Part shown: positions 1-64,000 of the stretch, in pieces
Position numbering within the stretch: position 1 is the first letter of the stretch
How the letters are laid out: every line of letters starts with the position of its first letter
Origin: Bacteroidetes bacterium GWF2_35_48
GTDB taxonomy: Bacteria; Bacteroidota; Bacteroidia; Bacteroidales; GWF2-35-48
Length of the DNA: 64,000 bases
Assembly: GCA_001769125.1 (NCBI GenBank)
Contig: MEOG01000041.1
Coordinates: forward strand, 62,001-126,000
Direction: 5' to 3'
Program-made: the position numbers and the translations under genes
Notes under the pieces: generated by a model
Database searches by the model: none
What the model saw: only the letters and a program-made list of their open reading frames with translations
Told to the model about the DNA's origin: nothing

Positions 1-405
1 CATTATTTATTACCCCAATGCACTGTTTTTGAAAATGTGCTTATTCCGACATTAGCAATTAAAAATAAAATAAATAAAAACATTTACGAAAAGAGAGCTA
101 TAGACCTTTTAGAAAGAGTAGGTTTGAAAGAAATGATGAATCAGATTCCCGGAGAATTATCAGTTGGAGAGTGTCAGCGTGCTGCATTTGTAAGAGCTTT
201 GATTAATAGCCCCAAGTTGATTCTTGCTGACGAACCCACAGGATCTCTTGATTCTGAAAATGCTGTGCGCTTAGGACAATTATTGTTAGAATTAAATAAA
301 GAAAATAAAACAACTTTGATTGTTGTAACACATTCATCGGGTCTTGCGGAAATGATGGATTCTTCTTTTTGTTTGCAAGAATATTCCCTTACAAAGAAAA
401 GATAA
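1..405 (+). CDS. ABC transporter ATP-binding protein, LolD/MacB type (5' end outside window)
   Basis: This is the C-terminal 134 residues of an ABC ATPase; the frame is open to base 1, so the start and the Walker A region lie outside the window. Visible are the Q-loop (LLPQ, about residue 8), the signature LSVGECQR (about 53-60), Walker B LILADEP followed by the TGSLD D-loop (about 73-84), and the H-loop in VVTHS. The ADEPTGSLD form is typical of the LolD/FtsE/MacB subfamily, which powers lipoprotein release, division or efflux complexes at the inner membrane. The partner permease is not visible, so the substrate cannot be assigned. The gene ends 88 bases before the next one. Confidence 0.85.
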   Translation, partial: HYLLPQCTVFENVLIPTLAIKNKINKNIYEKRAIDLLERVGLKEMMNQIPGELSVGECQRAAFVRALINSPKLILADEPTGSLDSENAVRLGQLLLELNKENKTTLIVVTHSSGLAEMMDSSFCLQEYSLTKKR

Positions 406-468
406 TTTTTTCTAAAAGATTTTCACGATTTTTTTCACTTTCAACATTTTCCTGTTAAATTTGTAATT

Positions 469-476
469 TAGCTTTG
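469..476 (+). promoter_or_regulatory. -7 promoter element (TAGCTTTG) of the propeller/SpoIIE gene
   Basis: TAGCTTTG fits the Bacteroidota -7 consensus TAnnTTTG and ends 16 bases before the ATG at 493. No convincing TTTG -33 element is seen at the usual distance, so this is a moderate call. Confidence 0.4.
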
Positions 477-492
477 CTCATACACATTTACA

Positions 493-3400
493 ATGAACTT
501 TATTTTACATCGCTTATCGCTGATTTTCGTACTGATTTTTTTCTACATGCAACATATTACACTTGCACAGGAGTCAGGTGTACCCTTACTGCGAAACTAT
601 TCGCCTGAAGAATATAATTCAGAACCACAGATTTGGGCTATTACTCAAGATCAAAGAGGTATAATGTATTTTGGTGCTTCTGATGGAATTCTTGAATATG
701 ATGGTTCTATCTGGAGAAAAATCTACACCCCGAAAAAACAGGTTGTCAGGTCTCTTGATATAGGTTCAAATGGTCGTGTTTATGTAGGATCAAATAATGA
801 ATTCGGATATCTTAAACCGGACGCTTCAGGAAATGTACAATACATTTCATTAAGTGTATTTTTAGATACAGTTTATAAAAATTTTGGCGATGTATGGAAA
901 ACTGTTGTAAGAGGAAATTCTGTTTATTTCAGTTCAAATAATTTTATTTTCAAATTTACTCCCGAACAAGAAAAACCATCTAAAGAAAATATAAAAACCT
1001 ACAAATCTGAAACAGGCTTTTTCCTATTATTTAAAAATAAAACAGATGTATTTTCTTTTCAAAGAAGAAAAGGAATGTATAAAATAGGCAAAGATTCCCT
1101 TGAACTTATTAAAGGAGCAACAAAAGTCAGAACCTGGTTCATGGATACGTATGAGGGATACAAATCGCTGATAGGAACTAATCCTGATGGACTTTTCGTT
1201 TATGACCCTAATGCATTGAAAGATGAAGATATTGTTACAAAAAAATATTTTAACAAAGAAGCAGTTGCTGAAACAGAATCATTTTTAAATGAGAATCAGT
1301 TATATCATGCGATACGTTTGCGTGATGGACGCTTTGCCCTGGCAACTATTAGAAGTGGAATTGTTATTATTGATAAATTTGGAAAAACTCTTCAGCATAT
1401 TTGTAAAGAAAATGGATTGCAAAGTCAAACAGTGCATTATTTATTTGAAGACAGACAGGGCGCTCTTTGGGCTGCATTAACCTATGGGATATCAAAAATA
1501 GAAACCCATTATCCGGTAGGTATCTGGGATGAAAAAACCGGTTTAGTCGGAAGTATTTATAATGTGATACGAGTTAATGGAAAAATTTACGCCAGTTCCA
1601 ATCTTGGCTTGCACTATCTTGACAAAAATAAATTTTATCCTATAGAAGAACTTGCAGGAAAAAATGCGATACAGGTTTTCGATTTAAAAAAGTATAAGAT
1701 TGCCGGGAAAGATAAATTTCTCGCAAGCGCTACTCACGGAATCTGGGAGATAAACGGTAAAAACGCTCAAAACATAAGCCGATTTGTAACTTTTGGGATG
1801 TACCAGTCCCCTATAGATTCAAATTGCATATATATTCCAAAAGATAATGAAATTTATTCTTTAATGTATAAAGAAAGGAAATGGATTGAGAGTAAAAGTC
1901 TTGTTACATTTTCAAATTCTCCAGGCAGTATTGCACAGCTAAACGATAAAGAACTTTGGTGTCTTGTAGATAACAAACCGGTTTTATTAAAAATTCAAAA
2001 TTCTACTCTATTCCCTTTTTACTTTAATGAAAAAGACTATCCTGAAATAAAAAATGTAATATTTAATTCTATTTCAATACAAGATAAAACATTATATTTT
2101 TTTACAGAAAAAGGGATTTTTGTTTATGATGTCTCTCAAAATAAATTTTTACTTGACAGGTCTCTTTTTAAAGGATTATTTTCAGGAAAAAATTATGATT
2201 TTGTGGATGTTTTTAAATTTGAAAAAATATATTTTACTGTAGTAAAAAAAAATAAACGACTTCATCTAATATCACTTAAAGAGGAAAATAATAAATGGTC
2301 GGTAGATTCAGCAAGTTTGAAAAGATTGCGGGATATTGAATTGTATTACAATGATGGTGATTCCTTATTATGGTTTGTTTCTTCTAAAACACTATATAAA
2401 TATAATCCATTCAAAAATATTTTATTGAGCGAACATCTATATTCTCTCATTCGTCAGGTTACGATAGGTGGCGATTCTATTCTTTTTAATGGAACGTATA
2501 TTGAAGAAAAAAATGGAATTCATGCACCGGGATTTTTGCAGAATTCTGAACGATTTCCGGTTATCAATTTCGGAAAAAATGATTTGTTTTTTTATTTTTC
2601 AGCACCCTCCTTTGATAATGAAGCATTCAATGAATTCAGCTACTTCCTTGAAGGAAACAGCAAGCAAGAAAAATGGTCGTTGTGGAGCAAAGAGAATAAA
2701 AAAGAATTTACAAATCTTTATGAAGGAACTTATCTTTTTAAAGTAAAGGCAAGAAATATTTATGGAATAGAAACGAATTTATCAAGCTTTAAATTTAAAA
2801 TTCTTGCTCCCTGGTATCGTACGATTTGGGCTTATATTCTTTATATATTATTATCTGGTTTATTTATCTGGATAATGATAAAACTGAATGTCCGTAGGCT
2901 TGAGCAAGCAAAAAAACGACTTGAGCAAATAGTAACAGAAAGGACAGCAGAAATCGTTGAGCAGAAAGAAGAAATTTTACAACAGAAAGAAGAAATTCTG
3001 GTTCAGGCAGAACAGCTCGAAGCAAGCAACAGAGAGCTGGAAAAATTATCCTTAGTTGCACGTGAAACAGATAATGCTGTAATGATACTGGATGCTTTTG
3101 GAAACATTGAGTGGGTAAATTTAGGATTTACGCGATTGTATGGTTTTACGACAGAAAATCTTATTGAAAAAAGAGGTAATAATATTACACAAAACAGCTC
3201 CTACCCTTTTATCCATGAAATGTTACAACAAATCAAAGATCAGAAAAAAAGCAACAGCTATGAGTCTTTATGCATGACAATATCGGGTGAAAAAATATGG
3301 GTACAGACAACACTAACACCCATTTATAATAAGGAGGGAAAATTAGTGAAAATTGTTGCTATTGATTCAAATATCTCTAAATTAAAATTTGCAGAAGAGG

Positions 3401-4257
3401 AAATCAGACAGCAAAAAGAAGAAATAAAATCGCAGCGTGATGAAATTGAATCGCAGCGAAATTTAGCTCTCGCGCAAAGAGATGAGATGTCAAAACAAAA
3501 GAAAGAATTAACAGATAGTATCCGCTATGCCCTGCAAATACAAAAGTCGATGCTGCCCTCTGATAGTTTAGTAAAAAATCTGATAAAAGAATATTTTGTT
3601 TTTTACAAACCCCGCGACATAGTTTCAGGCGATTTTTACTGGGTAAATGAAGTTGAAGAAAAAGTTATCATTACTGTTGGAGACTGCACGGGCCATGGTG
3701 TTCCTGGAGCATTTATGAGTTTATTAGGTATTACTTTTTTAAAAGAAATTATTGTTAAAGAATATATAACACATCCTGCTGTAATATTAAATAAACTACG
3801 CAAAGAAGTTATCAGATCAATGAAACAGCATGGAGAGGGAACTGAATTAAAGGATGGGATGGATATTTCGCTTTGTGTCTATGATAAAAAAACAAAAACA
3901 TTAGAATTTGCCGGCGCAAATAATTCTGCTCTAATTGTACGTAATAAAGAATATATAGAATTAAAGTCAGATCGTATGCCTATTGGCATTTATGAATCAA
4001 TGCAAAAATTTACAATGAAAGAATTCACATTAAATGAGAATGACATTGTTTATTTATACACAGACGGTTTTCAAGATCAATTCGGGGGGACTAATGGTAA
4101 AAAATTCCTTTCAAGAAAATTTAAAAATCTTATTATTGAAACATCTCAATTACCTTTACACAAGCAAGAAGCGTTTCTCTCATTAAAACTACTTGAATGG
4201 AAAGACCAACATGAACAGGTTGATGATATTACAGTACTCGGAGTCAGATTCTTTTAA
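493..4257 (+). CDS. Periplasmic beta-propeller / PAS / SpoIIE-type PP2C phosphatase sensor
   Basis: A 1254-residue inner-membrane sensor. After a signal peptide (about 1-25) comes a long region with two-component-regulator propeller repeats, then a Y_Y_Y-like beta domain (about 700-770). One transmembrane helix (about 777-798) follows, then a charged coiled coil with repeated QKEEI heptads, a PAS domain (about 853-970), a second coil, and a SpoIIE/PP2C phosphatase domain from about 1014. That domain shows the metal-binding motifs SGDFYW, GDCTGHGVPGAFMS, DGMDIS and YTDGFQDQFGG. No histidine kinase or receiver domain is present. By family logic an extracellular signal should control dephosphorylation of a STAS anti-anti-sigma protein. 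A STAS gene lies only 2.2 kb downstream (6495). A -7 box at 469-476 sits just upstream. The signal is unknown. Confidence 0.88.
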   Translation: MNFILHRLSLIFVLIFFYMQHITLAQESGVPLLRNYSPEEYNSEPQIWAITQDQRGIMYFGASDGILEYDGSIWRKIYTPKKQVVRSLDIGSNGRVYVGSNNEFGYLKPDASGNVQYISLSVFLDTVYKNFGDVWKTVVRGNSVYFSSNNFIFKFTPEQEKPSKENIKTYKSETGFFLLFKNKTDVFSFQRRKGMYKIGKDSLELIKGATKVRTWFMDTYEGYKSLIGTNPDGLFVYDPNALKDEDIVTKKYFNKEAVAETESFLNENQLYHAIRLRDGRFALATIRSGIVIIDKFGKTLQHICKENGLQSQTVHYLFEDRQGALWAALTYGISKIETHYPVGIWDEKTGLVGSIYNVIRVNGKIYASSNLGLHYLDKNKFYPIEELAGKNAIQVFDLKKYKIAGKDKFLASATHGIWEINGKNAQNISRFVTFGMYQSPIDSNCIYIPKDNEIYSLMYKERKWIESKSLVTFSNSPGSIAQLNDKELWCLVDNKPVLLKIQNSTLFPFYFNEKDYPEIKNVIFNSISIQDKTLYFFTEKGIFVYDVSQNKFLLDRSLFKGLFSGKNYDFVDVFKFEKIYFTVVKKNKRLHLISLKEENNKWSVDSASLKRLRDIELYYNDGDSLLWFVSSKTLYKYNPFKNILLSEHLYSLIRQVTIGGDSILFNGTYIEEKNGIHAPGFLQNSERFPVINFGKNDLFFYFSAPSFDNEAFNEFSYFLEGNSKQEKWSLWSKENKKEFTNLYEGTYLFKVKARNIYGIETNLSSFKFKILAPWYRTIWAYILYILLSGLFIWIMIKLNVRRLEQAKKRLEQIVTERTAEIVEQKEEILQQKEEILVQAEQLEASNRELEKLSLVARETDNAVMILDAFGNIEWVNLGFTRLYGFTTENLIEKRGNNITQNSSYPFIHEMLQQIKDQKKSNSYESLCMTISGEKIWVQTTLTPIYNKEGKLVKIVAIDSNISKLKFAEEEIRQQKEEIKSQRDEIESQRNLALAQRDEMSKQKKELTDSIRYALQIQKSMLPSDSLVKNLIKEYFVFYKPRDIVSGDFYWVNEVEEKVIITVGDCTGHGVPGAFMSLLGITFLKEIIVKEYITHPAVILNKLRKEVIRSMKQHGEGTELKDGMDISLCVYDKKTKTLEFAGANNSALIVRNKEYIELKSDRMPIGIYESMQKFTMKEFTLNENDIVYLYTDGFQDQFGGTNGKKFLSRKFKNLIIETSQLPLHKQEAFLSLKLLEWKDQHEQVDDITVLGVRFF

Positions 4258-4384
4258 CTTCATAAACTTATCATTATCTATTATTTTATCCTGATAATCA
4301 AAAAGTTTTAACCCTTATCTTTAAAAACATTCATTTTTTCAAAAAAAAACCTATTAATTATTAGGCATTTCCATATAATTATAA

Positions 4385-4392
4385 TATTTTTG
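4385..4392 (+). promoter_or_regulatory. -7 promoter element (TATTTTTG) upstream of rpsA
   Basis: TATTTTTG matches TAnnTTTG and lies 56 bases before the rpsA ATG, leaving a leader of about 50 bases in which S1 autoregulation could act. No clear -33 TTG is present. Confidence 0.4.
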
Positions 4393-4448
4393 CCCCTCAT
4401 TTTGTGAAAACAACATAATGTCTAACTTATTAATTATTTTATTATTAC

Positions 4449-6434
4449 ATGGCAAAAGTAAATGATTTGAACAACATTGAAGATCCTCAGGAAGGTTTTG
4501 AAGATATTGAAAATCAAGAGGATGTTATTATCGAAGAAGAAGTTTCAGAAGAAACATCAGATGAACTTGACGAAGACGGCTTTTCGATTGAAGAACTAAA
4601 AATGCAGCAGCTCCGTAAAGATGAGCTCGCAAATTTTAACTGGGACATAATTGGCAAAAAAGAAGTTAATTATACCCCTGATGAAATGGCAAAGTACGAA
4701 GCAATGTACGATGCAACGCTTTCAACCATTCAGGAAAATGAAGTTCTTGACGGCACAGTTGTCGCAATGAACAAAAGGGAAGTTGTAATTAATATCGGCT
4801 ATAAATCAGAAGGTATTATCAGCTTAAACGAATTCCGTTATAACCCTGAATTAAAAATCGGGGACACAGTGGAAGTACTGGTGGAAACACAGGAAGACCC
4901 AAACGGACAACTTATTATTTCTCATAAAAAAGCGCGTTCTTTACGTTCATGGGATAGAGTAAATCAGGCACTTGAAAATAATGAAATTATCAAAGGTTAT
5001 ATCAAATGCCGTACAAAAGGCGGTATGATCGTTGATGTTTTTGGAATTGAAGCATTCTTGCCAGGTTCACAGATTGATGTGAAACCAATTCGCGACTATG
5101 ATATTTATGTAGATAAAACTATGGAATTCAAGGTTGTTAAAATCAATCATGAATTTAAAAATGTTGTTGTTTCTCATAAAGCGCTTATTGAGGCTGAACT
5201 TGAATTGCAGAAGAAAGAAATTATTGCAAAACTTGAAAAAGGTCAGATACTTGAAGGAACAGTTAAAAACATCACTTCTTATGGTGTATTTATTGACCTT
5301 GGTGGCGTTGACGGGCTTATTCACATTACAGACCTTTCATGGGGCAGGGTTACACATCCGGAAGAAATCGTTAAACTTGATGAAAAAATCAATGTTGTTA
5401 TTCTTGATTTTGATGATGCGAAAAAACGAATTGCTCTCGGCTTGAAACAACTCACAAAACATCCATGGGATTCTTTAGATGCTGAATTAAAAGTTGGCGA
5501 TACAGTAAAAGGAAAAGTGGTTGTACTTGCAGATTATGGCGCGTTCATTGAAATCGCAACAGGAGTTGAAGGTTTGATTCACGTGTCAGAAATGTCCTGG
5601 TCACAACATTTAAGAAGCGCGCAGGAATTCCTTAAAGTAGGCGATATTGTTGAAGCGCAGATTTTAACACTTGACAGAGAAGAAAGAAAAATGTCTTTGG
5701 GTATTAAACAGCTTAAAGCAGACCCATGGGAAAAAATTGAAGAAAGATATCCTATCAATTCACGTCATACAGCAATGGTTCGTAACTTTACCAATTTTGG
5801 CGTATTTGTTGAAATTGAAGAAGGCGTTGATGGTCTTATTCACATTTCGGATCTTTCATGGACAAAGAAAATTAAGCATCCTGCAGAATTCACTTCCATT
5901 GGAGAAAAAATTGATGTTGTAATTCTTGAAATTGACAAAGAAAATCGCAGATTGAGTCTTGGTCACAAGCAACTTGAAGAAAATCCATGGGAAGTATTCG
6001 AATCTATTTTCACTTCAGATTCTATTCACGAAGGAACGATCATTGAAATTAATGAAAAAGGTGCAATTATAGCTCTTCCTTATGGAGTAGAAGGTTTTGC
6101 AACTCCGAAACATCTTGTTAAAGAAGATGGCGTTCAGGCTCGTATTGACGAGAAACTTAACTTTAAAGTAATCGAATTCTCTAAGGAAGGAAAGAAAATT
6201 TTCGTTTCTCACAGCCGTATTCATGAAGATATAAAGAGAGCCGAAGATTCTGATAAAAAGAAAGGCGACGAAAAAGAAAAGGTTGCGACCCAGAAAGCTG
6301 TGAAAAATATTAAAGATAAAATTGAAAAAACAACTTTGGGTGATATTTCTGATTTGGCTGCTTTAAAAACTGAAATGGAGAAAAAAGAAAAGAGCGATAA
6401 TAAAGAAAAATTAGAAAATAATAATGTGGAATAA
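4449..6434 (+). CDS. rpsA: 30S ribosomal protein S1
   Basis: 661 residues with six S1 (OB-fold) RNA-binding repeats. They start at about 94, 182, 264, 348, 430 and 515, each with the typical GxVxxxxxxGxFV/I...GLIHISxxSW pattern (for example VDGLIHITDLSW and VEGLIHVSEMSW). The protein helps load mRNA on the 30S subunit, which matters in Bacteroidota because Shine-Dalgarno sites are weak; few are visible in this window. It is longer than the 557-residue E. coli protein. The extra length is an acidic N-terminal leader (rich in E and D, about 1-60) and a Lys/Glu-rich tail (about 590-661). It is followed by the STAS gene and rnz, an order I have seen as usual for this phylum. Confidence 0.97.
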   Translation: MAKVNDLNNIEDPQEGFEDIENQEDVIIEEEVSEETSDELDEDGFSIEELKMQQLRKDELANFNWDIIGKKEVNYTPDEMAKYEAMYDATLSTIQENEVLDGTVVAMNKREVVINIGYKSEGIISLNEFRYNPELKIGDTVEVLVETQEDPNGQLIISHKKARSLRSWDRVNQALENNEIIKGYIKCRTKGGMIVDVFGIEAFLPGSQIDVKPIRDYDIYVDKTMEFKVVKINHEFKNVVVSHKALIEAELELQKKEIIAKLEKGQILEGTVKNITSYGVFIDLGGVDGLIHITDLSWGRVTHPEEIVKLDEKINVVILDFDDAKKRIALGLKQLTKHPWDSLDAELKVGDTVKGKVVVLADYGAFIEIATGVEGLIHVSEMSWSQHLRSAQEFLKVGDIVEAQILTLDREERKMSLGIKQLKADPWEKIEERYPINSRHTAMVRNFTNFGVFVEIEEGVDGLIHISDLSWTKKIKHPAEFTSIGEKIDVVILEIDKENRRLSLGHKQLEENPWEVFESIFTSDSIHEGTIIEINEKGAIIALPYGVEGFATPKHLVKEDGVQARIDEKLNFKVIEFSKEGKKIFVSHSRIHEDIKRAEDSDKKKGDEKEKVATQKAVKNIKDKIEKTTLGDISDLAALKTEMEKKEKSDNKEKLENNNVE

Positions 6435-6444
6435 AAAATATTCC

Positions 6445-6452
6445 TATATTTG
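6445..6452 (+). promoter_or_regulatory. -7 promoter element (TATATTTG) upstream of the STAS gene
   Basis: TATATTTG is a perfect TAnnTTTG match 42 bases before the STAS ATG, just past the rpsA stop. It suggests that STAS-rnz can be transcribed independently of rpsA. A -33 element is not obvious. Confidence 0.4.
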
Positions 6453-6494
6453 TTACTCTTACTTTTTAGAATTGAATTTAAAAATTTCTGAAAT

Positions 6495-6863
6495 ATGGAT
6501 TTTAAAGTAACTAAAAAAGATAAATACACATTGATTGAGGTATTGGTAGACAAATTAGACACCAACATTTCTCCCTCATTGAAATCAGAACTTGTTCTTA
6601 TTTCCGGAAACGGAGAAAACAACATTATTCTGGATTTAAGTAAATGCAGGTATTGCGATTCTTCCGGTTTAAGTGCTATTTTAGTAGCAAACCGCCTGTG
6701 TAAAAACACAAATGGTACTTTTGTGCTTACGGGTCTACAGACTGCTGTTGAGAGGCTGATAACAATTTCTCAGCTTGATACAGTTCTGAAAATAACGTTT
6801 ACCGTGAATCAGGCTGTTGATTTGATTTTAAAAGCAGAAGCCGAAAAAGAAAAGGCAGACTAA
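6495..6863 (+). CDS. STAS-domain anti-anti-sigma factor-like protein
   Basis: 122 residues forming a single STAS domain. The segment YCDSSGLSAILVANRL (about 54-69) contains the DSSGL loop, whose serine is the phosphorylation site in SpoIIAA/RsbV proteins. The family works in partner switching: a kinase phosphorylates the serine, a PP2C phosphatase (SpoIIE/RsbU type) removes it, and the unphosphorylated form captures an anti-sigma factor. Two SpoIIE-domain sensors occur in this window (493-4257 and 58309-61626), but no anti-sigma kinase does. In Bacteroidota the STAS gene next to rnz is common, and its partner is not known to me. The gene ends 3 bases before rnz. Confidence 0.87.
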   Translation: MDFKVTKKDKYTLIEVLVDKLDTNISPSLKSELVLISGNGENNIILDLSKCRYCDSSGLSAILVANRLCKNTNGTFVLTGLQTAVERLITISQLDTVLKITFTVNQAVDLILKAEAEKEKAD

Positions 6864-6866
6864 TTA

Positions 6867-7778
6867 ATGACGTCTTTTTCACTGACGATTCTCGGTAGCA
6901 GTTCCGCACTGCCTACTTCACAACGTTTTCCAACTGCTCAGATAGTAACCCTGTCTGAGCAGTTTTATTTAATAGACTGTGGCGAAGGAACCCAGATGCA
7001 GCTTCGTAAATTTCGTTTCAGGATTGGAAAAATCAATCATATTTTTATCAGCCATTTGCATGGCGACCACTATTTTGGAATTTTTGGACTTATTTCAACC
7101 ATGCAATTGCTCGACAGAAAGGGCGATTTGCATATCTACGGACCTAAGGGACTTAAAGATGCAATAGGCTATCAACTCGACCATTTCGACAAACTCTCAT
7201 TTCCCATTATTTTTCATGAAATTGAAACCAATGGTATATGTAGGCTTTATGAATCATCAAGACTAATCGTTGAAAGTATTCCGCTAAAACACCGAATTCC
7301 TACATGCGGATTTCTTTTCAGAGAAAAACCCCGCCAGTTAAATATTCAAAAAGAAGCGATAGAAAAATATAGCTTGAGCATCCGTGAAATAGTACAGGTT
7401 AAGAACGGAGAAAATGTTGTCAGAGAAAATGGGGATACAATATTATATAATGATTGCACTCTTCCACCGGAAAAACCAAGAACTTATGCTTATTGTTCCG
7501 ATACATTATATAAAGAAGACATTATTCCCCAGATAAAAAATATTGATCTCCTTTACCACGAAGCAACCTATATGCATAATATGGCTTCCCGCGCAAAAGA
7601 AACATTTCACTCAACTGCATTACAGGCCGCAACTATAGCAAAAATGGCAGAAGTAAAAAAATTGGTCATAGGTCATTTTTCGGCTCGCTATAAATCCTCA
7701 AAAGAGCTTGTAGAAGAAGCCAGAACCGTCTTTCCTGAAACTTATGCTGCTGAAGATGGGTTGAGTTTTGATGTTTAG
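6867..7778 (+). CDS. rnz: Ribonuclease Z (tRNA 3' endonuclease)
   Basis: 303 residues, the short RNase Z form of the metallo-beta-lactamase fold. The zinc motif HLHGDH is at about 63-68 in the context SHLHGDHYFGIFGL. A later histidine lies in VESIPLKHRIPTCGF, an aspartate in AYCSDT, the HEAT-Y box in LLYHEATY, and the final histidine in VIGHFSARY. The enzyme cleaves tRNA precursors after the discriminator base so that CCA can be added. Start: ATG three bases after the STAS stop, probably co-transcribed. Its stop lies 6 bases from the stop of the convergent gene on the other strand. Confidence 0.96.
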   Translation: MTSFSLTILGSSSALPTSQRFPTAQIVTLSEQFYLIDCGEGTQMQLRKFRFRIGKINHIFISHLHGDHYFGIFGLISTMQLLDRKGDLHIYGPKGLKDAIGYQLDHFDKLSFPIIFHEIETNGICRLYESSRLIVESIPLKHRIPTCGFLFREKPRQLNIQKEAIEKYSLSIREIVQVKNGENVVRENGDTILYNDCTLPPEKPRTYAYCSDTLYKEDIIPQIKNIDLLYHEATYMHNMASRAKETFHSTALQAATIAKMAEVKKLVIGHFSARYKSSKELVEEARTVFPETYAAEDGLSFDV

Positions 7779-7784
7779 ATTCTT

Positions 7785-8978
7785 TTATTTTTTTACCCAG
7801 GCTTTTCTTTTTGGAGCAGTTCCTGTTTTCCAGTTTTTATCAACCTTTATAAGAAGAACATCTTCACCGATAGCGCCATATTTTGTGCATTGTGTTGCAG
7901 AAATAAAGCCGCCGTCTTTTGTGGGACAGATTGCTCCTGCACCGGTAACAGCCATAAAATCACCTGTAATGATGATATTGCCATTAATATCTAATTTTAA
8001 AACAGTCATAATTCCTTCTTTTTCAACTGGAGTTGTGTTAAAAATATAAGCATCACTAACTTCGCAAACTTTCTGGAGTAGTCCGCTTCCATAATTTTTT
8101 TGCCATTGAATATTGCCGTCAGCATCTATCTTGATCAACCTGTTTTCTACAGAATGTATGTCTGCTTTTTGTTTTCCTCCCCCAATAATACAACCACCAT
8201 CTTTTGTTGCAAGAATGCAATTAGGATAGTCGGCTACATCTTCAATACCATAATTTTTTTTCCATATAATGTTACCATCAGAACTTAGTTTTATTACACG
8301 TGTGTCTTGCTGCTTTTGATTCGAGGGGAGCATGTCGGAAGAACCACAAATAAAAAAATCTCCGCTTTTTAATATAATAAATTGATTAAATATTTCATAC
8401 TCGTAATCTGTGAGAGAAATTTCTTTTGAAAATATTTTTTCTCCCTCCTCATTTATTTTAAGGAGAAGTATCGAATTTAAATTTATCTGCATAAATAATA
8501 AATATCCACTATCTGTAGGAACTATAGCTTTAATTACCCAATATTTTGAATTTTTTTCAGGGTATTCTCTATATTCTTTTTTCCAGAGGATATTCCCGGA
8601 GGAATCGGTTTTAAATAGTAATGGAAATTTATTATATGATTCATCTGGCAGAGTTGCACTAAAAATAAAACCCTTATCAGGAGTTTGAATTTCGGCATAA
8701 ATAGTCAGAAGTTGGTCATCAAAAAACTTCCATGAAAGAACTTTTCCAGACTTATCAGTTCTGGCTTGAAAATATTTTTCAACAATCATACTAAAACCCG
8801 TTAACGCATAAGAATAATCATTCTCATAAATTGAAGTTACCAGATCTTTAGACTTGCTATTTGCATATTCTTCCCCTCCGATGAGAGCCTGCCATGCTTC
8901 CGGAGTTTTTGTCTGTGAAAAAAGTATTGAAAATTTAAAAAATAAAAAAAACAGAAGTGTAAAATTTAGTGGTTTCAT
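7785..8978 (-). CDS. Secreted repeat protein with propeller-like strands, function unknown
   Basis: 397 residues with an N-terminal signal peptide (hydrophobic 5-20, ending FSQ). The body consists of repeats of about 50-60 residues with the pattern K.D..GNI.W.K.YG (for example DGNIIWKKNYG and DGNIQWQKNYG) and glycine-rich strands such as DGGCIIGGG. These resemble the delta-60 or PQQ-like blades found in Bacteroidota surface proteins, so a beta-propeller is likely. No C-terminal type IX sorting domain is seen; the protein ends in a basic tail (PKRKAWVKK). It is a single gene, convergent with rnz. No enzymatic motif was recognised. Confidence 0.75.
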   Translation of the reverse strand: MKPLNFTLLFFLFFKFSILFSQTKTPEAWQALIGGEEYANSKSKDLVTSIYENDYSYALTGFSMIVEKYFQARTDKSGKVLSWKFFDDQLLTIYAEIQTPDKGFIFSATLPDESYNKFPLLFKTDSSGNILWKKEYREYPEKNSKYWVIKAIVPTDSGYLLFMQINLNSILLLKINEEGEKIFSKEISLTDYEYEIFNQFIILKSGDFFICGSSDMLPSNQKQQDTRVIKLSSDGNIIWKKNYGIEDVADYPNCILATKDGGCIIGGGKQKADIHSVENRLIKIDADGNIQWQKNYGSGLLQKVCEVSDAYIFNTTPVEKEGIMTVLKLDINGNIIITGDFMAVTGAGAICPTKDGGFISATQCTKYGAIGEDVLLIKVDKNWKTGTAPKRKAWVKK

Positions 8979-9021
8979 GGCTTTTTAGTGTTTATGTCAT
9001 TAATGTTTTAGGTTAAACCGT

Positions 9022-9043
9022 GGACTGAGCGAAGTCGAAGTCC
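9022..9043. repeat. REP-like palindrome (gactgagcgaagtcgaagtc family)
   Basis: A short imperfect palindrome with outer arms GGACT/AGTCC around GAGCGAAGTCGA, in the gap between the genes at 8978 and 9180. The same family recurs at 22791-22881, 23991-24016 and 28753-28850, and in coding sequence at 33848-33883. It is followed by the gttgcagg motif that also accompanies the copies at 22791 onwards. Confidence 0.6.
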
Positions 9044-9179
9044 AGGTTGCAGGTGTATTCGCATTCAAAAAAAATTACATTAGAAATTAAATATAAAATT
9101 ACGAAAAATCAAAAGCAAAGACAATTTTTAATTTTCTTTTTTTTATTTATTTTTAAAAAAAATTCCATTCGACAGAATT

Positions 9180-11300
9180 ATGACTTTACTATTTGAAATT
9201 ACAATTCCGTTCACAAATCCTGTTTTGATTTTTACCCTTGTTTTACTTATCATTTTATTTGCGCCAATATTATTTCGTAAAATTAAAATTCCCGGAATCA
9301 TCGGGTTAATTCTTGCCGGTGTAGCTGTAGGACCTCATGGATTAAAACTGCTTGCAGAAAATTCAAGTATTGATTTGTTGGGACCTATCGGGTTGCTGTA
9401 TCTGATGTTTCTTACAGGTTTGGAAATTGATATCAGGGACTTCAGTAAAAATAAAAATTCAAGCTTACTTTTCGGCAGCTTGACTTTTATTATACCTATT
9501 GCGTTTGGACTTTTAATTAGCATTTTTATACTTCAGTTAGATTTTATTGCTGCACTATTGCTTGCCAGTATGTTTTCAACAAATACACTTATTTCTTACC
9601 CGATTGCCGGAAGATTGGGTATTATAAAAAACAGAGCCGTTCAAAATGCAATAGGGGGTACAATTATTACAGATACAGCAGTTTTACTTCTGCTGGCAGT
9701 TATATTGGAATTAAACTCCGGCGAACTCAATTTTGAATTTTGGTTAAAACTTTTAATATCGTTGGGAATTTTTGTGTTTGCTGTTACCTGGGTATTGCCC
9801 AAGTTAAGCAGATGGTTTATGAAATACCTTGAAGGAGACAGTAATTCTCAATATATATATGTACTTCTTGTAGTATTTATTTCCGCATTATTTTCAATGG
9901 CTGCGAATGTAGAGCCTATTATTGGTGCTTTTCTTGCCGGACTTGCGTTAAACAAACTCATCCCCCATTCTTCAGCTTTAATGAACCGTATTATTTTTAT
10001 CGGAAATACCCTTTTTATTCCCTTTTTTCTTCTTAGTGTTGGTATGTTGATAGACTTGAGTACTTTCTCTTCCGGAAAAGATATTTTCATCACAGGAACG
10101 CTTGTAATTACAGCAATCATAACAAAATTTATTCCAGCCTACATCACACAAAAACTATTTAAATATTCAAATGAAGAAAGAAACCTATTATTCGGATTGA
10201 GCAGTTCAAGAGCGGCTGCAACAATCGCAATCATACTTATAGGTTATAAATCCGGTTTGTTAAATGATTCTATATTAAATGGAACCATTATGGTTATTCT
10301 GATTACTTGTCTTATCAGTTCATTCTTTACGGAAATTGCAGGAAGAAAAGTTGCGATTGCAGAAACCGGAAAAAAAGATGAGCAGGAAAAATCTGCTGAA
10401 AGAATACTAATTCCCATATCAAATCCTGCTAATATCAACAAACTTGCTGAATTTTCTGTATATATACAAAACAGAAACTCAACAGAACAATTCTATCCTC
10501 TTATTGTTGTTCCAAATGAAAATTTATTAAAAGAAAAAATCACAGAATACAGACAGTTGTTAGAATCTTCTTTAAAAAATTCAAATTGTTCCTATGAAAA
10601 ATTCATGCTTGCCTCACGGGTAGACATTAATATAGCAGATGGAATTTCACGTGCTGCAACAGAAATAATGGCATCTTTTATTGTAATAGGCTGGAACGAA
10701 AAAGTAACAACAACAAATTATTTATTTGGATCAGTTCTCGACAACCTCATTTCAAAAACAAAACAAACTATTTTTGTATTGTATGCCCCTAACCCCCTTT
10801 TTTTAATAAAAAACATAAATGTAATTGTAGCCCCAAATGCTCATCTGGACATAGGTTTTAACAATTGGATACATTCAATTTCTAACCTCGCAAAGCAAAC
10901 AACTTCGGAGTTATTCTTTTTTTCAGATACAAGTACACTAGAGCAAATTAAATTTTCTTTACAAAAAAACAAAAGTATTAAAGCCAATTATAAAGAGTTT
11001 AACAACTTCAGAAATTTAGAATTTATTATTCGTAATTTTAAATCTTCTGATTTTCATTTTTTTGTAAATGGAAGACCGCGAACAATAAGTTATAATAAGT
11101 ATCTAGCTGTTTGTCCAAGGCAAATGAATAAGCAGAACCCTGATTTTAACTTTGCATTCGTGTTGCCTGAACAAAAACCATTATTTGAAAATACCAGTGT
11201 TAAAATTGATGAAATTTCCTCTGATCCTATTGAAGAAAATATTGAACGTATTCATAATGTTGGGAAATTCGTGAAGAAGATGGTTAAACGAAAAAAATAA
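9180..11300 (+). CDS. Kef/CPA2-type cation:proton antiporter with C-terminal USP-like domain
   Basis: 706 residues. The first 400 form a Na+/H+ exchanger-type membrane domain of about 12 helices, with typical CPA2 segments: PGIIGLILAGVAVGPHGL (about 36-53), FLTGLEIDI, and an aspartate in GGTIITDTAVLLLL (about 159-172) that fits the ion-binding site. From about 404 a soluble region begins with RILIPISNPANINKLAEF and contains a universal-stress-like alpha/beta fold (ASFIVIGWNEK, FGSVLDNLISKTKQTIFVLYAP). Canonical Kef proteins carry a TrkA-N domain there instead. Likely role: exchange of K+ or Na+ for protons in the inner membrane. Single gene; ATG at 9180. Confidence 0.88.
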   Translation: MTLLFEITIPFTNPVLIFTLVLLIILFAPILFRKIKIPGIIGLILAGVAVGPHGLKLLAENSSIDLLGPIGLLYLMFLTGLEIDIRDFSKNKNSSLLFGSLTFIIPIAFGLLISIFILQLDFIAALLLASMFSTNTLISYPIAGRLGIIKNRAVQNAIGGTIITDTAVLLLLAVILELNSGELNFEFWLKLLISLGIFVFAVTWVLPKLSRWFMKYLEGDSNSQYIYVLLVVFISALFSMAANVEPIIGAFLAGLALNKLIPHSSALMNRIIFIGNTLFIPFFLLSVGMLIDLSTFSSGKDIFITGTLVITAIITKFIPAYITQKLFKYSNEERNLLFGLSSSRAAATIAIILIGYKSGLLNDSILNGTIMVILITCLISSFFTEIAGRKVAIAETGKKDEQEKSAERILIPISNPANINKLAEFSVYIQNRNSTEQFYPLIVVPNENLLKEKITEYRQLLESSLKNSNCSYEKFMLASRVDINIADGISRAATEIMASFIVIGWNEKVTTTNYLFGSVLDNLISKTKQTIFVLYAPNPLFLIKNINVIVAPNAHLDIGFNNWIHSISNLAKQTTSELFFFSDTSTLEQIKFSLQKNKSIKANYKEFNNFRNLEFIIRNFKSSDFHFFVNGRPRTISYNKYLAVCPRQMNKQNPDFNFAFVLPEQKPLFENTSVKIDEISSDPIEENIERIHNVGKFVKKMVKRKK

Positions 11301-11592
11301 CTTCATGACAAATCAGTTGCAATGAACAATGCTAAAGTGGAGCGCATCAAAAAAGAGGTAAAATCTTTTATGAATACGTTGAGATATCAAGTACCATAAG
11401 GATTTTATTTCTCAAAGATAAAATAATGTAGAAAAATAAAAATACTATAGCCTATATTGGAATCCAACAAGAGCAAAAGGAACAAGCAATTTGAGATTTT
11501 TTTTATTTTTTTAAGAACCTTTTTATTTTTATATTTACATTCGAATTCTGATTCTTGTATTTTTACAATTCAACAGCTAAAATCCATTTGAA
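11301..11592. other. Intergenic gap with possible tiny ORF remnant
   Basis: 292 bases between the antiporter and the giant surface protein. A 25-codon reading frame on the plus strand (11322-11399) begins MNNAKVERIKKEV and could be a decayed gene end, but it is too short to judge. The rest is A/T-rich, with runs of T near 11496-11530, and no hairpin or promoter match convinced me. Confidence 0.3.
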
Positions 11593-14500
11593 ATGAACAA
11601 ATCATTGGTTTCAATTATTATTGTGCTATTGTTCAAATTTACAATAAGTGCACAAACCCCCATGACATTAACTTTTAACACGCAGATCTCATCAGGGCAA
11701 ACTATTTCGTTACCATTATCAGGCTCTGTAAATGTTTCTATTGACTGGGGAGATGGCACTAATGAAAATGTTATTGTTAGTGGAATAATAGATCATACGT
11801 ATTCAAGTCCTGGGATATATATTGTTTCTATTACGGGACAAGTGAGCCACTTCGGAAATGGCTTTAATTCATATCCCAATGCTGAAAAACTGGTTTCTGT
11901 AACTGATTTTGGAGACCTCGGCATTACCAATCTTTCAGGAGCTTTTTATGGGGCAAAAAATTTAAGCAGTGTTCCTGCACAAATTCCATCAGGCGTTACC
12001 AACTTATCTTATATGTTTAAAGGAGATTCTGTTTTTAATTCAGATATTGGAACATGGGATGTCAGTAATGTAACAAATATGAACCAAATGTTTCAAGGGG
12101 CAGTGTCATTTAACCAGAATATAGGAAGCTGGAATGTAAATTATGTAACAAGCATGAATTACATGTTTACCGGGGCATCTGCATTTAATCAAGATATCGG
12201 CAACTGGTATACCGAAAATGTAACAAGTATGTATTTTATGTTCAGTCTGGCTACTGCATTTAATCAGGATATAGGAAATTGGAACGTAAGCAATGTTACT
12301 GATATGGGTGGTATGTTTTGGGCCGCATCAGCATTTAATCAAAATATTGGGAACTGGAATGTCAGCAATGTTCAGTATATGGATGAAATGTTTCTCAATG
12401 CTGTGGCATTTAATCAGGATATCAGCAATTGGAATGTAAGCAGTGTTACCAGTATGAATAAAATGTTTACCGGGGCGAATGCTTTTAACCAAGATATAGG
12501 AAATTGGAATGTCAGCAATGTTACCAATATGTCAGAAATGTTTTCATTTGCGACTTCTTTTAATCAAAATATTGGAAACTGGAATGTCAGCATTGTTACG
12601 AACATGAAAGAGATGTTTTACTTTGCTTCTGATTTCAATCAAAACCTTGCTGCCTGGGATATCAGAAATGTAACAGATATGTCAGGTATATTTCAAAACA
12701 GTGCTCTTTCTTCTCTTAATTACAGCAACATGCTTTCATCTTGGTATCTCTTACCCTTACAGATGAATGTTTCTTTTCATGCCGGCAATGCTAAATATGC
12801 TGCGGGAATACCTGCTTTTGCAAGACAAAGCATCATTAATAATTTTAACTGGAATATTACCGATGGCGGACCAGAGACATCAACGCCGATGGAACTTATT
12901 TTTAATACACAATTATCTTCTGGGACAACAATAACACTTCCTTTATTGGGAAATGTTTATGTTAGTATTGACTGGGGCGATGGATCAAGTGAAGTGGCTA
13001 CTACTATCGGGCTACTAAGCCACACCTATTCTACAGAAGGTATTTACCATGTATTAGTAAGCGGAACATTATCCCAATTTGGAAACGGTTCTGCAATATA
13101 TCCCAATGCCGAAAAATTAACTCAGGTTGTTCAATTTGGCACTATTGGACTGACAAGTCTTTCAGGTGCATTTACGGGTGCTGTGAACCTTACTTCCGTT
13201 CCAACCCAATTGCCTTCAACTGTTTCAGATTTATCATATATGTTTTGCAATGCATTATCTTTCAATATGAATATTGCATTATGGAATACCGGAAATATTA
13301 CCAACATGGAAAATTTGTTTGAAAATGCCGGTTCTTTCAATCAAAATATTCTGGGCTGGAATGTTAGCAATGTTGTTTCAATGAAAAGCATGTTTAAAAA
13401 TGCAACAACATTCAATCAATATATTGCCGGTTGGAACGTAAGTCAGGTAAGTAATATGAATTCGATGTTTTACAATGCCCTATCGTTTAATAGAAACCTT
13501 GGTAATTGGAACGTGGCTCAGGTAGCCGATATGGATAGTATGTTTTATGGAATAACACTTTCTACATCGAACTATAGTGGTATTCTTTCCGGCTGGTCTG
13601 CACTGCCTTTACAAAACAATGTAGTTTTCCATGCAGGGGGAAGTAAATATTATGCAGGAAACCCTACAAGTGCCAAACAAAATATTATAAATAATTTCAA
13701 CTGGACAATTACAGATGGCGGTCAGGAGCCTGTAGAAACAAGGATGATTCTTAAGTTCAACACACAACTTTCTTCAGGACTATCTGTTACATTACCACTC
13801 ATGGGAACAATAAATGTGTCTATTGACTGGGGAGACGGAAATACTGAAAATTTCATATCATCAGGACTTAAAAGTCACACCTACGATGCAGATGGTATTT
13901 ACGAAATATTTATCAGTGGCAGCCTGTCTACTTTTGGAAGTGGCGCATCTGTTTGCCCGAACATTGAAAAACTTATTGCTGTCTATAGCTTTGGCACCTT
14001 AGGATTAACAAGTCTTAACGGAGCATTCAAAGGAGCTGTTAATCTAACTGAAGTTCCGGAGCTTTTACCGGAAACCGTTACAATTTTGTCCAGAACCTTC
14101 AGCGGAGCAACTTCTTTTAATCAGGATATCGGAAACTGGGACGTTAGTCATGTAACTGATATGAATAAATTATTTGAAGGGGCAAGTCTCTTCAATCAGG
14201 GCATAGGAAACTGGAATACAGCAAATGTTTTAAACATGAGCGACCTGTTTTATGATGCCACAGCATTTAATCAACCCATCGGAAACTGGAATACCGGAAG
14301 TGTTACAAATATGTTATACATGTTCGGAAATGCATCTGCTTTTAATCAGGATATTGGAAACTGGAATGTTTCAAACGTAACAAACATGGGTTACATGTTT
14401 AATAATGCAACTTCATTTAACCAAACCCTCGAAAACTGGAATGTGAGTAATGTTACGCTTATGGGGGGGATGTTTTACAATGCCACAGCATTTAATCAAC

Positions 14501-17500
14501 CCATCGGAAGCTGGAATACTGGTAACGTTACGACTATGGGGAATATGTTTTACAATGCCCCTTTCTTTAACCATGACATAGGGAACTGGAATACAGGGAA
14601 TGTTATCAATATGAGCAATATGTTCCGGAGCGCAACATCTTTTAATCAAAACATAAATAATTGGAATGTAGAAAAAGTAACAAACATGTCATACATGTTC
14701 TGGAAAGATACTGTATTTAATCAACCTATCGGAAACTGGAATACAGGATTAGTTACCAATATGTCTTACATGTTTTACGAAGCAAAAGCATTTAATCAAC
14801 CCATAGGGAACTGGAATACAGCGAATGTTACAAACATGTCTTATATGTTTTATAAAGCATTTTCTTTTAATCAAAATATTGAAACCTGGAATACAGGCAA
14901 TGTTGCAAACATGTCCTATATGTTTAATTGGGCTACAGGGTTTAATCAACCATTAGGAAACTGGGATGTAAGTAAGGTTACTACTATGACATATATATTT
15001 TCTAACGCTTCTGCATTTAATCAACCTTTAGATAACTGGAACACCGGATTGGTAACCAATATGAATAATATGTTTAGCGGAGCCCTAACCTTTAACCAAA
15101 ACTTAGAAACCTGGAACGTGGGGAGCGTTACCAATATGTCAAGAATGTTTTATGGAGCCAGAGCATTTAACGGTATTATAGGTGCGTGGAATGTCAGTGC
15201 GGTAACCGATATGGAATTAATGTTTTTTTTAAATGATTATTTCAATCAGGATATCGGGTTATGGAACGTTGGCAATGTAACAAATATGCAAAGTATGTTT
15301 AATTCTGCAATAGCTTTTAATAAAGACATCGGGAATTGGAACACATTGAACGTAATAAACATGAGCAGTATGTTTTCAAACGCCGGTTCGTTCAACCAGA
15401 ATATTAACAACTGGAATGTAAGCAATGTTACAAATATGGCTGGTATGTTCAGTAGCACCATATCTTTCAACCAACCATTAAATAATTGGAATGTAGGAAA
15501 AGTAACCAATATGAACAACATATTTAGCTACGCCATAAATTTTAATCAGGATTTGGGAGCATGGGATGTAGGCATGGTTACAAGTATGTATAAAATGTTT
15601 TCCAATGCTGTGCTTTTTAATCAGAATTTAAGTAATTGGAACGTGGAACTGGTAAGCAATATGAACTTTATGTTTTATAATGCTGTACAATTTAACCAGA
15701 ATTTGGGATACTGGAATGTAACTAATGTGGCAGGTATGGACAGCATGCTTTATGGCGTTACGCTTTTAACAGAAAACTATGATAGTATGCTTGTCAGTTG
15801 GTCTGCTCTGACTTTAAAAAATGATGTAAAATTTCATGCCGGCGAAAGCAAGTTCCACTCCGGTGTTCCAGCAATTGCAAAGCAAAATATCATCAATAAT
15901 TTTAACTGGACGATCACAGATGGAGGAGAAGAAACAGTATCATTAATGAGTCTCAATTTTGATACACAGAATTCAGAACCTGCAACAATAACACTTCCTT
16001 TGTTCGGACAGGTTAATGTTACCATTGATTGGGGTGACGGAAATTCCGAATCAGTAACATCTCCCGGACTTATTCATCATACATATACAAGCAAATCATT
16101 AAAAACAGTTTCAATAAATGGTTTTCTTGAACAATTTGGAAATGGAAGCACAGGTTATCCTAATGCTGAAAAACTGGTACAAGTAAATAGTTTTGGAAAT
16201 ATTGGATTATCAAGTCTTGCCGGTGCGTTTAAAAATGCTGTTAATTTAATTTTCGTTCCCCTGATATTACCTGAAAATATCACAAATCTATCCTATGCTT
16301 TTTCAGGCACTGTTTTATTCAATCAAGATATAAGTGGATGGGATGTAAGCAATGTTGTTGCCATGGACAGCATGTTATACGGGGTAACGCTTTCAACGCA
16401 AAATTACAATAATTTACTTACCGCCTGGTCTGAATTATCCCTACAAAACAATGTAGTGTTGCATGCAGGGAACAGCAGATACAGCGATGGAGTTCCCGCT
16501 TCCTCACGTCAATACATTATTGAAAACTTCAACTGGACAATTTATGACGGGGGTATAATTGACACAGCACATATTTATGAAACTGTAGCTTTAGGAGATA
16601 CCGTGATATTACAAATATCAACACCTGTTGGAACTATCCAATGGCAAGAAAGTAATGACAGTATTCAGTGGGCAGATATGCAGGGCTATATTGATACAAT
16701 AGCCATTGTTACCACAACAATAAGTCCGACGAATTTAAAATTTTACAGAGCTGTTGTTACAGACAGTACCTGCATGAACATACCAACTTCAATCAGCAAT
16801 ATTATCCGGCATAAAATTATTGCAGATAAATCTGCTTTACAAATCGGTGACTTTTTTAAAGGAGGAATAATTTTTCAAACCACCGGCTATGGTCAAGGCT
16901 TATCAGCTCCAAAAGCTGATCAGAGTTTCGGAATTGAGTGGGGTTGTTCTGGAATTTCAATTGCAGAAGCATCCAGCCTTGAAGACGGTGCTCTAAATAC
17001 AGATGCCATCCTTTCAGATTGCAGTACGCGACCCATTGCCGCCAGCATTTGCAGCGATTTAATCCTGAATGGCTACGATGATTGGGTTTTACCAGCAGCA
17101 AACCAGCTTTCTTTTCTATATCAAAATAATAATCATGTTGGAGGTTTCTCTACCGATAATTATTGGACAAGTAGTGAGTTAGATTCAGAAAATGCTTATG
17201 TAATAAATTTTGCATCAGGTATTCAGTCAATGAGCGATAAATCTTCCTCAACAAATGCCATTCGTTGTATTAGAAAATATTATCCCAATCAACCCACAAT
17301 CAGTACTGCAATACTACAAGACAAACCTGTTGCTGTTAATATATTTGACCAACCGGAAGCACAGAATATCTGTCAGGGGGAAGACATCATTTTTTCCATC
17401 TCTACAGTAGGAACCTTACCTGTTTCCTATCAATGGAAAAAAAACGGGACAATTATTTCCGGGGCAACAGATAGTATTTTTTCATTATCTAATTCGAATA

Positions 17501-18666
17501 TTTCAATGGAAGGGCAATATTCATGCGAAGTCTCAAATATTTGTCGTTCTCTTGTCAGCAACCAGACTGAATGCAATATTATTTACCTTCTTTTAAATGC
17601 AGGCGCAGATAAAACAATTTGCGAAGAAACCTCAACAACCATTAATGCAACCTGCATAAGCAATCATGCAAATCTGTCAGGCAATCTTTCCTACAACTGG
17701 TTGCCTTCGTACGGTTTATCAGAAAATACAGTTCAAGAACCTGTTGCCTCCCCGGACAGTACAACAACCTATTATGCAACTGTTACAGATGAATTGGGCT
17801 GTACAAGCTCTGACTCAATAACTATTACAGTTCAAAATCCTTACGATAATGAGGTTATTTGTATGGTTACTGTTGATGAAATGGCTGGAAAAAATAAAAT
17901 AGTTTGGAATAAAACATATAATCAGGGAACAAATACATATATTATATACAAAGAAAATCTATCCGGGGATTATGTTATTGCAGGCAATGTACTTTTCGGA
18001 GATACATCTGTGTTTATTGATTTGGCAAGCACTCCTGAATTAAAAAACGAAAAATATAAAATTGCGCTGATCGACACATGTATGAATGAATCAGAATTCA
18101 GCCCGTTTCATCAAAGCATATTTCTCAGTATTTCTGAAGGGTCTCAGCCCGGTTTCATTACACTACAATGGAATCCTTACATTGATCAGTCTGGCATTTA
18201 TTCTCCCTCGTTTTATTCGGTTTACAAAGGAATCTCCCCTTCAAATATGAGCTTACTCACAACAGTTCCTGAAAATATTAATTCTTATAATGATTCTATT
18301 TTTGCAGAAGTGAATTATTATAAAATTGTTTTTGATAACGATTGCGGAACGTTGCTGACAGCAAATTCAAATATGGTTGACAATAGTATTTATGTTAGTA
18401 ATTTTGCCCACGAAAATAATTCAACCGCAAGGTTCAATATTTCTCCAAACCCTTTTAGCGACAAGACTTGCATCTCTTTCAACAATCCAGATAATAAAAA
18501 ATTAAAGATTGTTTTAAAAAACACAAAAGGGTGCATTGCACGTGATTGCGGTCAAACAAAAGGGGGACAAATATTTATTGAAAAATCTGACCTTAAACCG
18601 GGAATGTACTTTATAGAAATAATCGGGTCTGATATTTTATTTCGGGAAAAAATTATTATTGAGTAG
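11593..18666 (+). CDS. Giant BspA-like (DUF285) surface protein with type IX sorting domain
   Basis: 2357 residues, exported by a signal peptide (1-20). Four modules begin at about 22, 431, 716 and 1451. Each has a PKD-like header containing the motif SIDWGDG (TIDWGDG in the fourth), then 25-residue DUF285/BspA leucine-rich-type units (consensus FNQxIGNWNVSNVTNMxxMF), then a trailer ending NNFNWTITDGG. The unit counts are 9, 4, 22 and 1. Next come a DUF1566-like domain (about 1753-1897, with DWVLPAANQLSFLY and YWTSSE), an Ig-like domain (about 1917-2000, QWKKNGTIISGA), a PKD-type domain (about 2000-2083), a fibronectin-III-like stretch, and a type IX C-terminal sorting domain (about 2280-2357, ISPNPFSDKTCISF...LKPGMYFIEI). 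It is probably a surface adhesin or a secreted structural protein; the ligand is unknown. Single gene. Confidence 0.9.
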   Translation: MNKSLVSIIIVLLFKFTISAQTPMTLTFNTQISSGQTISLPLSGSVNVSIDWGDGTNENVIVSGIIDHTYSSPGIYIVSITGQVSHFGNGFNSYPNAEKLVSVTDFGDLGITNLSGAFYGAKNLSSVPAQIPSGVTNLSYMFKGDSVFNSDIGTWDVSNVTNMNQMFQGAVSFNQNIGSWNVNYVTSMNYMFTGASAFNQDIGNWYTENVTSMYFMFSLATAFNQDIGNWNVSNVTDMGGMFWAASAFNQNIGNWNVSNVQYMDEMFLNAVAFNQDISNWNVSSVTSMNKMFTGANAFNQDIGNWNVSNVTNMSEMFSFATSFNQNIGNWNVSIVTNMKEMFYFASDFNQNLAAWDIRNVTDMSGIFQNSALSSLNYSNMLSSWYLLPLQMNVSFHAGNAKYAAGIPAFARQSIINNFNWNITDGGPETSTPMELIFNTQLSSGTTITLPLLGNVYVSIDWGDGSSEVATTIGLLSHTYSTEGIYHVLVSGTLSQFGNGSAIYPNAEKLTQVVQFGTIGLTSLSGAFTGAVNLTSVPTQLPSTVSDLSYMFCNALSFNMNIALWNTGNITNMENLFENAGSFNQNILGWNVSNVVSMKSMFKNATTFNQYIAGWNVSQVSNMNSMFYNALSFNRNLGNWNVAQVADMDSMFYGITLSTSNYSGILSGWSALPLQNNVVFHAGGSKYYAGNPTSAKQNIINNFNWTITDGGQEPVETRMILKFNTQLSSGLSVTLPLMGTINVSIDWGDGNTENFISSGLKSHTYDADGIYEIFISGSLSTFGSGASVCPNIEKLIAVYSFGTLGLTSLNGAFKGAVNLTEVPELLPETVTILSRTFSGATSFNQDIGNWDVSHVTDMNKLFEGASLFNQGIGNWNTANVLNMSDLFYDATAFNQPIGNWNTGSVTNMLYMFGNASAFNQDIGNWNVSNVTNMGYMFNNATSFNQTLENWNVSNVTLMGGMFYNATAFNQPIGSWNTGNVTTMGNMFYNAPFFNHDIGNWNTGNVINMSNMFRSATSFNQNINNWNVEKVTNMSYMFWKDTVFNQPIGNWNTGLVTNMSYMFYEAKAFNQPIGNWNTANVTNMSYMFYKAFSFNQNIETWNTGNVANMSYMFNWATGFNQPLGNWDVSKVTTMTYIFSNASAFNQPLDNWNTGLVTNMNNMFSGALTFNQNLETWNVGSVTNMSRMFYGARAFNGIIGAWNVSAVTDMELMFFLNDYFNQDIGLWNVGNVTNMQSMFNSAIAFNKDIGNWNTLNVINMSSMFSNAGSFNQNINNWNVSNVTNMAGMFSSTISFNQPLNNWNVGKVTNMNNIFSYAINFNQDLGAWDVGMVTSMYKMFSNAVLFNQNLSNWNVELVSNMNFMFYNAVQFNQNLGYWNVTNVAGMDSMLYGVTLLTENYDSMLVSWSALTLKNDVKFHAGESKFHSGVPAIAKQNIINNFNWTITDGGEETVSLMSLNFDTQNSEPATITLPLFGQVNVTIDWGDGNSESVTSPGLIHHTYTSKSLKTVSINGFLEQFGNGSTGYPNAEKLVQVNSFGNIGLSSLAGAFKNAVNLIFVPLILPENITNLSYAFSGTVLFNQDISGWDVSNVVAMDSMLYGVTLSTQNYNNLLTAWSELSLQNNVVLHAGNSRYSDGVPASSRQYIIENFNWTIYDGGIIDTAHIYETVALGDTVILQISTPVGTIQWQESNDSIQWADMQGYIDTIAIVTTTISPTNLKFYRAVVTDSTCMNIPTSISNIIRHKIIADKSALQIGDFFKGGIIFQTTGYGQGLSAPKADQSFGIEWGCSGISIAEASSLEDGALNTDAILSDCSTRPIAASICSDLILNGYDDWVLPAANQLSFLYQNNNHVGGFSTDNYWTSSELDSENAYVINFASGIQSMSDKSSSTNAIRCIRKYYPNQPTISTAILQDKPVAVNIFDQPEAQNICQGEDIIFSISTVGTLPVSYQWKKNGTIISGATDSIFSLSNSNISMEGQYSCEVSNICRSLVSNQTECNIIYLLLNAGADKTICEETSTTINATCISNHANLSGNLSYNWLPSYGLSENTVQEPVASPDSTTTYYATVTDELGCTSSDSITITVQNPYDNEVICMVTVDEMAGKNKIVWNKTYNQGTNTYIIYKENLSGDYVIAGNVLFGDTSVFIDLASTPELKNEKYKIALIDTCMNESEFSPFHQSIFLSISEGSQPGFITLQWNPYIDQSGIYSPSFYSVYKGISPSNMSLLTTVPENINSYNDSIFAEVNYYKIVFDNDCGTLLTANSNMVDNSIYVSNFAHENNSTARFNISPNPFSDKTCISFNNPDNKKLKIVLKNTKGCIARDCGQTKGGQIFIEKSDLKPGMYFIEIIGSDILFREKIIIE
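14116..15765 (+). repeat. 22 tandem 75-base coding units (DUF285 repeats)
   Basis: Within the giant surface protein, 22 consecutive units of exactly 25 codons follow one another without spacers. Strongly fixed positions are FNQ, W at unit residue 8, NV/NT at 9-10, V at 13, M at 16 and MF at 19-20. The units are diverged rather than identical, so this is an old, still in-phase array. Shorter arrays (9, 4 and 1 units) lie in the other modules of the same gene. Confidence 0.9.
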
Positions 18667-19028
18667 GTGCTCAACATTGGAAATTAATCTGATAAATTTA
18701 TAAATTTCTTTTTGAGATATTATTTCACTAAACTTTCGCATGATTTTTCCAATAAGCACAGATGCTTTGCAACAAGAATAAACTGATTACCTGAATAATC
18801 ACATAAAAACAAAAAATATAACGGTGCGCTGCACCTATAAATGCAACGCAACATATGTTGCTACAAATATTATCGCAGCTCTGCTGCTATATTTAGATCT
18901 GCAGGTGCAGAGTACCGTTATATTTGTAACGACAGAACCACTAAATATATAGGTGCAGAGCACCGTAACATCTCTTACAACAGTTTATCAATACCCTATG
19001 CATCATGATTTTTCATGCGAAAGTTCAG
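18667..19028. repeat. Non-coding element-like block with terminal and internal inverted repeats
   Basis: This 362-base gap has no credible gene. AACTTTCGCATGA at 18731-18743 is the exact reverse complement of TCATGCGAAAGTT at 19013-19025, and similarity continues a few bases outward. Inside are three copies of a box near AGGTGCAGAGCACCGTWA: inverted at 18817-18838, direct at 18902-18921 and 18948-18968. Between them are smaller palindromes (gcaacatatgttgc, and gcagctctgctgc). The arrangement looks like a small non-autonomous mobile element or a structured RNA or hairpin block. I cannot assign it to a named family. Confidence 0.5.
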
Positions 19029-19688
19029 TTATTTCAAAAAACCATTAAACGTTCTTTCGTGACCAATTGTTGTGGAACCACCGTGACCAGGATATACTTC
19101 TGTTTTATCATCAAGGATTAGCAATTTTTCTTTTATAGAGGCAATGAGTTTTTCATAGCTCGATGATTTTGAAACAGTGTTTCCAATCGTTTCAAAAAAC
19201 AACGTATCACCGGAAAATAATTTATTGCCCACCTTAATACAAATGCCCCCACCTGTGTGTCCCGGCGTGTGAATGATTTCAAATTTCAATCCGCACAATT
19301 CAAGCACCTCTCCACCTTTCAGCAAAAGATCTGCCTTGTAAATTTTAACATAGGCCAATGATTTAAAATCATACTGGTGGATGGCTGTTTTGCATTTCAA
19401 TACAGGGGTAAGCTTTGGTAATTCTTTAAAATGGTCATCATGACCATGAGTTAAAATAATGTATTGAATTGTGAGACCATTTTGCTTTATGTAATCAAGC
19501 ATTTGTTTTGTGTTGCCTCCAGCATCAATAATTACAGCCTCTTTTCCCTTGCCAATAATATACGTATTTGTTCCGGCAGAGGAGAACATTTTAAAAATTA
19601 AATCATTGCCTGAACTAAATGCAGCGAGGCTAATAATAGAAAATAGTATGATAAAAATATTTCTCACAATTTCAATATTTTCTTTCAT
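19029..19688 (-). CDS. Metallo-beta-lactamase-fold hydrolase (glyoxalase II-like)
   Basis: 219 residues. Zinc motifs: THGHDDH (about 80-86), HTPGHTGG, LFSGDTLF and VYPGHGGST, the usual order of the glyoxalase II/YcbL group of MBL hydrolases. The N-terminal 30 residues (IFIILFSIISLAAFSSG) are hydrophobic and look like a signal or anchor segment. That is unusual, because relatives normally start near the GTNTYIIG strand; an internal ATG at codon 34 (MFSSAGTNTYIIG) could give the usual form. The listed start overlaps the end of the nucleotidyltransferase gene by 17 bases. The substrate is not predictable. Confidence 0.85.
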   Translation of the reverse strand: MKENIEIVRNIFIILFSIISLAAFSSGNDLIFKMFSSAGTNTYIIGKGKEAVIIDAGGNTKQMLDYIKQNGLTIQYIILTHGHDDHFKELPKLTPVLKCKTAIHQYDFKSLAYVKIYKADLLLKGGEVLELCGLKFEIIHTPGHTGGGICIKVGNKLFSGDTLFFETIGNTVSKSSSYEKLIASIKEKLLILDDKTEVYPGHGGSTTIGHERTFNGFLK

Positions 19689-19992
19689 ACAACACTTTGC
19701 TTTCTATTATTGCAGAACTAAGAAACGAATATTTATTTTTTAATTCTTGTTGAAACTCCTGTGGGGTATAAATTTTAATATCCATTGGAACCAAATATCC
19801 ATAAAACAAACGGCGTATCTCAATATTCCTTTTGTGCTTTGGTAAATTACTGTCTTTAACAATTATCAAATCCAAATCGCTATCTTCATTGTATCTACCC
19901 GTCGCGTAAGAACCAAATAAAATAATTTTTTCAGGATTTACTTCCTGAACAATTCTTGTATAAATTTCATTTATTTGATCAATAGATATCAT
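19672..19992 (-). CDS. MNT-type nucleotidyltransferase domain protein
   Basis: 106 residues, a minimal nucleotidyltransferase. The motif GSYATGRYNEDSDLDLIIV (about 27-45) is the GSxAxGxxxxxSDxDL signature with two catalytic aspartates; the third acidic residue is probably in VPMDIKIY. Such MNT proteins are often the antitoxin half of HEPN/MNT pairs, in which they AMP-modify the HEPN toxin. Here the neighbour is an MBL protein that overlaps it by 17 bases, and no HEPN gene is adjacent. It sits 83 bases downstream of alaS on the same strand. Confidence 0.85.
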   Translation of the reverse strand: MISIDQINEIYTRIVQEVNPEKIILFGSYATGRYNEDSDLDLIIVKDSNLPKHKRNIEIRRLFYGYLVPMDIKIYTPQEFQQELKNKYSFLSSAIIESKVLYERKY

Positions 19993-20075
19993 TACAGATT
20001 ATTGATTATACACAAAAATACTCTTCTAAAACCATTTTTGCAAAAATATTTTTTTAATATCCTTATTGTCCTCTC

Positions 20076-22703
20076 TTACTCATTAAATCCCATCAAGCCC
20101 TTTGCTTTTTCAATTGCCTTCTGTAAGCCTTCCGGACTTTTTCCACCGGCAGTTGCATAAAAAGGCTGCCCCCCTCCTCCTCCATTTATTTCTTTGGCTG
20201 CTTCACGCACAATATTGCCGGCATGATATTTTTTTTCTTTTACAAGATTATCAGAAATCATAATGGATAGGCTCGGCTTATCATCGTATACAGAGCCAAT
20301 AATCATAACAAGATTTTGCACCTGATTTTTTAATTCAAAAGCTAATTCTTTTACAGAACCTGCATTCATTTCTAATTTTTCAGATATCAGATTTACTCCA
20401 TTCTTTTCTTCAATTTTAAGCAACAATTCCTGTTTTACTTTCTGAATTTTCTCTTTTTCGAAAGCCTCCAATTGCTTTTGTAAAGAAGCATTTTCTGCAA
20501 GTAAATTTTCTGCGCTTTGTAATAAATCTTTTGGATTTTTTAATGCAGCTTTTAATGTATCTATCAAATCGAGTTGTTTATAAATAAATTCTTCTGCTTT
20601 AACAGAAGTGATTGCTTCAATTCTTCGTATTCCTGCTGCAATAGCACTCTCGGAATTTATCTTGAAAAAACCAATCTGACCACTGGCTTGTGCATGCGTT
20701 CCACCACACAGCTCAACAGAAGTGCCAAATTTAATTGTGCGAACCTGATCACCGTACTTTTCTCCAAACAAAGCAATAGCGCCTATTTCTTTAGCCTGCT
20801 CCATTGTAGAAAATCTGTTTTCTTCCCGTATAAAATTTTCTCTTATTTTATGGTTTACAAAAACTTCTGTTTTCCTGATTTCTTCATCGCTCATTTTCTG
20901 AAAATGAGAAAAATCAAAACGAAGATATTCGGGATGCACCAGTGATCCTTTCTGTTCAACATGAGTACCTAAAATTTCGCGCAAAGCCTGATGTAAAAGA
21001 TGTGTAGCGGTGTGGTTGTTTTCAATTTGTTTTCTGCGTGCAACATCTACTATAGCTTTAAATGGTTTGCCTGTATCAGCAGGTAATTTTGGACAAAGAT
21101 GCACGCTAAGATTATTTTCTTTTTTAGTATCAATAATTAATATTTTCTCTCCGGCAGCTTCAATAAAACCGGTATCTCCAATCTGTCCGCCGCTTTCTGC
21201 ATAAAATGGCGTAACATCAAAAACCAACTGATATTGTTCTTCGTTCTTAATTTTAATTTTTCTGTATTTAATAATTTTTACTTTGGCCTCTGTTACATCA
21301 TACCCGACAAATTTTTGTTCATTACTCCCATCAACGATAATCCAGTCTTCGGTATCAACTACAGCTGCATTTCTCGAACGGTTTTTTTGTTCCTCCATGC
21401 AAACGGTAAATTCATTTACATCTACGTCAAAACCCGCTTCTTTAGCGATGAGTTGCGTTAGGTCAAGAGGGAATCCATAGGTATCATAAAGCTCAAATGC
21501 TGTTTTACCGTTAACCACATTTTTATTTTCTGTTTTCGCTTTTAAGATAATCTGATCCAGCAACGCAATTCCATTATCAAGTGTTTTCAAAAATGCATTT
21601 TCTTCTTCCATGATAACTTTTTCAATTAAAGTTTTCTGGTTGATAAGTTCCGGAAAGGCATGTCCCATATTCGATGCCAATATCTGAACTAATTTTGTAA
21701 TAAATGGCTCTCTGAAATCTAAAAATGTGTAGCCATATCTGACGGCTCTTCTTAAAATTCTTCGTATTACATATCCTGCTTTATTATTTGAAGGCAACTG
21801 TCCGTCTGCAATAGAAAAAGAAATAGCGCGCAAGTGATCAGCAATTACACGCATAGCAATATCTGCCTGTAAAGAATCGCCGTATTTTTTTCCGGATAAT
21901 TTTACTAATTCAGAAATTACCGGAGTAAAAACATCCGTATCATAATTTGATTGCTTGCCCTGAATAGCCATGCACAGGCGCTCAAAGCCCATACCTGTGT
22001 CCACATGTTTGCTTGGCAACTGTTCCAGCGAGCCGTCTGCCTTTCTGTTGAACTGAATAAAAACAAGATTCCAGATTTCAATTACCAACGGATGCCCTGT
22101 ATTTACAAGTGCTTTTCCATCTGATGTTTTTCTTTCATCATTGTTACGGATATCAATATGAATTTCTGAACAAGGACCACAAGGACCGGTATCGCCCATT
22201 TCCCAGAAATTATCCTTTTTAGACCCGGCAATAATGCGATTTTCATCAATATGTGTTTTCCAAAAATCATACGCTTCTTTGTCCATTTCGAGTTTATCAT
22301 CCACGCTACCTTCAAAAACGGTTACATACAAACGATCTTTTTCAAGTTTTAAAACATCCGTTAAAAACTCCCATCCCCAAGCAATGGCTTCTTTTTTGAA
22401 ATAGTCTCCAAACGACCAATTACCGAGCATTTCAAACATGGTGTGATGATAGGTATCATGGCCAACTTCTTCTAAATCGTTGTGTTTTCCGGAAACACGA
22501 AGGCATTTCTGTGTATCTGCGATTCTGGGATGCACAACAGGACTGTTTCCTAAAAATATATCTTTAAACTGATTCATCCCTGCATTTGTAAACATGAGGG
22601 TTGGATCGTTTTTTATTACCATTGGCGCAGAGGGAACTATTTCGTGATTTTTTGATCTGAAAAAATCTAAAAAATGCTGCCTGATTTCACTGGAGCTTAA
22701 CAT
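20076..22703 (-). CDS. alaS: Alanyl-tRNA synthetase
   Basis: 875 residues, the usual length. It opens with [12 protein letters not shown], followed by motif 1 ([19 protein letters not shown]), motif 2 around the [17 protein letters not shown] strand, and motif 3 further on. The editing domain has the zinc-binding [12 protein letters not shown] (about 555-566) and the later CGGTHA (about 653-658). The C-terminal region ends in the DHHA1 domain with the glycine-rich [15 protein letters not shown]. It charges tRNA-Ala and hydrolyses mischarged Ser/Gly. It is divergent from the M23 gene; the 298 bases between them hold REP-like repeats. Start: ATG before LSSSEIRQ. Confidence 0.98.
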
Positions 22704-22790
22704 ACTTTTAAATATTAAATTTTAGTTCAAATTTGCGTTTTGTATTGAAACTTGAATTGTTAGTAAATTATTTGTTGCAAGTTGCAAGTT

Positions 22791-22881
22791 TGACCGTAGA
22801 CTGAGCGGAGTCAAAGTCAAGGTTGCAGGTTTGACCGTAGACTGAGCGGAGTCGTCGCCGCAACGAAGTCAAGGTTGCTGG
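22791..22881. repeat. Two tandem REP-like copies
   Basis: The string tgaccgtagactgagcggag occurs at 22791-22810 and again from 22832. Each is followed by a gttgc(a/t)ggt tail (22822 and 22873). They belong to the same family as 9022-9043. They lie between the divergent genes alaS and the M23 peptidase, upstream of the promoter of the latter. Confidence 0.6.
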
Positions 22882-22918
22882 TTTTACTAATTTTCAAGTT
22901 TATTACACATTATTAAAG

Positions 22919-22949
22919 TTTGCAAAAATAATTTATTTCAGTAAATTTG
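22919..22949 (+). promoter_or_regulatory. Promoter of the M23 peptidase gene
   Basis: TTTG (22919-22922), 19 bases, then TAAATTTG (22942-22949): both Bacteroidota elements at the right spacing. The ATG follows 52 bases later at 23002. Confidence 0.6.
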
Positions 22950-23001
22950 TTCACTTTTTCGTAAGAAACCCTTAATTTAAGGGAATAAAATAAAAACAAG
23001 A

Positions 23002-23973
23002 ATGCCAAAAAGCAAATATAAATTTAATCCTGAATCTTTAAGCTTTGATAAGATAGAGATAAGCTTCAGGAAAAAACTGAAGAAAAGTATGCCTTACTTT
23101 TTTTCCAGCTTTGGCGGTGCTTTGGTTATTTTTATAATTTTTGCATATTTTATTGACTCTCCCAAAGAGCGCATCCTGATTCGTGAAAACAAGCAAATGA
23201 AACTTCAGATGAAAATTATAAACAAACAGATGGATCAGGTGCTTGAAGTATTAAACGACATTCAATATCGGGACGACAACATTTATCGCGCAATATTCGG
23301 AGCTGAACCTATATCTGATAATGTAAGAAAAGCAGGATTTGGCGGAAGTAATAAATACAAACATTTACAAGGGTATTCTAATTCAGATTTGGTAATAAAT
23401 GTTGTTAGCAAATTAGATAAATTAACAAGACAGCTTTATGTACAGTCAAAATCCTACGATGAAGTTGTAAAACTAGCGCGAAACAAAGAAGAGTGGCTAA
23501 AATCTATACCCGCTATTCAACCCGTTTTGAATAAAGATTTAAAATTAGTTGCATCCTTTTACGGCTGGCGCATGGATCCAATTTACAAAACCATGACGCA
23601 CCATGATGGAATTGATTTTGCGGCTCCTCTTGGTACAGATATTTATGCCACAGGAGACGGCACTGTAGCAACTGTCGAATATAGCAGAGGCGGTTATGGT
23701 TTTGAGATAATAATTGATCATGGATTCGGATATAAAACCCGATATGCGCATCTTAGCAAAATGCTCGTAAGTCATGGTCAAAAAGTTAAAAGAGGTGAAT
23801 TAATAGCAAAAATGGGAAGCACAGGAAAATCCGTAGGATCGCATTTGCATTATGAAGTTTTAAAAAACGGCAGAGCTGTTGACCCGATTAATTATTATTT
23901 TCTGGATCTTACACCGGAGCAACATGATAAAATGATTGAAATGGCTGCGCAGGGAGGACAGGCGTTGGATTAA
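23002..23973 (+). CDS. M23-family peptidoglycan endopeptidase, membrane-anchored
   Basis: 323 residues. A short cytoplasmic stretch is followed by one transmembrane helix (about 34-52, FSSFGGALVIFIIFAYFI) and a coiled coil (about 58-90, KQMKLQMKIINKQMDQVLEVL). The C-terminal LytM/M23 domain (about 175-300) carries the zinc ligands in HHDGIDFA and HLHYEVLKNG and the active-site region RYAHLSKM. The architecture matches NlpD/MepM-like divisome or elongasome hydrolases that cut cross-links in the periplasm. Because all metal ligands are present, it should be an active enzyme rather than an EnvC-like regulator. It has its own promoter at 22919-22949. Confidence 0.93.
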   Translation: MPKSKYKFNPESLSFDKIEISFRKKLKKSMPYFFSSFGGALVIFIIFAYFIDSPKERILIRENKQMKLQMKIINKQMDQVLEVLNDIQYRDDNIYRAIFGAEPISDNVRKAGFGGSNKYKHLQGYSNSDLVINVVSKLDKLTRQLYVQSKSYDEVVKLARNKEEWLKSIPAIQPVLNKDLKLVASFYGWRMDPIYKTMTHHDGIDFAAPLGTDIYATGDGTVATVEYSRGGYGFEIIIDHGFGYKTRYAHLSKMLVSHGQKVKRGELIAKMGSTGKSVGSHLHYEVLKNGRAVDPINYYFLDLTPEQHDKMIEMAAQGGQALD

Positions 23974-23990
23974 CGGAAAAATTTTGAAGT

Positions 23991-24016
23991 GCTGACTTCG
24001 ACTTCGCTCAGTCAGC
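23991..24016. repeat. REP-like palindrome
   Basis: An imperfect palindrome with perfect 7-base arms GCTGACT/AGTCAGC around TCGACTTCGCTC, located 18 bases after the M23 stop and 46 bases before the MerR gene. It could act as a hairpin between the two genes. Same family as 9022-9043, in the opposite orientation. Confidence 0.6.
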
Positions 24017-24061
24017 GGGTCAAATCTTCAACTATAATTTTAATAGTACACATCAGATAAA

Positions 24062-24409
24062 ATGCCTTACAAAAAACCAAAAATAGAAAAAATATATTAC
24101 AGCATCAGTGAGGTTGCGGGAATGTTTGGTGTGAATATGTCGCTCATTCGTTTTTGGGAAAAAGAATTTGATATTATCAAACCTCATAAAAACAAAAAAG
24201 GAAATCGTCTTTTCACAAAACAGGATATTGATAATTTCCACTTAATTTATCATTTAGTTAAAGAAAGAGGCATGACCCTTGCAGGGGCGAAGAAAAAACT
24301 TGAGAACGGCAAAGAAGAAACAATGCAAAACTTTGAAGTCATCAACAAGCTTCAAAATATTAAAGATTTACTTCTTGAAATTAAAGACGAATTAGATACT
24401 GAAAATTAA
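24062..24409 (+). CDS. MerR-family transcriptional regulator
   Basis: 115 residues. An N-terminal winged helix-turn-helix has the MerR pattern YYSISEVAGMFGVNMSLIRF (about 11-30) followed by WEKEF, then the wing NKKGNRLFTKQDI and helix IYHLVKERGMTLAGAKKKL. The short C-terminal helix probably serves for dimerisation, and there are no cysteines for metal sensing, so the effector is unknown. It starts 45 bases after the REP-like palindrome and ends 8 bases before the caspase-like lipoprotein. A MerR gene between an M23 peptidase and a Nif3 gene is a common arrangement in the phylum, so it need not regulate the caspase gene. Confidence 0.9.
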   Translation: MPYKKPKIEKIYYSISEVAGMFGVNMSLIRFWEKEFDIIKPHKNKKGNRLFTKQDIDNFHLIYHLVKERGMTLAGAKKKLENGKEETMQNFEVINKLQNIKDLLLEIKDELDTEN

Positions 24410-24417
24410 AAACAATC

Positions 24418-25728
24418 ATGAAAAAATTATTTTTTAAATATTTAACTTTTCTTTTAATAATATCTCTTTTTCCCTCATGTGCGACAATGTTCAGGACAGG
24501 AAATCAAGATGTTTATTTTTCATCTGAACCACCCGATGCTGAAATATGGGTAATGGGTCAAAACACAGGACAAAAGACACCTTCAACTGTAAAAGTAAAA
24601 CGAAAAGTTCGTTCTAACACTTATAAAAATAACGCAAAACATCAACAGATTTATGAATTGAAAAAAGAAGGGTATAAAGAATTTTTTCATACCGATATAG
24701 GACGTTTTAACGCTGGTTCAGCCATAGCGTGGTATCTTGATCTATGCACATGGGGAATCGGATTGATTGTAGATATACCCAAGGGAGCTTTTCGTGTATA
24801 TCAAAATTCAATAATTGCAAATCTTACACCTGCCAGTGAATATAAAAAAAATTATAATGCTGATCAGTTATCCAGTAATGAAAACAATGCTATCCAAAGA
24901 AGTCCTTACAATGAAAGTCCAGCAAGCGATTTTGATGTGGATAATCAGATTCCTGTTACACCTACAAAAAATCCATACCGATTTGCGCTTGTAATTGGGA
25001 ATGAAGACTACAACTCATTTCAGAAAGGATTAAGCACAGAAGTCAATGTCGCTTTTGCAGAAAACGATGCCCGAATTTTTGCAGAATACGTAACACAAAC
25101 ATTAGGAGTGCCGGATGAAAATCTCACGATGCTTATCAATGCAAATGCTATGGATATGAACAGGGCGCTAAAAAAAATAAATCTACTGATAAAAAATACA
25201 GCAGGAAAAGCAGAAATTATTTTCTACTATGCAGGGCATGGTTTTCCCGATGAAAAAACACAAGAACCTTATCTTATGCCTGTTGATGTTAGCGGAAGCG
25301 AACTCGATTTTGCAATAAAACTAAACACTTTGTATAAATCGCTTACAGAATATCCTTCTCAAAAAATAACGGTTTTTCTTGATGCATGTTTCAGCGGAGG
25401 TGCTAGAGATCAGGGACTACTTGCTGCAAGAGGTGTGAAAATAAAACCCAAAGAAGGGCAGTTAAACGGGAAAATGGTTGTATTCTCTGCAAGCAGCGGA
25501 GAACAATCGTCGCTTCCTTACAAAGAAAAAAAACATGGTTTGTTTACATATTTTCTTCTTAGAAAATTACAGGAAAGTCGCGGAGTACTTACATATAAAC
25601 AGCTTTCCGATTATTTAACAGAGCAGGTGGGCGTAAAATCAATTATTATTAATAATAAAGAACAGAATCCACAAACGAATGTTAGTGTGGGGGCGCAGGA
25701 TATATGGAAATTATGGAGCTTCAAATAG
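24418..25728 (+). CDS. Caspase-like (peptidase C14) lipoprotein
   Basis: 436 residues. The signal peptide ends in a lipobox (LFPSC, lipid-modified Cys21), so the protein should sit at a membrane outside the cytoplasm. Residues about 30-100 look PEGA-like (SSEPPDAEIWVMGQ...YELKKEGYKEF), followed by a hydrophobic stretch (about 100-120). From about 185 a caspase/metacaspase fold begins (YRFALVIGNEDY), with the catalytic dyad His274 in YYAGHG and Cys324 in LDACFSGG. Cleavage after basic or acidic residues cannot be decided from sequence. It may be co-transcribed with the MerR gene (8-base gap). Caspase-like proteins of this type are frequent in Bacteroidota but mostly uncharacterised. Confidence 0.88.
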   Translation: MKKLFFKYLTFLLIISLFPSCATMFRTGNQDVYFSSEPPDAEIWVMGQNTGQKTPSTVKVKRKVRSNTYKNNAKHQQIYELKKEGYKEFFHTDIGRFNAGSAIAWYLDLCTWGIGLIVDIPKGAFRVYQNSIIANLTPASEYKKNYNADQLSSNENNAIQRSPYNESPASDFDVDNQIPVTPTKNPYRFALVIGNEDYNSFQKGLSTEVNVAFAENDARIFAEYVTQTLGVPDENLTMLINANAMDMNRALKKINLLIKNTAGKAEIIFYYAGHGFPDEKTQEPYLMPVDVSGSELDFAIKLNTLYKSLTEYPSQKITVFLDACFSGGARDQGLLAARGVKIKPKEGQLNGKMVVFSASSGEQSSLPYKEKKHGLFTYFLLRKLQESRGVLTYKQLSDYLTEQVGVKSIIINNKEQNPQTNVSVGAQDIWKLWSFK

Positions 25729-25840
25729 TGGGGGATAAAACACATTGTTTTCTTTTTTATAATAGCTGGTTTAGCGTGGCGATTAAATAAATTATTGATT
25801 AAAGACGCTTTTCCCATTATTTTTTTAGCATAAAAACAAA

Positions 25841-26935
25841 ATGAAAATAAAAGAAATTACCAAACTTTTTGAATCTGTTGCTCCTTTATCTTATCAGGAA
25901 AGCTATGATAATTGCGGTCTTCAGATTGGCAATCCGGATGCGGAAATTAAAGCTGTTTTGCTTACAATTGATGTTACAGAAGAAGTCGTGGATGAAGCAA
26001 TTTCAATAGGCGCAAATCTTATAATAGCGCATCACCCGCTGATTTTTGCACCCCTGAAAAAAATCACAGGAGCAAATTATGTTGAAAGGAGTATTCTCAA
26101 AGCAATTAAAAACGACATTGCAATTTATGCTGCTCATACCAATTTTGACAGTATTACTGGAGGCGTAAATTCTAAAATCTGCGAAAAGCTGGAATTGAAA
26201 AATTGCTCCATTTTATCACCTGTATCAGGAGAACTGAAAAAATTAGTTTTTTTTGTTCCTGTTGATTATGCGCAAAAAGTTAGAGAAGCTATATTTACAG
26301 CAGGCGCAGGACAAATTGGCAATTACGATATGTGCAGCTTTAATATTGAGGGAAACGGCACTTTCAGAGCAGGAGCAGGAGCTGAACCTTTTACCGGAAA
26401 AATCGGCATGTTACATTCCGAAGCTGAAACAAGAGTTGAAACTATTTTTCCAAAAGCTATACAGGGAGCGGTTTTAAATGCACTGCTGCATTCTCACCCC
26501 TATGAAGAAGTAGCCTACGATATTTACCCCCTCGATAACAAATATAAAAAGATCGGAATGGGAATGATAGGTAAATTGGAACAAGAAACAGACACCCGTG
26601 TTTTTCTGGAAAAATTAAAAAATGTATTTTTAATAAAATCCCTGAAACACTCTGCTATTCATAAGAAAACTATTAATAAAATTGCAGTATGCGGAGGTAG
26701 TGGCAGCTTTCTTATCAAACAGGCAATTTCGGCAAATGCAGATATTTTTATAACAGGAGATGTAAAATACCATAATTTCTTTGACGCTGAAAATAAGATA
26801 ATTATAGTAGACGCCGGACATTTTGAGACCGAACAATTCACAAAAGAAATTTTTTATGACCTATTAATCAAAAATTTCAATACATTTGCGGTTCATTTTT
26901 CAGAAAAAAATATAAATCCAATAAATTATTTATAG
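25841..26935 (+). CDS. Nif3-like dinuclear metal centre protein (YbgI/YqfO type)
   Basis: 364 residues. Metal-ligand motifs of the NIF3 family are seen at both ends: NLIIAHHPLIF (about 61-71) and DAGHFETEQF (about 325-334). The central insert (about 130-230, with LHSHPYEEVAYDIYPL) is the PII-like/CutA-like domain of the long YqfO form. The family is toroidal and binds two metals; GTP cyclohydrolase type 1-like activity has been proposed, but the role is unsettled. It is followed after 4 bases by the zinc-ribbon gene, a widely conserved pair. Confidence 0.93.
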   Translation: MKIKEITKLFESVAPLSYQESYDNCGLQIGNPDAEIKAVLLTIDVTEEVVDEAISIGANLIIAHHPLIFAPLKKITGANYVERSILKAIKNDIAIYAAHTNFDSITGGVNSKICEKLELKNCSILSPVSGELKKLVFFVPVDYAQKVREAIFTAGAGQIGNYDMCSFNIEGNGTFRAGAGAEPFTGKIGMLHSEAETRVETIFPKAIQGAVLNALLHSHPYEEVAYDIYPLDNKYKKIGMGMIGKLEQETDTRVFLEKLKNVFLIKSLKHSAIHKKTINKIAVCGGSGSFLIKQAISANADIFITGDVKYHNFFDAENKIIIVDAGHFETEQFTKEIFYDLLIKNFNTFAVHFSEKNINPINYL

Positions 26936-26939
26936 TATT

Positions 26940-27707
26940 ATGGCTAAAGAAGTAAAGGCAAAAGTGATAGAATCAGCCGAAATCTCGGTAGAAGACAAAC
27001 TGAAAGCCCTTTTTCAGCTTCAGCAGGCAGACTCAGAAATTGATAATATCAAAATACTTCGGGGGGAACTCCCTTTAGAAGTAAGAGACCTTGAAGATGA
27101 AATTGCCGGGCTTGAAACCAGAATTGCAAATTTTGATGAAGAAATTAAAACCCTGAATGCATCCACTACTGGGAAGAAGAACGAAATCAAAGCTGCCGAC
27201 GATCTGATTAAAAAATACAAGACCCAACAAAATAACGTTCGTAACAATCGCGAATTTGACTCTCTTTCAAAAGAAATCGAGTTTCAAACTCTTGAAATAG
27301 AACTTTGCGAAAAAAGAATCAAAGAATTTACTTTTCAGGCTAAAGAAAAAAACGAAATCGTTGATACCTCTAAAAAGCTTCTTGCTGAAAGACAAGGTGA
27401 TTTGAATATTAAGAAAAAAGAGCTTGACGATATTATTTCAGAAAATCAGAAAGAAGAAGAATCCCTTCAGGATAAAGCAGAACAACTCGAACATAATATT
27501 GAGCCACGTCTTCTTACTGCATATAAAAAAATCAGGAAAAATGCGCGTAACGGACTTGCAATTGTAAGTATTGAAAGAGATGCTTGTGGCGGTTGCTTTA
27601 ATAAAATTCCCCCACAAAGACAAATGGACATTCGCCAAAGGAAGAAAATTATTGTATGCGAATATTGCGGTAGAATTTTAGTAGACCCTGATATTGCAGG
27701 AAAATAA
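26940..27707 (+). CDS. Coiled-coil C4 zinc-ribbon protein (CdsZ/DUF164 family)
   Basis: 255 residues. A long antiparallel coiled coil (about 15-200, rich in K, E and L) is followed by a zinc ribbon with CGGCF...CEYCGR (four cysteines). The family is found next to nif3 in many bacteria and is thought to bind nucleic acid; structural work on a Chlamydia relative supports that, but the cellular role is open. It begins 4 bases after the nif3 stop and ends before a strong bidirectional terminator at 27729-27758. Confidence 0.9.
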   Translation: MAKEVKAKVIESAEISVEDKLKALFQLQQADSEIDNIKILRGELPLEVRDLEDEIAGLETRIANFDEEIKTLNASTTGKKNEIKAADDLIKKYKTQQNNVRNNREFDSLSKEIEFQTLEIELCEKRIKEFTFQAKEKNEIVDTSKKLLAERQGDLNIKKKELDDIISENQKEEESLQDKAEQLEHNIEPRLLTAYKKIRKNARNGLAIVSIERDACGGCFNKIPPQRQMDIRQRKKIIVCEYCGRILVDPDIAGK

Positions 27708-27728
27708 TAGTCGAAGTATAAATACAAT

Positions 27729-27758
27729 AAAAAAGGCTGGAATTATTCAGCCTTTTTT
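27729..27758. terminator. Bidirectional intrinsic terminator
   Basis: A perfect 11-base stem (AAAAAAGGCTG / CAGCCTTTTTT) with loop GAATTATT, with A and T runs on both sides. It lies between the converging zinc-ribbon gene (ends 27707) and glsB (ends 27763) and can serve both. Confidence 0.85.
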
Positions 27759-27762
27759 ATTT

Positions 27763-28683
27763 TCAAACTCCTCCACCGATATGTCGGTTCTTTTTAGAGT
27801 CGTAAATATCACTAATCGTTACCAAAATTCCAGTTTCCTCAACACTTCCGAAATGATGATTTTGGACAGTACCAAATGCTTTCATCGTAGGAGAAAGATT
27901 CATATAGGCATTTATAAGAGGCGGAATATTTTCTCCGAATAATTTTACTTTCAGCGCAAGAACTTTGTAATCCTCCAGATAACCCGTACCCGTAAAGACA
28001 CGCTCCATTTCCTGAATGTCAATATTAATAGGAATAGGCTCTAAAGGTGTAACTAGTTTTTCTTTGTCTGAAAAATATTTATGCAGAAAATACAATAAAA
28101 AATTTCTGGCTTCAGGATTGTAATTTCGGTACATAGTTACTTTCCCGAAAAAATATTTCACATCCGGATGTTTTACCACAAGCGCACCCAAACCATCCCA
28201 TAAATTATCTAAAGCAAACAAACCTTTACGGGATGCAGCTGTTGACTGATATGCAGGCTGAACAAAAGATCTTCCGAGCTCAATAGTATAAGGCAAATAA
28301 TCCAAAATAAATTTATCTGAAAAATTAAATAAAGAAGCCGTTGCTATGTTTACTTTTCCGGATGTGTCAATAGCCTCCTTGCAGTGAATATAACGATATC
28401 CGCCCAATAATTCGCGGTCTTTCGGAGACCATACAACCAATTGCTTATAGCAATTCTCACAAACATCGTAATCGTCCAGATCAATTTCTTTTCCTGTACC
28501 TCCGCCTGCATCACGAAAAGATATTTCGCGCAAACGTCCAATTTCATTTAATACATTGGGGGAATCATGATATGTTACAATATATATTTCGTTTCCTCCA
28601 AAATTTGTTGTTTTTACAAACTTGTCTTTTGTTAGTTCTTTCTCAAGAATATCTTTGCTGACGGGTGGAATAATATCTTTCAT
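27763..28683 (-). CDS. glsB: GNAT-like N-acyltransferase, probable glycine-lipid synthesis protein GlsB
   Basis: 306 residues of the hemolysin/OlsB-like acyltransferase group. Typical segments are LREISFRDAGGGTGKEIDLD (about 49-68), ELLGGYRYIHC and IELGRSFVQPAYQ. In Bacteroides, GlsB N-acylates glycine with a 3-hydroxy fatty acid and GlsA then O-acylates the product to give glycine lipids. The next gene upstream on the same strand is a PlsC-type acyltransferase (28859-29689), matching the glsA/glsB pairing, which is the basis for the symbol. An ornithine-lipid enzyme (OlsB) would look similar. Between the two genes lie 175 bases with 15-base tandem repeats, so co-transcription is not assured; a -7-like TATTTTTG at 28690-28697 (minus strand) may give it its own promoter. 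Confidence 0.7.
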   Translation of the reverse strand: MKDIIPPVSKDILEKELTKDKFVKTTNFGGNEIYIVTYHDSPNVLNEIGRLREISFRDAGGGTGKEIDLDDYDVCENCYKQLVVWSPKDRELLGGYRYIHCKEAIDTSGKVNIATASLFNFSDKFILDYLPYTIELGRSFVQPAYQSTAASRKGLFALDNLWDGLGALVVKHPDVKYFFGKVTMYRNYNPEARNFLLYFLHKYFSDKEKLVTPLEPIPINIDIQEMERVFTGTGYLEDYKVLALKVKLFGENIPPLINAYMNLSPTMKAFGTVQNHHFGSVEETGILVTISDIYDSKKNRHIGGGV

Positions 28684-28752
28684 ATTTCACAAAAATAAAT
28701 TAAAAAACAAACGTACAGGATTTTTTGAAATTTTACAAATTTGAATTCCGGT

Positions 28753-28850
28753 TGCTTTGACTCCGACTCCGGTGGCTTCGGCTCCGGTGGCTTCGACTCC
28801 GCTGGCTTCGACTCCGCTGGCTTCGACTCCGCTCAGCCACCGGAGTCGAA
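28753..28850. repeat. 15-base tandem repeat with REP-like core
   Basis: Units close to ggcttcgactccgct or its ggt variant run about five times, then close with gctcagccaccggagtcgaa, which is inverted relative to the first units. The core is the same motif as in the REP-like family at 9022, 22791 and 23991. The block lies in the 175-base gap between glsA and glsB and is much more GC-rich than its surroundings. Confidence 0.75.
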
Positions 28851-28858
28851 TAAACAAT

Positions 28859-29689
28859 TTATCTACCCATTGAATACACCCGCTCCTTCATATACGCTGC
28901 CCATTCCAAAGGGGTTTTGGAATTGTCAAACAATGTATGGGAAACAGGTTTGCCAAAATGGAGCGTTATTGTTTTATTCTTTTGCCGGAACATTTCATCG
29001 GGGAGATAAAACATCTCAATATTTGCCTTTATACCAAGAAATGTACGCAAGCGCGAGAGATTATAAAAAAAATTAGAATTCTTTCCCTCAATATACACTG
29101 GGATTATATCTCTTTTATGTTGCACAGACTTTGAAATAAAACTTTTTTTCCACTCCAGATCCATTATTTTTCCCTTTACTTTTCGCGACACAAGTCCTGC
29201 CGGAAAATACAGTATCCATGCACTTGTATGAAAGGTATCTTCAATAATCTGGGCATATTCTTTCGAGTATTTCCCATGCTTATTTACAGGTATAAAAAGA
29301 GGTTCATAATTTTTCAGGTTCGTTAAAATATCATTCACAACAAAACGCACTTCTCTGTTGTGGTGTGAAACGACCTGCAGCAGTGCCATTCCCTCAATTC
29401 CGCCTAAGGGATGATTCGCAGCAAAAATATATTTTCCGTCTGTAGGAATATTTTCTTCTCCGCTTGTTTTTATCGTTATATTAAAATACGAAAGAACTGC
29501 TTCTACAAAGACAAGCCCGGTTTTATCAGCGTAGGTTCTGAGTACGTAATTTACCTCATTTTCATGAATAACTCTTTTAATATAATGTAGTATAAAACGA
29601 GGCAGCAATCGGGCAAGTCGCGGGTTTTTTGCGGCTATAATTTGTTCGATGTCTATCTGTAACGGAGGCTGATGGTTGTTTTCTTTCAT
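28859..29689 (-). CDS. glsA: PlsC-type O-acyltransferase, probable GlsA
   Basis: 276 residues of the lysophospholipid/1-acylglycerol-3-phosphate acyltransferase superfamily. The catalytic histidine is in ANHPLGGIEGMAL (about 91-103); the acidic residue is Glu and sits one place further than in the classic HX4D motif. The later FPAG box (YFPAGLVSRKVKG) is present. Adjacent to the GlsB-like gene, it probably adds the second acyl chain during glycine-lipid synthesis; ornithine-lipid synthesis (OlsA-like) is the alternative. A -7-like element (TATTTTTG on the minus strand, 29707-29714) precedes the ATG. Confidence 0.7.
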   Translation of the reverse strand: MKENNHQPPLQIDIEQIIAAKNPRLARLLPRFILHYIKRVIHENEVNYVLRTYADKTGLVFVEAVLSYFNITIKTSGEENIPTDGKYIFAANHPLGGIEGMALLQVVSHHNREVRFVVNDILTNLKNYEPLFIPVNKHGKYSKEYAQIIEDTFHTSAWILYFPAGLVSRKVKGKIMDLEWKKSFISKSVQHKRDIIPVYIEGKNSNFFYNLSRLRTFLGIKANIEMFYLPDEMFRQKNKTITLHFGKPVSHTLFDNSKTPLEWAAYMKERVYSMGR

Positions 29690-29750
29690 AGATAAAAATA
29701 ATCATGCAAAAATAAAACAATCTTGAAAAGAAAGCTTAAGTTTAGATACA

Positions 29751-29792
29751 ATTCAACAAAAAAGGGAACAACTGCTCCCTTTTCTGTTGAAT
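29751..29792 (-). terminator. Long hairpin, terminator of the type IX cargo gene
   Basis: Outer arms ATTCAACA/TGTTGAAT and inner arms aaaaggga/tccctttt form one extended hairpin, 13 bases past the stop of the gene ending at 29806, with A/T runs on the stem flanks. Confidence 0.7.
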
Positions 29793-29805
29793 TACAACAT
29801 GCAAA

Positions 29806-30636
29806 TCACTTAATTACAATCATCTTTTTTCCCTGACTTTTATCTTTTGCTGTTTGCAGTTGATAAAAATAAGTACCAGCAGCAATATCTGATGTAGATA
29901 TCAGCAAGGTATCAAATGTCCTGTCTACACGATAACGCTTTATTTCTTTGCCTTGTAAATCGTAAAACACAAGTTCTCCAACATCTACGCCTTCGGGCAA
30001 TTTGTAATCTACCTTTGTAGTATTAGAAACCGGATTGGGATATGGATTCGAAAGACTACTTTGAGATATCAGATAATTATTAGTTTCTGCTATGCTTTGG
30101 CTTAATGTGCCGGGGAGGCTGAATACTTTTGCGTGCCCGTCACGGTAACTTAGTATCATTTTTGTACCCTGTGAAGTATTGTAAATAGGTAATTGCTGTT
30201 GTGGAGTATTTACATGAATTAATGGGACTCCCGTATCAGAAAATAATAAATTTCCTTCTTCATTATAAATACCTGTATAATCGATATGAGTATTTATATC
30301 AATATAACAATATAGAAATTCTATTTTAGAATCTAAATTAAATAAATGCTGCGAAATATATAAAACTTCCCCAATTCTGTCACCATATAGCAAAGGAAAA
30401 CTAGAACAATCTATATTTTTCAGTAAAATATGATTCATATTGTATATGCAAATGCATTTCCCTAATCTGTTGATTTTCACATAGCAATCTCCATATTCTT
30501 CAAAGTGTACAATCATTAATTGATCGCTAGGGCTATTAAAAACAGAAGAACTATCGTAATCCTGTTCTAAGGTTATCTGTGCCTCTGTATTCATTCCGAA
30601 GATTAAAAAAAAATTTAAAAGTATTAGGTTTTTCAT
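29806..30636 (-). CDS. Secreted protein with type IX C-terminal sorting domain
   Basis: 276 residues. Signal peptide (about 1-19, ending TEA). The body (about 25-190) holds strands of a small beta-rich domain without a recognised family. The last 80 residues are a type IX sorting domain: LSNPYPNPVSNTTKVDYKLP (the PNP motif), then LVFYDLQGKEI, then IAAGTYFYQLQ and a basic end KKMIVIK. It should be exported and either anchored to A-LPS or released. Just upstream is the remnant of a second, similar sorting domain (30738-30908). Confidence 0.8.
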   Translation of the reverse strand: MKNLILLNFFLIFGMNTEAQITLEQDYDSSSVFNSPSDQLMIVHFEEYGDCYVKINRLGKCICIYNMNHILLKNIDCSSFPLLYGDRIGEVLYISQHLFNLDSKIEFLYCYIDINTHIDYTGIYNEEGNLLFSDTGVPLIHVNTPQQQLPIYNTSQGTKMILSYRDGHAKVFSLPGTLSQSIAETNNYLISQSSLSNPYPNPVSNTTKVDYKLPEGVDVGELVFYDLQGKEIKRYRVDRTFDTLLISTSDIAAGTYFYQLQTAKDKSQGKKMIVIK

Positions 30637-30691
30637 AATTTATATATTAAAAATATTTATATAAAAATTAACACTATTTTCTACTAAAAAA

Positions 30692-30727
30692 CAAAAAGTC
30701 CATCCTGAAATTAGAATGGGCTTTTTG
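30692..30727. terminator. Hairpin terminator next to the sorting-domain remnant
   Basis: Arms CAAAAAGTCCAT and ATGGGCTTTTTG pair with one G-T wobble around a 12-base loop, 11 bases beyond the stop of the remnant on the minus strand. Confidence 0.65.
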
Positions 30728-30737
30728 ATTAACATGA

Positions 30738-30908
30738 TTATTGCTTGATCATTTTTTTGGTATCAATCACTTTTCCATTTACAAAAAGCGAATAAGAATA
30801 CATACCTGCTGCTAGATTTGCAGAAGAAACAATTAAAGTTCCCATCCCTTTTTCTTCAATTTTGAATATTTTAAGCTGGTTGCCAAATTCATCATAAAAA
30901 ATAATTTG
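30738..30908 (-). pseudogene. Remnant of a type IX sorting domain (5' part lost)
   Basis: Reading the minus strand gives an open stretch of 56 codons ending in TAA: IIFYDEFGNQLKIF, then SSANLAAGMYSYSLFVNG, then KKMIKQ-stop. This is the last two thirds of a type IX C-terminal sorting domain, aligned by eye with the end of the neighbouring gene (LVFYDLQGKEI, IAAGTYFYQLQ, KKMIVIK). In frame just upstream is a TAA stop, and no start or cargo domain follows; the next gene (31023) is unrelated. It looks like the tail of a second cargo gene whose body was deleted, with its terminator (30692-30727) still in place. Confidence 0.75.
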
Positions 30909-31022
30909 TTATTTGGCTATTTATGTAAAAACAAATTTACAGCATAAAAATGATTATTCCAAAATATTTAAAGATTTTCTAACCTTATTATTCTCGTTCA
31001 ATATTTAATCTACAAGAAATTT

Positions 31023-31898
31023 TTATATGTTCTGATTGCTTATAATATTTTCAATTTGAGTAGAAGTTAATCCTGTTATTTTAGATAAAATCTCAATTGA
31101 TAGTCCTTCTTTTAATCCATTGATTACTGTTTGTAGTTTTTCTTCTTTTATGCCTTCCTTTATGCCTTCCTCGAATTTCGTATCAAACGAATTCTCTAAA
31201 TCCCTATAATATTTTAAACTACCTTCATATTCCAATAATTCAGTTGGAGAAAATCTTGCTACTTCGGCTATTTCAAATAATTTTTCAAATATATTTTCTT
31301 TTAATTTTTCAGGGACTCTTTCAAGTTTGTTTAGATTTTTAATTACATACAGCCATTTATCAAACCTGGTTTCTAATTCATCTATATTTTTGTTGAATTT
31401 GGGCATTGTAAGATAAATAAAAGTAAATTTATCATAAAACACTTTGTGCGTTTCAATGTCCGATAATTTTACATCGTAACGATATTTAACTGCTTCATGT
31501 TTGTCTTCTTCAAATTCAAAATCGAGAATGGCTATGGTATAAACCGCATTTAATTCAAAATTCCATGTTGATTTTTGCGCTTGTTCTCTTATTGGAAATG
31601 TTGAATAATATAAAGCTCGGTCTTTGAAAAATTTTTGCTTCGTTTTTTGAAGTTCAACAATAAATTTTTCTCCTTTTTCATTTTCACAGTATAAATCAAA
31701 AATTGCTTTTCTTTCGGAATCTGTTGAACCCAAACGTTCCATAGGCAGATAAGTAATATTTTTTATCACTCCTTGTTCACTTTTTAAAAGCTCATTTAAA
31801 AAATCAAGCAATAATTCTTTGCTCGGCTCCTCTCCGAATAATCTTTTAAAACCGTAATCAGTAAAGGGGTTTATATATTTTTCTTTAATCATAATCAT
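31023..31898 (-). CDS. Rpn-family PD-(D/E)XK nuclease / putative transposase
   Basis: 291 residues. The start INPFTDYGFKRLFGEE (about 7-22) and the catalytic core AIFDLYCENEKGEKFIVELQ (about 63-82; D, then E and Q of the D-ExQ form) are typical of the Rpn/PDDEXK-family transposase group. The C-terminal part contains coil and GIKEGIKEEK repeats, also typical. Rpn proteins are DNA endonucleases that raise recombination in E. coli; some may be selfish elements. The gene has a good promoter at 31917-31947. It faces away from the dcw cluster. Confidence 0.88.
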   Translation of the reverse strand: MIMIKEKYINPFTDYGFKRLFGEEPSKELLLDFLNELLKSEQGVIKNITYLPMERLGSTDSERKAIFDLYCENEKGEKFIVELQKTKQKFFKDRALYYSTFPIREQAQKSTWNFELNAVYTIAILDFEFEEDKHEAVKYRYDVKLSDIETHKVFYDKFTFIYLTMPKFNKNIDELETRFDKWLYVIKNLNKLERVPEKLKENIFEKLFEIAEVARFSPTELLEYEGSLKYYRDLENSFDTKFEEGIKEGIKEEKLQTVINGLKEGLSIEILSKITGLTSTQIENIISNQNI

Positions 31899-31916
31899 TT
31901 CATTATTATATTTTTA

Positions 31917-31947
31917 CAAAAATAACAAATTTTATCAAAATTATCAA
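31917..31947 (-). promoter_or_regulatory. Promoter of the Rpn-family nuclease
   Basis: On the minus strand: TTG (31945-31947), 20 bases, then TATTTTTG (31917-31924), 18 bases before the ATG. Both Bacteroidota elements fit. Confidence 0.6.
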
Positions 31948-32297
31948 TTATTATTTCTCTTAATTTGATGAACAATCAACGACAAATCCCACCGGTTTTC
32001 ACACAAAGTCAGACAGAATTATTTTCTATCTTTAATCCGACACTTACTTTTTTAATCGCTGCGGCGATCTTAATCCAAAGTCTTCGTTTTCCAGCAAACC
32101 AGTGAGAATAACTTCCCACATGCTTCCCACAATACCTCACAGGATTGCTTAATACTATTCTGTTTTCCAAAATTGCCCTTCCCATTTTATACGCTTTTAA
32201 ACCAATTTTTTAACGACTCACGAGCCCAATAAAAACAGTCAATCAATTGCTTGTCAAATATTTAATTGATACGCATCAAAAAAGTTATTAACAAAAG

Positions 32298-32332
32298 TGG
32301 GAAAAAGTGGGGGACAGTGTTGGAAAGTGGGG
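32298..32332 (+). promoter_or_regulatory. MraZ operator: TGGGN direct repeats at 10-base period
   Basis: TGGGA (32298), TGGGG (32308), TGTTG (32318) and TGGGG (32328) follow each other at exactly 10-base steps. MraZ of E. coli and other bacteria binds TGGGN repeats separated by 5 bases, so three of the four sites match and the third is degenerate. The array overlaps the -33 element of the mraZ promoter, as expected for autorepression of the dcw operon. Confidence 0.85.
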
Positions 32333-32349
32333 AAGAATTTCTATTTTTG
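32320..32349 (+). promoter_or_regulatory. Promoter of the dcw cluster (mraZ)
   Basis: TTG (32320-32322), 19 bases, then TATTTTTG (32342-32349). The -33 element lies inside the degenerate third operator repeat. The ATG at 32373 follows 23 bases later. Confidence 0.7.
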
Positions 32350-32372
32350 ACAAGATTTTTAAAACCGGCGAC

Positions 32373-32852
32373 ATGACAACATTTATCGGCGAACATCCCT
32401 GCAATGTTGATGTAAAAGGCAGAATACTGCTGCCTTCTGCATTAAAGAAGCAAATGAGCTCTGAGGCCAAAGAAGGCTTCGTTGTCCGAAAAGATATTTT
32501 CGAAAAATGTCTGGTTTTATATCCGATGGATGAGTGGGAAATTCAGGTAAAAAGAATCAGAAGCAGGCTTAATCCTTACAACCGTGAGCACAACAAACTG
32601 TTGAGGGAATTTTACAAAAACACTGCGGAACTGGCATTGGACAGCGCGAACCGGATTCTTATTCCAAAATACCTGATGGAACTTATCGGCGCATCAAAAG
32701 AAGTAATGCTTCACGGCACAGACAATAAAATTGAAATCTGGAGTAAAGAAGCGTACCAGATGGGAATTACAGATGAGGAAGATTTTGCAAAACGCGCGGA
32801 GCAATTCCTGGGCGACAAGTTTGAAAATCTTAGTGAACTCCTTAACGATTAA
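32373..32852 (+). CDS. mraZ: Transcriptional regulator MraZ
   Basis: 159 residues from the ATG at 32373. Two SpoVT/AbrB-like swapped-hairpin repeats are visible: MTTFIGEHPCNVDVKGRILL at the N-terminus and the second with LDSANRILIPKYLME (about 90-104). MraZ forms a ring and binds TGGGN repeats upstream of its own operon. An upstream in-frame ATG at 32307 would add 22 residues, but it lies within the operator and before the -7 box, so I reject it; 159 residues is also close to the 152 of E. coli. rsmH starts 12 bases downstream. Confidence 0.95.
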   Translation: MTTFIGEHPCNVDVKGRILLPSALKKQMSSEAKEGFVVRKDIFEKCLVLYPMDEWEIQVKRIRSRLNPYNREHNKLLREFYKNTAELALDSANRILIPKYLMELIGASKEVMLHGTDNKIEIWSKEAYQMGITDEEDFAKRAEQFLGDKFENLSELLND

Positions 32853-32864
32853 GATCCGATAATT

Positions 32865-33767
32865 ATGAGCATCTACCACACTCCGGTTCTGTTGAAAGAA
32901 AGCATTGAAGGACTCAACATCAAACCGGACGGTGTCTACGTAGATGCCACATTCGGAGGGGGAGGACATTCACAGGAAATTCTGAAAAAGCTTTCAATAA
33001 AAGGGAAAATTCTGGTTTTTGACCAGGATCCCGACGCTAAAATAAACCAGCTACACGACAACAGGGTTATCTACGCACAGGCAAACTTCAGGTTTCTTAA
33101 AAACTTCCTGAGATACCATGATATTGAAGAGATAGATGGCTTGCTGGCAGACCTCGGTGTGTCGTCCCATCATTTTGATTCGGAAAAAAGAGGGTTTTCC
33201 TATAGGTTCGACAGTACGCTTGATATGCGCATGAACCCGAATCAGAGAGTTACAGCAGAAGTTCTTTTAAATACATATTCAGAAGCGCAGCTTAAAAATC
33301 TGTTTGAAAAATACGGAGAAATCAATAATGCAAAAACAATCGCCTCTGTAATTGTTGCTGAACGGCAAAAAACAAAAATTGATTCTGTAGTGACTTTGAA
33401 AAGTACACTCTCGGCATATATCCCAAAACAAACGGAAAACAAATATCTGTCGAAACTCTTTCAGGCGCTGAGAATAGAAGTAAACGCAGAAATAGATTCT
33501 CTGAAAACCCTTTTGCTGAGCGCATCGGATGTGTTAAGCGAAGAAGGACGTATTGCTGTAATAACGTATCACTCAATAGAAGACAGATTGGTAAAAAACT
33601 TTTTTAAAAACGGAAAATTTGAAGGAGAGGCAGAAAAAGATATTTATGGAAAAACAAGTTTGTTGCTGATACCTGTAAACAGAAAAGTGATTATTCCAAC
33701 AGATGAAGAAATTGAAAGAAACCCAAGAGCGCGTAGCGCAAAATTAAGAATTGCACAAAAAGCGTGA
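32865..33767 (+). CDS. rsmH: 16S rRNA (cytosine-1402-N4) methyltransferase
   Basis: 300 residues. It opens with YHTPVLLKESIEGL and the SAM-binding motif VDATFGGGGHSQEIL (about 27-41). Then come DQDPDA, the conserved GLLADLGVSSHHFD (about 95-108), RGFSYRFDSTLDMRM, and the C-terminal TYHSIEDRLVKNFFK and NPRARSAKLRIAQK. It methylates N4 of C1402 in 16S rRNA near the P site. It overlaps the following ftsL-like gene by four bases (GTGA). Confidence 0.97.
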   Translation: MSIYHTPVLLKESIEGLNIKPDGVYVDATFGGGGHSQEILKKLSIKGKILVFDQDPDAKINQLHDNRVIYAQANFRFLKNFLRYHDIEEIDGLLADLGVSSHHFDSEKRGFSYRFDSTLDMRMNPNQRVTAEVLLNTYSEAQLKNLFEKYGEINNAKTIASVIVAERQKTKIDSVVTLKSTLSAYIPKQTENKYLSKLFQALRIEVNAEIDSLKTLLLSASDVLSEEGRIAVITYHSIEDRLVKNFFKNGKFEGEAEKDIYGKTSLLLIPVNRKVIIPTDEEIERNPRARSAKLRIAQKA

Positions 33768-34264
33768 CAAAAAAGAAAAAAAATACGGAAGAAATAAATG
33801 AAAAAGTAGCCATGCTTGCAGATATTGCTATGCAGGAGGAGGGGGAGGTCGGTGCTTCGGCTACGCTCAGCAACCTAGAGTCGGAAGAGGAGAAGGAAAA
33901 AAATAAAGAGAAGAAAGATAAAAGAAAAGCTTCATTCAGGGATTTAATTGATGGCAGTATTCTTACAAGAGATTATGTAATAGAACAGTTACCATTTTTG
34001 CTTTTCATCATGCTGCTTGCAATGGCTTATATAGCGAATAAATACAATTCTGAAAAAATGATAAGGGAAACTATTGCAATTCAAAATGAGCTGAAAGAGC
34101 TCAAATGCGAGAAAATTGCAGTTCAGTCAGAATTGATGTCGCTAAGCAAGCAATCAGAAATAGCAAAGCTGATTGATGAGAAAAAACTCGACCTGTATTT
34201 GTTAATAGAGCCTCCAAAAAAAATTGTAGTTCCCAGTACTAAACAAAACACGATACAAAATTAA
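33764..34264 (+). CDS. FtsL-like cell division protein
   Basis: 166 residues with a GTG start overlapping the rsmH stop. A long charged cytoplasmic N-terminus (1-72) precedes one transmembrane helix (about 76-93, LPFLLFIMLLAMAYIA) and a leucine-containing coiled coil (about 105-145, ending SEIAKLIDEKKLDLYLLI). Size, topology and position between rsmH and ftsI identify it as the FtsL counterpart, which links FtsB/FtsQ and activates the FtsWI synthase. In the N-terminal region a 12-codon segment (VGASATLSNLES, 33848-33883) matches the REP-like repeat family of this chromosome and splits a run of E residues, so it looks like an in-frame insertion. Confidence 0.85.
   Translation: MTKKKKNTEEINEKVAMLADIAMQEEGEVGASATLSNLESEEEKEKNKEKKDKRKASFRDLIDGSILTRDYVIEQLPFLLFIMLLAMAYIANKYNSEKMIRETIAIQNELKELKCEKIAVQSELMSLSKQSEIAKLIDEKKLDLYLLIEPPKKIVVPSTKQNTIQN
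33848..33883. repeat. REP-like repeat inside the ftsL-like gene
   Basis: The segment contains ggtgcttcggctacgctcag followed by caacc, related to the gcttcg-actccgctcagc-acc core at 28753-28850 and to the palindromes at 9022 and 23991. Its length is 36 bases, exactly 12 codons, and it is bracketed by purine-rich Glu codons on both sides. Confidence 0.6.
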
Positions 34265-34265
34265 G

Positions 34266-36395
34266 ATGCCCATCAGAAAAGAAATATTAACCCGATTCAC
34301 AATTATCTACTGGCTGGTTTTTCTTTTTGCTATAGGGGTTATTGCAAAAATTATCCATTTGCAATTTGCAGAGGGGACAAAATGGAAAGAACGCGCCATG
34401 GAGTTATCTCAAAAAGAATTTATTATTCAGGCAAACAGAGGCGATATTTTAGATGCAGAAGGAAAAACACTCTGTAGTTCCGTTCCATTTTATGAAATAC
34501 GCATGGATATGATGGCTGAGGGCATTACCGATGACGTTTTTATTGATAATCTTGATTCTTTAAGCTTATATCTGGCAGATTTTTTTAAAAACAAAACCAA
34601 AGAACAATATAAAAAAGAAATAAAACACGCAAGGGTAAGAAAAGAACGCTATTTTCTTATCAAAAAAAATGTTGCTTTTACTGACTTTAAAACCATTAAA
34701 AACTTTCCGATTTTCAAAATGGGAAAAAACAGGGGTGGATTTATTGCAATCCCTACTTACAAAAGAGTTAAACCATTTAATATTCTTGCATCCCGCACAA
34801 TTGGATATGTTTTAGAAAACGAATCGGGTGAAAAATCAGGTTATCTCGGAATAGAAAGCGCTTACGATCATGAACTACGTGGCATAAAAGGGCTTAAACT
34901 GATGAAAAAAATTCCAGGGAATCAATGGATGCCTATTCATGATGCGAATGAAATTGAACCCAAAGATGGCAGAGATGTTATTACTACCATTGACGTTATT
35001 CTTCAGGATGTGGCAGAAACTTCTCTGATGAAACAGCTTACAGAAAGCAATGCGGACTGGGGTTGTGTAGTGCTGATGGAGGTTTCTACGGGAGACATCA
35101 AAGCTATGGCAAACCTTCAGCGCGACAGCTTAGGTAGGTATGGAGAGTATTTCAATCATGCTATTGGCTCAAGTGTTGACCCCGGTTCTATTTTTAAACT
35201 GCCATCTCTTATAGTAGCATTAGAAGATGGATATGTAGATCTCGACAGCATAATTGACACTGAAAATGGTGTAAAAATGTACTATAATAAACCTATGCGC
35301 GATTCTCATAAAGGGGGCTACGGAAGAATCAGTGTTCAAAAAGTATTTGAAAAATCATCGAATGTCGGGGTTTCAAAAATCATTACAAGATATTACGAAA
35401 GTCAGCCACAACGCTTTATTGACAGGCTTTACAGCATGCGATTAAACATGCCTCTCGGACTTGAAATCCCAGGAGAAGCAAAACCTGTAATTGTAGGACC
35501 GAAAAACAAATTCTGGTCAGGCTTAACCCTTCCATGGATGTCTGTTGGTTATTCAATACAAATTACACCTCTTCAAATACTGGCATTTTATAATGCAATT
35601 GCCAATAACGGAATTATGGTAAAACCCCGCTTTGTTAAAGCAATTCAGGAACATGGAAAAGTAATAAAAACATTTGATCCGGAAATTCTTCATCCCTCAA
35701 TTTGTTCCAAACAAACAGTACAAAAAGCAAGAAAAATGTTAGAAGGTGTCGTTGAAAGAGGAACAGCCACCAATCTAAAAAATGATCATATAAAAATTGC
35801 AGGGAAAACCGGTACAGCTCAGATAGCAAACGATAAAGAAGGTTATGGAAATGCAGGAAATCGTACTTACAGGGCATCCTTTTGCGGATATTTTCCTGCT
35901 GAAAATCCAAAATACACGTGCATTGTGATGATTAATAATCCGCGGGGAAAAGTATTCTACGGAGGCTCTCTTTCAGGTCCTGTATTTGAAGAAATAGCAG
36001 AGCTTGTTTACGCTAAAAGTTTAGACATTCATGCACCTTGCACTACCAAATATTATCTCGCGAAAAGCGAAATGCCTGATGTAAAAAACGGAAATAAAGA
36101 TTATCTGAAAACTGCATGCAAAAAATTAAAATTTAAAATGGTAGATGATAATGAAAACGCTGAATGGGTAAACATAATAACAGAACCTTCCAAAATTATT
36201 TGCCAATCAACAAATACATCGAGAAAAAATATTGTGCCCAGCGTAATAGGGATGGGCTTATCGGATGCTGTATACCTGTTAGAACAAAAAGGACTGAAAG
36301 TATGCGTAAAAGGGAGAGGCACGATCGCAGAACAATATCCGGAACCAGGAATGGAAGTAAATAAAAACGATACAATAAAATTATCATTAATATAA
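34266..36395 (+). CDS. ftsI: Division-specific transpeptidase (class B PBP) with PASTA domain
   Basis: 709 residues. One transmembrane helix (about 12-32), a PBP dimerisation domain (about 55-240, starting at ANRGDILDAEGKTL), and a transpeptidase domain (about 265-590). Active-site motifs: SxxK in PGSIFKLP (serine nucleophile), SxN in KSSNVGVSK, and KTG in AGKTGTAQIA. The C-terminal PASTA domain (about 655-709, PSVIGMGLSDAVYLLEQKGL) resembles that of SpoVD/PBP2x. It cross-links septal peptidoglycan together with FtsW. One base separates it from the ftsL-like gene and one from murE. Confidence 0.95.
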   Translation: MPIRKEILTRFTIIYWLVFLFAIGVIAKIIHLQFAEGTKWKERAMELSQKEFIIQANRGDILDAEGKTLCSSVPFYEIRMDMMAEGITDDVFIDNLDSLSLYLADFFKNKTKEQYKKEIKHARVRKERYFLIKKNVAFTDFKTIKNFPIFKMGKNRGGFIAIPTYKRVKPFNILASRTIGYVLENESGEKSGYLGIESAYDHELRGIKGLKLMKKIPGNQWMPIHDANEIEPKDGRDVITTIDVILQDVAETSLMKQLTESNADWGCVVLMEVSTGDIKAMANLQRDSLGRYGEYFNHAIGSSVDPGSIFKLPSLIVALEDGYVDLDSIIDTENGVKMYYNKPMRDSHKGGYGRISVQKVFEKSSNVGVSKIITRYYESQPQRFIDRLYSMRLNMPLGLEIPGEAKPVIVGPKNKFWSGLTLPWMSVGYSIQITPLQILAFYNAIANNGIMVKPRFVKAIQEHGKVIKTFDPEILHPSICSKQTVQKARKMLEGVVERGTATNLKNDHIKIAGKTGTAQIANDKEGYGNAGNRTYRASFCGYFPAENPKYTCIVMINNPRGKVFYGGSLSGPVFEEIAELVYAKSLDIHAPCTTKYYLAKSEMPDVKNGNKDYLKTACKKLKFKMVDDNENAEWVNIITEPSKIICQSTNTSRKNIVPSVIGMGLSDAVYLLEQKGLKVCVKGRGTIAEQYPEPGMEVNKNDTIKLSLI

Positions 36396-36396
36396 A

Positions 36397-37857
36397 TTGA
36401 AAAAATTAAACGACATATTACAAGGAATAAATGTTCTCACTATTCAGGGAAATGCAGATATTGAAATTTCAGAATTAAATTTTGATTCAAGAAAAATTCA
36501 AAAAAATAATCTTTTCATTGCTGTATCGGGCACTACTACAGATGGACATTCTTTTATTTCAAAAAGTATTGAAAGCGGAGCTATCGCAATTGTTTGCGAA
36601 CAGATTCCGGAAAATATTCATAACACAGTTACATATATTCAGGTTGAAAACTGCTCGGATGTACTTGGAAAAATCGCATCCAATTATTTCGATAATCCAT
36701 CTTCAAAAATACAACTTGTTGGCATAACAGGAACCAACGGCAAAACAACTACTGCAACACTTTCCTATCAGCTTGCAAAACATTTAGGATATAAATGCGG
36801 ATTATTATCTACAGTAAAAAACTATATAGACAATCAGGCTATAGATGCAACACACACAACGCCCGATGCAATCCAGATCAATTTTCTATTAAATGAAATG
36901 GTACATGCCGGTTGCGATTATTGCTTTATGGAAGTAAGCTCGCATGCAATTGTTCAAAATCGTATATCAGGATTAACATTTAAGGGCGCAGTTTTCACAA
37001 ACATTACACACGACCATCTTGATTATCATAAAACATTTGAAGAATATCTGAAAGCTAAAAAATTATTTTTTGATAAGCTCCAAGCCGATGCATTTGCTTT
37101 AGTAAACATTGATGACAGGAATGGAAAAATTATGATGCAAAATACAAGTGCAAAAAAATTAACCTACGCACTTATGTCCCTGTCAGATTTCAGATGCAGA
37201 ATTACAGAAAGTCTCTTTGACGGAATGCAGCTACAGTTTGACGGGAATGATGTATGGACGCGCCTGATAGGAACTTTCAACGCTTACAATCTGCTTGCAA
37301 TTTACGGTACAGCAATTTTGCTCGGGCACAATAAAAACGAAGTACTACAGGGACTCAGCAAGCTCACAACCGTTGATGGAAGATTTGAATACATACGCAC
37401 GAAAAACGACATTACAGCCATAGTTGATTATGCCCACACACCCGATGCTTTGGTAAATGTTTTAAAAACCATTAATGAAATCCGCAACGGACAAGGCAGA
37501 TTATTTACTGTAGTAGGCGCAGGGGGTAACAGAGATAGAACAAAAAGACCGGTTATGGGTAAAGTATGCTCTGAAATGAGCGATAAAGTAATACTTACAT
37601 CCGATAATCCGAGAAACGAAATTCCTGAAAATATTATTGAAGAAATATTCGCCGGAGTAGAAATTCACAATAAAAGAAAAACAATAAAAATTACCGACAG
37701 AAAAGAGGCAATCATTGCAGCCTGCTCTATGTGTGAAAGAGGAGACATTCTTCTTGTAGCCGGAAAAGGTCATGAAAATTATCAGGAAATCAAAGGAGAA
37801 AAACATCATTTCAATGATAAAGAAATTATCATAAATTATTTTAATGAGCTAATTTAA
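36397..37857 (+). CDS. murE: UDP-MurNAc-L-Ala-D-Glu:meso-DAP ligase
   Basis: 486 residues, with a TTG start one base after ftsI. The ATP loop [11 protein letters not shown] is at about 109-119. The MurE substrate motif DNPR in [12 protein letters not shown] (about 405-416) is the signature for meso-diaminopimelate rather than lysine. The carbamylated-lysine region [12 protein letters not shown] is present. It acts in the cytoplasm, adding the third amino acid of the stem peptide. It overlaps mraY by one base (TAATG), implying translational coupling. Confidence 0.97.
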
Positions 37858-39107
37858 TGCTGTACTATTTATTTCATTATTTACAATCAATTCATTTTCC
37901 CGGAGCCGGAGTATTTGAATATATTACGTTTCGCGCTGCCGCTGCTCTCATTACATCTTTAATTGTTTCATTACTTATCGGAAAAAAAATTATCCGTTAT
38001 CTGCAAAGAAAACAAATCGGGGAAACCATTCGTGAGCTTGGTCTGGAAGGGCAGTATCATAAAAAAGGAACTCCGACAATGGGTGGAATTATTATTCTCA
38101 TTTCCATTCTGATTCCAACTTTTCTTTTTGCAAAACTACACAATGTTTACATCATTCTGATGATTGTAACAACAGTATGGTTGGGTGTTTTAGGATATAT
38201 AGACGACTATATTAAAGTCTTCAAAAAAAATAAAGAAGGACTTGCAGGTAAATATAAAATATTAGGACAAATAGGACTGGGTCTCATCATTGGATTTACA
38301 TTTTATTTCAGTCCGCAGGTTGTAATAAAAGAAAAAGTTGTTAAAGAGGAAAAAATAGCACCCGGCGAAAATGGTGAAGGCTACAGCACCAGAGATATTA
38401 AATCTTTCTATTTCGCGAATACGTCAAAGTCAACTAAAACAACCATACCTTTTTTAAAAAATAATGAATTTGATTATAAATACTTAGTAGGTTTTCTTGG
38501 AAACCAGGCCAGAAGATGGGCATGGGTAGTATTTGTTATCATTACGATTATCATCATCACTGCTGTTTCAAACGGAGCAAACATGACAGACGGACTTGAC
38601 GGGCTTGCTACAGGAACATCAGCTATTATTGCAACTACACTTGGAATATTGGCATACGTGGGCGGCAACATGATTTATGCAAATTATCTTAATATAATGT
38701 ACATCCCGCACTCCGGAGAACTGGTAATTTTTGCTGCCGCATTTATCGGAGCTACTGTGGGGTTTTTATGGTACAATTCATTTCCGGCACAAGTATTCAT
38801 GGGAGACACAGGCAGTCTTGCCATCGGAGGCATCATCGCTGTATTTGCAATTATCATACGTAAAGAATTGCTAATACCGATTTTATGCGGAATATTCCTT
38901 GTAGAAAATCTGTCTGTGATGCTTCAGGTAAGTTATTTTAAATATACAAAAAAGAAATTTGGTGCAGGACGAAGAATATTTAAAATGGCACCCCTGCATC
39001 ATCACTATCAGAAGCTTGGTTATACAGAACCAAAAATTGTTACACGTTTCTGGATTGTAGGAATTATTCTCGCTGTAATAACTATTGCAACACTAAAACT
39101 CAGGTAA
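37857..39107 (+). CDS. mraY: Phospho-MurNAc-pentapeptide translocase
   Basis: 416 residues, an integral membrane enzyme with about ten helices. Catalytic and substrate motifs: [10 protein letters not shown] (about 62-71), GYIDDYIKV (catalytic Asp-Asp), [13 protein letters not shown] (about 242-254) and [12 protein letters not shown]. It transfers phospho-MurNAc-pentapeptide to undecaprenyl phosphate to make lipid I. A hydrophilic insertion of about 50 residues (about 160-210) lies between helices and is longer than in E. coli (360 residues in total); this is common in Bacteroidota. It starts in the murE stop and ends 4 bases before murD. Confidence 0.97.
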
Positions 39108-39111
39108 GAAA

Positions 39112-40449
39112 ATGCAAAAACGAATGGTCATATTAGGAGGAGGAGAAAGCGGCACAGGAGCTGCAGTTCTTGCTAATGGTAAAGGCTTTGATGTTTTTCT
39201 TTCTGATTTTGGAGAAATAAAACCAAAATACAAAAAGCTTCTTGAAAAAAATAAAATTTCATGGGAAGAAAAACAACATACCGAAGCTTTAATCCTGAAT
39301 GCCGATGAGATTATTAAAAGCCCCGGTATTCCCGATAAATTACCCATAGTAAAAAAAATCAAAGCAAAAAAAATTCCTGTTATATCGGAAATTGAATTTG
39401 CTGGAAGATATACCAATGCAATAAAAATATGTATAACCGGAAGTAACGGTAAAACAACAACAACGCTTTTAACTTATGAAATACTTAAAAAAGCAGGATT
39501 AAATGTAGGGCTTGCGGGCAATGTAGGAAACAGTTTTGCACTTCAGGTACATGAAAAAAATTACGATTATTATGTGATTGAACTCAGCAGTTTTCAGCTT
39601 GATGATATGTATGATTTTAAAGCAGAAATTGCAGTATTGATGAACATCACTCCTGATCACCTTGACCGATATGATTATAAATTTCAAAAATATATCAATT
39701 CGAAATTCAGGGTTACACAGAATCAAACAGAAGAGGATCATTTCATTTACTGTTCCGACGATTTAGTGATTGTTCAGGAACTGGAAAAAAGAAAAATAAA
39801 ATCACAGAAATATCCTTTTTCACTTACACAAGAAACACAACAGGGAGCATATTCAAAAGATAACAACATAATAATTAAAACCACTAATACGGAATTTAGC
39901 ATGACAATACACGAATTAGCATTACAGGGAAGACACAACACCTACAATTCAATGGCTGCGAGCATTGGAAGCCAGATTATCAACATCAGAAAAAACGTAA
40001 TACGTGAAAGTCTGATGGAATTTAAAGGTGTTGAGCATCGCCTGGAACAGGTTATTATGGTTCATGGAGTTGAATTTATCAATGATTCAAAAGCTACCAA
40101 TATCAATTCAACCTGGTATGCGCTTGAATCAATGAAAAAACCAATCGTGTGGATTGTAGGAGGACAGGATAAAGGGAATGATTACAGTATGTTGCTCGAT
40201 CTTGTTAAAGACAAAGTTAAGGCAATTATTTGTCTTGGTATTGACAACTCCAAAATCATTGCCTCATTCAAACCATTAGGAAAAACAATGGTTGAAGCAA
40301 AATCTATGACTGATGCAATAGCAGCCTGCTACAAGCTCGCAAAAAAAGGAGATGTGGTTTTGCTATCTCCGGCATGCGCTTCATTCGACCTGTTTGAAAA
40401 TTATGAAGACAGAGGAAGACAGTTTAAGAAATGTGTTAGAGAACTGTAG
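39112..40449 (+). CDS. murD: UDP-MurNAc-L-alanine:D-glutamate ligase
   Basis: 445 residues. N-terminal Rossmann-like uridine-binding domain (MVILGGGESGTGAAVLA), central ATPase with ITGSNGKTTTTLLTYE (about 107-122), and C-terminal domain with FINDSKATN (about 322-330) and VVLLSPACASFDLFENYEDR (about 415-434), a classic MurD string. It adds D-glutamate in the cytoplasm. It follows mraY by 4 bases; downstream a 212-base gap of tandem repeats interrupts the otherwise tight cluster. Confidence 0.97.
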   Translation: MQKRMVILGGGESGTGAAVLANGKGFDVFLSDFGEIKPKYKKLLEKNKISWEEKQHTEALILNADEIIKSPGIPDKLPIVKKIKAKKIPVISEIEFAGRYTNAIKICITGSNGKTTTTLLTYEILKKAGLNVGLAGNVGNSFALQVHEKNYDYYVIELSSFQLDDMYDFKAEIAVLMNITPDHLDRYDYKFQKYINSKFRVTQNQTEEDHFIYCSDDLVIVQELEKRKIKSQKYPFSLTQETQQGAYSKDNNIIIKTTNTEFSMTIHELALQGRHNTYNSMAASIGSQIINIRKNVIRESLMEFKGVEHRLEQVIMVHGVEFINDSKATNINSTWYALESMKKPIVWIVGGQDKGNDYSMLLDLVKDKVKAIICLGIDNSKIIASFKPLGKTMVEAKSMTDAIAACYKLAKKGDVVLLSPACASFDLFENYEDRGRQFKKCVREL

Positions 40450-40640
40450 GAGAATTAGGAATTAGGAATTATGAATTATGAATTATGAATTAGGAATTAC
40501 GAATTAGGAATTACGAATTGATGTACGATAGGAATACAATAGGAATACAATAGGAATACAATAGGAATACAATAGAACTTCCATTGAACATCTACTGAAC
40601 ATCTATTGAATATCTATTGAATATCTATTGAATATCTAAA
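40450..40640. repeat. Tandem repeat block between murD and ftsW (11-base period)
   Basis: Three parts in order. First, gaattaggaattatgaatta-like units (about 40450-40518). Second, four copies of aggaatacaat with an 11-base period (about 40529-40574). Third, about five copies of tattga(a/c)(t/c)atc-type units, again 11 bases (about 40581-40637). A diverged version of the same three-part order is found at 52059-52201. It contains no ORF with support and no terminator with a U-run. Confidence 0.85.
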
Positions 40641-40661
40641 AAAAATTGTAAGAGTAAATAA

Positions 40662-41834
40662 ATGAAAGCATTGTTTCTGAAATATTTTAAAGGTGATCCG
40701 GTTATCTGGACGGTAATGATTATACTTTCTGTGTATTCGCTACTTGCTGTGTTCAGTTCAACGGGAACACTTGCATATAAATATCAGGGAGGAGACACAA
40801 GCCATTATCTGTTTAAACATTCTACAATCATGCTGGCGGGTTTGGTTATCACATATCTCACACATTATATCCCTTACGTTTTTTATGCTAAAATTTCCCG
40901 AATTTTATTTTTTGCATCCATTCCTTTACTAATTCTAACATTAGCATTAGGAACAAATTTGAATGAAGCATCGCGCTGGCTGACACTGCCTGGTGGCGTA
41001 ACTTTTCAAACATCAGACTTTGCAAAACTAGCGCTGATAATGTTTCTGGCACGAATTCTTTCGAAAAGTCAGGGCGATATGAGAAACTGGAAAACAGCCT
41101 TCAGACCTGCAATGATAGCAACATGCGCTGTTTGCCTACTCATATTTCCAGCGAATTTCAGCACTGCTGCAATTATTTTTGTTATTGCTTTTGTAATGAT
41201 GTTTATCGGAAGAATCAACATAAAACATTTACTAGCCGTAGCAGGAATAGGCGTTGTTCTCGGCGGAATTTTTATAGGTATTATTATGTTCAAATGCGAC
41301 CTGTTTCCCAGAGGATGCACGTGGAAAAGCAGATGGCTAAGTTTTATAGGCAAAGCAGAAGATCACGGAGATGCAAATTTTCAGGCAGAACAATCTAAAA
41401 TTGCTGTTTCATCGGGAGGATTATTTGGAAAAGGACCGGGAAACAGTTCTCAAAGAAATTTTCTGCCCCACCCCTACTCCGATTTCATTTTTGCTATTGT
41501 TGTGGAAGAGTATGGTTTATTATTCGGGGCATTCCCAATAATAGGTCTGTACCTGTTTTTAATCTATAGAGCAGGAGTTATTATTCGAAAAGCACAATCG
41601 TCATTTGCAGCGCTACTAGCAGTCGGACTAACATTCAGTCTGGTTTTTCAAGCATTTATAAATATGGCCGTAGCAGTAAATATATTTCCTGTAACAGGTC
41701 AAACGCTTCCATTGGTAAGCATGGGAGGCACATCCATATTTTTCACAAGCGTGGCTTTGGGTATTTTATTAAGTATAAGCAGAAGTATTAAAGAATCAGA
41801 GAATGAATCAGACACAGCTCCGGCAACAGCCTAA
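40662..41834 (+). CDS. ftsW: Septal peptidoglycan polymerase FtsW (SEDS family)
   Basis: 390 residues, a polytopic SEDS protein with about ten helices. Family motifs: SRWLTLPGGVTFQTSDFAKL (about 107-126), then SGGLFGKGPGNSSQRNFLPH (about 251-270) and DFIFAIVVEEYGLL. It polymerises lipid II into septal glycan, in complex with FtsI. The start ATG is 21 bases past the repeat block. The gene overlaps murG by 32 bases. Confidence 0.95.
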   Translation: MKALFLKYFKGDPVIWTVMIILSVYSLLAVFSSTGTLAYKYQGGDTSHYLFKHSTIMLAGLVITYLTHYIPYVFYAKISRILFFASIPLLILTLALGTNLNEASRWLTLPGGVTFQTSDFAKLALIMFLARILSKSQGDMRNWKTAFRPAMIATCAVCLLIFPANFSTAAIIFVIAFVMMFIGRINIKHLLAVAGIGVVLGGIFIGIIMFKCDLFPRGCTWKSRWLSFIGKAEDHGDANFQAEQSKIAVSSGGLFGKGPGNSSQRNFLPHPYSDFIFAIVVEEYGLLFGAFPIIGLYLFLIYRAGVIIRKAQSSFAALLAVGLTFSLVFQAFINMAVAVNIFPVTGQTLPLVSMGGTSIFFTSVALGILLSISRSIKESENESDTAPATA

Positions 41835-42942
41835 AAGAATCATCATAAGCGGTGGAGGCACGGGAGGGCATATCTTTCCTGCCATATCTATTGCAAATGC
41901 GCTGAAGAAAAAAGACAGCAGCATTGAGATTCTGTTTGTGGGCGCTATCGGAAAAATGGAAATGGAAAAAGTTCCGGCAGCAGGATATAAAATCACAGGT
42001 CTTCCGGTTGCGGGCTTTCACAGGAGGCTGACACTAAAAAATCTCACGTTCTTTTTTAAACTTTTTGCAAGTATGATGAAAGCGCGGAAAGTAATCAAGG
42101 AATTCAAACCCGATGCAGCAGTTGGTGTTGGAGGGTATGCAAGCGGTCCTGTGCTACGGGTGGCATGTTCAAGAAATATTCCGACAGTTATACAAGAACA
42201 AAATTCATATCCGGGAGTAACAAATAAAATTCTTGCAAAAAAAGCAGATAAAATTTGCGTCGCTTATGAAGGAATGGAAAAATACTTTCCTGCAGAAAAA
42301 ATTATTATCACAGGAAACCCTGTCAGACAGGATATCATTGAACATATTAACATAGAAAAAGCATACGAACATTTTCAGGTTACAGGAAACAGAAAAGTAT
42401 TGCTGATTGTTGGTGGTAGCCTCGGTGCAAGAACAATAAATGAAAGCATTTGCGCGAATCTTGATTTTTTGCTTCGTGAAAAAATTCAGGTTATCTGGCA
42501 GACAGGAAAATCTTTTTTTAATCAGGCAAAAAATGAAATAACACAATATGCCACGCAAGACATTAAAGTGTTTGAATTTATTACCCGTATGGATTATGCA
42601 TTTGTCATTGCGGATATTGTGATATCGAGAGCAGGAGCAAGCACAATTTCAGAACTTTGTCTGGTTCACAAACCGGCGATTTTGGTTCCTTCTCCTAACG
42701 TGGCAGAAGATCATCAGACAAAAAATGCAATGGCACTTGTTAATAAAAATGCAGCCTTAATGGTTACAGATGCAGAGGCCCGTGAAAAGCTCGTGAATGA
42801 AGCAATAAAGCTGATTAATGATGATTTTACAAAAAATACATTTAACCAGAATATTGCAAAAATGGCTTATAAAAATTCAGCAGACATTATTGCTGATGAA
42901 ATATTAAAACTTATAGAAGAAAAGAAGAGACATGCAGTTTGA
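41803..42942 (+). CDS. murG: UDP-GlcNAc:lipid I N-acetylglucosaminyltransferase
   Basis: 379 residues, GT28 family. The N-terminal donor/acceptor loop GGGTGGHIFPA is at about 18-28. The second glycine loop VGVGGYASGP is at about 107-116, then EQNSYPGVTNKILAKKADK, and a C-terminal sugar-nucleotide site with VGGSLGARTIN and ISRAGASTISELC. It converts lipid I to lipid II at the inner face of the membrane. The start ATG lies 32 bases inside ftsW; a later start would lose the first residues before the IISGGG strand only, so the exact N-terminus is uncertain by about 10 residues. Confidence 0.97.
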   Translation: MNQTQLRQQPKRIIISGGGTGGHIFPAISIANALKKKDSSIEILFVGAIGKMEMEKVPAAGYKITGLPVAGFHRRLTLKNLTFFFKLFASMMKARKVIKEFKPDAAVGVGGYASGPVLRVACSRNIPTVIQEQNSYPGVTNKILAKKADKICVAYEGMEKYFPAEKIIITGNPVRQDIIEHINIEKAYEHFQVTGNRKVLLIVGGSLGARTINESICANLDFLLREKIQVIWQTGKSFFNQAKNEITQYATQDIKVFEFITRMDYAFVIADIVISRAGASTISELCLVHKPAILVPSPNVAEDHQTKNAMALVNKNAALMVTDAEAREKLVNEAIKLINDDFTKNTFNQNIAKMAYKNSADIIADEILKLIEEKKRHAV

Positions 42943-44320
42943 CAAAATTCAAAATATTTATCTGATTGGTATCGGAGGAATCGGCATGAGTGCGCTTGCC
43001 CGCTATTTTCTTTTCATTGGGAAAAACGTGGCAGGGTATGATAAAACAAAAACTTCATTAACAGATAAACTCTCTGATGAAGGAATTGCGGTTCATTATA
43101 CCGACGACCCGAATCTGATTCCTGCATTTATGATTGATAACGCAGACATTGAAAACACGCTTGTAATCTACACGCCTGCCATTCCGGAAGAACATAAAGA
43201 ACTGACATTTTTTAAAAAAAATAATTTTACCCTTTTAAAACGTTCGGAAGTTCTTGGGATGATTAGTCGGAAAAAAACAAGCATCGCTGTTGCAGGAACT
43301 CACGGTAAAACAACCATATCGAGCATGATTGCTCATTTATTGTATGCGTCTGAAAAAAGCTGCAACGCATTTCTTGGCGGGATTTCTAAAAATTACAATA
43401 CAAATCTTTTGCTGTCAGAATCAAGTCCTTTTGTAGTTGCAGAAGCAGATGAATTCGATCGTTCGTTCTTACACCTTGAACCGCAAATAGCTATTATATC
43501 AGCCGTGGATGCAGACCATCTCGATATTTATGGCACGTATGAAGAGGTTAAAAAATCATTTTCAGCTTTTGTGGAAAAAATTCAAACTAATGGAAGCCTG
43601 ATTATCAAAAAAGGAATCAATATTGAATTGCCAAAAAATAAATTTTATCACATTTACAAATATTCTTTAAATTCAGAAACCGACTTTTTTGCAAGAAATA
43701 TAAAGATAGAAGCGAATCGGTACGTATTTGATTTTATCACACCTCTGGGTACAGCAATAGAGTCCATTACCTGCGGAATTCCCGGTATCATCAATGTAGA
43801 AAATGCCGTAGCAGCACTTGCAGCTGCATTTCTCGCCGGAGTACCTGAAAAAAATATGCGTGATGCAATGCATACATTTAAAGGAAATAACAGGCGTTTT
43901 GATATACAGGTTGAAACAAATAACATTGTTTACATTGATGACTACGCACATCATCCCGAGGAAATAAAAGCATTTATCTCGTCTGTAAAAGAAATGTATC
44001 CCGGAAAAAAAATTACAGGAATTTTTCAACCGCATCTGTTTTCACGGACAAAAGATTTTGCAGATGACTTTGCGAAAAGCCTCAGCATGCTTGATGAATT
44101 AATACTTACCGAAATTTATCCTGCACGCGAAAAAGCAATGCCGGGAGTAACATCTGAACTAATTTTTGATAAGGTTTCAATAAAAAATAAAATACTGTGC
44201 AGCAAAACAGAAATAACAGGAAAAATTAATAAAAATAATACAGAAGTATTACTGACAATGGGAGCAGGCGATATAGACCTGTATGTATCGGAAATAAAAC
44301 AACTTTGCCTGAATGCTTAA
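42932..44320 (+). CDS. murC: UDP-MurNAc:L-alanine ligase
   Basis: 462 residues. Start YLIGIGGIGMSALARYF (uridine site), ATP loop VAGTHGKTTISSMIAHLL (about 127-144), EADEFDRSFL (about 170-179), and C-terminal YIDDYAHHPEEIKAFI and FQPHLFSRTKDF. It adds the first amino acid, L-Ala, to UDP-MurNAc in the cytoplasm. It overlaps murG by 11 bases and ftsQ by 8 bases. Confidence 0.97.
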   Translation: MQFDKIQNIYLIGIGGIGMSALARYFLFIGKNVAGYDKTKTSLTDKLSDEGIAVHYTDDPNLIPAFMIDNADIENTLVIYTPAIPEEHKELTFFKKNNFTLLKRSEVLGMISRKKTSIAVAGTHGKTTISSMIAHLLYASEKSCNAFLGGISKNYNTNLLLSESSPFVVAEADEFDRSFLHLEPQIAIISAVDADHLDIYGTYEEVKKSFSAFVEKIQTNGSLIIKKGINIELPKNKFYHIYKYSLNSETDFFARNIKIEANRYVFDFITPLGTAIESITCGIPGIINVENAVAALAAAFLAGVPEKNMRDAMHTFKGNNRRFDIQVETNNIVYIDDYAHHPEEIKAFISSVKEMYPGKKITGIFQPHLFSRTKDFADDFAKSLSMLDELILTEIYPAREKAMPGVTSELIFDKVSIKNKILCSKTEITGKINKNNTEVLLTMGAGDIDLYVSEIKQLCLNA

Positions 44321-45107
44321 AAAAATATTACATATAACAGGATGGTTGCTTGTACTCGCTTACATGGTCGTGGCTCTTGGGTTTACAAATAAAAAAAGTG
44401 AAGAGATAAAGTGTCATAACATTAAAGTGATAATTAAAAATCCGGATCATTCTTTTATTGAAAAAGAAGACATCTCGCTATTATTTGACGTACATAAATT
44501 ACAGCCAAAAGGTATGTATTTAAGCACAATTAATCTTGAAAAATTAGAAAGTCTGCTTTATACGCATCCAGCAGTTAAAAAAGCAGAAGTCTATAAAAGT
44601 ATTGATGGTATTCTTACGGTTGATTTATGTCAGAGAAACCCGGTCATGCGAATAATGAATAAAAAAACAGAAGGATATTATATTGACGAAGATGGAAAAA
44701 TCATGCCATTATCGGATAAATACACAGCGCATGTTCTTATAGTGAATGGAGAAATAAATGAATCATACAATAAAAACAAAAAGAAAAATTTATCTATCCC
44801 TTCAAATGGCGATATGAGCAGAAATTCATTATTAAATGATTTATTCACACTTGGGATGTATATATGGAAAAATGATTTTTGGAAAGCGCAAATTGAGCAG
44901 GTTTACATTAACAATCATCAGGAGATAGAGCTGACGCCTCGTCTCGGAGCACACACTATAATTTTTGGGACAGCCGAAAATATAGAAGAAAAATTTTTTA
45001 AGCTGGAAGCATTATATAAATATGGGTTAAACAATGTTGGTTGGAAAAAATATAAAAACATAAATATTAAATTTAAAAATCAAGTTATCTGCACTAAAAT
45101 TGAATAA
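44313..45107 (+). CDS. ftsQ: Cell division protein FtsQ/DivIB-like
   Basis: 264 residues. A short N-terminus, one transmembrane helix (about 6-23, HITGWLLVLAYMVVALGF) and a POTRA-like domain (about 35-105, including FIEKEDISLLFD and HPAVKKAEVYKSIDG). The FtsQ beta domain follows, with VYINNHQEIELTPRLGAHTI near the end. It scaffolds the divisome in the periplasm. The position between murC and ftsA, the 8-base overlap with murC and the 5-base gap to ftsA agree. Confidence 0.9.
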   Translation: MLKKILHITGWLLVLAYMVVALGFTNKKSEEIKCHNIKVIIKNPDHSFIEKEDISLLFDVHKLQPKGMYLSTINLEKLESLLYTHPAVKKAEVYKSIDGILTVDLCQRNPVMRIMNKKTEGYYIDEDGKIMPLSDKYTAHVLIVNGEINESYNKNKKKNLSIPSNGDMSRNSLLNDLFTLGMYIWKNDFWKAQIEQVYINNHQEIELTPRLGAHTIIFGTAENIEEKFFKLEALYKYGLNNVGWKKYKNINIKFKNQVICTKIE

Positions 45108-45112
45108 TAAGT

Positions 45113-46507
45113 ATGAAAGGAAGTAGTATTGTAGCAGCTATTGATATTGGAACAACAAAAGTTGTAGCCATTATCGGCAAGAAAGACCCATCTGGGCACA
45201 TTGAAGTTATTGGGATGGGAGAAACCATATCCACGGGTGTAAAACGGGGAATGGTGCTTAACATCGAAGAAACCATCAATGCTATTCACAAAGCCGTAGA
45301 AACAGCACAGAACATGGCTGGAGTAAAAATTTCTGAGGCTTATGTAGGAATAGCAGGGCAGCACATTAAAAGCGTAAAAAGCAGGGGATCTATCAACACG
45401 GATGTACGCAATGAAGAAATCAACAAATCAGACGTAGAGCGTTTGATCGAAAACATGTATGGAATTCCCATCAATCCGGGAGAACAAATTCTGCACATTC
45501 TGCCACAGAGTTTCATTGTAGACAATGAAACCGACATAAAAAATCCAGTGGGCATGTATGGTAAAAGGCTGGAAGGGAATTTCCACATTGTCATAGGACA
45601 AACAGCTGCTGCAAATAACATTAATAAATGCGTGGCAAGAAACAACATTACACCTGTGGGGCTAATTCTTGAGCCTCTCGCCTCATCACGTGCAATTCTT
45701 ACTGATGACGAAAAAGAAATCGGCGTTGCTCTTGTAGACATAGGTGGTGGCACTACAGACATTGCTATTTATTATGATGGGATTATATGCCACACAGCCG
45801 TTGTTCCCTTTGGAGGAAATGTTATCACTTCAGACATCAAACAAGCATACGCAATATTAGAACGTCAGGCAGAATCGCTGAAACTTCAGCATGGGTCTGC
45901 TTTCCCAAGCTCTTTAGACGATGATTATCTGATTACCATTCCGGGATTAAAAGGACGCGATCCGAAAGAAATTTCATGCAACAGCCTTGCGCACATTATT
46001 CAGGCAAGAATTGATGAAATTTTCGGAGCAATATATTACCAGATTGAAACATCAGGATTCGGTGACAAACTTGGCGCAGGCATTGTTATAACAGGTGGTG
46101 GCTCCCTGCTGAAAAATCTTCCGCAAAGAGTTTCATACATTACCGGAAAAGACATACGCATCGGCTATCCGAATGAATATCTCAAGAGTGATGTAATTAA
46201 AGAAATCAACCATCCACGCTTCTCTACATCTATTGGCTTGATTCTTTTAGGATTTGAACAAACAAAAATTGTAAATTTCATAGAAGAAGAAAAACCTGCA
46301 ATCGAAATTACAGAACCGGTTCATGAAATTCAGGCGGAAGAAGATGTTACAATTTCTGCAACAGAAGAACAAAATTCTTATAGACCGGAAGACTATAAAG
46401 AAGAAGAAATTGAACATTCCGATAACACCAATAAAGAGAATAAAAAACCGGGTTGGTTCGGAAGAATGGTTGATAATCTTTTTGATTATAAAGACACTAA
46501 AATATAA
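45113..46507 (+). CDS. ftsA: Cell division protein FtsA
   Basis: 464 residues of the actin/Hsp70 fold. Phosphate 1 motif AAIDIGTTKVVAIIG (about 7-21), the SHS2 1C domain (about 85-170), phosphate 2 ALVDIGGGTTDIAIY (about 205-219) and the adenosine motif IVITGGGSLLKN (about 325-336). After an acidic linker (about 385-440) a C-terminal amphipathic segment, KPGWFGRMVDNLFDY, probably inserts into the membrane. It tethers FtsZ filaments. The gap of 216 bases to ftsZ contains inverted repeats. Confidence 0.96.
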   Translation: MKGSSIVAAIDIGTTKVVAIIGKKDPSGHIEVIGMGETISTGVKRGMVLNIEETINAIHKAVETAQNMAGVKISEAYVGIAGQHIKSVKSRGSINTDVRNEEINKSDVERLIENMYGIPINPGEQILHILPQSFIVDNETDIKNPVGMYGKRLEGNFHIVIGQTAAANNINKCVARNNITPVGLILEPLASSRAILTDDEKEIGVALVDIGGGTTDIAIYYDGIICHTAVVPFGGNVITSDIKQAYAILERQAESLKLQHGSAFPSSLDDDYLITIPGLKGRDPKEISCNSLAHIIQARIDEIFGAIYYQIETSGFGDKLGAGIVITGGGSLLKNLPQRVSYITGKDIRIGYPNEYLKSDVIKEINHPRFSTSIGLILLGFEQTKIVNFIEEEKPAIEITEPVHEIQAEEDVTISATEEQNSYRPEDYKEEEIEHSDNTNKENKKPGWFGRMVDNLFDYKDTKI

Positions 46508-46562
46508 AATTATTGCTTTAAATCAAACAACCTAACCTATATTATTCATAAACTTTAATAAT

Positions 46563-46642
46563 GGTGTTGCAAGTTACAGGTTGCAAGTAAAATATTAAAA
46601 TATCAAATATCATAATACAACATGAAACCTGCAACTTGAAAC
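46563..46642. repeat. Inverted gttgcaag/cttgcaac-type repeat between ftsA and ftsZ
   Basis: The direct units gttgcaagtt and ggttgcaagt (46566-46588) are opposed by aaacctgcaacttgaaac (46625-46642). They belong to the gttgcagg family at 48286-48332, also found attached to REP-like copies at 9045 and 22822. The rest of the 216-base gap is A/T-rich with nothing else recognised. Confidence 0.65.
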
Positions 46643-46723
46643 AAAAGGTAGAAGTATATGAATTAAACCATCTAAAATAAACATTTCAGGTCAACATTTA
46701 TGTAACTAATAAAAACAAACAAC

Positions 46724-48247
46724 ATGTCAGAAGATATATTAAATTTCGAGCTGCCCATTGACGAAACCTCAATCATCAAAGTTATTGGTGTAGGTGGAGG
46801 CGGAAGCAATGCTGTTAATTACATGTATGAAACAGGCATAAAAGATGTAGGCTTTGTCGTTTGCAATACAGATGCGCAGGCATTAAAACGCAGCCCTATT
46901 CCAAATAAAATTCAACTGGGGATGACTCTAACAGAAGGTCGTGGTGCCGGCAACAAACCCGAACAGGGGAAACAGGCTGCCATAGAAAGTCTTGATGACA
47001 TTCTGAAGATACTCGAAGACAATACAAAAATGGTTTTCATCACTGCGGGAATGGGCGGAGGAACAGGAACCGGAGCTGCGCCGATTATTGCAAAAGCAGC
47101 TAAAGAAAGAGATATTCTGACAGTGGGTATTATAACGATACCTTTTAAATTTGAAGGACCTCTGCGTTTTGAACAAGCGATTCAAGGCATAGCAGAAATG
47201 AGACAGTATGTTGATTCCCTTCTGGTAATTAACAATGAAAAACTCCGTGAAATTCATGGCAATCAAAAAATTTCAGAAGCATTCAAGAGAGCAGATAACG
47301 TCTTGGCAATAGCTGCGAAAGGAATTGCTGAAATTATAACGGTACATGGTTACGTAAATGTTGACTTTGAAGATGTAAAAACAGTAATGAAACAAAGCGG
47401 TGTAGCACTTATGGGATCTGCATCCGCAGAAGGAGAAAACCGAGCAGCCGATGCCATCAAAGAAGCCTTAAATTCTCCTTTGCTTAACAACAATGATATA
47501 AACGGCGCAAAAAATATTCTGCTGAATATTACTTCCGGAACCGAAGAAATTACCATGGATGAAGTTGGCGAAATCACAGACCACGTGCTGCGTTCGGTTA
47601 AAACATCCGCAAATATTATATGGGGGAATGGTGCTGATGAAAATCTTGGAAATAAAATTAATGTTACAATTATTGCAACCGGATTTGAAGCAAACAGCAT
47701 TCCTGAACTTACCACCTATGAGCCTGTTGATACACGAAAAGTCGAACTCGACAAAAAGGAAGAAGAAAAAATAATTGTAATTCCTGAAGAAAACAACGAA
47801 GTCGACATAATTGAAATCATAGATGAAGTGCAAGAAATCGAACATTATGAAGAACCAATAAATGAAACGAAGGCAACAATCAGCAACAACAATGAACCTG
47901 AGTTGTTTTCCTTTAATAAAGAAAAAGAAGAGGATGTAACAAATTTTCAGGTAAAGCCTGTTTCACAAGCAAGGGAAAGCACTGAAGTAAAACAACTTTC
48001 CATGCCACTTGAAGAGACTAAAACCATGCGTGAAAAATTTGAAAAAATAAAAGCGCTCAGCAACCTCAGCGATTCGCATGTAGAAAAAATGGAAAACGAG
48101 CCGGCTTACAAAAGACTTCAAAAAAATATTGCTAAAGAAGAAACGAAACAAGAAACGGAAGTATCACGATTTACCGCATCAACTGATAGTAACAACAACA
48201 TACAGATACGCGAAAACAATCCCTATTTACACGACAAAGTAGACTAA
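46724..48247 (+). CDS. ftsZ: Cell division GTPase FtsZ
   Basis: 507 residues. The tubulin-like GTPase domain (about 15-320) has IKVIGVGGGGSNAVNYM, the tubulin signature FITAGMGGGTGTGAAPII (about 105-122), the switch region TIPFKFEGPLRFEQA, and the T7-loop area VNVDFEDVKTVM. An unusually long, Glu/Lys/Asn-rich linker (about 340-490) leads to a short conserved C-terminal tail (RENNPYLHDKVD) that should bind FtsA. It forms the Z-ring at mid-cell. It is the last gene of the dcw cluster. Confidence 0.98.
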   Translation: MSEDILNFELPIDETSIIKVIGVGGGGSNAVNYMYETGIKDVGFVVCNTDAQALKRSPIPNKIQLGMTLTEGRGAGNKPEQGKQAAIESLDDILKILEDNTKMVFITAGMGGGTGTGAAPIIAKAAKERDILTVGIITIPFKFEGPLRFEQAIQGIAEMRQYVDSLLVINNEKLREIHGNQKISEAFKRADNVLAIAAKGIAEIITVHGYVNVDFEDVKTVMKQSGVALMGSASAEGENRAADAIKEALNSPLLNNNDINGAKNILLNITSGTEEITMDEVGEITDHVLRSVKTSANIIWGNGADENLGNKINVTIIATGFEANSIPELTTYEPVDTRKVELDKKEEEKIIVIPEENNEVDIIEIIDEVQEIEHYEEPINETKATISNNNEPELFSFNKEKEEDVTNFQVKPVSQARESTEVKQLSMPLEETKTMREKFEKIKALSNLSDSHVEKMENEPAYKRLQKNIAKEETKQETEVSRFTASTDSNNNIQIRENNPYLHDKVD

Positions 48248-48285
48248 CGGAAGATGAACTTGTAATCTAAAAAATTATTGAAAAT

Positions 48286-48332
48286 GTTGCAGGTTGCAGG
48301 TTACAGGTTACATGCAACCTGCAACCTGCAAC
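48286..48332. repeat. Perfect 17-base inverted repeat after ftsZ
   Basis: GTTGCAGGTTGCAGGTT (48286-48302) and AACCTGCAACCTGCAAC (48316-48332) are exact reverse complements with a 13-base loop. The hairpin lies 38 bases after the ftsZ stop and 40 before yqeY. It lacks a T-run, so it is more likely a REP-type or mRNA-stability element than a classical terminator. Confidence 0.85.
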
Positions 48333-48372
48333 AAAATTAAAAAATAACTTACTTTCAAAGAATAATAAAACT

Positions 48373-48822
48373 ATGGCATTAGAAGAAAAAATCAACAACG
48401 ACATTAAAGCAGCAATGCTTGCAAGAGATCAGGCAAAATTGCTTGCGCTTCGCGCAGTTAAAGCCGAAATTATCATGGCTAAAACATCGGGCGCTGGAAA
48501 TATAATAACATCCGACACTGAATTAAAAATTCTTCAAAAATTAGTTAAACAAAGAAAAGAAGCTGCTCTGGTGTACAAACAGCAGGGGCGCGAAGATCTT
48601 TACACACAGGAAGAATTCGAAGCATCCGTTATTGAAGCATATCTTCCTAAACAAATGAGCGAAGAAGAAATAATTACAGATCTGAAAAAAATCATTGCAG
48701 AAACCGGAGCCACATCTGTAAAAGAAATGGGCAAGGTAATGGGAATTGCAAGCAAACATTTTGCAGGAAAAGCAGATAATAAAATAGTATCCGATAAAAT
48801 CAAAGAGCTTCTTGGTTCATAA
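48373..48822 (+). CDS. GatB/YqeY domain protein
   Basis: 149 residues, all YqeY-like. The N-terminus has KINNDIKAAMLARDQAKLLA followed by LRAVKAEI, and the C-terminus EAYLPKQMSEEEI...VKEMGKVMGIASKHFAGKAD. The fold matches the tRNA-binding tail domain of GatB. The family may act in tRNA-dependent amidation or tRNA-related steps, but the role is unproven. It stands behind the ftsZ hairpin and is followed by a strong terminator. Confidence 0.92.
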   Translation: MALEEKINNDIKAAMLARDQAKLLALRAVKAEIIMAKTSGAGNIITSDTELKILQKLVKQRKEAALVYKQQGREDLYTQEEFEASVIEAYLPKQMSEEEIITDLKKIIAETGATSVKEMGKVMGIASKHFAGKADNKIVSDKIKELLGS

Positions 48823-48833
48823 TTCTTTTCAGT

Positions 48834-48857
48834 AAGCGGGTGCAGCCCGCTTTTTTT
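48834..48857 (+). terminator. Intrinsic terminator after yqeY
   Basis: Stem AAGCGGG/CCCGCTT with loop TGCAG followed by seven T; 11 bases after the yqeY stop. Confidence 0.9.
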
Positions 48858-48888
48858 ACGCCTATAGATCAACACATTATCTTTTTTC

Positions 48889-48919
48889 TTGTCAGTTTAG
48901 GTTTTAAATATTATTTTTG
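48889..48919 (+). promoter_or_regulatory. Promoter of glmS
   Basis: TTG (48889-48891), 20 bases, TATTTTTG (48912-48919), then ATG at 48963. It lies directly after the yqeY terminator, so glmS starts a new transcription unit. No glmS ribozyme-like structure was recognised in the short leader. Confidence 0.65.
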
Positions 48920-48962
48920 ATTCTTTTTCGTTTATTAATGTTATAAATTAAACCAAAATAAC

Positions 48963-50798
48963 ATGTGTGGAATTGTAGGCTATATAGGAAAAAGACAAGC
49001 ATATCCTATCATAATAAAAGGACTCAAAAGACTTGAATATCGTGGTTACGATTCAGCAGGAGTTGCTATTCTTAATGGTGAAACCCGTATTTTTAAATGC
49101 AAAGGTAAGGTTTCTGATTTGGAAGAACTGACAAAGAAAGAAGACATGACCGGTTTCATTGGAATAGGACATACACGATGGGCAACACATGGGGAGCCAA
49201 ATGATGTAAATGCGCACCCACACGCTTCAATGAACGGACATTTTGTAATTATACATAATGGTATTATTGAAAATTATTCAAGGTTAAAACAAAGACTTGA
49301 AGACAGGGGCTACATTTTTAAAAGTGAAACAGACACTGAAGTCCTTGCCAACCTCATCGAATATATTTACATGAAAGGGAATGTATCAGCTGAAATTGCT
49401 GTACGCCTTGCCCTGACAAAAGTTATCGGTGCCTACGGAATTATTGTTATATGCAAAGATGAAAAAGAACAACTCATTGCAGCCAGAAAAGGAAGTCCGC
49501 TCGTTATCGGGATTGGAGACGGAGAATATTTCTTTGCTTCTGATGCTACTCCCATTGTTGAGTACACGCACAGTGTAATATATATGAACGACAACAATGT
49601 TGCTGTAATAAAAAACAACGATCTTTCTCTTAAAACAATACATAACGACACGCTAACTCCTGAAGTACACACATTAGATCTTGATATTGGTGAAATCGAA
49701 AAAGGTGGTTTCGACCACTTCATGCTGAAAGAAATATTCGAGCAATCACGCTCTATTCTTGACACAATGAGAGGGCGCGTTGTTTCGGATAATCCTGAAA
49801 TTACTCTGGGCGGACTTTACCATGTGATGCCTCGCCTTATAGAAGCAAAAAGAATTATTATCATTGGCTGCGGAACCTCCTGGCATGCGGGACTTGTTGG
49901 GGAATATCTTTTTGAAGAGTTCGCCAGAATTCCGGTAGAAGTAGAATACGCATCAGAATTCCGGTACAGAAATCCGGTTATATTTAAAGACGATGTTGTT
50001 ATAGCAATAAGCCAGAGCGGTGAAACAGCAGATACGCTTGCTGCAATTAAACTTGCAAAAGAAGCAGGTGCGTTAGTACTGGGAATTTGCAATGTTGTCG
50101 GATCAAGTATTCCGAGAGAAACGCACGCAGGAGTTTACACGCATGCAGGTCCAGAAATAGGTGTTGCCTCAACAAAAGCATTCACTGCCCAAGTAACAGT
50201 ACTTGCAATGATTGCTATGCACCTTGGAGACAAACGCGGCACGCTTACCAAAGAAGAATACACTGCGCTGATTAAGCACCTTACAGAAATACCCAATAAA
50301 GTTGACAAGATTCTTTCTAAAAATGAAGAATACAAAGAAATTGCAGCACTATACAAAAACTCAAACAACTTTCTCTATTTAGGTCGTGGTTACTACTTCC
50401 CCGTGGCTCTGGAAGGAGCATTAAAACTTAAAGAAATTTCTTACATACACGCAGAAGGATACCCCGCTGCTGAAATGAAACACGGACCGATTGCGCTCAT
50501 TGACGAAAAAATGCCGGTAGTTGTTATTGCCGTAAAAGATAACACCTATGATAAAATTGTAAGCAACATACAGGAAGTAAAAGCGAGAAAAGGTATTGTT
50601 ATTGCTATTGTCAATGAAGGAGACACGGTGATAAAATCAATGGCCGATCATATTATGGAAATTCCGAATTCTGATTTTGCGCTTGCACCATTGCTGGCAG
50701 TTATTCCTTTGCAACTCCTCTCCTACTACATTGCTGTAATGCGAGGATGCAATGTTGACCAGCCAAGAAATTTAGCGAAATCGGTAACAGTAGAGTAG
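48963..50798 (+). CDS. glmS: Glutamine-fructose-6-phosphate aminotransferase
   Basis: 611 residues, the usual length. The N-terminal glutamine amidotransferase domain begins MCGIVGYIG (Cys at position 2 is the nucleophile), with GHTRWATHG (about 73-81). Two SIS domains follow, with IIGCGTSWHAGLVGEYL (about 299-315), SQSGETADTLAAIK (about 345-358) and KHGPIALIDE. The C-terminus is NLAKSVTVE. It makes glucosamine-6-phosphate for UDP-GlcNAc, the precursor used by the neighbouring mur genes. Own promoter. Confidence 0.98.
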   Translation: MCGIVGYIGKRQAYPIIIKGLKRLEYRGYDSAGVAILNGETRIFKCKGKVSDLEELTKKEDMTGFIGIGHTRWATHGEPNDVNAHPHASMNGHFVIIHNGIIENYSRLKQRLEDRGYIFKSETDTEVLANLIEYIYMKGNVSAEIAVRLALTKVIGAYGIIVICKDEKEQLIAARKGSPLVIGIGDGEYFFASDATPIVEYTHSVIYMNDNNVAVIKNNDLSLKTIHNDTLTPEVHTLDLDIGEIEKGGFDHFMLKEIFEQSRSILDTMRGRVVSDNPEITLGGLYHVMPRLIEAKRIIIIGCGTSWHAGLVGEYLFEEFARIPVEVEYASEFRYRNPVIFKDDVVIAISQSGETADTLAAIKLAKEAGALVLGICNVVGSSIPRETHAGVYTHAGPEIGVASTKAFTAQVTVLAMIAMHLGDKRGTLTKEEYTALIKHLTEIPNKVDKILSKNEEYKEIAALYKNSNNFLYLGRGYYFPVALEGALKLKEISYIHAEGYPAAEMKHGPIALIDEKMPVVVIAVKDNTYDKIVSNIQEVKARKGIVIAIVNEGDTVIKSMADHIMEIPNSDFALAPLLAVIPLQLLSYYIAVMRGCNVDQPRNLAKSVTVE

Positions 50799-50818
50799 AC
50801 AATTTTTTTACACAATAT

Positions 50819-52054
50819 ATGAATATGAACATTCAGCAGATCAAGCAACGATTTGGGATTATTGGCAGTTCTGAAAAACTTGACCATGCTATTAATGTTG
50901 CGGTACAGGTAGCGCCCACAGATCTTTCTGTTCTTATTACAGGGGAAAGCGGTTCAGGAAAAGAAGTTTTCCCTCAGATAATTCATCACTTCAGCGCACG
51001 TAAACATGGTCAGTTTATTGCTGTTAATTGCGGTGCTATACCCGAAGGGACAATAGATTCAGAACTTTTTGGTCATGAAAAAGGTTCCTTCACGGGTGCT
51101 TACGACATGCGTAAAGGGTATTTTGAAGTTGCAGACAAAGGCACCATTTTTCTGGATGAAGTTGCAGAACTGCCTTTATCTACACAGGTTCGATTACTCA
51201 GAGTTCTTGAAACCGGCGAATTTTACAAAGTCGGTTCTTCTAAAGTTCAAAAAACAAATGTAAGAGTTGTGGCTGCAACAAATCTAGATGTTCAAAAAGC
51301 CATTAATAACGGAAAATTCAGAGAAGACCTGTATTACAGGTTAAATACTGTTCCGATTTATATTCCGCCGCTCAGGGAAAGAAAAGAGGACATACATTTG
51401 TTGTTCAGAAAATTTGCCGGCGATTTCGCAGAAAGATATCGTATGCCGGCGATTCAACTCGATAATGAAGCTGTCCGGATTTTAACAAATTTCAGATGGA
51501 ACGGAAATGTTAGGCAGCTAAAGAACATTACGGAGCAAATTTCAGTTATTGAACAAAAACGTGAAATCAATGCGGAAACACTGAGAAAATATGTTCCGGA
51601 TCACGATACAACAACACTCCCCGCTTTATATAATAAGCCCATTGACGAACAAACCTTTGCCAATGAAAGAGAAATTCTTTACAAAATTCTCTTTGATATG
51701 AAAAAAGACGTGAACGACCTTAAAAAGCTTGTCCACGATATCATACAGCATGAACCCGATGCTTTTACACAGGAAAAAAGAAATAAGATTTTTGAAAATA
51801 TTTACGAAGAAGCCGAGCCCCTTGTACAACAGCACACATCTGTAATTTCTGACATAAAAAGGAATAATCCAGACGATATTACAGACACAGAAGTTTTTGT
51901 CGAAGAATCATTATCTATAACAGACAAAGAAATCGAACTCATAAAAAAAGCACTGGATAGACATAAAGGCAAAAGAAAATATGCAGCTCAGGAACTTGGT
52001 ATTTCAGAGCGGACACTTTATCGGAAGCTTAAGGAGTATAATTTGGATGAATAA
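50819..52054 (+). CDS. Sigma-54-dependent transcriptional activator without receiver domain
   Basis: 411 residues. It begins almost directly with an AAA+ domain: Walker A GESGSGKE (about 42-49), the sigma-54 contact loop as GSFTGAYD (GAFTGA with S in place of A), Walker B GTIFLDEVAELP, then NVRVVAATN and FREDLYYRLNTVPI. A variable linker (about 260-360) leads to a C-terminal Fis-type helix-turn-helix (about 370-411, KRKYAAQELGISERTLYRKL). There is no sensory input domain, so control must be by partner or amount. It starts 20 bases after glmS; downstream, after a repeat gap, comes lptE. This gene-lptE-secG order is common in Bacteroidota. Confidence 0.92.
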   Translation: MNMNIQQIKQRFGIIGSSEKLDHAINVAVQVAPTDLSVLITGESGSGKEVFPQIIHHFSARKHGQFIAVNCGAIPEGTIDSELFGHEKGSFTGAYDMRKGYFEVADKGTIFLDEVAELPLSTQVRLLRVLETGEFYKVGSSKVQKTNVRVVAATNLDVQKAINNGKFREDLYYRLNTVPIYIPPLRERKEDIHLLFRKFAGDFAERYRMPAIQLDNEAVRILTNFRWNGNVRQLKNITEQISVIEQKREINAETLRKYVPDHDTTTLPALYNKPIDEQTFANEREILYKILFDMKKDVNDLKKLVHDIIQHEPDAFTQEKRNKIFENIYEEAEPLVQQHTSVISDIKRNNPDDITDTEVFVEESLSITDKEIELIKKALDRHKGKRKYAAQELGISERTLYRKLKEYNLDE

Positions 52055-52058
52055 TATT

Positions 52059-52201
52059 AATTTAGAATTAGGAATTCAATTGGAATTCAATAGGAATTCG
52101 GTAGGAATACAATTGAACATCAACCGAACACCTATTGTTGTACTATCGAATTAACAATTGAGCATCTATTGAACATCTATCGTAGCACTACCGAACATCC
52201 T
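52059..52201. repeat. Diverged copy of the murD/ftsW repeat block
   Basis: The same order as at 40450-40640: aattaggaatt, then taggaattc/taggaatac units, then gaacatc(t/a)a(t/c)-type units (about 52133-52201), but with many changes. No gene in it. Confidence 0.7.
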
Positions 52202-52258
52202 TATATTCTTTCGTATTATTAAAAATGAAGACAAAAAAATTATGTATAGAAAAACCTG

Positions 52259-52804
52259 ATGCACATTTATAAATTATATATCAAAATACGGAAACCTGAA
52301 ATACTTGCTTTTTTTTCAATTGCATATTTTTGCTTTTTTTTAATGACTGCGTGTACTGTCAGCTATTCCTTTACAGGGGCTTCTATATCGCCGGATATTA
52401 AAACAGTTTCTATTCCAAATTTTCCGAACAGGGCAGCCAATTTTCAGCCTGTATTAAGCCAAGAATTTACAGAAGCGATGAAAGATAAATTTACCTCGCA
52501 AACGAATCTACAGCTTGTTGCAGCAAACAGCGACCTGAATTTTGAAGGCGAAATTACAGATTACAAAGTGGATCCGCTTGCCATACAACAAAACCAGACT
52601 GCCTCGTTTAACAGGCTTACTATTACGATAAGAGTAAAATTTACGAATAACAAAAATCCAAAACAAGACTTTGACAACAGTTTCAGCAAGTACGAAGATT
52701 ATGAGTCATCAAAAAGCCTTGACAGTGTAGAAAAAGAATTAATAAAGCAAATAGTAAAACAATTAGTGGATGATATTTTTACAAAATCGGTTGTTAATTG
52801 GTAG
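52259..52804 (+). CDS. lptE: LPS-assembly lipoprotein LptE-like
   Basis: 181 residues. The signal peptide has a charged start and hydrophobic core (about 15-28) and ends in a lipobox (FLMTAC, Cys32). The mature part has CTVSYSFTGASISPDIKTV and the LptE pattern VSIPNFPNRAANFQPVLSQ, then LNFEGEITDYKVDP and a final helix ELIKQIVKQLVDDIF. It should be an outer-membrane lipoprotein that plugs LptD for LPS insertion. It stands between the sigma-54 activator gene and secG. The ATG at 52259 could be replaced by a later one without touching the mature protein. Confidence 0.87.
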   Translation: MHIYKLYIKIRKPEILAFFSIAYFCFFLMTACTVSYSFTGASISPDIKTVSIPNFPNRAANFQPVLSQEFTEAMKDKFTSQTNLQLVAANSDLNFEGEITDYKVDPLAIQQNQTASFNRLTITIRVKFTNNKNPKQDFDNSFSKYEDYESSKSLDSVEKELIKQIVKQLVDDIFTKSVVNW

Positions 52805-52871
52805 TGCTGGTCTTTCATTCGATTTAGGAATAGTATAACATTGTACTAATTGTGTTCAGCCAATATTTTGA

Positions 52872-52903
52872 TTTGGAAGATTTCTAAATTACATTTATAT
52901 TTG
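52872..52903 (+). promoter_or_regulatory. Promoter of the small-protein/retropepsin module
   Basis: TTTG (52872-52875), 20 bases, TATATTTG (52896-52903): a full Bacteroidota promoter. The ATG at 52920 follows after only 16 bases, so the 5' leader is very short. Confidence 0.7.
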
Positions 52904-52919
52904 AGTAAAAACAACAGTT

Positions 52920-53162
52920 ATGATACTTACAAACGAGAAACTAAAATTAAATCAAATTAAAAATCGAGCGAGAGAAACATGGGCTTTGATATATAACCCA
53001 GAATATAAGGATGGCAATATATTAATATCCGGAGAATTGATTTACTTTAACAAAGACAAGCAAAAAGTATATGAAATCTTAAAAAAAGACAAAAGCAAAA
53101 ATAAAAATTTTGCTGTTTTATATATGGGAAAAATGCCAACAAACGAAGTTTATGTTTTATGA
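52920..53162 (+). CDS. Small conserved-looking protein upstream of a retropepsin gene
   Basis: 80 residues, no signal peptide or membrane segment. The N-terminal half is helical (LKLNQIKNRARETWALIYNP), the second half basic (KKDKSKNKNFAVLYMGKM) with short strands. It resembles DUF5678-type small proteins, which I recall as neighbours of aspartic proteases, but I cannot confirm that from sequence. Its stop overlaps the start of the protease gene by four bases (ATGA), so the pair is translationally coupled. Function unknown. Confidence 0.75.
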   Translation: MILTNEKLKLNQIKNRARETWALIYNPEYKDGNILISGELIYFNKDKQKVYEILKKDKSKNKNFAVLYMGKMPTNEVYVL

Positions 53163-53545
53163 CCCACAATCAATTTAACGGCAAACATGGACTCGTATTA
53201 GTAAATGTATCAATAAAAGGGAAGAATGGAATTGGTGTATTTATTTTTGCAATTGACACCGGAGCTACAACATCATTAATAAATCAAGATGTTTTAGAAT
53301 CTCTGGGGTATCAGAAAACCGATGCTATTGATTGTATAAATATCACAACCGGCAGTAGAATTGAAAAGGCTCAACTTTATAAAATATCTTCAATTAAAGT
53401 ATTAGGATTAACAAGAAAAAATTTAAAAGTAATCTCTCATAAACTACCATACACAACATTTGTTGACGGATTATTAGGGCTTGATTTTTTCAGAAATAAA
53501 AAACTTATAATTGATTTTTCTAAAGGAAATATTACGTTAGAATAA
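53159..53545 (+). CDS. Retropepsin-like aspartic protease (clan AA)
   Basis: 128 residues, a single-lobed aspartic protease that would need to dimerise. The catalytic triplet is in FAIDTGATTSLIN (Asp of DTGA, about 36-38), and the second conserved strand/loop is VDGLLGLDFFRNKKLIID (about 102-119). No signal peptide, so it is probably cytoplasmic. It overlaps the small gene before it by 4 bases and ends 12 bases before the Glu-rich protein gene. The substrate is unknown; the neighbouring small protein is a plausible partner or target. Confidence 0.85.
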   Translation: MTHNQFNGKHGLVLVNVSIKGKNGIGVFIFAIDTGATTSLINQDVLESLGYQKTDAIDCINITTGSRIEKAQLYKISSIKVLGLTRKNLKVISHKLPYTTFVDGLLGLDFFRNKKLIIDFSKGNITLE

Positions 53546-53557
53546 CATTTTAATGAA

Positions 53558-56500
53558 ATGAACAGGGAAAAATTCATAGCATATCTTAAAAATCCTGAAA
53601 CGCTGAATGAAAGCAGCCTGATGGACGTCATGGAAGTGGTGCGTGAATATCCCTATTTTCAGACCGCACATTTGCTTTTATTGAAAAATCTACATAATCA
53701 GGAAGACATTAAATACAACAATCAGCTTAAAGTCTCCTCTGCATACATTACAGACAGAAAAATATTACACAAGCTGATTTTCTCCAAACTCATTCAAAAT
53801 GTTTCTGTAGCGCAACAAATACCCGTGTACGATGAACAAATAGAAATTTCTATTCCTGTTGCAAAAACTTCTGAAACACAAATTCCGGTTATCAGCAAAG
53901 AAAAAATTGAAGAAAAATCAACGATAGAGGCATTACCGGAAGAAATCTCTAATAATACAGAAACGTTGATTCCTGAAATTTCAGACATACCTGCAGACCC
54001 GGAAAAAATTTCTGAAACAAAAATTTCTGCAAAAGAAGAATTCATACCTGAGCAGGAACAGATTATTGAAGAAAATACAACAACAAATATTTATGAAGAA
54101 AAAATAGATGAAAATATAATTTCTGATGTTACAGATTTTATTCCTGAAGAAAAAATAACAGAACCTGAAAATACAGAAATAATTGAAGAAATCACTGAAA
54201 AAACATCAGAAAAAGAAACTGAAATTCAATCAGAAATTCTTCCAATTGTTCTTGTAGAAAAAACAGATGAAATTAAACAAGAAATTATTCCCGAAGAAAT
54301 AATAAATGAAGAAATTCTGTCTGAACTTACCGAGGATAATACTGAATTAATAACTGTTCCAGAGGTTTCAGAAGTTGAGACGGAAAATAATTCTGAATAT
54401 TCTGAAATAAAAGAAACAAAAAATAAAGTACATTCAGTACAAGTATTTTCAGAAGAAAAAACAAACGATGAGATTACAGAACTAGCCTCTGACGTAAAAG
54501 AAGAGACTCTTATTGAATCAAATCAATTTGCGAATGCAACACCTATATCAGAAAAAGAACAGAAAATTTCATTAAAAGAGTATGATGGAGATATGCCTAT
54601 TGAAGTAAGTTTACACAAAGAAGAATATATTCAACCATCAATAGAAAAAACAGAAATCAAAGAAATTACTCCATCTGAAACCAAATCTCCTGCTGAATTA
54701 ATATTAAACCGCTTGGCTGAAATTGCTGCTAAGAAAAAAGATGTACCGGAAATTTCAGATATAGAAAAAACTGAAAGAAAAATTTCAGAAACTCCGGTAT
54801 CTGTAATTAAATCTGATGTAGATAAGCCCAAAAGAAAAAGTTTCATTGACCCGAATATAGAAACCATTGCTGATAAAATTTTAAGAGAGCTGAAAGAAAA
54901 AAGGACAAAAACTATTGAAATTTCTGAAAAAGAAAAATCTAAAATTATTATCGAAGAATTTATTACGGAAAAAACGGCGCTTGTAGAAGTTCCAACTAAA
55001 GATGAAAACTTAATTTTCCCCGAACAATTGTATCAAGAATTTCAAGTTACTGAAGCCATCGAAAGCCCCATCTCTACTAATGTTACTGAAACAAAAACAG
55101 AGGAAGAAATTTCTGGTACAATAACTGAAACAGAAAGCGCAGTTGAAACAAATATTAGTGAAGAAAAAATTTCTGATGAAATTCCAGAACTGCTTTCAGA
55201 TGTATTACCAACAGAAGAAATAAGAGAAATTGAAATTTCGGATGAAACATTAATCGTTACGGAAAGTATACATCAAGATATACCTGTTACTGAAACCATC
55301 GAAAGCCCTATCCCTACTGATGTTATCGAAACAAAAACAGAAAAAGAAATTTCTGACACAATAACTGAAACCGAAAGCGTAGTTGAAACATCCATTACAA
55401 ATGAAACCATTGCTGTTAAAATTCTACGAGAGCTGAAAGAAAAAAGGATAAAAACTGCTGAAATTTCTGAAAAAGAAAAATCTAAAATTATTATCGAAGA
55501 ATCTATTTCGGAAAAAACTGCGCTTGCAGAAGCTCTAACTAAAAATGAAAGCTTAATTTTCTCGGAACAAATACAGCAAAAAATTCAAATTACTGAAGCC
55601 AACGAAAGCCTCAACCCTACTGATGTTCCTGAAACAAAAACAGAAGAAGAAATTTCTGACAAAATATCTGAAACGGAAAGCACGGTAGAAACATCCATTG
55701 CTGATGAAAAAATTGCTGACGAAATCCCAGAGCTGCTTTCAGATGCAGTACCAACAGAAGAAATAAGAAAAATTGAAATTTCGGATGAAACGAACAAATC
55801 CGTTTCTGAAATCACTAAAACAATATCTGAAAAAGTTGCAGAAAAAGAGCCGGATGTCATAATCAGCAAAGAGAAGAAAAAATCTTATTTTGTTAATTCC
55901 GAAAACGATAGCATTGCAGATAAAATACTACGACAAATTCAGGAGCGCCGTGAAAAACTCTTAAAGCCCTCTGAACATTCAATACCTGTTTCAGACGAAC
56001 CACAGAAAGAAAAAACTGAAATACTACAGGTTTTAACCGAAAAAGAAACCCTTGTTCCTGTTGAAGAAATAATACAGGAAAAAGCCGTTACAATGTCCGA
56101 AAAGCCAGAAGAAAAACAAGATATTCTGCAATCAGAAAAAATGGCTGAAATATTATCGGTTGAAAAACCTGTTACAGAAAAAGAAGAACAAGTATTTGAA
56201 GAATATATCATCTCTTCATACGAGGAAATCCCGGCTGATGAAGCAGAAATTCCGGAACATATTATACAAGAAATTTTTGCATCTGAAGAACCAATAGAGA
56301 AATATGTAGAAGAAATCATAGTTAAAAAAACCATTATTCAGGAAATTTCAGAAATTAAAGAACCAGCAGTTAAAGAAGAAAAAATTCCGGATGCTGAGGT
56401 AATTATAAATACACCTGAAGCTCCTGTAAAAGCCAAAGAAAGGGACAAGGAAAAAGAAAAAATTGCGGAAAAAATAGTAGAACAGCTTCAGAAATACCGT

Positions 56501-57349
56501 CTGGAAAAAATTGAAATTCCTGAACTAAAAACAACTATTGCTGCATCTGAAATTGTTTCTCCCTTTGTATCGCTTTCTGATGATGAAGAAGATGAAATTC
56601 CTCTGTCTCTTATTGATAAAATACAGCCGGAACAATTTATAAGCGAAAAAGAGCAAACAATTGAAGCAGTTAAAGAGGAACAAGCTGTTATAAAATCAGA
56701 AGAAAGCACACCTGAAATTTCTGTTCAGGAAGAAAAAATGATTCCTGTCTTTGATCTGGAGACCCTGCAAAATATGGTTTCTATTGTTATAAAAGAACAA
56801 ATATCTGATCTGATTGAAGAAAAGCTGTCAAAAATTCAACCACAGGATACTGAAAAAATTGAACGACTACTAAACTTGCTTGAGTCGGAAACAAAAAAAC
56901 AAGTTGAACATTTTCCAGATACAGATATTCAAAAAAATATCCAAAAAGAAAAAACAGTTGAAATAACGCCTGAAGAAGAATCGCTGTTTGAATTTGAAAC
57001 ACAAAGCACTGTAGATTATTTTTTAAATAAAAAACAGGAAGCAAAGCCCGAATCCATTGATGCTTATAAAAAATACACGAACATTCACAGCGACCTAATT
57101 GAAAAATTCTTAAATGGCGAACATAAAATTACTAATGTGGAAAATCCGACCATTCTGAAAGAAATTTCAAAACAAAGTATTAAAGAAAACGAAGAGTGTA
57201 TAAGCGAAACACTGGCAAAAATATATTTCAAACAGGGGCATTATAGCAAAGCTTTGTTTGCATATCGAAAATTAAGTTTGAAATATCCGGAAAAAAGTAT
57301 TTATTTTGCAACTCAAATTGAAAAAATAAAAAATATTATTAAAGATTAA
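53558..57349 (+). CDS. Large Glu/Lys-rich protein with conserved ends, function unknown
   Basis: 1263 residues, no signal peptide. The N-terminal about 80 residues look folded and conserved (YFQTAHLLLLKNLHNQ and SSAYITDRKILHKLIFSKLI). The C-terminal about 90 residues look TPR-like (ETLAKIYFKQGHYSKALFAY followed by RKLSLKYPEKS). The 1000 residues between are low complexity (E, K, I, T, S). They contain a 181-residue tandem duplication (54860-55402 and from 55403) and a helical motif of the type IADKILRELKEKR at least four times. A short form with just the two ends is what I would expect in relatives. It ends 14 bases before secG, so they are probably one operon. Confidence 0.75.
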   Translation: MNREKFIAYLKNPETLNESSLMDVMEVVREYPYFQTAHLLLLKNLHNQEDIKYNNQLKVSSAYITDRKILHKLIFSKLIQNVSVAQQIPVYDEQIEISIPVAKTSETQIPVISKEKIEEKSTIEALPEEISNNTETLIPEISDIPADPEKISETKISAKEEFIPEQEQIIEENTTTNIYEEKIDENIISDVTDFIPEEKITEPENTEIIEEITEKTSEKETEIQSEILPIVLVEKTDEIKQEIIPEEIINEEILSELTEDNTELITVPEVSEVETENNSEYSEIKETKNKVHSVQVFSEEKTNDEITELASDVKEETLIESNQFANATPISEKEQKISLKEYDGDMPIEVSLHKEEYIQPSIEKTEIKEITPSETKSPAELILNRLAEIAAKKKDVPEISDIEKTERKISETPVSVIKSDVDKPKRKSFIDPNIETIADKILRELKEKRTKTIEISEKEKSKIIIEEFITEKTALVEVPTKDENLIFPEQLYQEFQVTEAIESPISTNVTETKTEEEISGTITETESAVETNISEEKISDEIPELLSDVLPTEEIREIEISDETLIVTESIHQDIPVTETIESPIPTDVIETKTEKEISDTITETESVVETSITNETIAVKILRELKEKRIKTAEISEKEKSKIIIEESISEKTALAEALTKNESLIFSEQIQQKIQITEANESLNPTDVPETKTEEEISDKISETESTVETSIADEKIADEIPELLSDAVPTEEIRKIEISDETNKSVSEITKTISEKVAEKEPDVIISKEKKKSYFVNSENDSIADKILRQIQERREKLLKPSEHSIPVSDEPQKEKTEILQVLTEKETLVPVEEIIQEKAVTMSEKPEEKQDILQSEKMAEILSVEKPVTEKEEQVFEEYIISSYEEIPADEAEIPEHIIQEIFASEEPIEKYVEEIIVKKTIIQEISEIKEPAVKEEKIPDAEVIINTPEAPVKAKERDKEKEKIAEKIVEQLQKYRLEKIEIPELKTTIAASEIVSPFVSLSDDEEDEIPLSLIDKIQPEQFISEKEQTIEAVKEEQAVIKSEESTPEISVQEEKMIPVFDLETLQNMVSIVIKEQISDLIEEKLSKIQPQDTEKIERLLNLLESETKKQVEHFPDTDIQKNIQKEKTVEITPEEESLFEFETQSTVDYFLNKKQEAKPESIDAYKKYTNIHSDLIEKFLNGEHKITNVENPTILKEISKQSIKENEECISETLAKIYFKQGHYSKALFAYRKLSLKYPEKSIYFATQIEKIKNIIKD
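54860..55796 (+). repeat. 543-base tandem duplication in the Glu-rich gene
   Basis: gaaaccattgctg begins at 54860 and again at 55403, exactly 181 codons apart. The protein text then runs in parallel: ILRELKEKR, EISEKEKSKIIIEE, SEKTAL or TEKTAL, ETKTEEEIS, IPELLSD, PTEEIR, EISDET. The second copy is shorter (ends near 55796). Within the first copy a second, smaller partial repeat (ESPI..., ETKTE.EIS, ITETES) is visible. Confidence 0.85.
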
Positions 57350-57363
57350 TAAATTTATATATT

Positions 57364-57702
57364 ATGTATTACGCTATAGCAGTTTTAACAATTATTGTTT
57401 GTATTTTATTGGTTCTTATCGTTCTTGTTCAAAACTCCAAAGGTGGCGGGCTGGCAGCAAATTTTGCATCTTCCAATCAGGTTATGGGAGTAAGAAAAAC
57501 TACCGATTTTCTTGAAAAAGGAACTTGGGTTCTTGCTATCGCGTTGCTTGTATTAAGTATGCTTGCAAGTATTACCATTCCTCGCACCGAAGAAGCAAAA
57601 GCATCTGCCATGCAAAAACAAATAAGCAATGCTATTGACCCGGCACAGGGACCAAATATTCCTACACAGGCTCCTGATCAGAATGCTCCACAGCCGAAAT
57701 AA
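57364..57702 (+). CDS. secG: Preprotein translocase subunit SecG
   Basis: 112 residues. Two transmembrane helices (about 2-22 and 52-70) are separated by the conserved loop QNSKGGGLAANFASSNQVMG (about 25-44), which is the SecG signature. The C-terminal tail is rich in Q, P and A. It assists SecYE in protein export. It starts 14 bases after the Glu-rich protein. Confidence 0.95.
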   Translation: MYYAIAVLTIIVCILLVLIVLVQNSKGGGLAANFASSNQVMGVRKTTDFLEKGTWVLAIALLVLSMLASITIPRTEEAKASAMQKQISNAIDPAQGPNIPTQAPDQNAPQPK

Positions 57703-57790
57703 ATTTTTATTTCAGAGCGCACTTGAGTAAAAAAAATTAAAGGATAGGTTTTTTGCAAATCATCTTATCAGGTTGACTATTTCAAAAATT

Positions 57791-58297
57791 CTAGTCCTGA
57801 TATAGTTTCATACATTTTAAAATATTTGAAATTTCATCGGGTTTTTGTGTACCAATGAGAAGTTTTCTGCCGTTTAAAAATTCCAGTTGTAATCCTTTAT
57901 TTCCTGAAACATTGAAAGCCCTGTTTTTATAAAACCCACGGATTCCCCAACCTCCATATTCTACAACAGGGCTGTACTCGCGCACATAAGCCTTTTTAAT
58001 TTCTACCCATTTATAATGACGGAAAGAAAAATGAAACCAGAAAAAACGAAGAGAAATACCTTCCTTATTTATCTGAGTTTCTAATCTTAATTGCAGCAAT
58101 AAAAAAGAAATGGTTAAAGAAATCATGCAGGTAAGAATCAGAAAATAGTCGCTTGCAGGGTTATTACCAAATTCATTTCCTAAAAAAACCTGATAAATCA
58201 AGCCGAAAAAAGATAAGCCGTTAATAAGCATCAGCACAGCCCATATCCACCATTGCCTGAAGCACTGTTTTTCTGAAAAAAGAATTGTGTTTTCCAT
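57791..58297 (-). CDS. Two-helix membrane protein with PH-like domain
   Basis: 168 residues. Two transmembrane helices (about 16-38 and 48-68) precede a soluble domain with IKKAYVREYSPVVEYGGWGI (about 101-120) and GLQLEFLNGRKLLIGTQKP (about 135-153), the pattern of bacterial PH-like membrane proteins. It lies 11 bases downstream of the propeller/SpoIIE sensor on the same strand and may belong to its operon. Function unknown. Confidence 0.7.
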   Translation of the reverse strand: MENTILFSEKQCFRQWWIWAVLMLINGLSFFGLIYQVFLGNEFGNNPASDYFLILTCMISLTISFLLLQLRLETQINKEGISLRFFWFHFSFRHYKWVEIKKAYVREYSPVVEYGGWGIRGFYKNRAFNVSGNKGLQLEFLNGRKLLIGTQKPDEISNILKCMKLYQD

Positions 58298-58308
58298 GGG
58301 AATGTTTA

Positions 58309-61300
58309 TTAGCTCAAAGAGCGCGTGATACGAATACCAATAATCAAAATATCATCTACCTGCTCAAGATCGCCCTTCCATTTATTAATATTTTCTTCTA
58401 AATATTTTTTCTGATCTTTCAAAGTATAAGCACTGATGGTTTGTAAAAAATGGCGGAAACGTTTGAATTTATATTTCTTCCCGGCGGGACCACCAAATTG
58501 ATCTGCATAGCCATCAGAAAACATATAAACCATATCATTGTCGCGAAGCGGAATAACGTGGCTTTCATAAGTCATGCGCTCATCGTAATCAGAGCTGCCC
58601 ACAGCATAACGGTTTCCCCTTACTTCAATCAGGCGGTTATTTCTGACAATAAACAAAGGATTTATTGCCCCAGCGTATTCCATTGTACGATTATTTTTAT
58701 CAATCACACAAAGTGAAATATCCATACCATCTTTTACATCTCCATCTATAACATTTTTGCTGAATGTATCAATTACGCCCTCATTTAACTGATTTAAAAT
58801 TTCAGCCGGATTTTCTATTTCACGCTCCTTGGTAATCGTTTTTAGCAAATCATACCCTATAATAGACATAAAAGCGCCGGGAACACCATGACCCGTGCAA
58901 TCAACAGCTGCAATAAATATTTTATTTTTTCTTTCTGTTATCCAATAAAAATCACCGCTTACAATATCCCGCGGCTTGAATAAAATAAAAGCGTCTGATA
59001 ATAATTTGTTAAACAAAAATTCAGAAGGCATCATGGCTTCCTGAATACGCTTAGCATAGTTAATACTATCTGTAATCGCTTTGTTTTTTCTTGTCAGGTC
59101 TTCCTTCTGTTTTGCAATTTCAAGTGCTGCATATTGCTTCTCTCTGAGTATCTGATTCGCTTCTTTTAATTTTTTTGTTCTTGTGCTGATGTAATACCAT
59201 AAAACACTAGCAACAACAATAATATATAAAATAATTGCCCATAATGTTTTCCAGAAAGGAGGGCTAACAATGACGTGAATAGATACGCCTGTATTATTCC
59301 AAACCTCATCATTATTGGACCCTTTAATTGTAATAATATAATTACCGGCAGGCATGTTAGAAAATGAAACATTTGGTCTGTTACCAATATCTATCCAGTC
59401 AACACTTTGATTGCTCATCCCTTCAATTTTATAGGCATATCTATTTTTTTCAGGATTGGTAAATTCCAATGCGGCAAATTCAATATTTAAAAGATAATCC
59501 TGATAAGTTAATTCAATTGTGCTTCCATCCACAAAAGGAATTTCTATTTCTCCGGCATTTGATTTTTTAATAATTTTTGTAATTAAAATCGGTGGAATAT
59601 TGTTGTTATTTTTAATTCTTTCAGGATAGAAAGCATTGAATCCGCTGATACCGCCCATGTAAATTTCTCCATCTACAGGGCTTTTAAAGTTTGCGCCAAG
59701 ATTGAATTCCAGCCCCTGCAAACCATCGTCCTTATCATAATTTTTAAAGGTTTTATTTTTTTTATTAAAACAGGTCAAACCTCTTGTTGTTGTTACCCAA
59801 ATATTTCCAAAATTATCTTCTACAAGTCCGTATAATTCATCGCTGGGCATGCCCTGTTTTGTTGTATAATAAATAAAATCATTGGATCTTTTGTCATACA
59901 TATCCAGTCCACAATTTGTAGCCAGCCAAATAAAACCTTCTTTATCCTGAAGGAATGCATAAACCGAATTACCGCTAAGACTGTTTAAATTTCCAGGGTC
60001 ATTAAGAAATTTCTGCACCTTGAACGGCATAAAAGACAGTTTGTTTAATCCTTTAACCGTGGCAATCCAAATATCACCATCAGAATCTTCTTTAATGGTA
60101 TAAACGTGATTAGAAGAAATACTATTCGGGTCATTAGGGTTTTCAAAAAAACCTCTTGATTCACGGCTTGTAAAATCAAGATAAAAAGCGCCACTTTCAG
60201 ACCCAATCCAGATATCTCCTTCTTTGGTCTGCGTTATAGAATTAACTCTGGAATTAATTTTCACATCGCCTTTAAAAAAATCCGAAAAAGAAATGAATTG
60301 CTTTTTTTCAGGTTGGTAGATCATTACACCTTTTCTTGTACCAAGCCACATATAACCGCGATTGTCTTTAAAAATAACGTGCACATAATCATTTACAAGC
60401 TTTTTATTCCCTTCAAGCCTTTCAGAAAAATGCTCTACATCACCTGTAATTCTGTTAAATACATTTAACCCGCCACCCCAAGTGCCTACCCATAGCTTCT
60501 CTTTTGTTTCCTCATAAATAGATGCAATCATATTATGAGACAAACCGTTAAAAACATTATAGATCTCAAACTTTTTTGGTTTGAGATCTATTTTATTCAG
60601 TCCGCCTCCGTCTGTTCCAATCCACAAATTATGGGAACGATCATTATACAATGCCGTAATGGTATTATTTGTAAGAGAATTGTGTCTGTTCGGGTCATTC
60701 ACAAAATTTGTAAATGTTCCGCTAATATAATTGTATTTACTTAATCCATCAGAAGTACCCACCCAGAGCATTCCTTCATGATCAAGCAGCAGTGTTATGA
60801 TATCATCATTTACAATACTTTTTGAATTATGCTGTTCATGATAAAAACGCGTAAAAGTTTTTGTTTTACGATTGAACTTATTTAACCCTTTCCGGGTACC
60901 TATCCAGATATTTTTAAATCGGTCTTCAATTATAGTAGTAACTCTATTATCACTAATGCTTTTGGGGTTTAATGGTTCATTTCTTAAAAGAGTGAAAATT
61001 TCATCTTTAATACTAAAAAGCCGCAATCCGTCGAAAGAGCCAAGCCATATATATCCTTTGCCATCTTCATACATAGGCCATCCATAATCCCGTTCAAAAA
61101 AACTGAAAGGGTCAATTTCAAATTCATAATGAGTAAATTTTTCAGTTGCCGGATCAAGTTTTGTAAGGCAATAAAGAGTACGCAGCCATATTTTCCCCTC
61201 CTTATCTAAAATCAGAGAATAAATTTTAGAATCGGGTAGTGTATTTTTACTTCTGGGTTTTCGAACAAACCTTTTTATCTTATTGGTATTTGGATCAAGC

Positions 61301-61626
61301 CTGTTTAAGCCTGATCTGGTCGCAATCCAGATATTACCTTTCGGGTCTTCCAACATTGAATAAATCCAGTTATCGGATAAAGAATTTGTATCTGTAAGAT
61401 CGTGAAGAATTATCTGAAAAGTTTTACCGTTGTATTTATTTACTCCGCTCTGTGTGCCAAACCACATATAACCTTTAGAGTCTTGAATAATACTGTAAAC
61501 GCTACTTTGTGACAGTCCGTGGTCGAGGGTAAGCTGCTGAAAACTCTCAAAAGACATCTGTCCCCTGCTGATTAGCGGGAATAATGCAACAAACAGAAGA
61601 AAGAATATTTTGATTTTTTTCATCAT
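58309..61626 (-). CDS. Large periplasmic beta-propeller sensor with SpoIIE-type phosphatase
   Basis: 1105 residues from the ATG at 61626 (MMKKIK start of a clear signal peptide ending SRG). An in-frame ATG at 61677 overlapping the ubiD stop (ATGA) would add 17 residues in front of the signal sequence and is less likely, though it could couple translation. About 14 propeller repeats follow (pattern LEDPKGNIWIATRSGLNRLD), then a Y_Y_Y domain (about 690-775), a transmembrane helix (about 785-805), a coiled coil and a SpoIIE/PP2C domain (about 860-1100) with SGDFYW, DCTGHGVPGAFMS, DGMDISLCV and FSDGYADQFGG. No PAS domain, unlike its relative at 493. Like it, it lacks a kinase domain and should act through a STAS partner. 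Confidence 0.88.
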   Translation of the reverse strand: MMKKIKIFFLLFVALFPLISRGQMSFESFQQLTLDHGLSQSSVYSIIQDSKGYMWFGTQSGVNKYNGKTFQIILHDLTDTNSLSDNWIYSMLEDPKGNIWIATRSGLNRLDPNTNKIKRFVRKPRSKNTLPDSKIYSLILDKEGKIWLRTLYCLTKLDPATEKFTHYEFEIDPFSFFERDYGWPMYEDGKGYIWLGSFDGLRLFSIKDEIFTLLRNEPLNPKSISDNRVTTIIEDRFKNIWIGTRKGLNKFNRKTKTFTRFYHEQHNSKSIVNDDIITLLLDHEGMLWVGTSDGLSKYNYISGTFTNFVNDPNRHNSLTNNTITALYNDRSHNLWIGTDGGGLNKIDLKPKKFEIYNVFNGLSHNMIASIYEETKEKLWVGTWGGGLNVFNRITGDVEHFSERLEGNKKLVNDYVHVIFKDNRGYMWLGTRKGVMIYQPEKKQFISFSDFFKGDVKINSRVNSITQTKEGDIWIGSESGAFYLDFTSRESRGFFENPNDPNSISSNHVYTIKEDSDGDIWIATVKGLNKLSFMPFKVQKFLNDPGNLNSLSGNSVYAFLQDKEGFIWLATNCGLDMYDKRSNDFIYYTTKQGMPSDELYGLVEDNFGNIWVTTTRGLTCFNKKNKTFKNYDKDDGLQGLEFNLGANFKSPVDGEIYMGGISGFNAFYPERIKNNNNIPPILITKIIKKSNAGEIEIPFVDGSTIELTYQDYLLNIEFAALEFTNPEKNRYAYKIEGMSNQSVDWIDIGNRPNVSFSNMPAGNYIITIKGSNNDEVWNNTGVSIHVIVSPPFWKTLWAIILYIIVVASVLWYYISTRTKKLKEANQILREKQYAALEIAKQKEDLTRKNKAITDSINYAKRIQEAMMPSEFLFNKLLSDAFILFKPRDIVSGDFYWITERKNKIFIAAVDCTGHGVPGAFMSIIGYDLLKTITKEREIENPAEILNQLNEGVIDTFSKNVIDGDVKDGMDISLCVIDKNNRTMEYAGAINPLFIVRNNRLIEVRGNRYAVGSSDYDERMTYESHVIPLRDNDMVYMFSDGYADQFGGPAGKKYKFKRFRHFLQTISAYTLKDQKKYLEENINKWKGDLEQVDDILIIGIRITRSLS

Positions 61627-61673
61627 AATAAAACCTTGCAAAATAATACATTTTGGGTGTTTAAACAAAAAAA

Positions 61674-63578
61674 TCATTTATTCTCTTCAAATACAGCACT
61701 CTTTGTTTGTGGAAAAGCGGCAAACACTTTTGATGGGGATGAAATAAAATCGCCAATTTTTAAATCCTTCCATTTATTATCTATTACGGCTATCGTTGCT
61801 TCATTCATGCATAATATATTTGGCCATAAGCGTAAAAAATCGTCAATACTTTTTGTTTTTATTGTAGCATCTATAACCAGTAAACTTTTCTCTTTATTAT
61901 TTACAATAAAACAATCTCTCAATGGGTCAATGTTTCCTGATGCAATCCATGTTACAGTAAAGAGGCTTTCAAGCGGAACTCCATCGTCCACAAAAACAAT
62001 GCAGGAAGGAAGATAGTTCTTTGATAAGCATATTTCAGAAACAATTTCCCGGATATGATTTTTTCTTGCTTTTTTTACAGAAAGGATGGTTATTGGCAAA
62101 CCTTCTTCTAATAATGATACATTAACATTTTTAATATCCTTAAAATCTGAAAAAAACAACCTCATTTCCTCTGCCAAAAGCAAGGCAGATATTCGTTTTT
62201 CAGAAGATTGTTCTTCAGGAAATTTTCGGGTTGCATCAATAAACATTTTCCCTCCGAATGCAAAATTTGAAGCAGCATGATCGAGCACATCCAGCGGACC
62301 TTTCATGAAATAAATATCGCTTGAAATATCTGTGTTTTTGACAATATGATGAAGCAATTCTTTGTAGTTATGAATATTTACATCTTTATCCGTAACTATC
62401 ATCACTTTATTGAACATCATCTGCCCTGCTCCCCACAAAGAATTCATAACTTTTTGCGCCTGACCGGAAAAAGTTTTATCTATGCTAACAATAGCAATAT
62501 TGTGCGCAACGCCGGCAAAAGGTAAATCCAAATCGTGTACTTCGGGAAGCATTGTTTTTTTTATGGGTTCCAGAAAAATCCGTTCGGTGGCTTTTCCAAT
62601 CCATGCATCTTCCATTGGAGGAATTCCTACTACAGTAGCGGGATAAACAGCGTTGTGCCTGTGCGTAATACAGGTTATATGAAACTTCGGATACCAGTCT
62701 GCCAGCGAATAAAACCCGGTGTGGTCTCCAAAAGGACCTTCCCAAAACAATTCCTCTTGAGGATCAACAAAACCTTCTATGATAATATCCGCATCAGCAG
62801 GGACTTCAAGGTCATTTGTAATACATTTAACAAGTGAAACTTTTTTTCTGCGCAGAAAACCTGCAAGCAAAAATTCATCAACATTATCCGGCAAAGGCGC
62901 TGTAGCAGCGTAAGTATAAACAGGATCGCCGCCCAGAGCCACAGAAACAGGCATTTTTATTCCCGATTTTTTATATTCTGAATAATGACGCGCACCTGTT
63001 TTATGTTTATGCCAGTGCATTCCCGTGGTATTACTGTCAATTACCTGCATACGGTACATGCCGGTATTTCTGATTCCTGTTAACGGGTCTCTCGTAATAA
63101 CCATTGGAAGCGTTATAAAACGCCCTCCATCGTAAGGCCAGCATTGCAATACGGGAAAAATATTCAAATCCGGATTGCGAATAATAATTTCCTGACAAAT
63201 GCCCCTTCCCTTTTTTACAGAAGGCATCCAGGAGGCAATTCGGTTTAATGACGGAAGTAGTTTAATCTTTTCAAAAAGCCCTTGTTTAGGACTTGTAAGC
63301 TCTTTAACCAATTTATCAATTTCGGCAGAAGGTGCTTCAAGCGTTGAAATTCCCAAAGCCATACACATTCTTTTTTCCGAACCGAAAGCATTTATCAACA
63401 CTGGAAAATTCGTTCCGGTATTTTCAAACAACAACGCTTTTCCTCCATCATTTTGTTTAGAAAAACGATCTGTGATTTCAGTAATCTGCAATACAGGATT
63501 AACAAATTCTTTTACACGAAGCAGCTCTCCCTGCTGTTCAAGGTCTTTTATAAAATCGGTAAGCTTATTATAGGGCAT
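61674..63578 (-). CDS. UbiD-family decarboxylase
   Basis: 634 residues from the ATG at 63578 (MPYNKLTDFIKDLEQQGELL), which matches the normal UbiD start; an ATG 54 bases upstream would add an unlikely hydrophobic leader and would lie before the -7-like box at 63596-63603. Typical prFMN-enzyme segments: FENTGTNFPVLINAFGSEKR (about 61-80), MQVIDSNTTGMHWHKHKTGA (about 187-206), and GPFGDHTGFYSLAD (about 281-294) with the catalytic-region Glu/Asp. Such enzymes remove carboxyl groups from aromatic or conjugated acids; in quinone-making bacteria they act in ubiquinone or menaquinone synthesis. The exact substrate is open, as no UbiX or men gene is in the window. It is probably first in an operon with the propeller sensor. 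Confidence 0.9.
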   Translation of the reverse strand: MPYNKLTDFIKDLEQQGELLRVKEFVNPVLQITEITDRFSKQNDGGKALLFENTGTNFPVLINAFGSEKRMCMALGISTLEAPSAEIDKLVKELTSPKQGLFEKIKLLPSLNRIASWMPSVKKGRGICQEIIIRNPDLNIFPVLQCWPYDGGRFITLPMVITRDPLTGIRNTGMYRMQVIDSNTTGMHWHKHKTGARHYSEYKKSGIKMPVSVALGGDPVYTYAATAPLPDNVDEFLLAGFLRRKKVSLVKCITNDLEVPADADIIIEGFVDPQEELFWEGPFGDHTGFYSLADWYPKFHITCITHRHNAVYPATVVGIPPMEDAWIGKATERIFLEPIKKTMLPEVHDLDLPFAGVAHNIAIVSIDKTFSGQAQKVMNSLWGAGQMMFNKVMIVTDKDVNIHNYKELLHHIVKNTDISSDIYFMKGPLDVLDHAASNFAFGGKMFIDATRKFPEEQSSEKRISALLLAEEMRLFFSDFKDIKNVNVSLLEEGLPITILSVKKARKNHIREIVSEICLSKNYLPSCIVFVDDGVPLESLFTVTWIASGNIDPLRDCFIVNNKEKSLLVIDATIKTKSIDDFLRLWPNILCMNEATIAVIDNKWKDLKIGDFISSPSKVFAAFPQTKSAVFEENK

Positions 63579-63607
63579 GTGTTTTTTTATTAAAACAAAA
63601 ATATATA

Positions 63608-64000
63608 TTATTTTAAAGAATCTTCGTTCCAATTCGCAGGATTATTTTTTATATATTCTGATATTTTCAAATATGCATTTTCATCCCGGATAATGTGTTC
63701 GTAATAACTACGCTGCCATAATTTTTTACAAAATGATTGCCACCCAAAATTTTTCACACCCTTTATATATGCATTTGTGGTCATGGGTTTAAACCAATCC
63801 ATTGCATCGCAAATGCTTGCATTAAATTTGATATTATCAATACCATATTGATTTTCGGGACATTCGTTTTCGTCGTTTTCGGGACGCCCACGAAGGGACG
63901 TCCCTTCGTGGACGTCCAACGATATATCATCCAACAACACATTTTCGATAATACAATGAAAATGGTTTGGCATGACAATTATTTCGTGGCAACGTTTATC
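63608..64000 (-). CDS. REP-associated tyrosine transposase (TnpA-REP/RAYT), 5' end outside window
   Basis: The visible 130 C-terminal residues begin DKRCHEIIVMPNHFHCIIE; the HFH is the HUH metal motif of Y1 transposases. The tyrosine is in TTNAYIKGVKNFGW. The end (WQRSYYEHIIRDENAYLKIS followed by EYIKNNPANW) is typical for the family. The frame continues past base 64000. Such domesticated single-strand transposases bind and spread REP palindromes. A near-perfect palindrome (63882-63917) lies in the gene itself, translating to DVHEGTSLRGRP. Confidence 0.88.
   Translation of the reverse strand, partial: DKRCHEIIVMPNHFHCIIENVLLDDISLDVHEGTSLRGRPENDENECPENQYGIDNIKFNASICDAMDWFKPMTTNAYIKGVKNFGWQSFCKKLWQRSYYEHIIRDENAYLKISEYIKNNPANWNEDSLK
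63882..63917. repeat. 18-base-arm palindrome inside the REP transposase gene
   Basis: GGACGCCCACGAAGGGAC (63882-63899) and GTCCCTTCGTGGACGTCC (63900-63917) are inverted with one mismatch and no loop. Its length, 36 bases, is exactly 12 codons and it keeps the frame open. Confidence 0.85.

Follow-up and report, generated by a model that had tools for sequence, protein, structure and literature searches.

In E. coli K-12, three GTGGG boxes in 10-bp steps precede mraZ, the first gene of the dcw cluster, and follow promoter-like hexamers (TTGACA...TAAACT, located by eye); this mraZ operator was reportedly described by Eraso in 2014. Mollicutes carry AAAGTG[G/T] direct repeats, likewise in 10-bp steps before mraZ, and MraZ complexed with a four-box promoter has been deposited, according to the entry titles (PDB 9r4j and 9sz7). 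The mollicute site has been written as (AAAGTGKN3)3 (PMC5282649) or AAAGTG[T/G] (PMC8475190), in both cases in passages quoting Fisunov 2016. A further site is reported from E. coli: in the mioC promoter, MraZ is said to bind a sequence that overlaps a DnaA box (PMC4446571).

The window analyzed here, a stretch of 64,000 nucleotides from Bacteroidetes bacterium GWF2_35_48, contains a dcw cluster headed by mraZ and followed by rsmH, and four 10-base units run without a gap from 32294 to 32333 in front of it (Table 1). Box sequence, 10-bp step, and position before mraZ are shared with the described systems. The window differs from Mollicutes in phylum, in that its array lies upstream from a Bacteroidota-type -7 element, and in the presence of a conserved TTATTAACA element 5′ of box 1. 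In E. coli, the boxes follow the promoter hexamers, whereas those of the window precede the -7 element. The sequence-only reading had proposed three TGGGN sites and one degenerate site; on rechecking, TGGGA at 32298, TGGGG at 32308, and TGGGG at 32328 were exact in their coordinates, the degenerate site proved to be TGTTG at 32318, and all four stand in 10-bp steps. The array thus shows every sequence feature expected of the MraZ operator that had been postulated at the dcw promoter.

Table 1. Coordinates of the features at the mraZ locus, numbered from the first nucleotide of the window
Feature	Coordinates	Strand	Basis
AAAG-TTATTAACA, DnaA-box-like	32281..32293 (9-mer 32285-32293)	+	conserved position, 83/99 loci
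MraZ box 1, AAAGTGGGAA	32294..32303	+	coordinates rechecked; arrays conserved
MraZ box 2, AAAGTGGGGG	32304..32313	+	coordinates rechecked; arrays conserved
MraZ box 3, degenerate, ACAGTGTTGG; contains the TTG proposed as -33	32314..32323	+	intact in same-genus genome, TTG absent there
TTG, proposed -33 element, weakly supported	32320..32322	+	same spacing in 13/92 loci
MraZ box 4, AAAGTGGGGA	32324..32333	+	coordinates rechecked; arrays conserved
TATTTTTG, putative -7 element of housekeeping promoter	32342..32349	+	fits TAnnTTTG consensus; fixed spacing to boxes
mraZ, start ATG 32373	32373..32852	+	TIGR00242 100.8 bits, cut-off 98.35; structure match
rsmH (mraW), next dcw cluster gene	32865..33767	+	TIGR00006 311 bits, cut-off 154.3

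The window contains a single match to TGGG-N6-TGGG-N16-TGGG, and 100 dinucleotide shuffles produced none. In the whole genome (5.98 Mb), RTGG-N6-RTGG-N6-RTGK-N6-RTGG gave three matches, with GTGG cores only at the mraZ array; the other two were of the ATGG type and lay on one other contig (C81). A search for three AAGTGG units in 10-bp steps with up to three mismatches gave 12 matches genome-wide, against five for the reversed-pattern control: two, with two mismatches, were the mraZ array itself, nine fell within a single tandem repeat on contig C99, and one, with three mismatches, lay on contig C137. No second MraZ array with at most two mismatches to this triple unit was therefore found elsewhere in the 5.98-Mb genome, and the notion of a larger MraZ regulon was dropped, as the remaining matches were the 10-bp tandem repeat and the single three-mismatch site. 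The tandem repeat, at C99:11115-11306 on the minus strand of the window's genome (G000), is made of AATTGGCTTT and is unrelated to MraZ.

Conservation was followed in three sets of relatives, which are not independent samples. At least three in-register boxes preceded mraZ in 21 of 29 same-order genomes (0.3% of shuffles), in 75 of 79 named loci drawn from the best 80 of at least 420 confirmed candidates, a set skewed to close relatives (0.1% of shuffles), and in 21 of 50 phylum-wide loci (0% of shuffles). At least two were present in 49 of the 50 phylum-wide loci, and two or more appeared in 4 to 7% of shuffled upstream regions. For the same-order set, 33 genomes matched and 30 gave loci, including the window's own; one named locus (L099) was dropped for want of upstream DNA; and the phylum set combined 30 loci returned automatically with 20 chosen to spread over families, from 186 matching genomes. 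Duplicate upstream regions were removed inside each set, and across sets two pairs (L016/L140 and L020/L141) look identical. Pooling the 29 same-order loci, the 79 named loci (from the best 80 of at least 420), and the window gave 109 loci, 99 with three or more boxes and 10 without; among all loci, those in which no array is visible include L023, L024, and L105. At one locus (L019), the region about 60 to 95 nt upstream from mraZ reads AAAGTGGGAG-AAAATCCCAA-AAAGTGGGAG, with a middle box that looks inverted. The window and dinucleotide shuffles, together with conservation well beyond shuffled levels, rule out that the repeats arose by chance. Because the array is kept in register before mraZ, with shuffled frequencies of 0.1 to 0.3%, we identify the four boxes from their sequence as an MraZ operator, which is already a known kind of site and whose presence here extends the known pairing of MraZ with its site to this Bacteroidota lineage.

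A second conserved sequence, AAAGTTATTAACA, lies directly 5′ of box 1, outside the coordinates of the sequence-only reading and absent from it. An unbiased count of 8-mers upstream from mraZ in the 29 same-order loci placed TATCAACA first (11 loci against 0.1 expected), above every word from the MraZ boxes. Of the 99 pooled loci that have at least three boxes, 83 carry TTWTYAACA beginning 41 to 44 nt 5′ of the last box core, as TTATTAACA in 43, TTATCAACA in 21, TTTTCAACA in 18, and TTTTTAACA in one, and AAAG precedes it in 76 of the 83 (named part: best 80 of at least 420). Broken down by set, the 83 consist of 11 same-order loci (of 22), 71 named loci (of 76; best 80 of at least 420), and the window; the named set, which is skewed to close relatives, thus supplies most of the count. 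Where box 1 has been lost, leaving three boxes, the element persists in 44 of 48 loci, in 41 of these 44 at the same 41 to 44 nt (named part: best 80 of at least 420), and it stands mostly 56 to 60 nt upstream from the -7 element. AAAAAAGTTATTAACA is identical in the same-genus genome, the window having one extra A before box 1. At the level of sequence, this DnaA-like box is conserved in the same-order set as strongly as the MraZ boxes.

DnaA appears, from the sequence comparisons, to be the likeliest reader of AAAG-TTATTAACA. The 9-mer departs from the E. coli consensus (TTATNCACA, or TTWTNCACA) by an A for C at position 6 and equals a box form from another bacterium: TTATTAACA is given as a putative DnaA box upstream from dnaA in Mycoplasma hominis (PMC2751442). 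TT(T/A)TCAACA is described as a mollicute DnaA-box motif in a paper that itself voices doubts (PMC3322544), and TTATCAACA is listed as a putative DnaA box in the origin of Cyanothece (PMC4674748). These published 9-mers are identical to the window's and putative, and as far as those sources describe them they lie near dnaA, in dnaN, or at oriC, whereas that of the window lies in a dcw promoter. We weighed against DnaA the alternative that AAAG-TTATYAACA is read by a different protein, or that RNA polymerase contacts it as an A/T-rich upstream element, and regard this as a strong competitor with a chance a little short of even. It would account for the mismatches between the window site and E. 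coli TTATCCACA at two of nine positions and for the near-palindromic character of GTTATTAAC, which could suit a dimer; it fits poorly with the variants at the dcw site, which differ where DnaA boxes vary and three of which, out of four, have been named putative DnaA boxes in the bacteria just cited.

Genes of the replication machinery pointed in both directions. Upstream from dnaA in 30 same-order genomes, TTATYAACA was enriched: there were 18 occurrences, whereas 200 shuffles averaged 1.3 and never exceeded 5. This argues for DnaA; an unbiased 8-mer count of the same regions put other words first and TTATTAAC fourth, with 11 of 30 loci where 2.35 were expected, which favors a different reader. 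So does dnaN: of 27 upstream regions, four contain sites for the true pattern and two for the reversed one, three more loci having been dropped as too short. For both genes, the start was placed approximately, at a Met early in the longest open frame. Outside the order but within the class, the canonical TTWTNCACA occurs within 200 nt upstream from mraZ in 8 of 14 loci (shuffled mean 1.2, maximum 3, 40 shuffles), which again speaks for DnaA, with the reservation that six of the eight come from one family and are thus not independent. Other classes of the phylum gave a weak signal for the two box forms (5 of 36 and 4 of 36 loci, against shuffled means of 1.55 and 1.2). The C termini of DnaA, compared by eye, read DHATV in 28 of the 30 genomes, DHTTV in one, and DHSTV in one. 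In view of the consensus mismatch, the fourth rank in the unbiased count upstream from dnaA, and the weak signals at dnaN, in other classes, and in the window's own genome, we call the element DnaA-box-like.

We propose tentatively, and with slightly less than even confidence, that the Bacteroidales dcw promoter could be a composite switch, in which a DnaA box at a fixed place beside the MraZ operator would bring the replication initiator and MraZ to one promoter, where the two proteins would compete or cooperate. If true, this would couple the initiation of replication to the transcription of division and cell wall genes in a whole bacterial order, and the DnaA-like box, if real, would connect chromosome replication with the expression of division genes through a molecular link open to direct test. 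To our knowledge, no link of this kind is known for this group. The mioC promoter of E. coli offers a precedent for proximity of MraZ and DnaA sites, since both occur together there; that gene lies beside oriC and not in the dcw cluster, and site and box overlap, whereas the array and box of the window stand side by side (PMC4446571). In the literature searched, which takes in a minority of subscription journals, we found no account of a Bacteroidota dcw promoter that carries a DnaA box.

Box-like sites were also sought at possible replication origins. Published accounts vary: the Prevotella intermedia oriC was predicted from E. coli boxes with one mismatch allowed, Blattabacterium is described as being without dnaA boxes, and the Melioribacter origin paper gives its boxes in a figure. 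Pairs of TTATYAACA located no origin in the window's genome (three places against two in the reversed control). Upstream from dnaA in that genome (L202), four copies of TTATTAACA lie within about 180 bp, and a same-genus genome (L201) has three box-like sites at matching distances. Three-box clusters of TTWTCMACA occurred in 9 of 119 same-order genomes, some of them built of TTWTCAACA, against 2 of 119 in the reversed control; in one such genome, mixed clusters of TTATCCACA and TTATCAACA precede dnaN-like and parA-like genes (L169 and L178, by eye). In the same-genus genome there is also a stretch of about 160 bp (L251, 1439-1595; L262) with five DnaA-box-like sites, TTTTCCACA among them; it lies at the 3′ end of a gene judged by eye to be arginase-like, and the window's genome retains two of the five. 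This region is a possible origin region; over 30 genomes, the arginase-like flank gave 16 sites against 5 in the reversed control with no shared cluster, and we therefore claim no origin there. In four other same-order loci (L170, L171, L172, and L176), TTATCCACA, TTTTCCACA, or TTATCAACA is repeated in 12-bp steps in three to six copies; some of these repeats may be coding, since at L170 and L176 they fall within long open frames or run across them. TTATTAACATAACACATGTTTTTATTAACA is present in seven copies in the same-genus genome G001 (L253, L254, L255, and L257-L260) and is probably a repeated element.

The putative -7 element of the dcw promoter fits TAnnTTTG, the -7 consensus of Bacteroidota housekeeping (sigma-ABfr) promoters (PMC7366714). 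The motif by itself is not unusual: TAnnTTTG occurs 82 times on the two strands of the window, and TTG-N19-TAnnTTTG, the arrangement of the proposed -33 TTG and TATTTTTG with a spacer of 19, four times on the plus strand. Between 32100 and 32372 of the plus strand, TATTTTTG is the sole TAnnTTT[GA], and the promoter is credible because of its location and conservation, not because of motif rarity. A -7-like element, called by a loose pattern, was found in 95 of the 99 pooled loci with three or more boxes; in 92 of these it begins 14 to 16 nt past the core of the last box (named part: best 80 of at least 420), and in the window 15 nt past it. The earlier proposal that the repeats cover the -33 element held in part. 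The boxes do cover the -33 region; the TTG itself is not conserved, and stands 22 nt upstream from the -7 start in 13 of 92 loci (named part: best 80 of at least 420), although TTG is more frequent there than at any other position from -34 to -13. Compared with TTTG, the -33 element of sigma-ABfr promoters, the window has GTTG, matching three of four letters, and in the same-genus genome an intact box 3 reads GTGGCT, without TTG. Conceivably, the window's box 3 was given up to create a -33 element. The array ends 9 nt before the -7 start, so that it lies wholly upstream from the -7 element. At many phylum loci outside the window's class (L033-L062 and L143-L162), the boxes follow a TTGACTTT-like promoter, as seen by eye; since they stand after the promoter there and in E. 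coli, and before the -7 element here, the position of the operator differs between lineages.

Very probably, then, positions 32294 to 32333 form a four-box MraZ operator inside the dcw promoter, through which mraZ and the genes behind it would be repressed. MraZ, the product of the first gene of the cluster, would bind the 10-bp direct repeats, all of which face one side of the helix, as an oligomeric ring. Bound MraZ would cover DNA from 9 to 48 nt upstream from the -7 start and hinder RNA polymerase at 32342-32349, limiting transcription of mraZ and the downstream genes; the mRNA would start a few bases past the -7 element. The repeats, the failure of the genome-wide searches to turn up a second such array, the conservation, the spacings among boxes, -7 element, and ATG, and the identity of the protein were observed; the binding of MraZ and its ring on operator DNA are what we infer. 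By analogy, the most likely outcome is that MraZ lowers transcription of its own operon, a reading favored because the MraZ proteins of E. coli and Mycoplasma genitalium have been reported as repressors (PMC8475190). Since the operator lies wholly upstream from the -7 element, unlike that of E. coli, MraZ might instead activate the promoter or only tune it. This is improbable in our estimation, although activators usually bind where these boxes lie, the geometry is conserved, and the rarity of a clear -33 TTG would suit an activator-assisted promoter; the same source links the filamentation phenotype in a study of M. gallisepticum MraZ to increased FtsZ (PMC8475190). Besides the reported repressors, the coverage by boxes of the -33 region, where sigma would sit, argues against activation and for repression.

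By its sequence and its modeled structure, the protein encoded behind this promoter is MraZ. In an alignment of 19 MraZ proteins (window and 18 relatives), D13-x3-R17 and D90-x3-R94 are invariant, and we take these two D-x3-R motifs to be DNA contacting. The predicted structure (mean pLDDT 88.3) matched MraZ in a Foldseek search (PDB 9qlg, E 7e-12) as well as PDB 9sz7, a cryo-EM entry whose title names M. genitalium MraZ together with a four-box promoter. An mRNA starting just past the -7 element would be translated from ATG 32373, and the operator and promoter analysis thereby gives the correct mraZ start. This agrees with the earlier preference for ATG 32373 over the longer frame from GTG 32307, as do the starts of homologues and the distance from the -7 start to the start codon, which is 27 to 33 nt in 84 of 95 loci (named part: best 80 of at least 420) and 31 nt in the window; the conserved distance settles the point for ATG 32373. 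That the protein begins at GTG 32307, with the repeats as coding sequence, is almost certainly wrong: the frame is indeed open from there, but homologues begin where ATG 32373 stands, the repeats are kept as DNA in a 10-bp and not a 3-bp register, and the promoter with its conserved -7 element would fall inside the gene. From GTG 32307 to 32373, the only other ATG, GTG, or TTG in this frame is ATG 32373 itself.

Follow-up and report, generated by a model that had tools for sequence, protein, structure and literature searches.

We analysed a window of 64,000 nucleotides, the term standing throughout for that whole stretch, in which the dcw cluster includes the division gene ftsL (Table 1). Residues 60-159 of its product match the Pfam family FtsL_2 (E 4.8e-24), the FtsL-like family of Bacteroidetes, and are preceded by a Lys/Glu-rich N-terminal tail, which we take to be cytoplasmic from knowledge of the family. 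Alignment with relatives revealed that this tail is of low complexity, variable in length, and poorly conserved. Within it, upstream of the FtsL_2 domain, residues 29-40 are encoded by the segment GTCGGTGCTTCGGCTACGCTCAGCAACCTAGAGTCG, and the sequence, position, and frame of these 12 codons are just as the first-pass annotation had described them. The GC content of the segment is 61%, versus 34% in the remainder of ftsL, a value reached by only 0.2% of the 36-nt windows in three neighbouring coding genes.

Table 1. Features of the window discussed in the text, with positions counted from its first nucleotide.
Feature	Position	Strand	Context	Basis
ftsL (FtsL_2 family), 166 aa	33764-34264	+	dcw cluster, rsmH and ftsI on either side	Pfam, alignment with relatives
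REP-like palindrome copy, 12 codons VGASATLSNLES	33848-33883	+	in frame in ftsL	dispersed-repeat matches
Left arm CGGTG of ftsL copy	33850-33854	+		
Conserved core CTTCGGCTACGCTCAG of ftsL copy	33855-33870	+		
Right arm CAACC of ftsL copy	33871-33875	+	pairs with left arm	
Tail TAGAGTCGGAAGAGGA of ftsL copy	33876-33891	+		resembles GAGAGTCGGAAGTTGG after copies L140, L123, and L145
Second family copy within the window	28820-28841	+	short ORF, probably spurious	
Y1-type transposase gene	63608-63973	-	L065, window end	Pfam Y1_Tnp, 20.4 bits, below cut-off

The segment lies within a copy of an imperfect palindrome that is dispersed through the 5.98-Mb host genome. The 16-base core pattern CTTCGNCTNNGCTCAG occurs there at 168 sites with at most one mismatch, against one site for the reversed-pattern control, and the 22-mer GCTTCGGCTACGCTCAGCAACC has 38 matches genome-wide at up to three mismatches, against none for its reversed control; these counts bear out the earlier suggestion of a dispersed repeat. 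Inspecting 140 copies together with their flanks revealed a constant core between arms that vary by subfamily (GGTGG...CCACC, GGTGT...ACACC, GCTGA...TCAGC, and GGTA...TAACC). The two arms of a copy stay complementary to each other, with a mean of 4.04 of 6 possible Watson-Crick pairs compared with 2.23 for shuffled partners (1000 shuffles, maximum 2.54). Overall, the family comprises palindromes of 20-40 bp that are present in many copies and are mostly intergenic. The core sequence was looked for in the literature, with no result.

The copy in ftsL has the GGTR...YAACC form, and its arms pair with one bulged base, like those of the related GGTA...TAACC copies. The nearest other copy, L140, aligns with it over about 52 bases, GGAGGTCGG...GAGTCGGAAGAGGAGAAG, and the similarity takes in a tail, GAGAGTCGGAAG. 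Judging by this alignment, the ftsL copy probably extends past position 33883, and the tail of the repeat may account for some of the adjacent Glu/Lys codons. With similarity running this far, the unit need not be the exact 36 bases proposed in the first-pass annotation; that length is a boundary chosen by its reader rather than a measurement. The ftsL copy itself forms a weak hairpin, which as DNA does not exceed that of shuffled sequence (z about 0), and no stable RNA structure above that of shuffled sequence was detected in it, so the copy may be decayed. We assign it to the family by its sequence and not by a hairpin.

Copies in coding DNA are strongly depleted. In a census based on mechanical open frames rather than curated genes, 115 of the 140 copies fell outside open stretches of at least 150 codons, compared with 91% of random window positions falling inside an open stretch of 150 codons. 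The 25 copies counted as inside include several that probably precede the genuine start codon (L022, L114, L125, L133, and L145), as well as tandemly duplicated copies in one adhesin-like gene (L121). Several further genes of the genome carry the family in frame, in agreement with the earlier claim that in-frame landing in coding sequence is tolerated, and the surviving coding copies sit where extra residues are tolerable, namely in linkers, loops, and tails. This placement was established against repeat-free homologues for a VirB4/TraG-like protein and by domain position only for the remaining hosts. The VirB4/TraG-like protein carries 12 extra residues at the core relative to three plasmid homologues, seen as one 10-column and one 2-column gap in the alignment; no homologue was found in 30 relatives, and the plasmid proteins were compared instead. 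The copy of a BioG protein comes after the Pfam domain; that of a VapE-type primase separates PriCT_2 from the VapE-like domain, and a paralogue carries a copy at the same place. Two secreted proteins have the copy just before the Por_Secre_tail domain, and in a TPR/SpoIIE phosphatase it occupies a loop that differs among paralogues (two paralogues, compared by eye). For the L113 protein, the Pfam query deviated from the sequence in a few residues at its start, far from the reported domain. As a separate observation, G000 and G001 each yield about 50 SpoIIE-type phosphatase matches with E below 1e-30.

The core is also present in the sister genome G001, the sole other genome of the genus compared (53 sites, control 1). 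The GGTNN-core-NNACC form, in turn, has 39 sites in the present genome, none in G001, and no more than two in each of 58 other relatives, which indicates that it expanded in this lineage. The FtsL protein of G001 is 56% identical; its tail is comparable but lacks the repeat, and is too diverged for a base-by-base alignment. The comparison of sister loci proposed in the first-pass annotation thus succeeded in part: the segment is absent from the sister, but an empty site cannot be defined. From these sequence comparisons, the repeat in ftsL is probably recent. Among other ftsL genes, a search for REPs in the FtsL tail of L041, which is unusually long, turned up weak inverted repeats only, and loose matches to the core in the ftsL genes of L032 and L046 lay outside the tail segment and were rejected as chance.

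We consider it probable, at roughly 86%, that the ftsL segment is a copy of a lineage-expanded REP-like repeat that entered in frame and was kept in a tolerant tail. A family with a constant core and variable, mutually complementary arms would have expanded in this lineage, presumably through hairpins copied as single-stranded DNA, the route proposed for REPs, and one copy, of a length divisible by three, would have entered the N-terminal cytoplasmic tail of ftsL. It would have been kept there, presumably as a neutral addition, because a low-complexity, length-variable tail placed before the conserved domain tolerates extra residues. An older origin, with the copy already carried by the common ancestor of the genus and a later loss on the sister's side, would fit the core-bearing repeats of G001, but we find it quite unlikely, as the GGTNN...NNACC arm type is absent from that genome and nearly absent from the 58 other relatives; an insertion in ftsL would be the preferred reading over a loss. 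A function within ftsL, for instance as a nucleic-acid signal (RNA or DNA) of the division operon or through a peptide under selection, could account for the retention of the repeat in frame in an essential gene. We regard such a function as very improbable, given the lack of a stable RNA structure, the otherwise unconserved tail, and the use of four different reading frames of the repeat among the other host genes, by which no common peptide is selected. Finally, the notion that the segment is ordinary ftsL coding sequence, repeat-like by chance or convergent codon use, would suit a low-complexity, poorly conserved tail and a copy with no significant hairpin, but it is extremely improbable in light of the outlying GC content, the long match to L140, and the copy counts, with 38 near-copies of the 22-mer and none in the reversed control, which speak strongly against it.

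The first-pass annotation had further linked the segment to the transposase gene at the window end, which carries in frame a near-perfect 36-base palindrome, GGACGTCCACGAAGGGACGTCCCTTCGTGGGCGTCC (peptide DVHEGTSLRGRP). The two elements have no pattern in common, and the 24-base centre of the transposase palindrome is single-copy in the genome even at three mismatches; their equal length is therefore a coincidence, and the proposed link is not supported. No core was found in L065, a stretch that contains the transposase gene with no less than 600 bp on either side. Among the genome's Y1_Tnp loci, the core occurs near one only (C140, two matches), and the arrangement that characterizes RAYT-mobilised REPs, repeats flanking a tnpA-REP (Y1) gene, was not observed. 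No transposase is tied to the repeat family, and a Y1 transposase acting in trans may have carried out the copying of single-stranded DNA.

Intragenic REPs are already known in other bacteria (PMC3733652, PMC6006769). The GTAG and CGTC REPs are short, high-copy, and mostly intergenic, with some located wholly inside ORFs of unrelated proteins, and CGTC REPs also occur in Bacteroidetes, without a dedicated transposase (Di Nocera et al. 2013, PMC3733652). The present family resembles them as a set of short, high-copy palindromes that are mostly intergenic and in part intragenic. However, the foot of the ftsL hairpin bears CGGTG...CAACC rather than the GTAG/GTGG or CGTC tetranucleotides that define the two superfamilies, and we therefore call the copy REP-like and a member of neither. 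Ends of the form GTGG...CCAC or GTAG...CTAC do occur in some copies elsewhere in the family, and in about 10 of the 140 a CGTC-like tag lies close to the core, on the side where it is expected. A longer form of 52 bases, GTAGAATCGCTCCATA-core-CACAGGTGGAGCGATTCTAC, is bounded at either end by GTAG/CTAC (L088, L110, L115, and other copies) and resembles the "double foot" REPs (PMC6006769). REPs also lie in frame inside tnpA-REP genes of subclass 2.4, common in Bacteroidetes (PMC6006769), and are thus alike in being in-frame palindromes in coding DNA; the transposase of our window is an apparent case, although its single-copy palindrome is unrelated to the ftsL segment. The Rickettsia palindromic elements, of about 150 bp, are the classic protein-coding palindromes and are largely intragenic (PMC10969869). 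Compared by description, they share with the present family the spread into unrelated coding genes with the frame intact, seen here as in-frame insertion in several unrelated genes relative to homologues without it, but they are longer and largely intragenic, whereas this family is short and mostly intergenic.

With ftsL, a core gene of the dcw cluster joins the genes decorated by short palindromes, and the genome allows a count of both the landing sites (linkers, loops, and tails) and the coding frames in use. For annotation, odd peptides such as ASATLS, VTLSEVEG, and TERSRS in Bacteroidota proteins can be repeat-derived. A broader proposition, which we hold to be unlikely, is that a Bacteroidota palindrome family with no transposase of its own still spreads and has time and again placed short peptides in inter-domain linkers and tails, that of an essential division protein included; if true, the family would act as a source of new linker sequence.

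Several minor observations accompany this analysis. An adhesin-like repeat protein (L121 7040-8673, and L131) has the core within several tandem Ig-like repeats (FVTLSAVEVCNG), which suggests that a copy was multiplied as the domain was duplicated. At about position 1502 of L114, the likely start codon of a frame lies inside a long-hairpin copy (GTAGAATCG...CGATTCTAC). Elsewhere in the window, a 2357-aa protein (11593-18666) carries a 25-residue repeat (75-nt period) in more than 25 copies, and 11-base tandem repeats (TAGGAATACAA and TATTGAACATC) occur at 40529-40640 and 52069-52200, both between genes.
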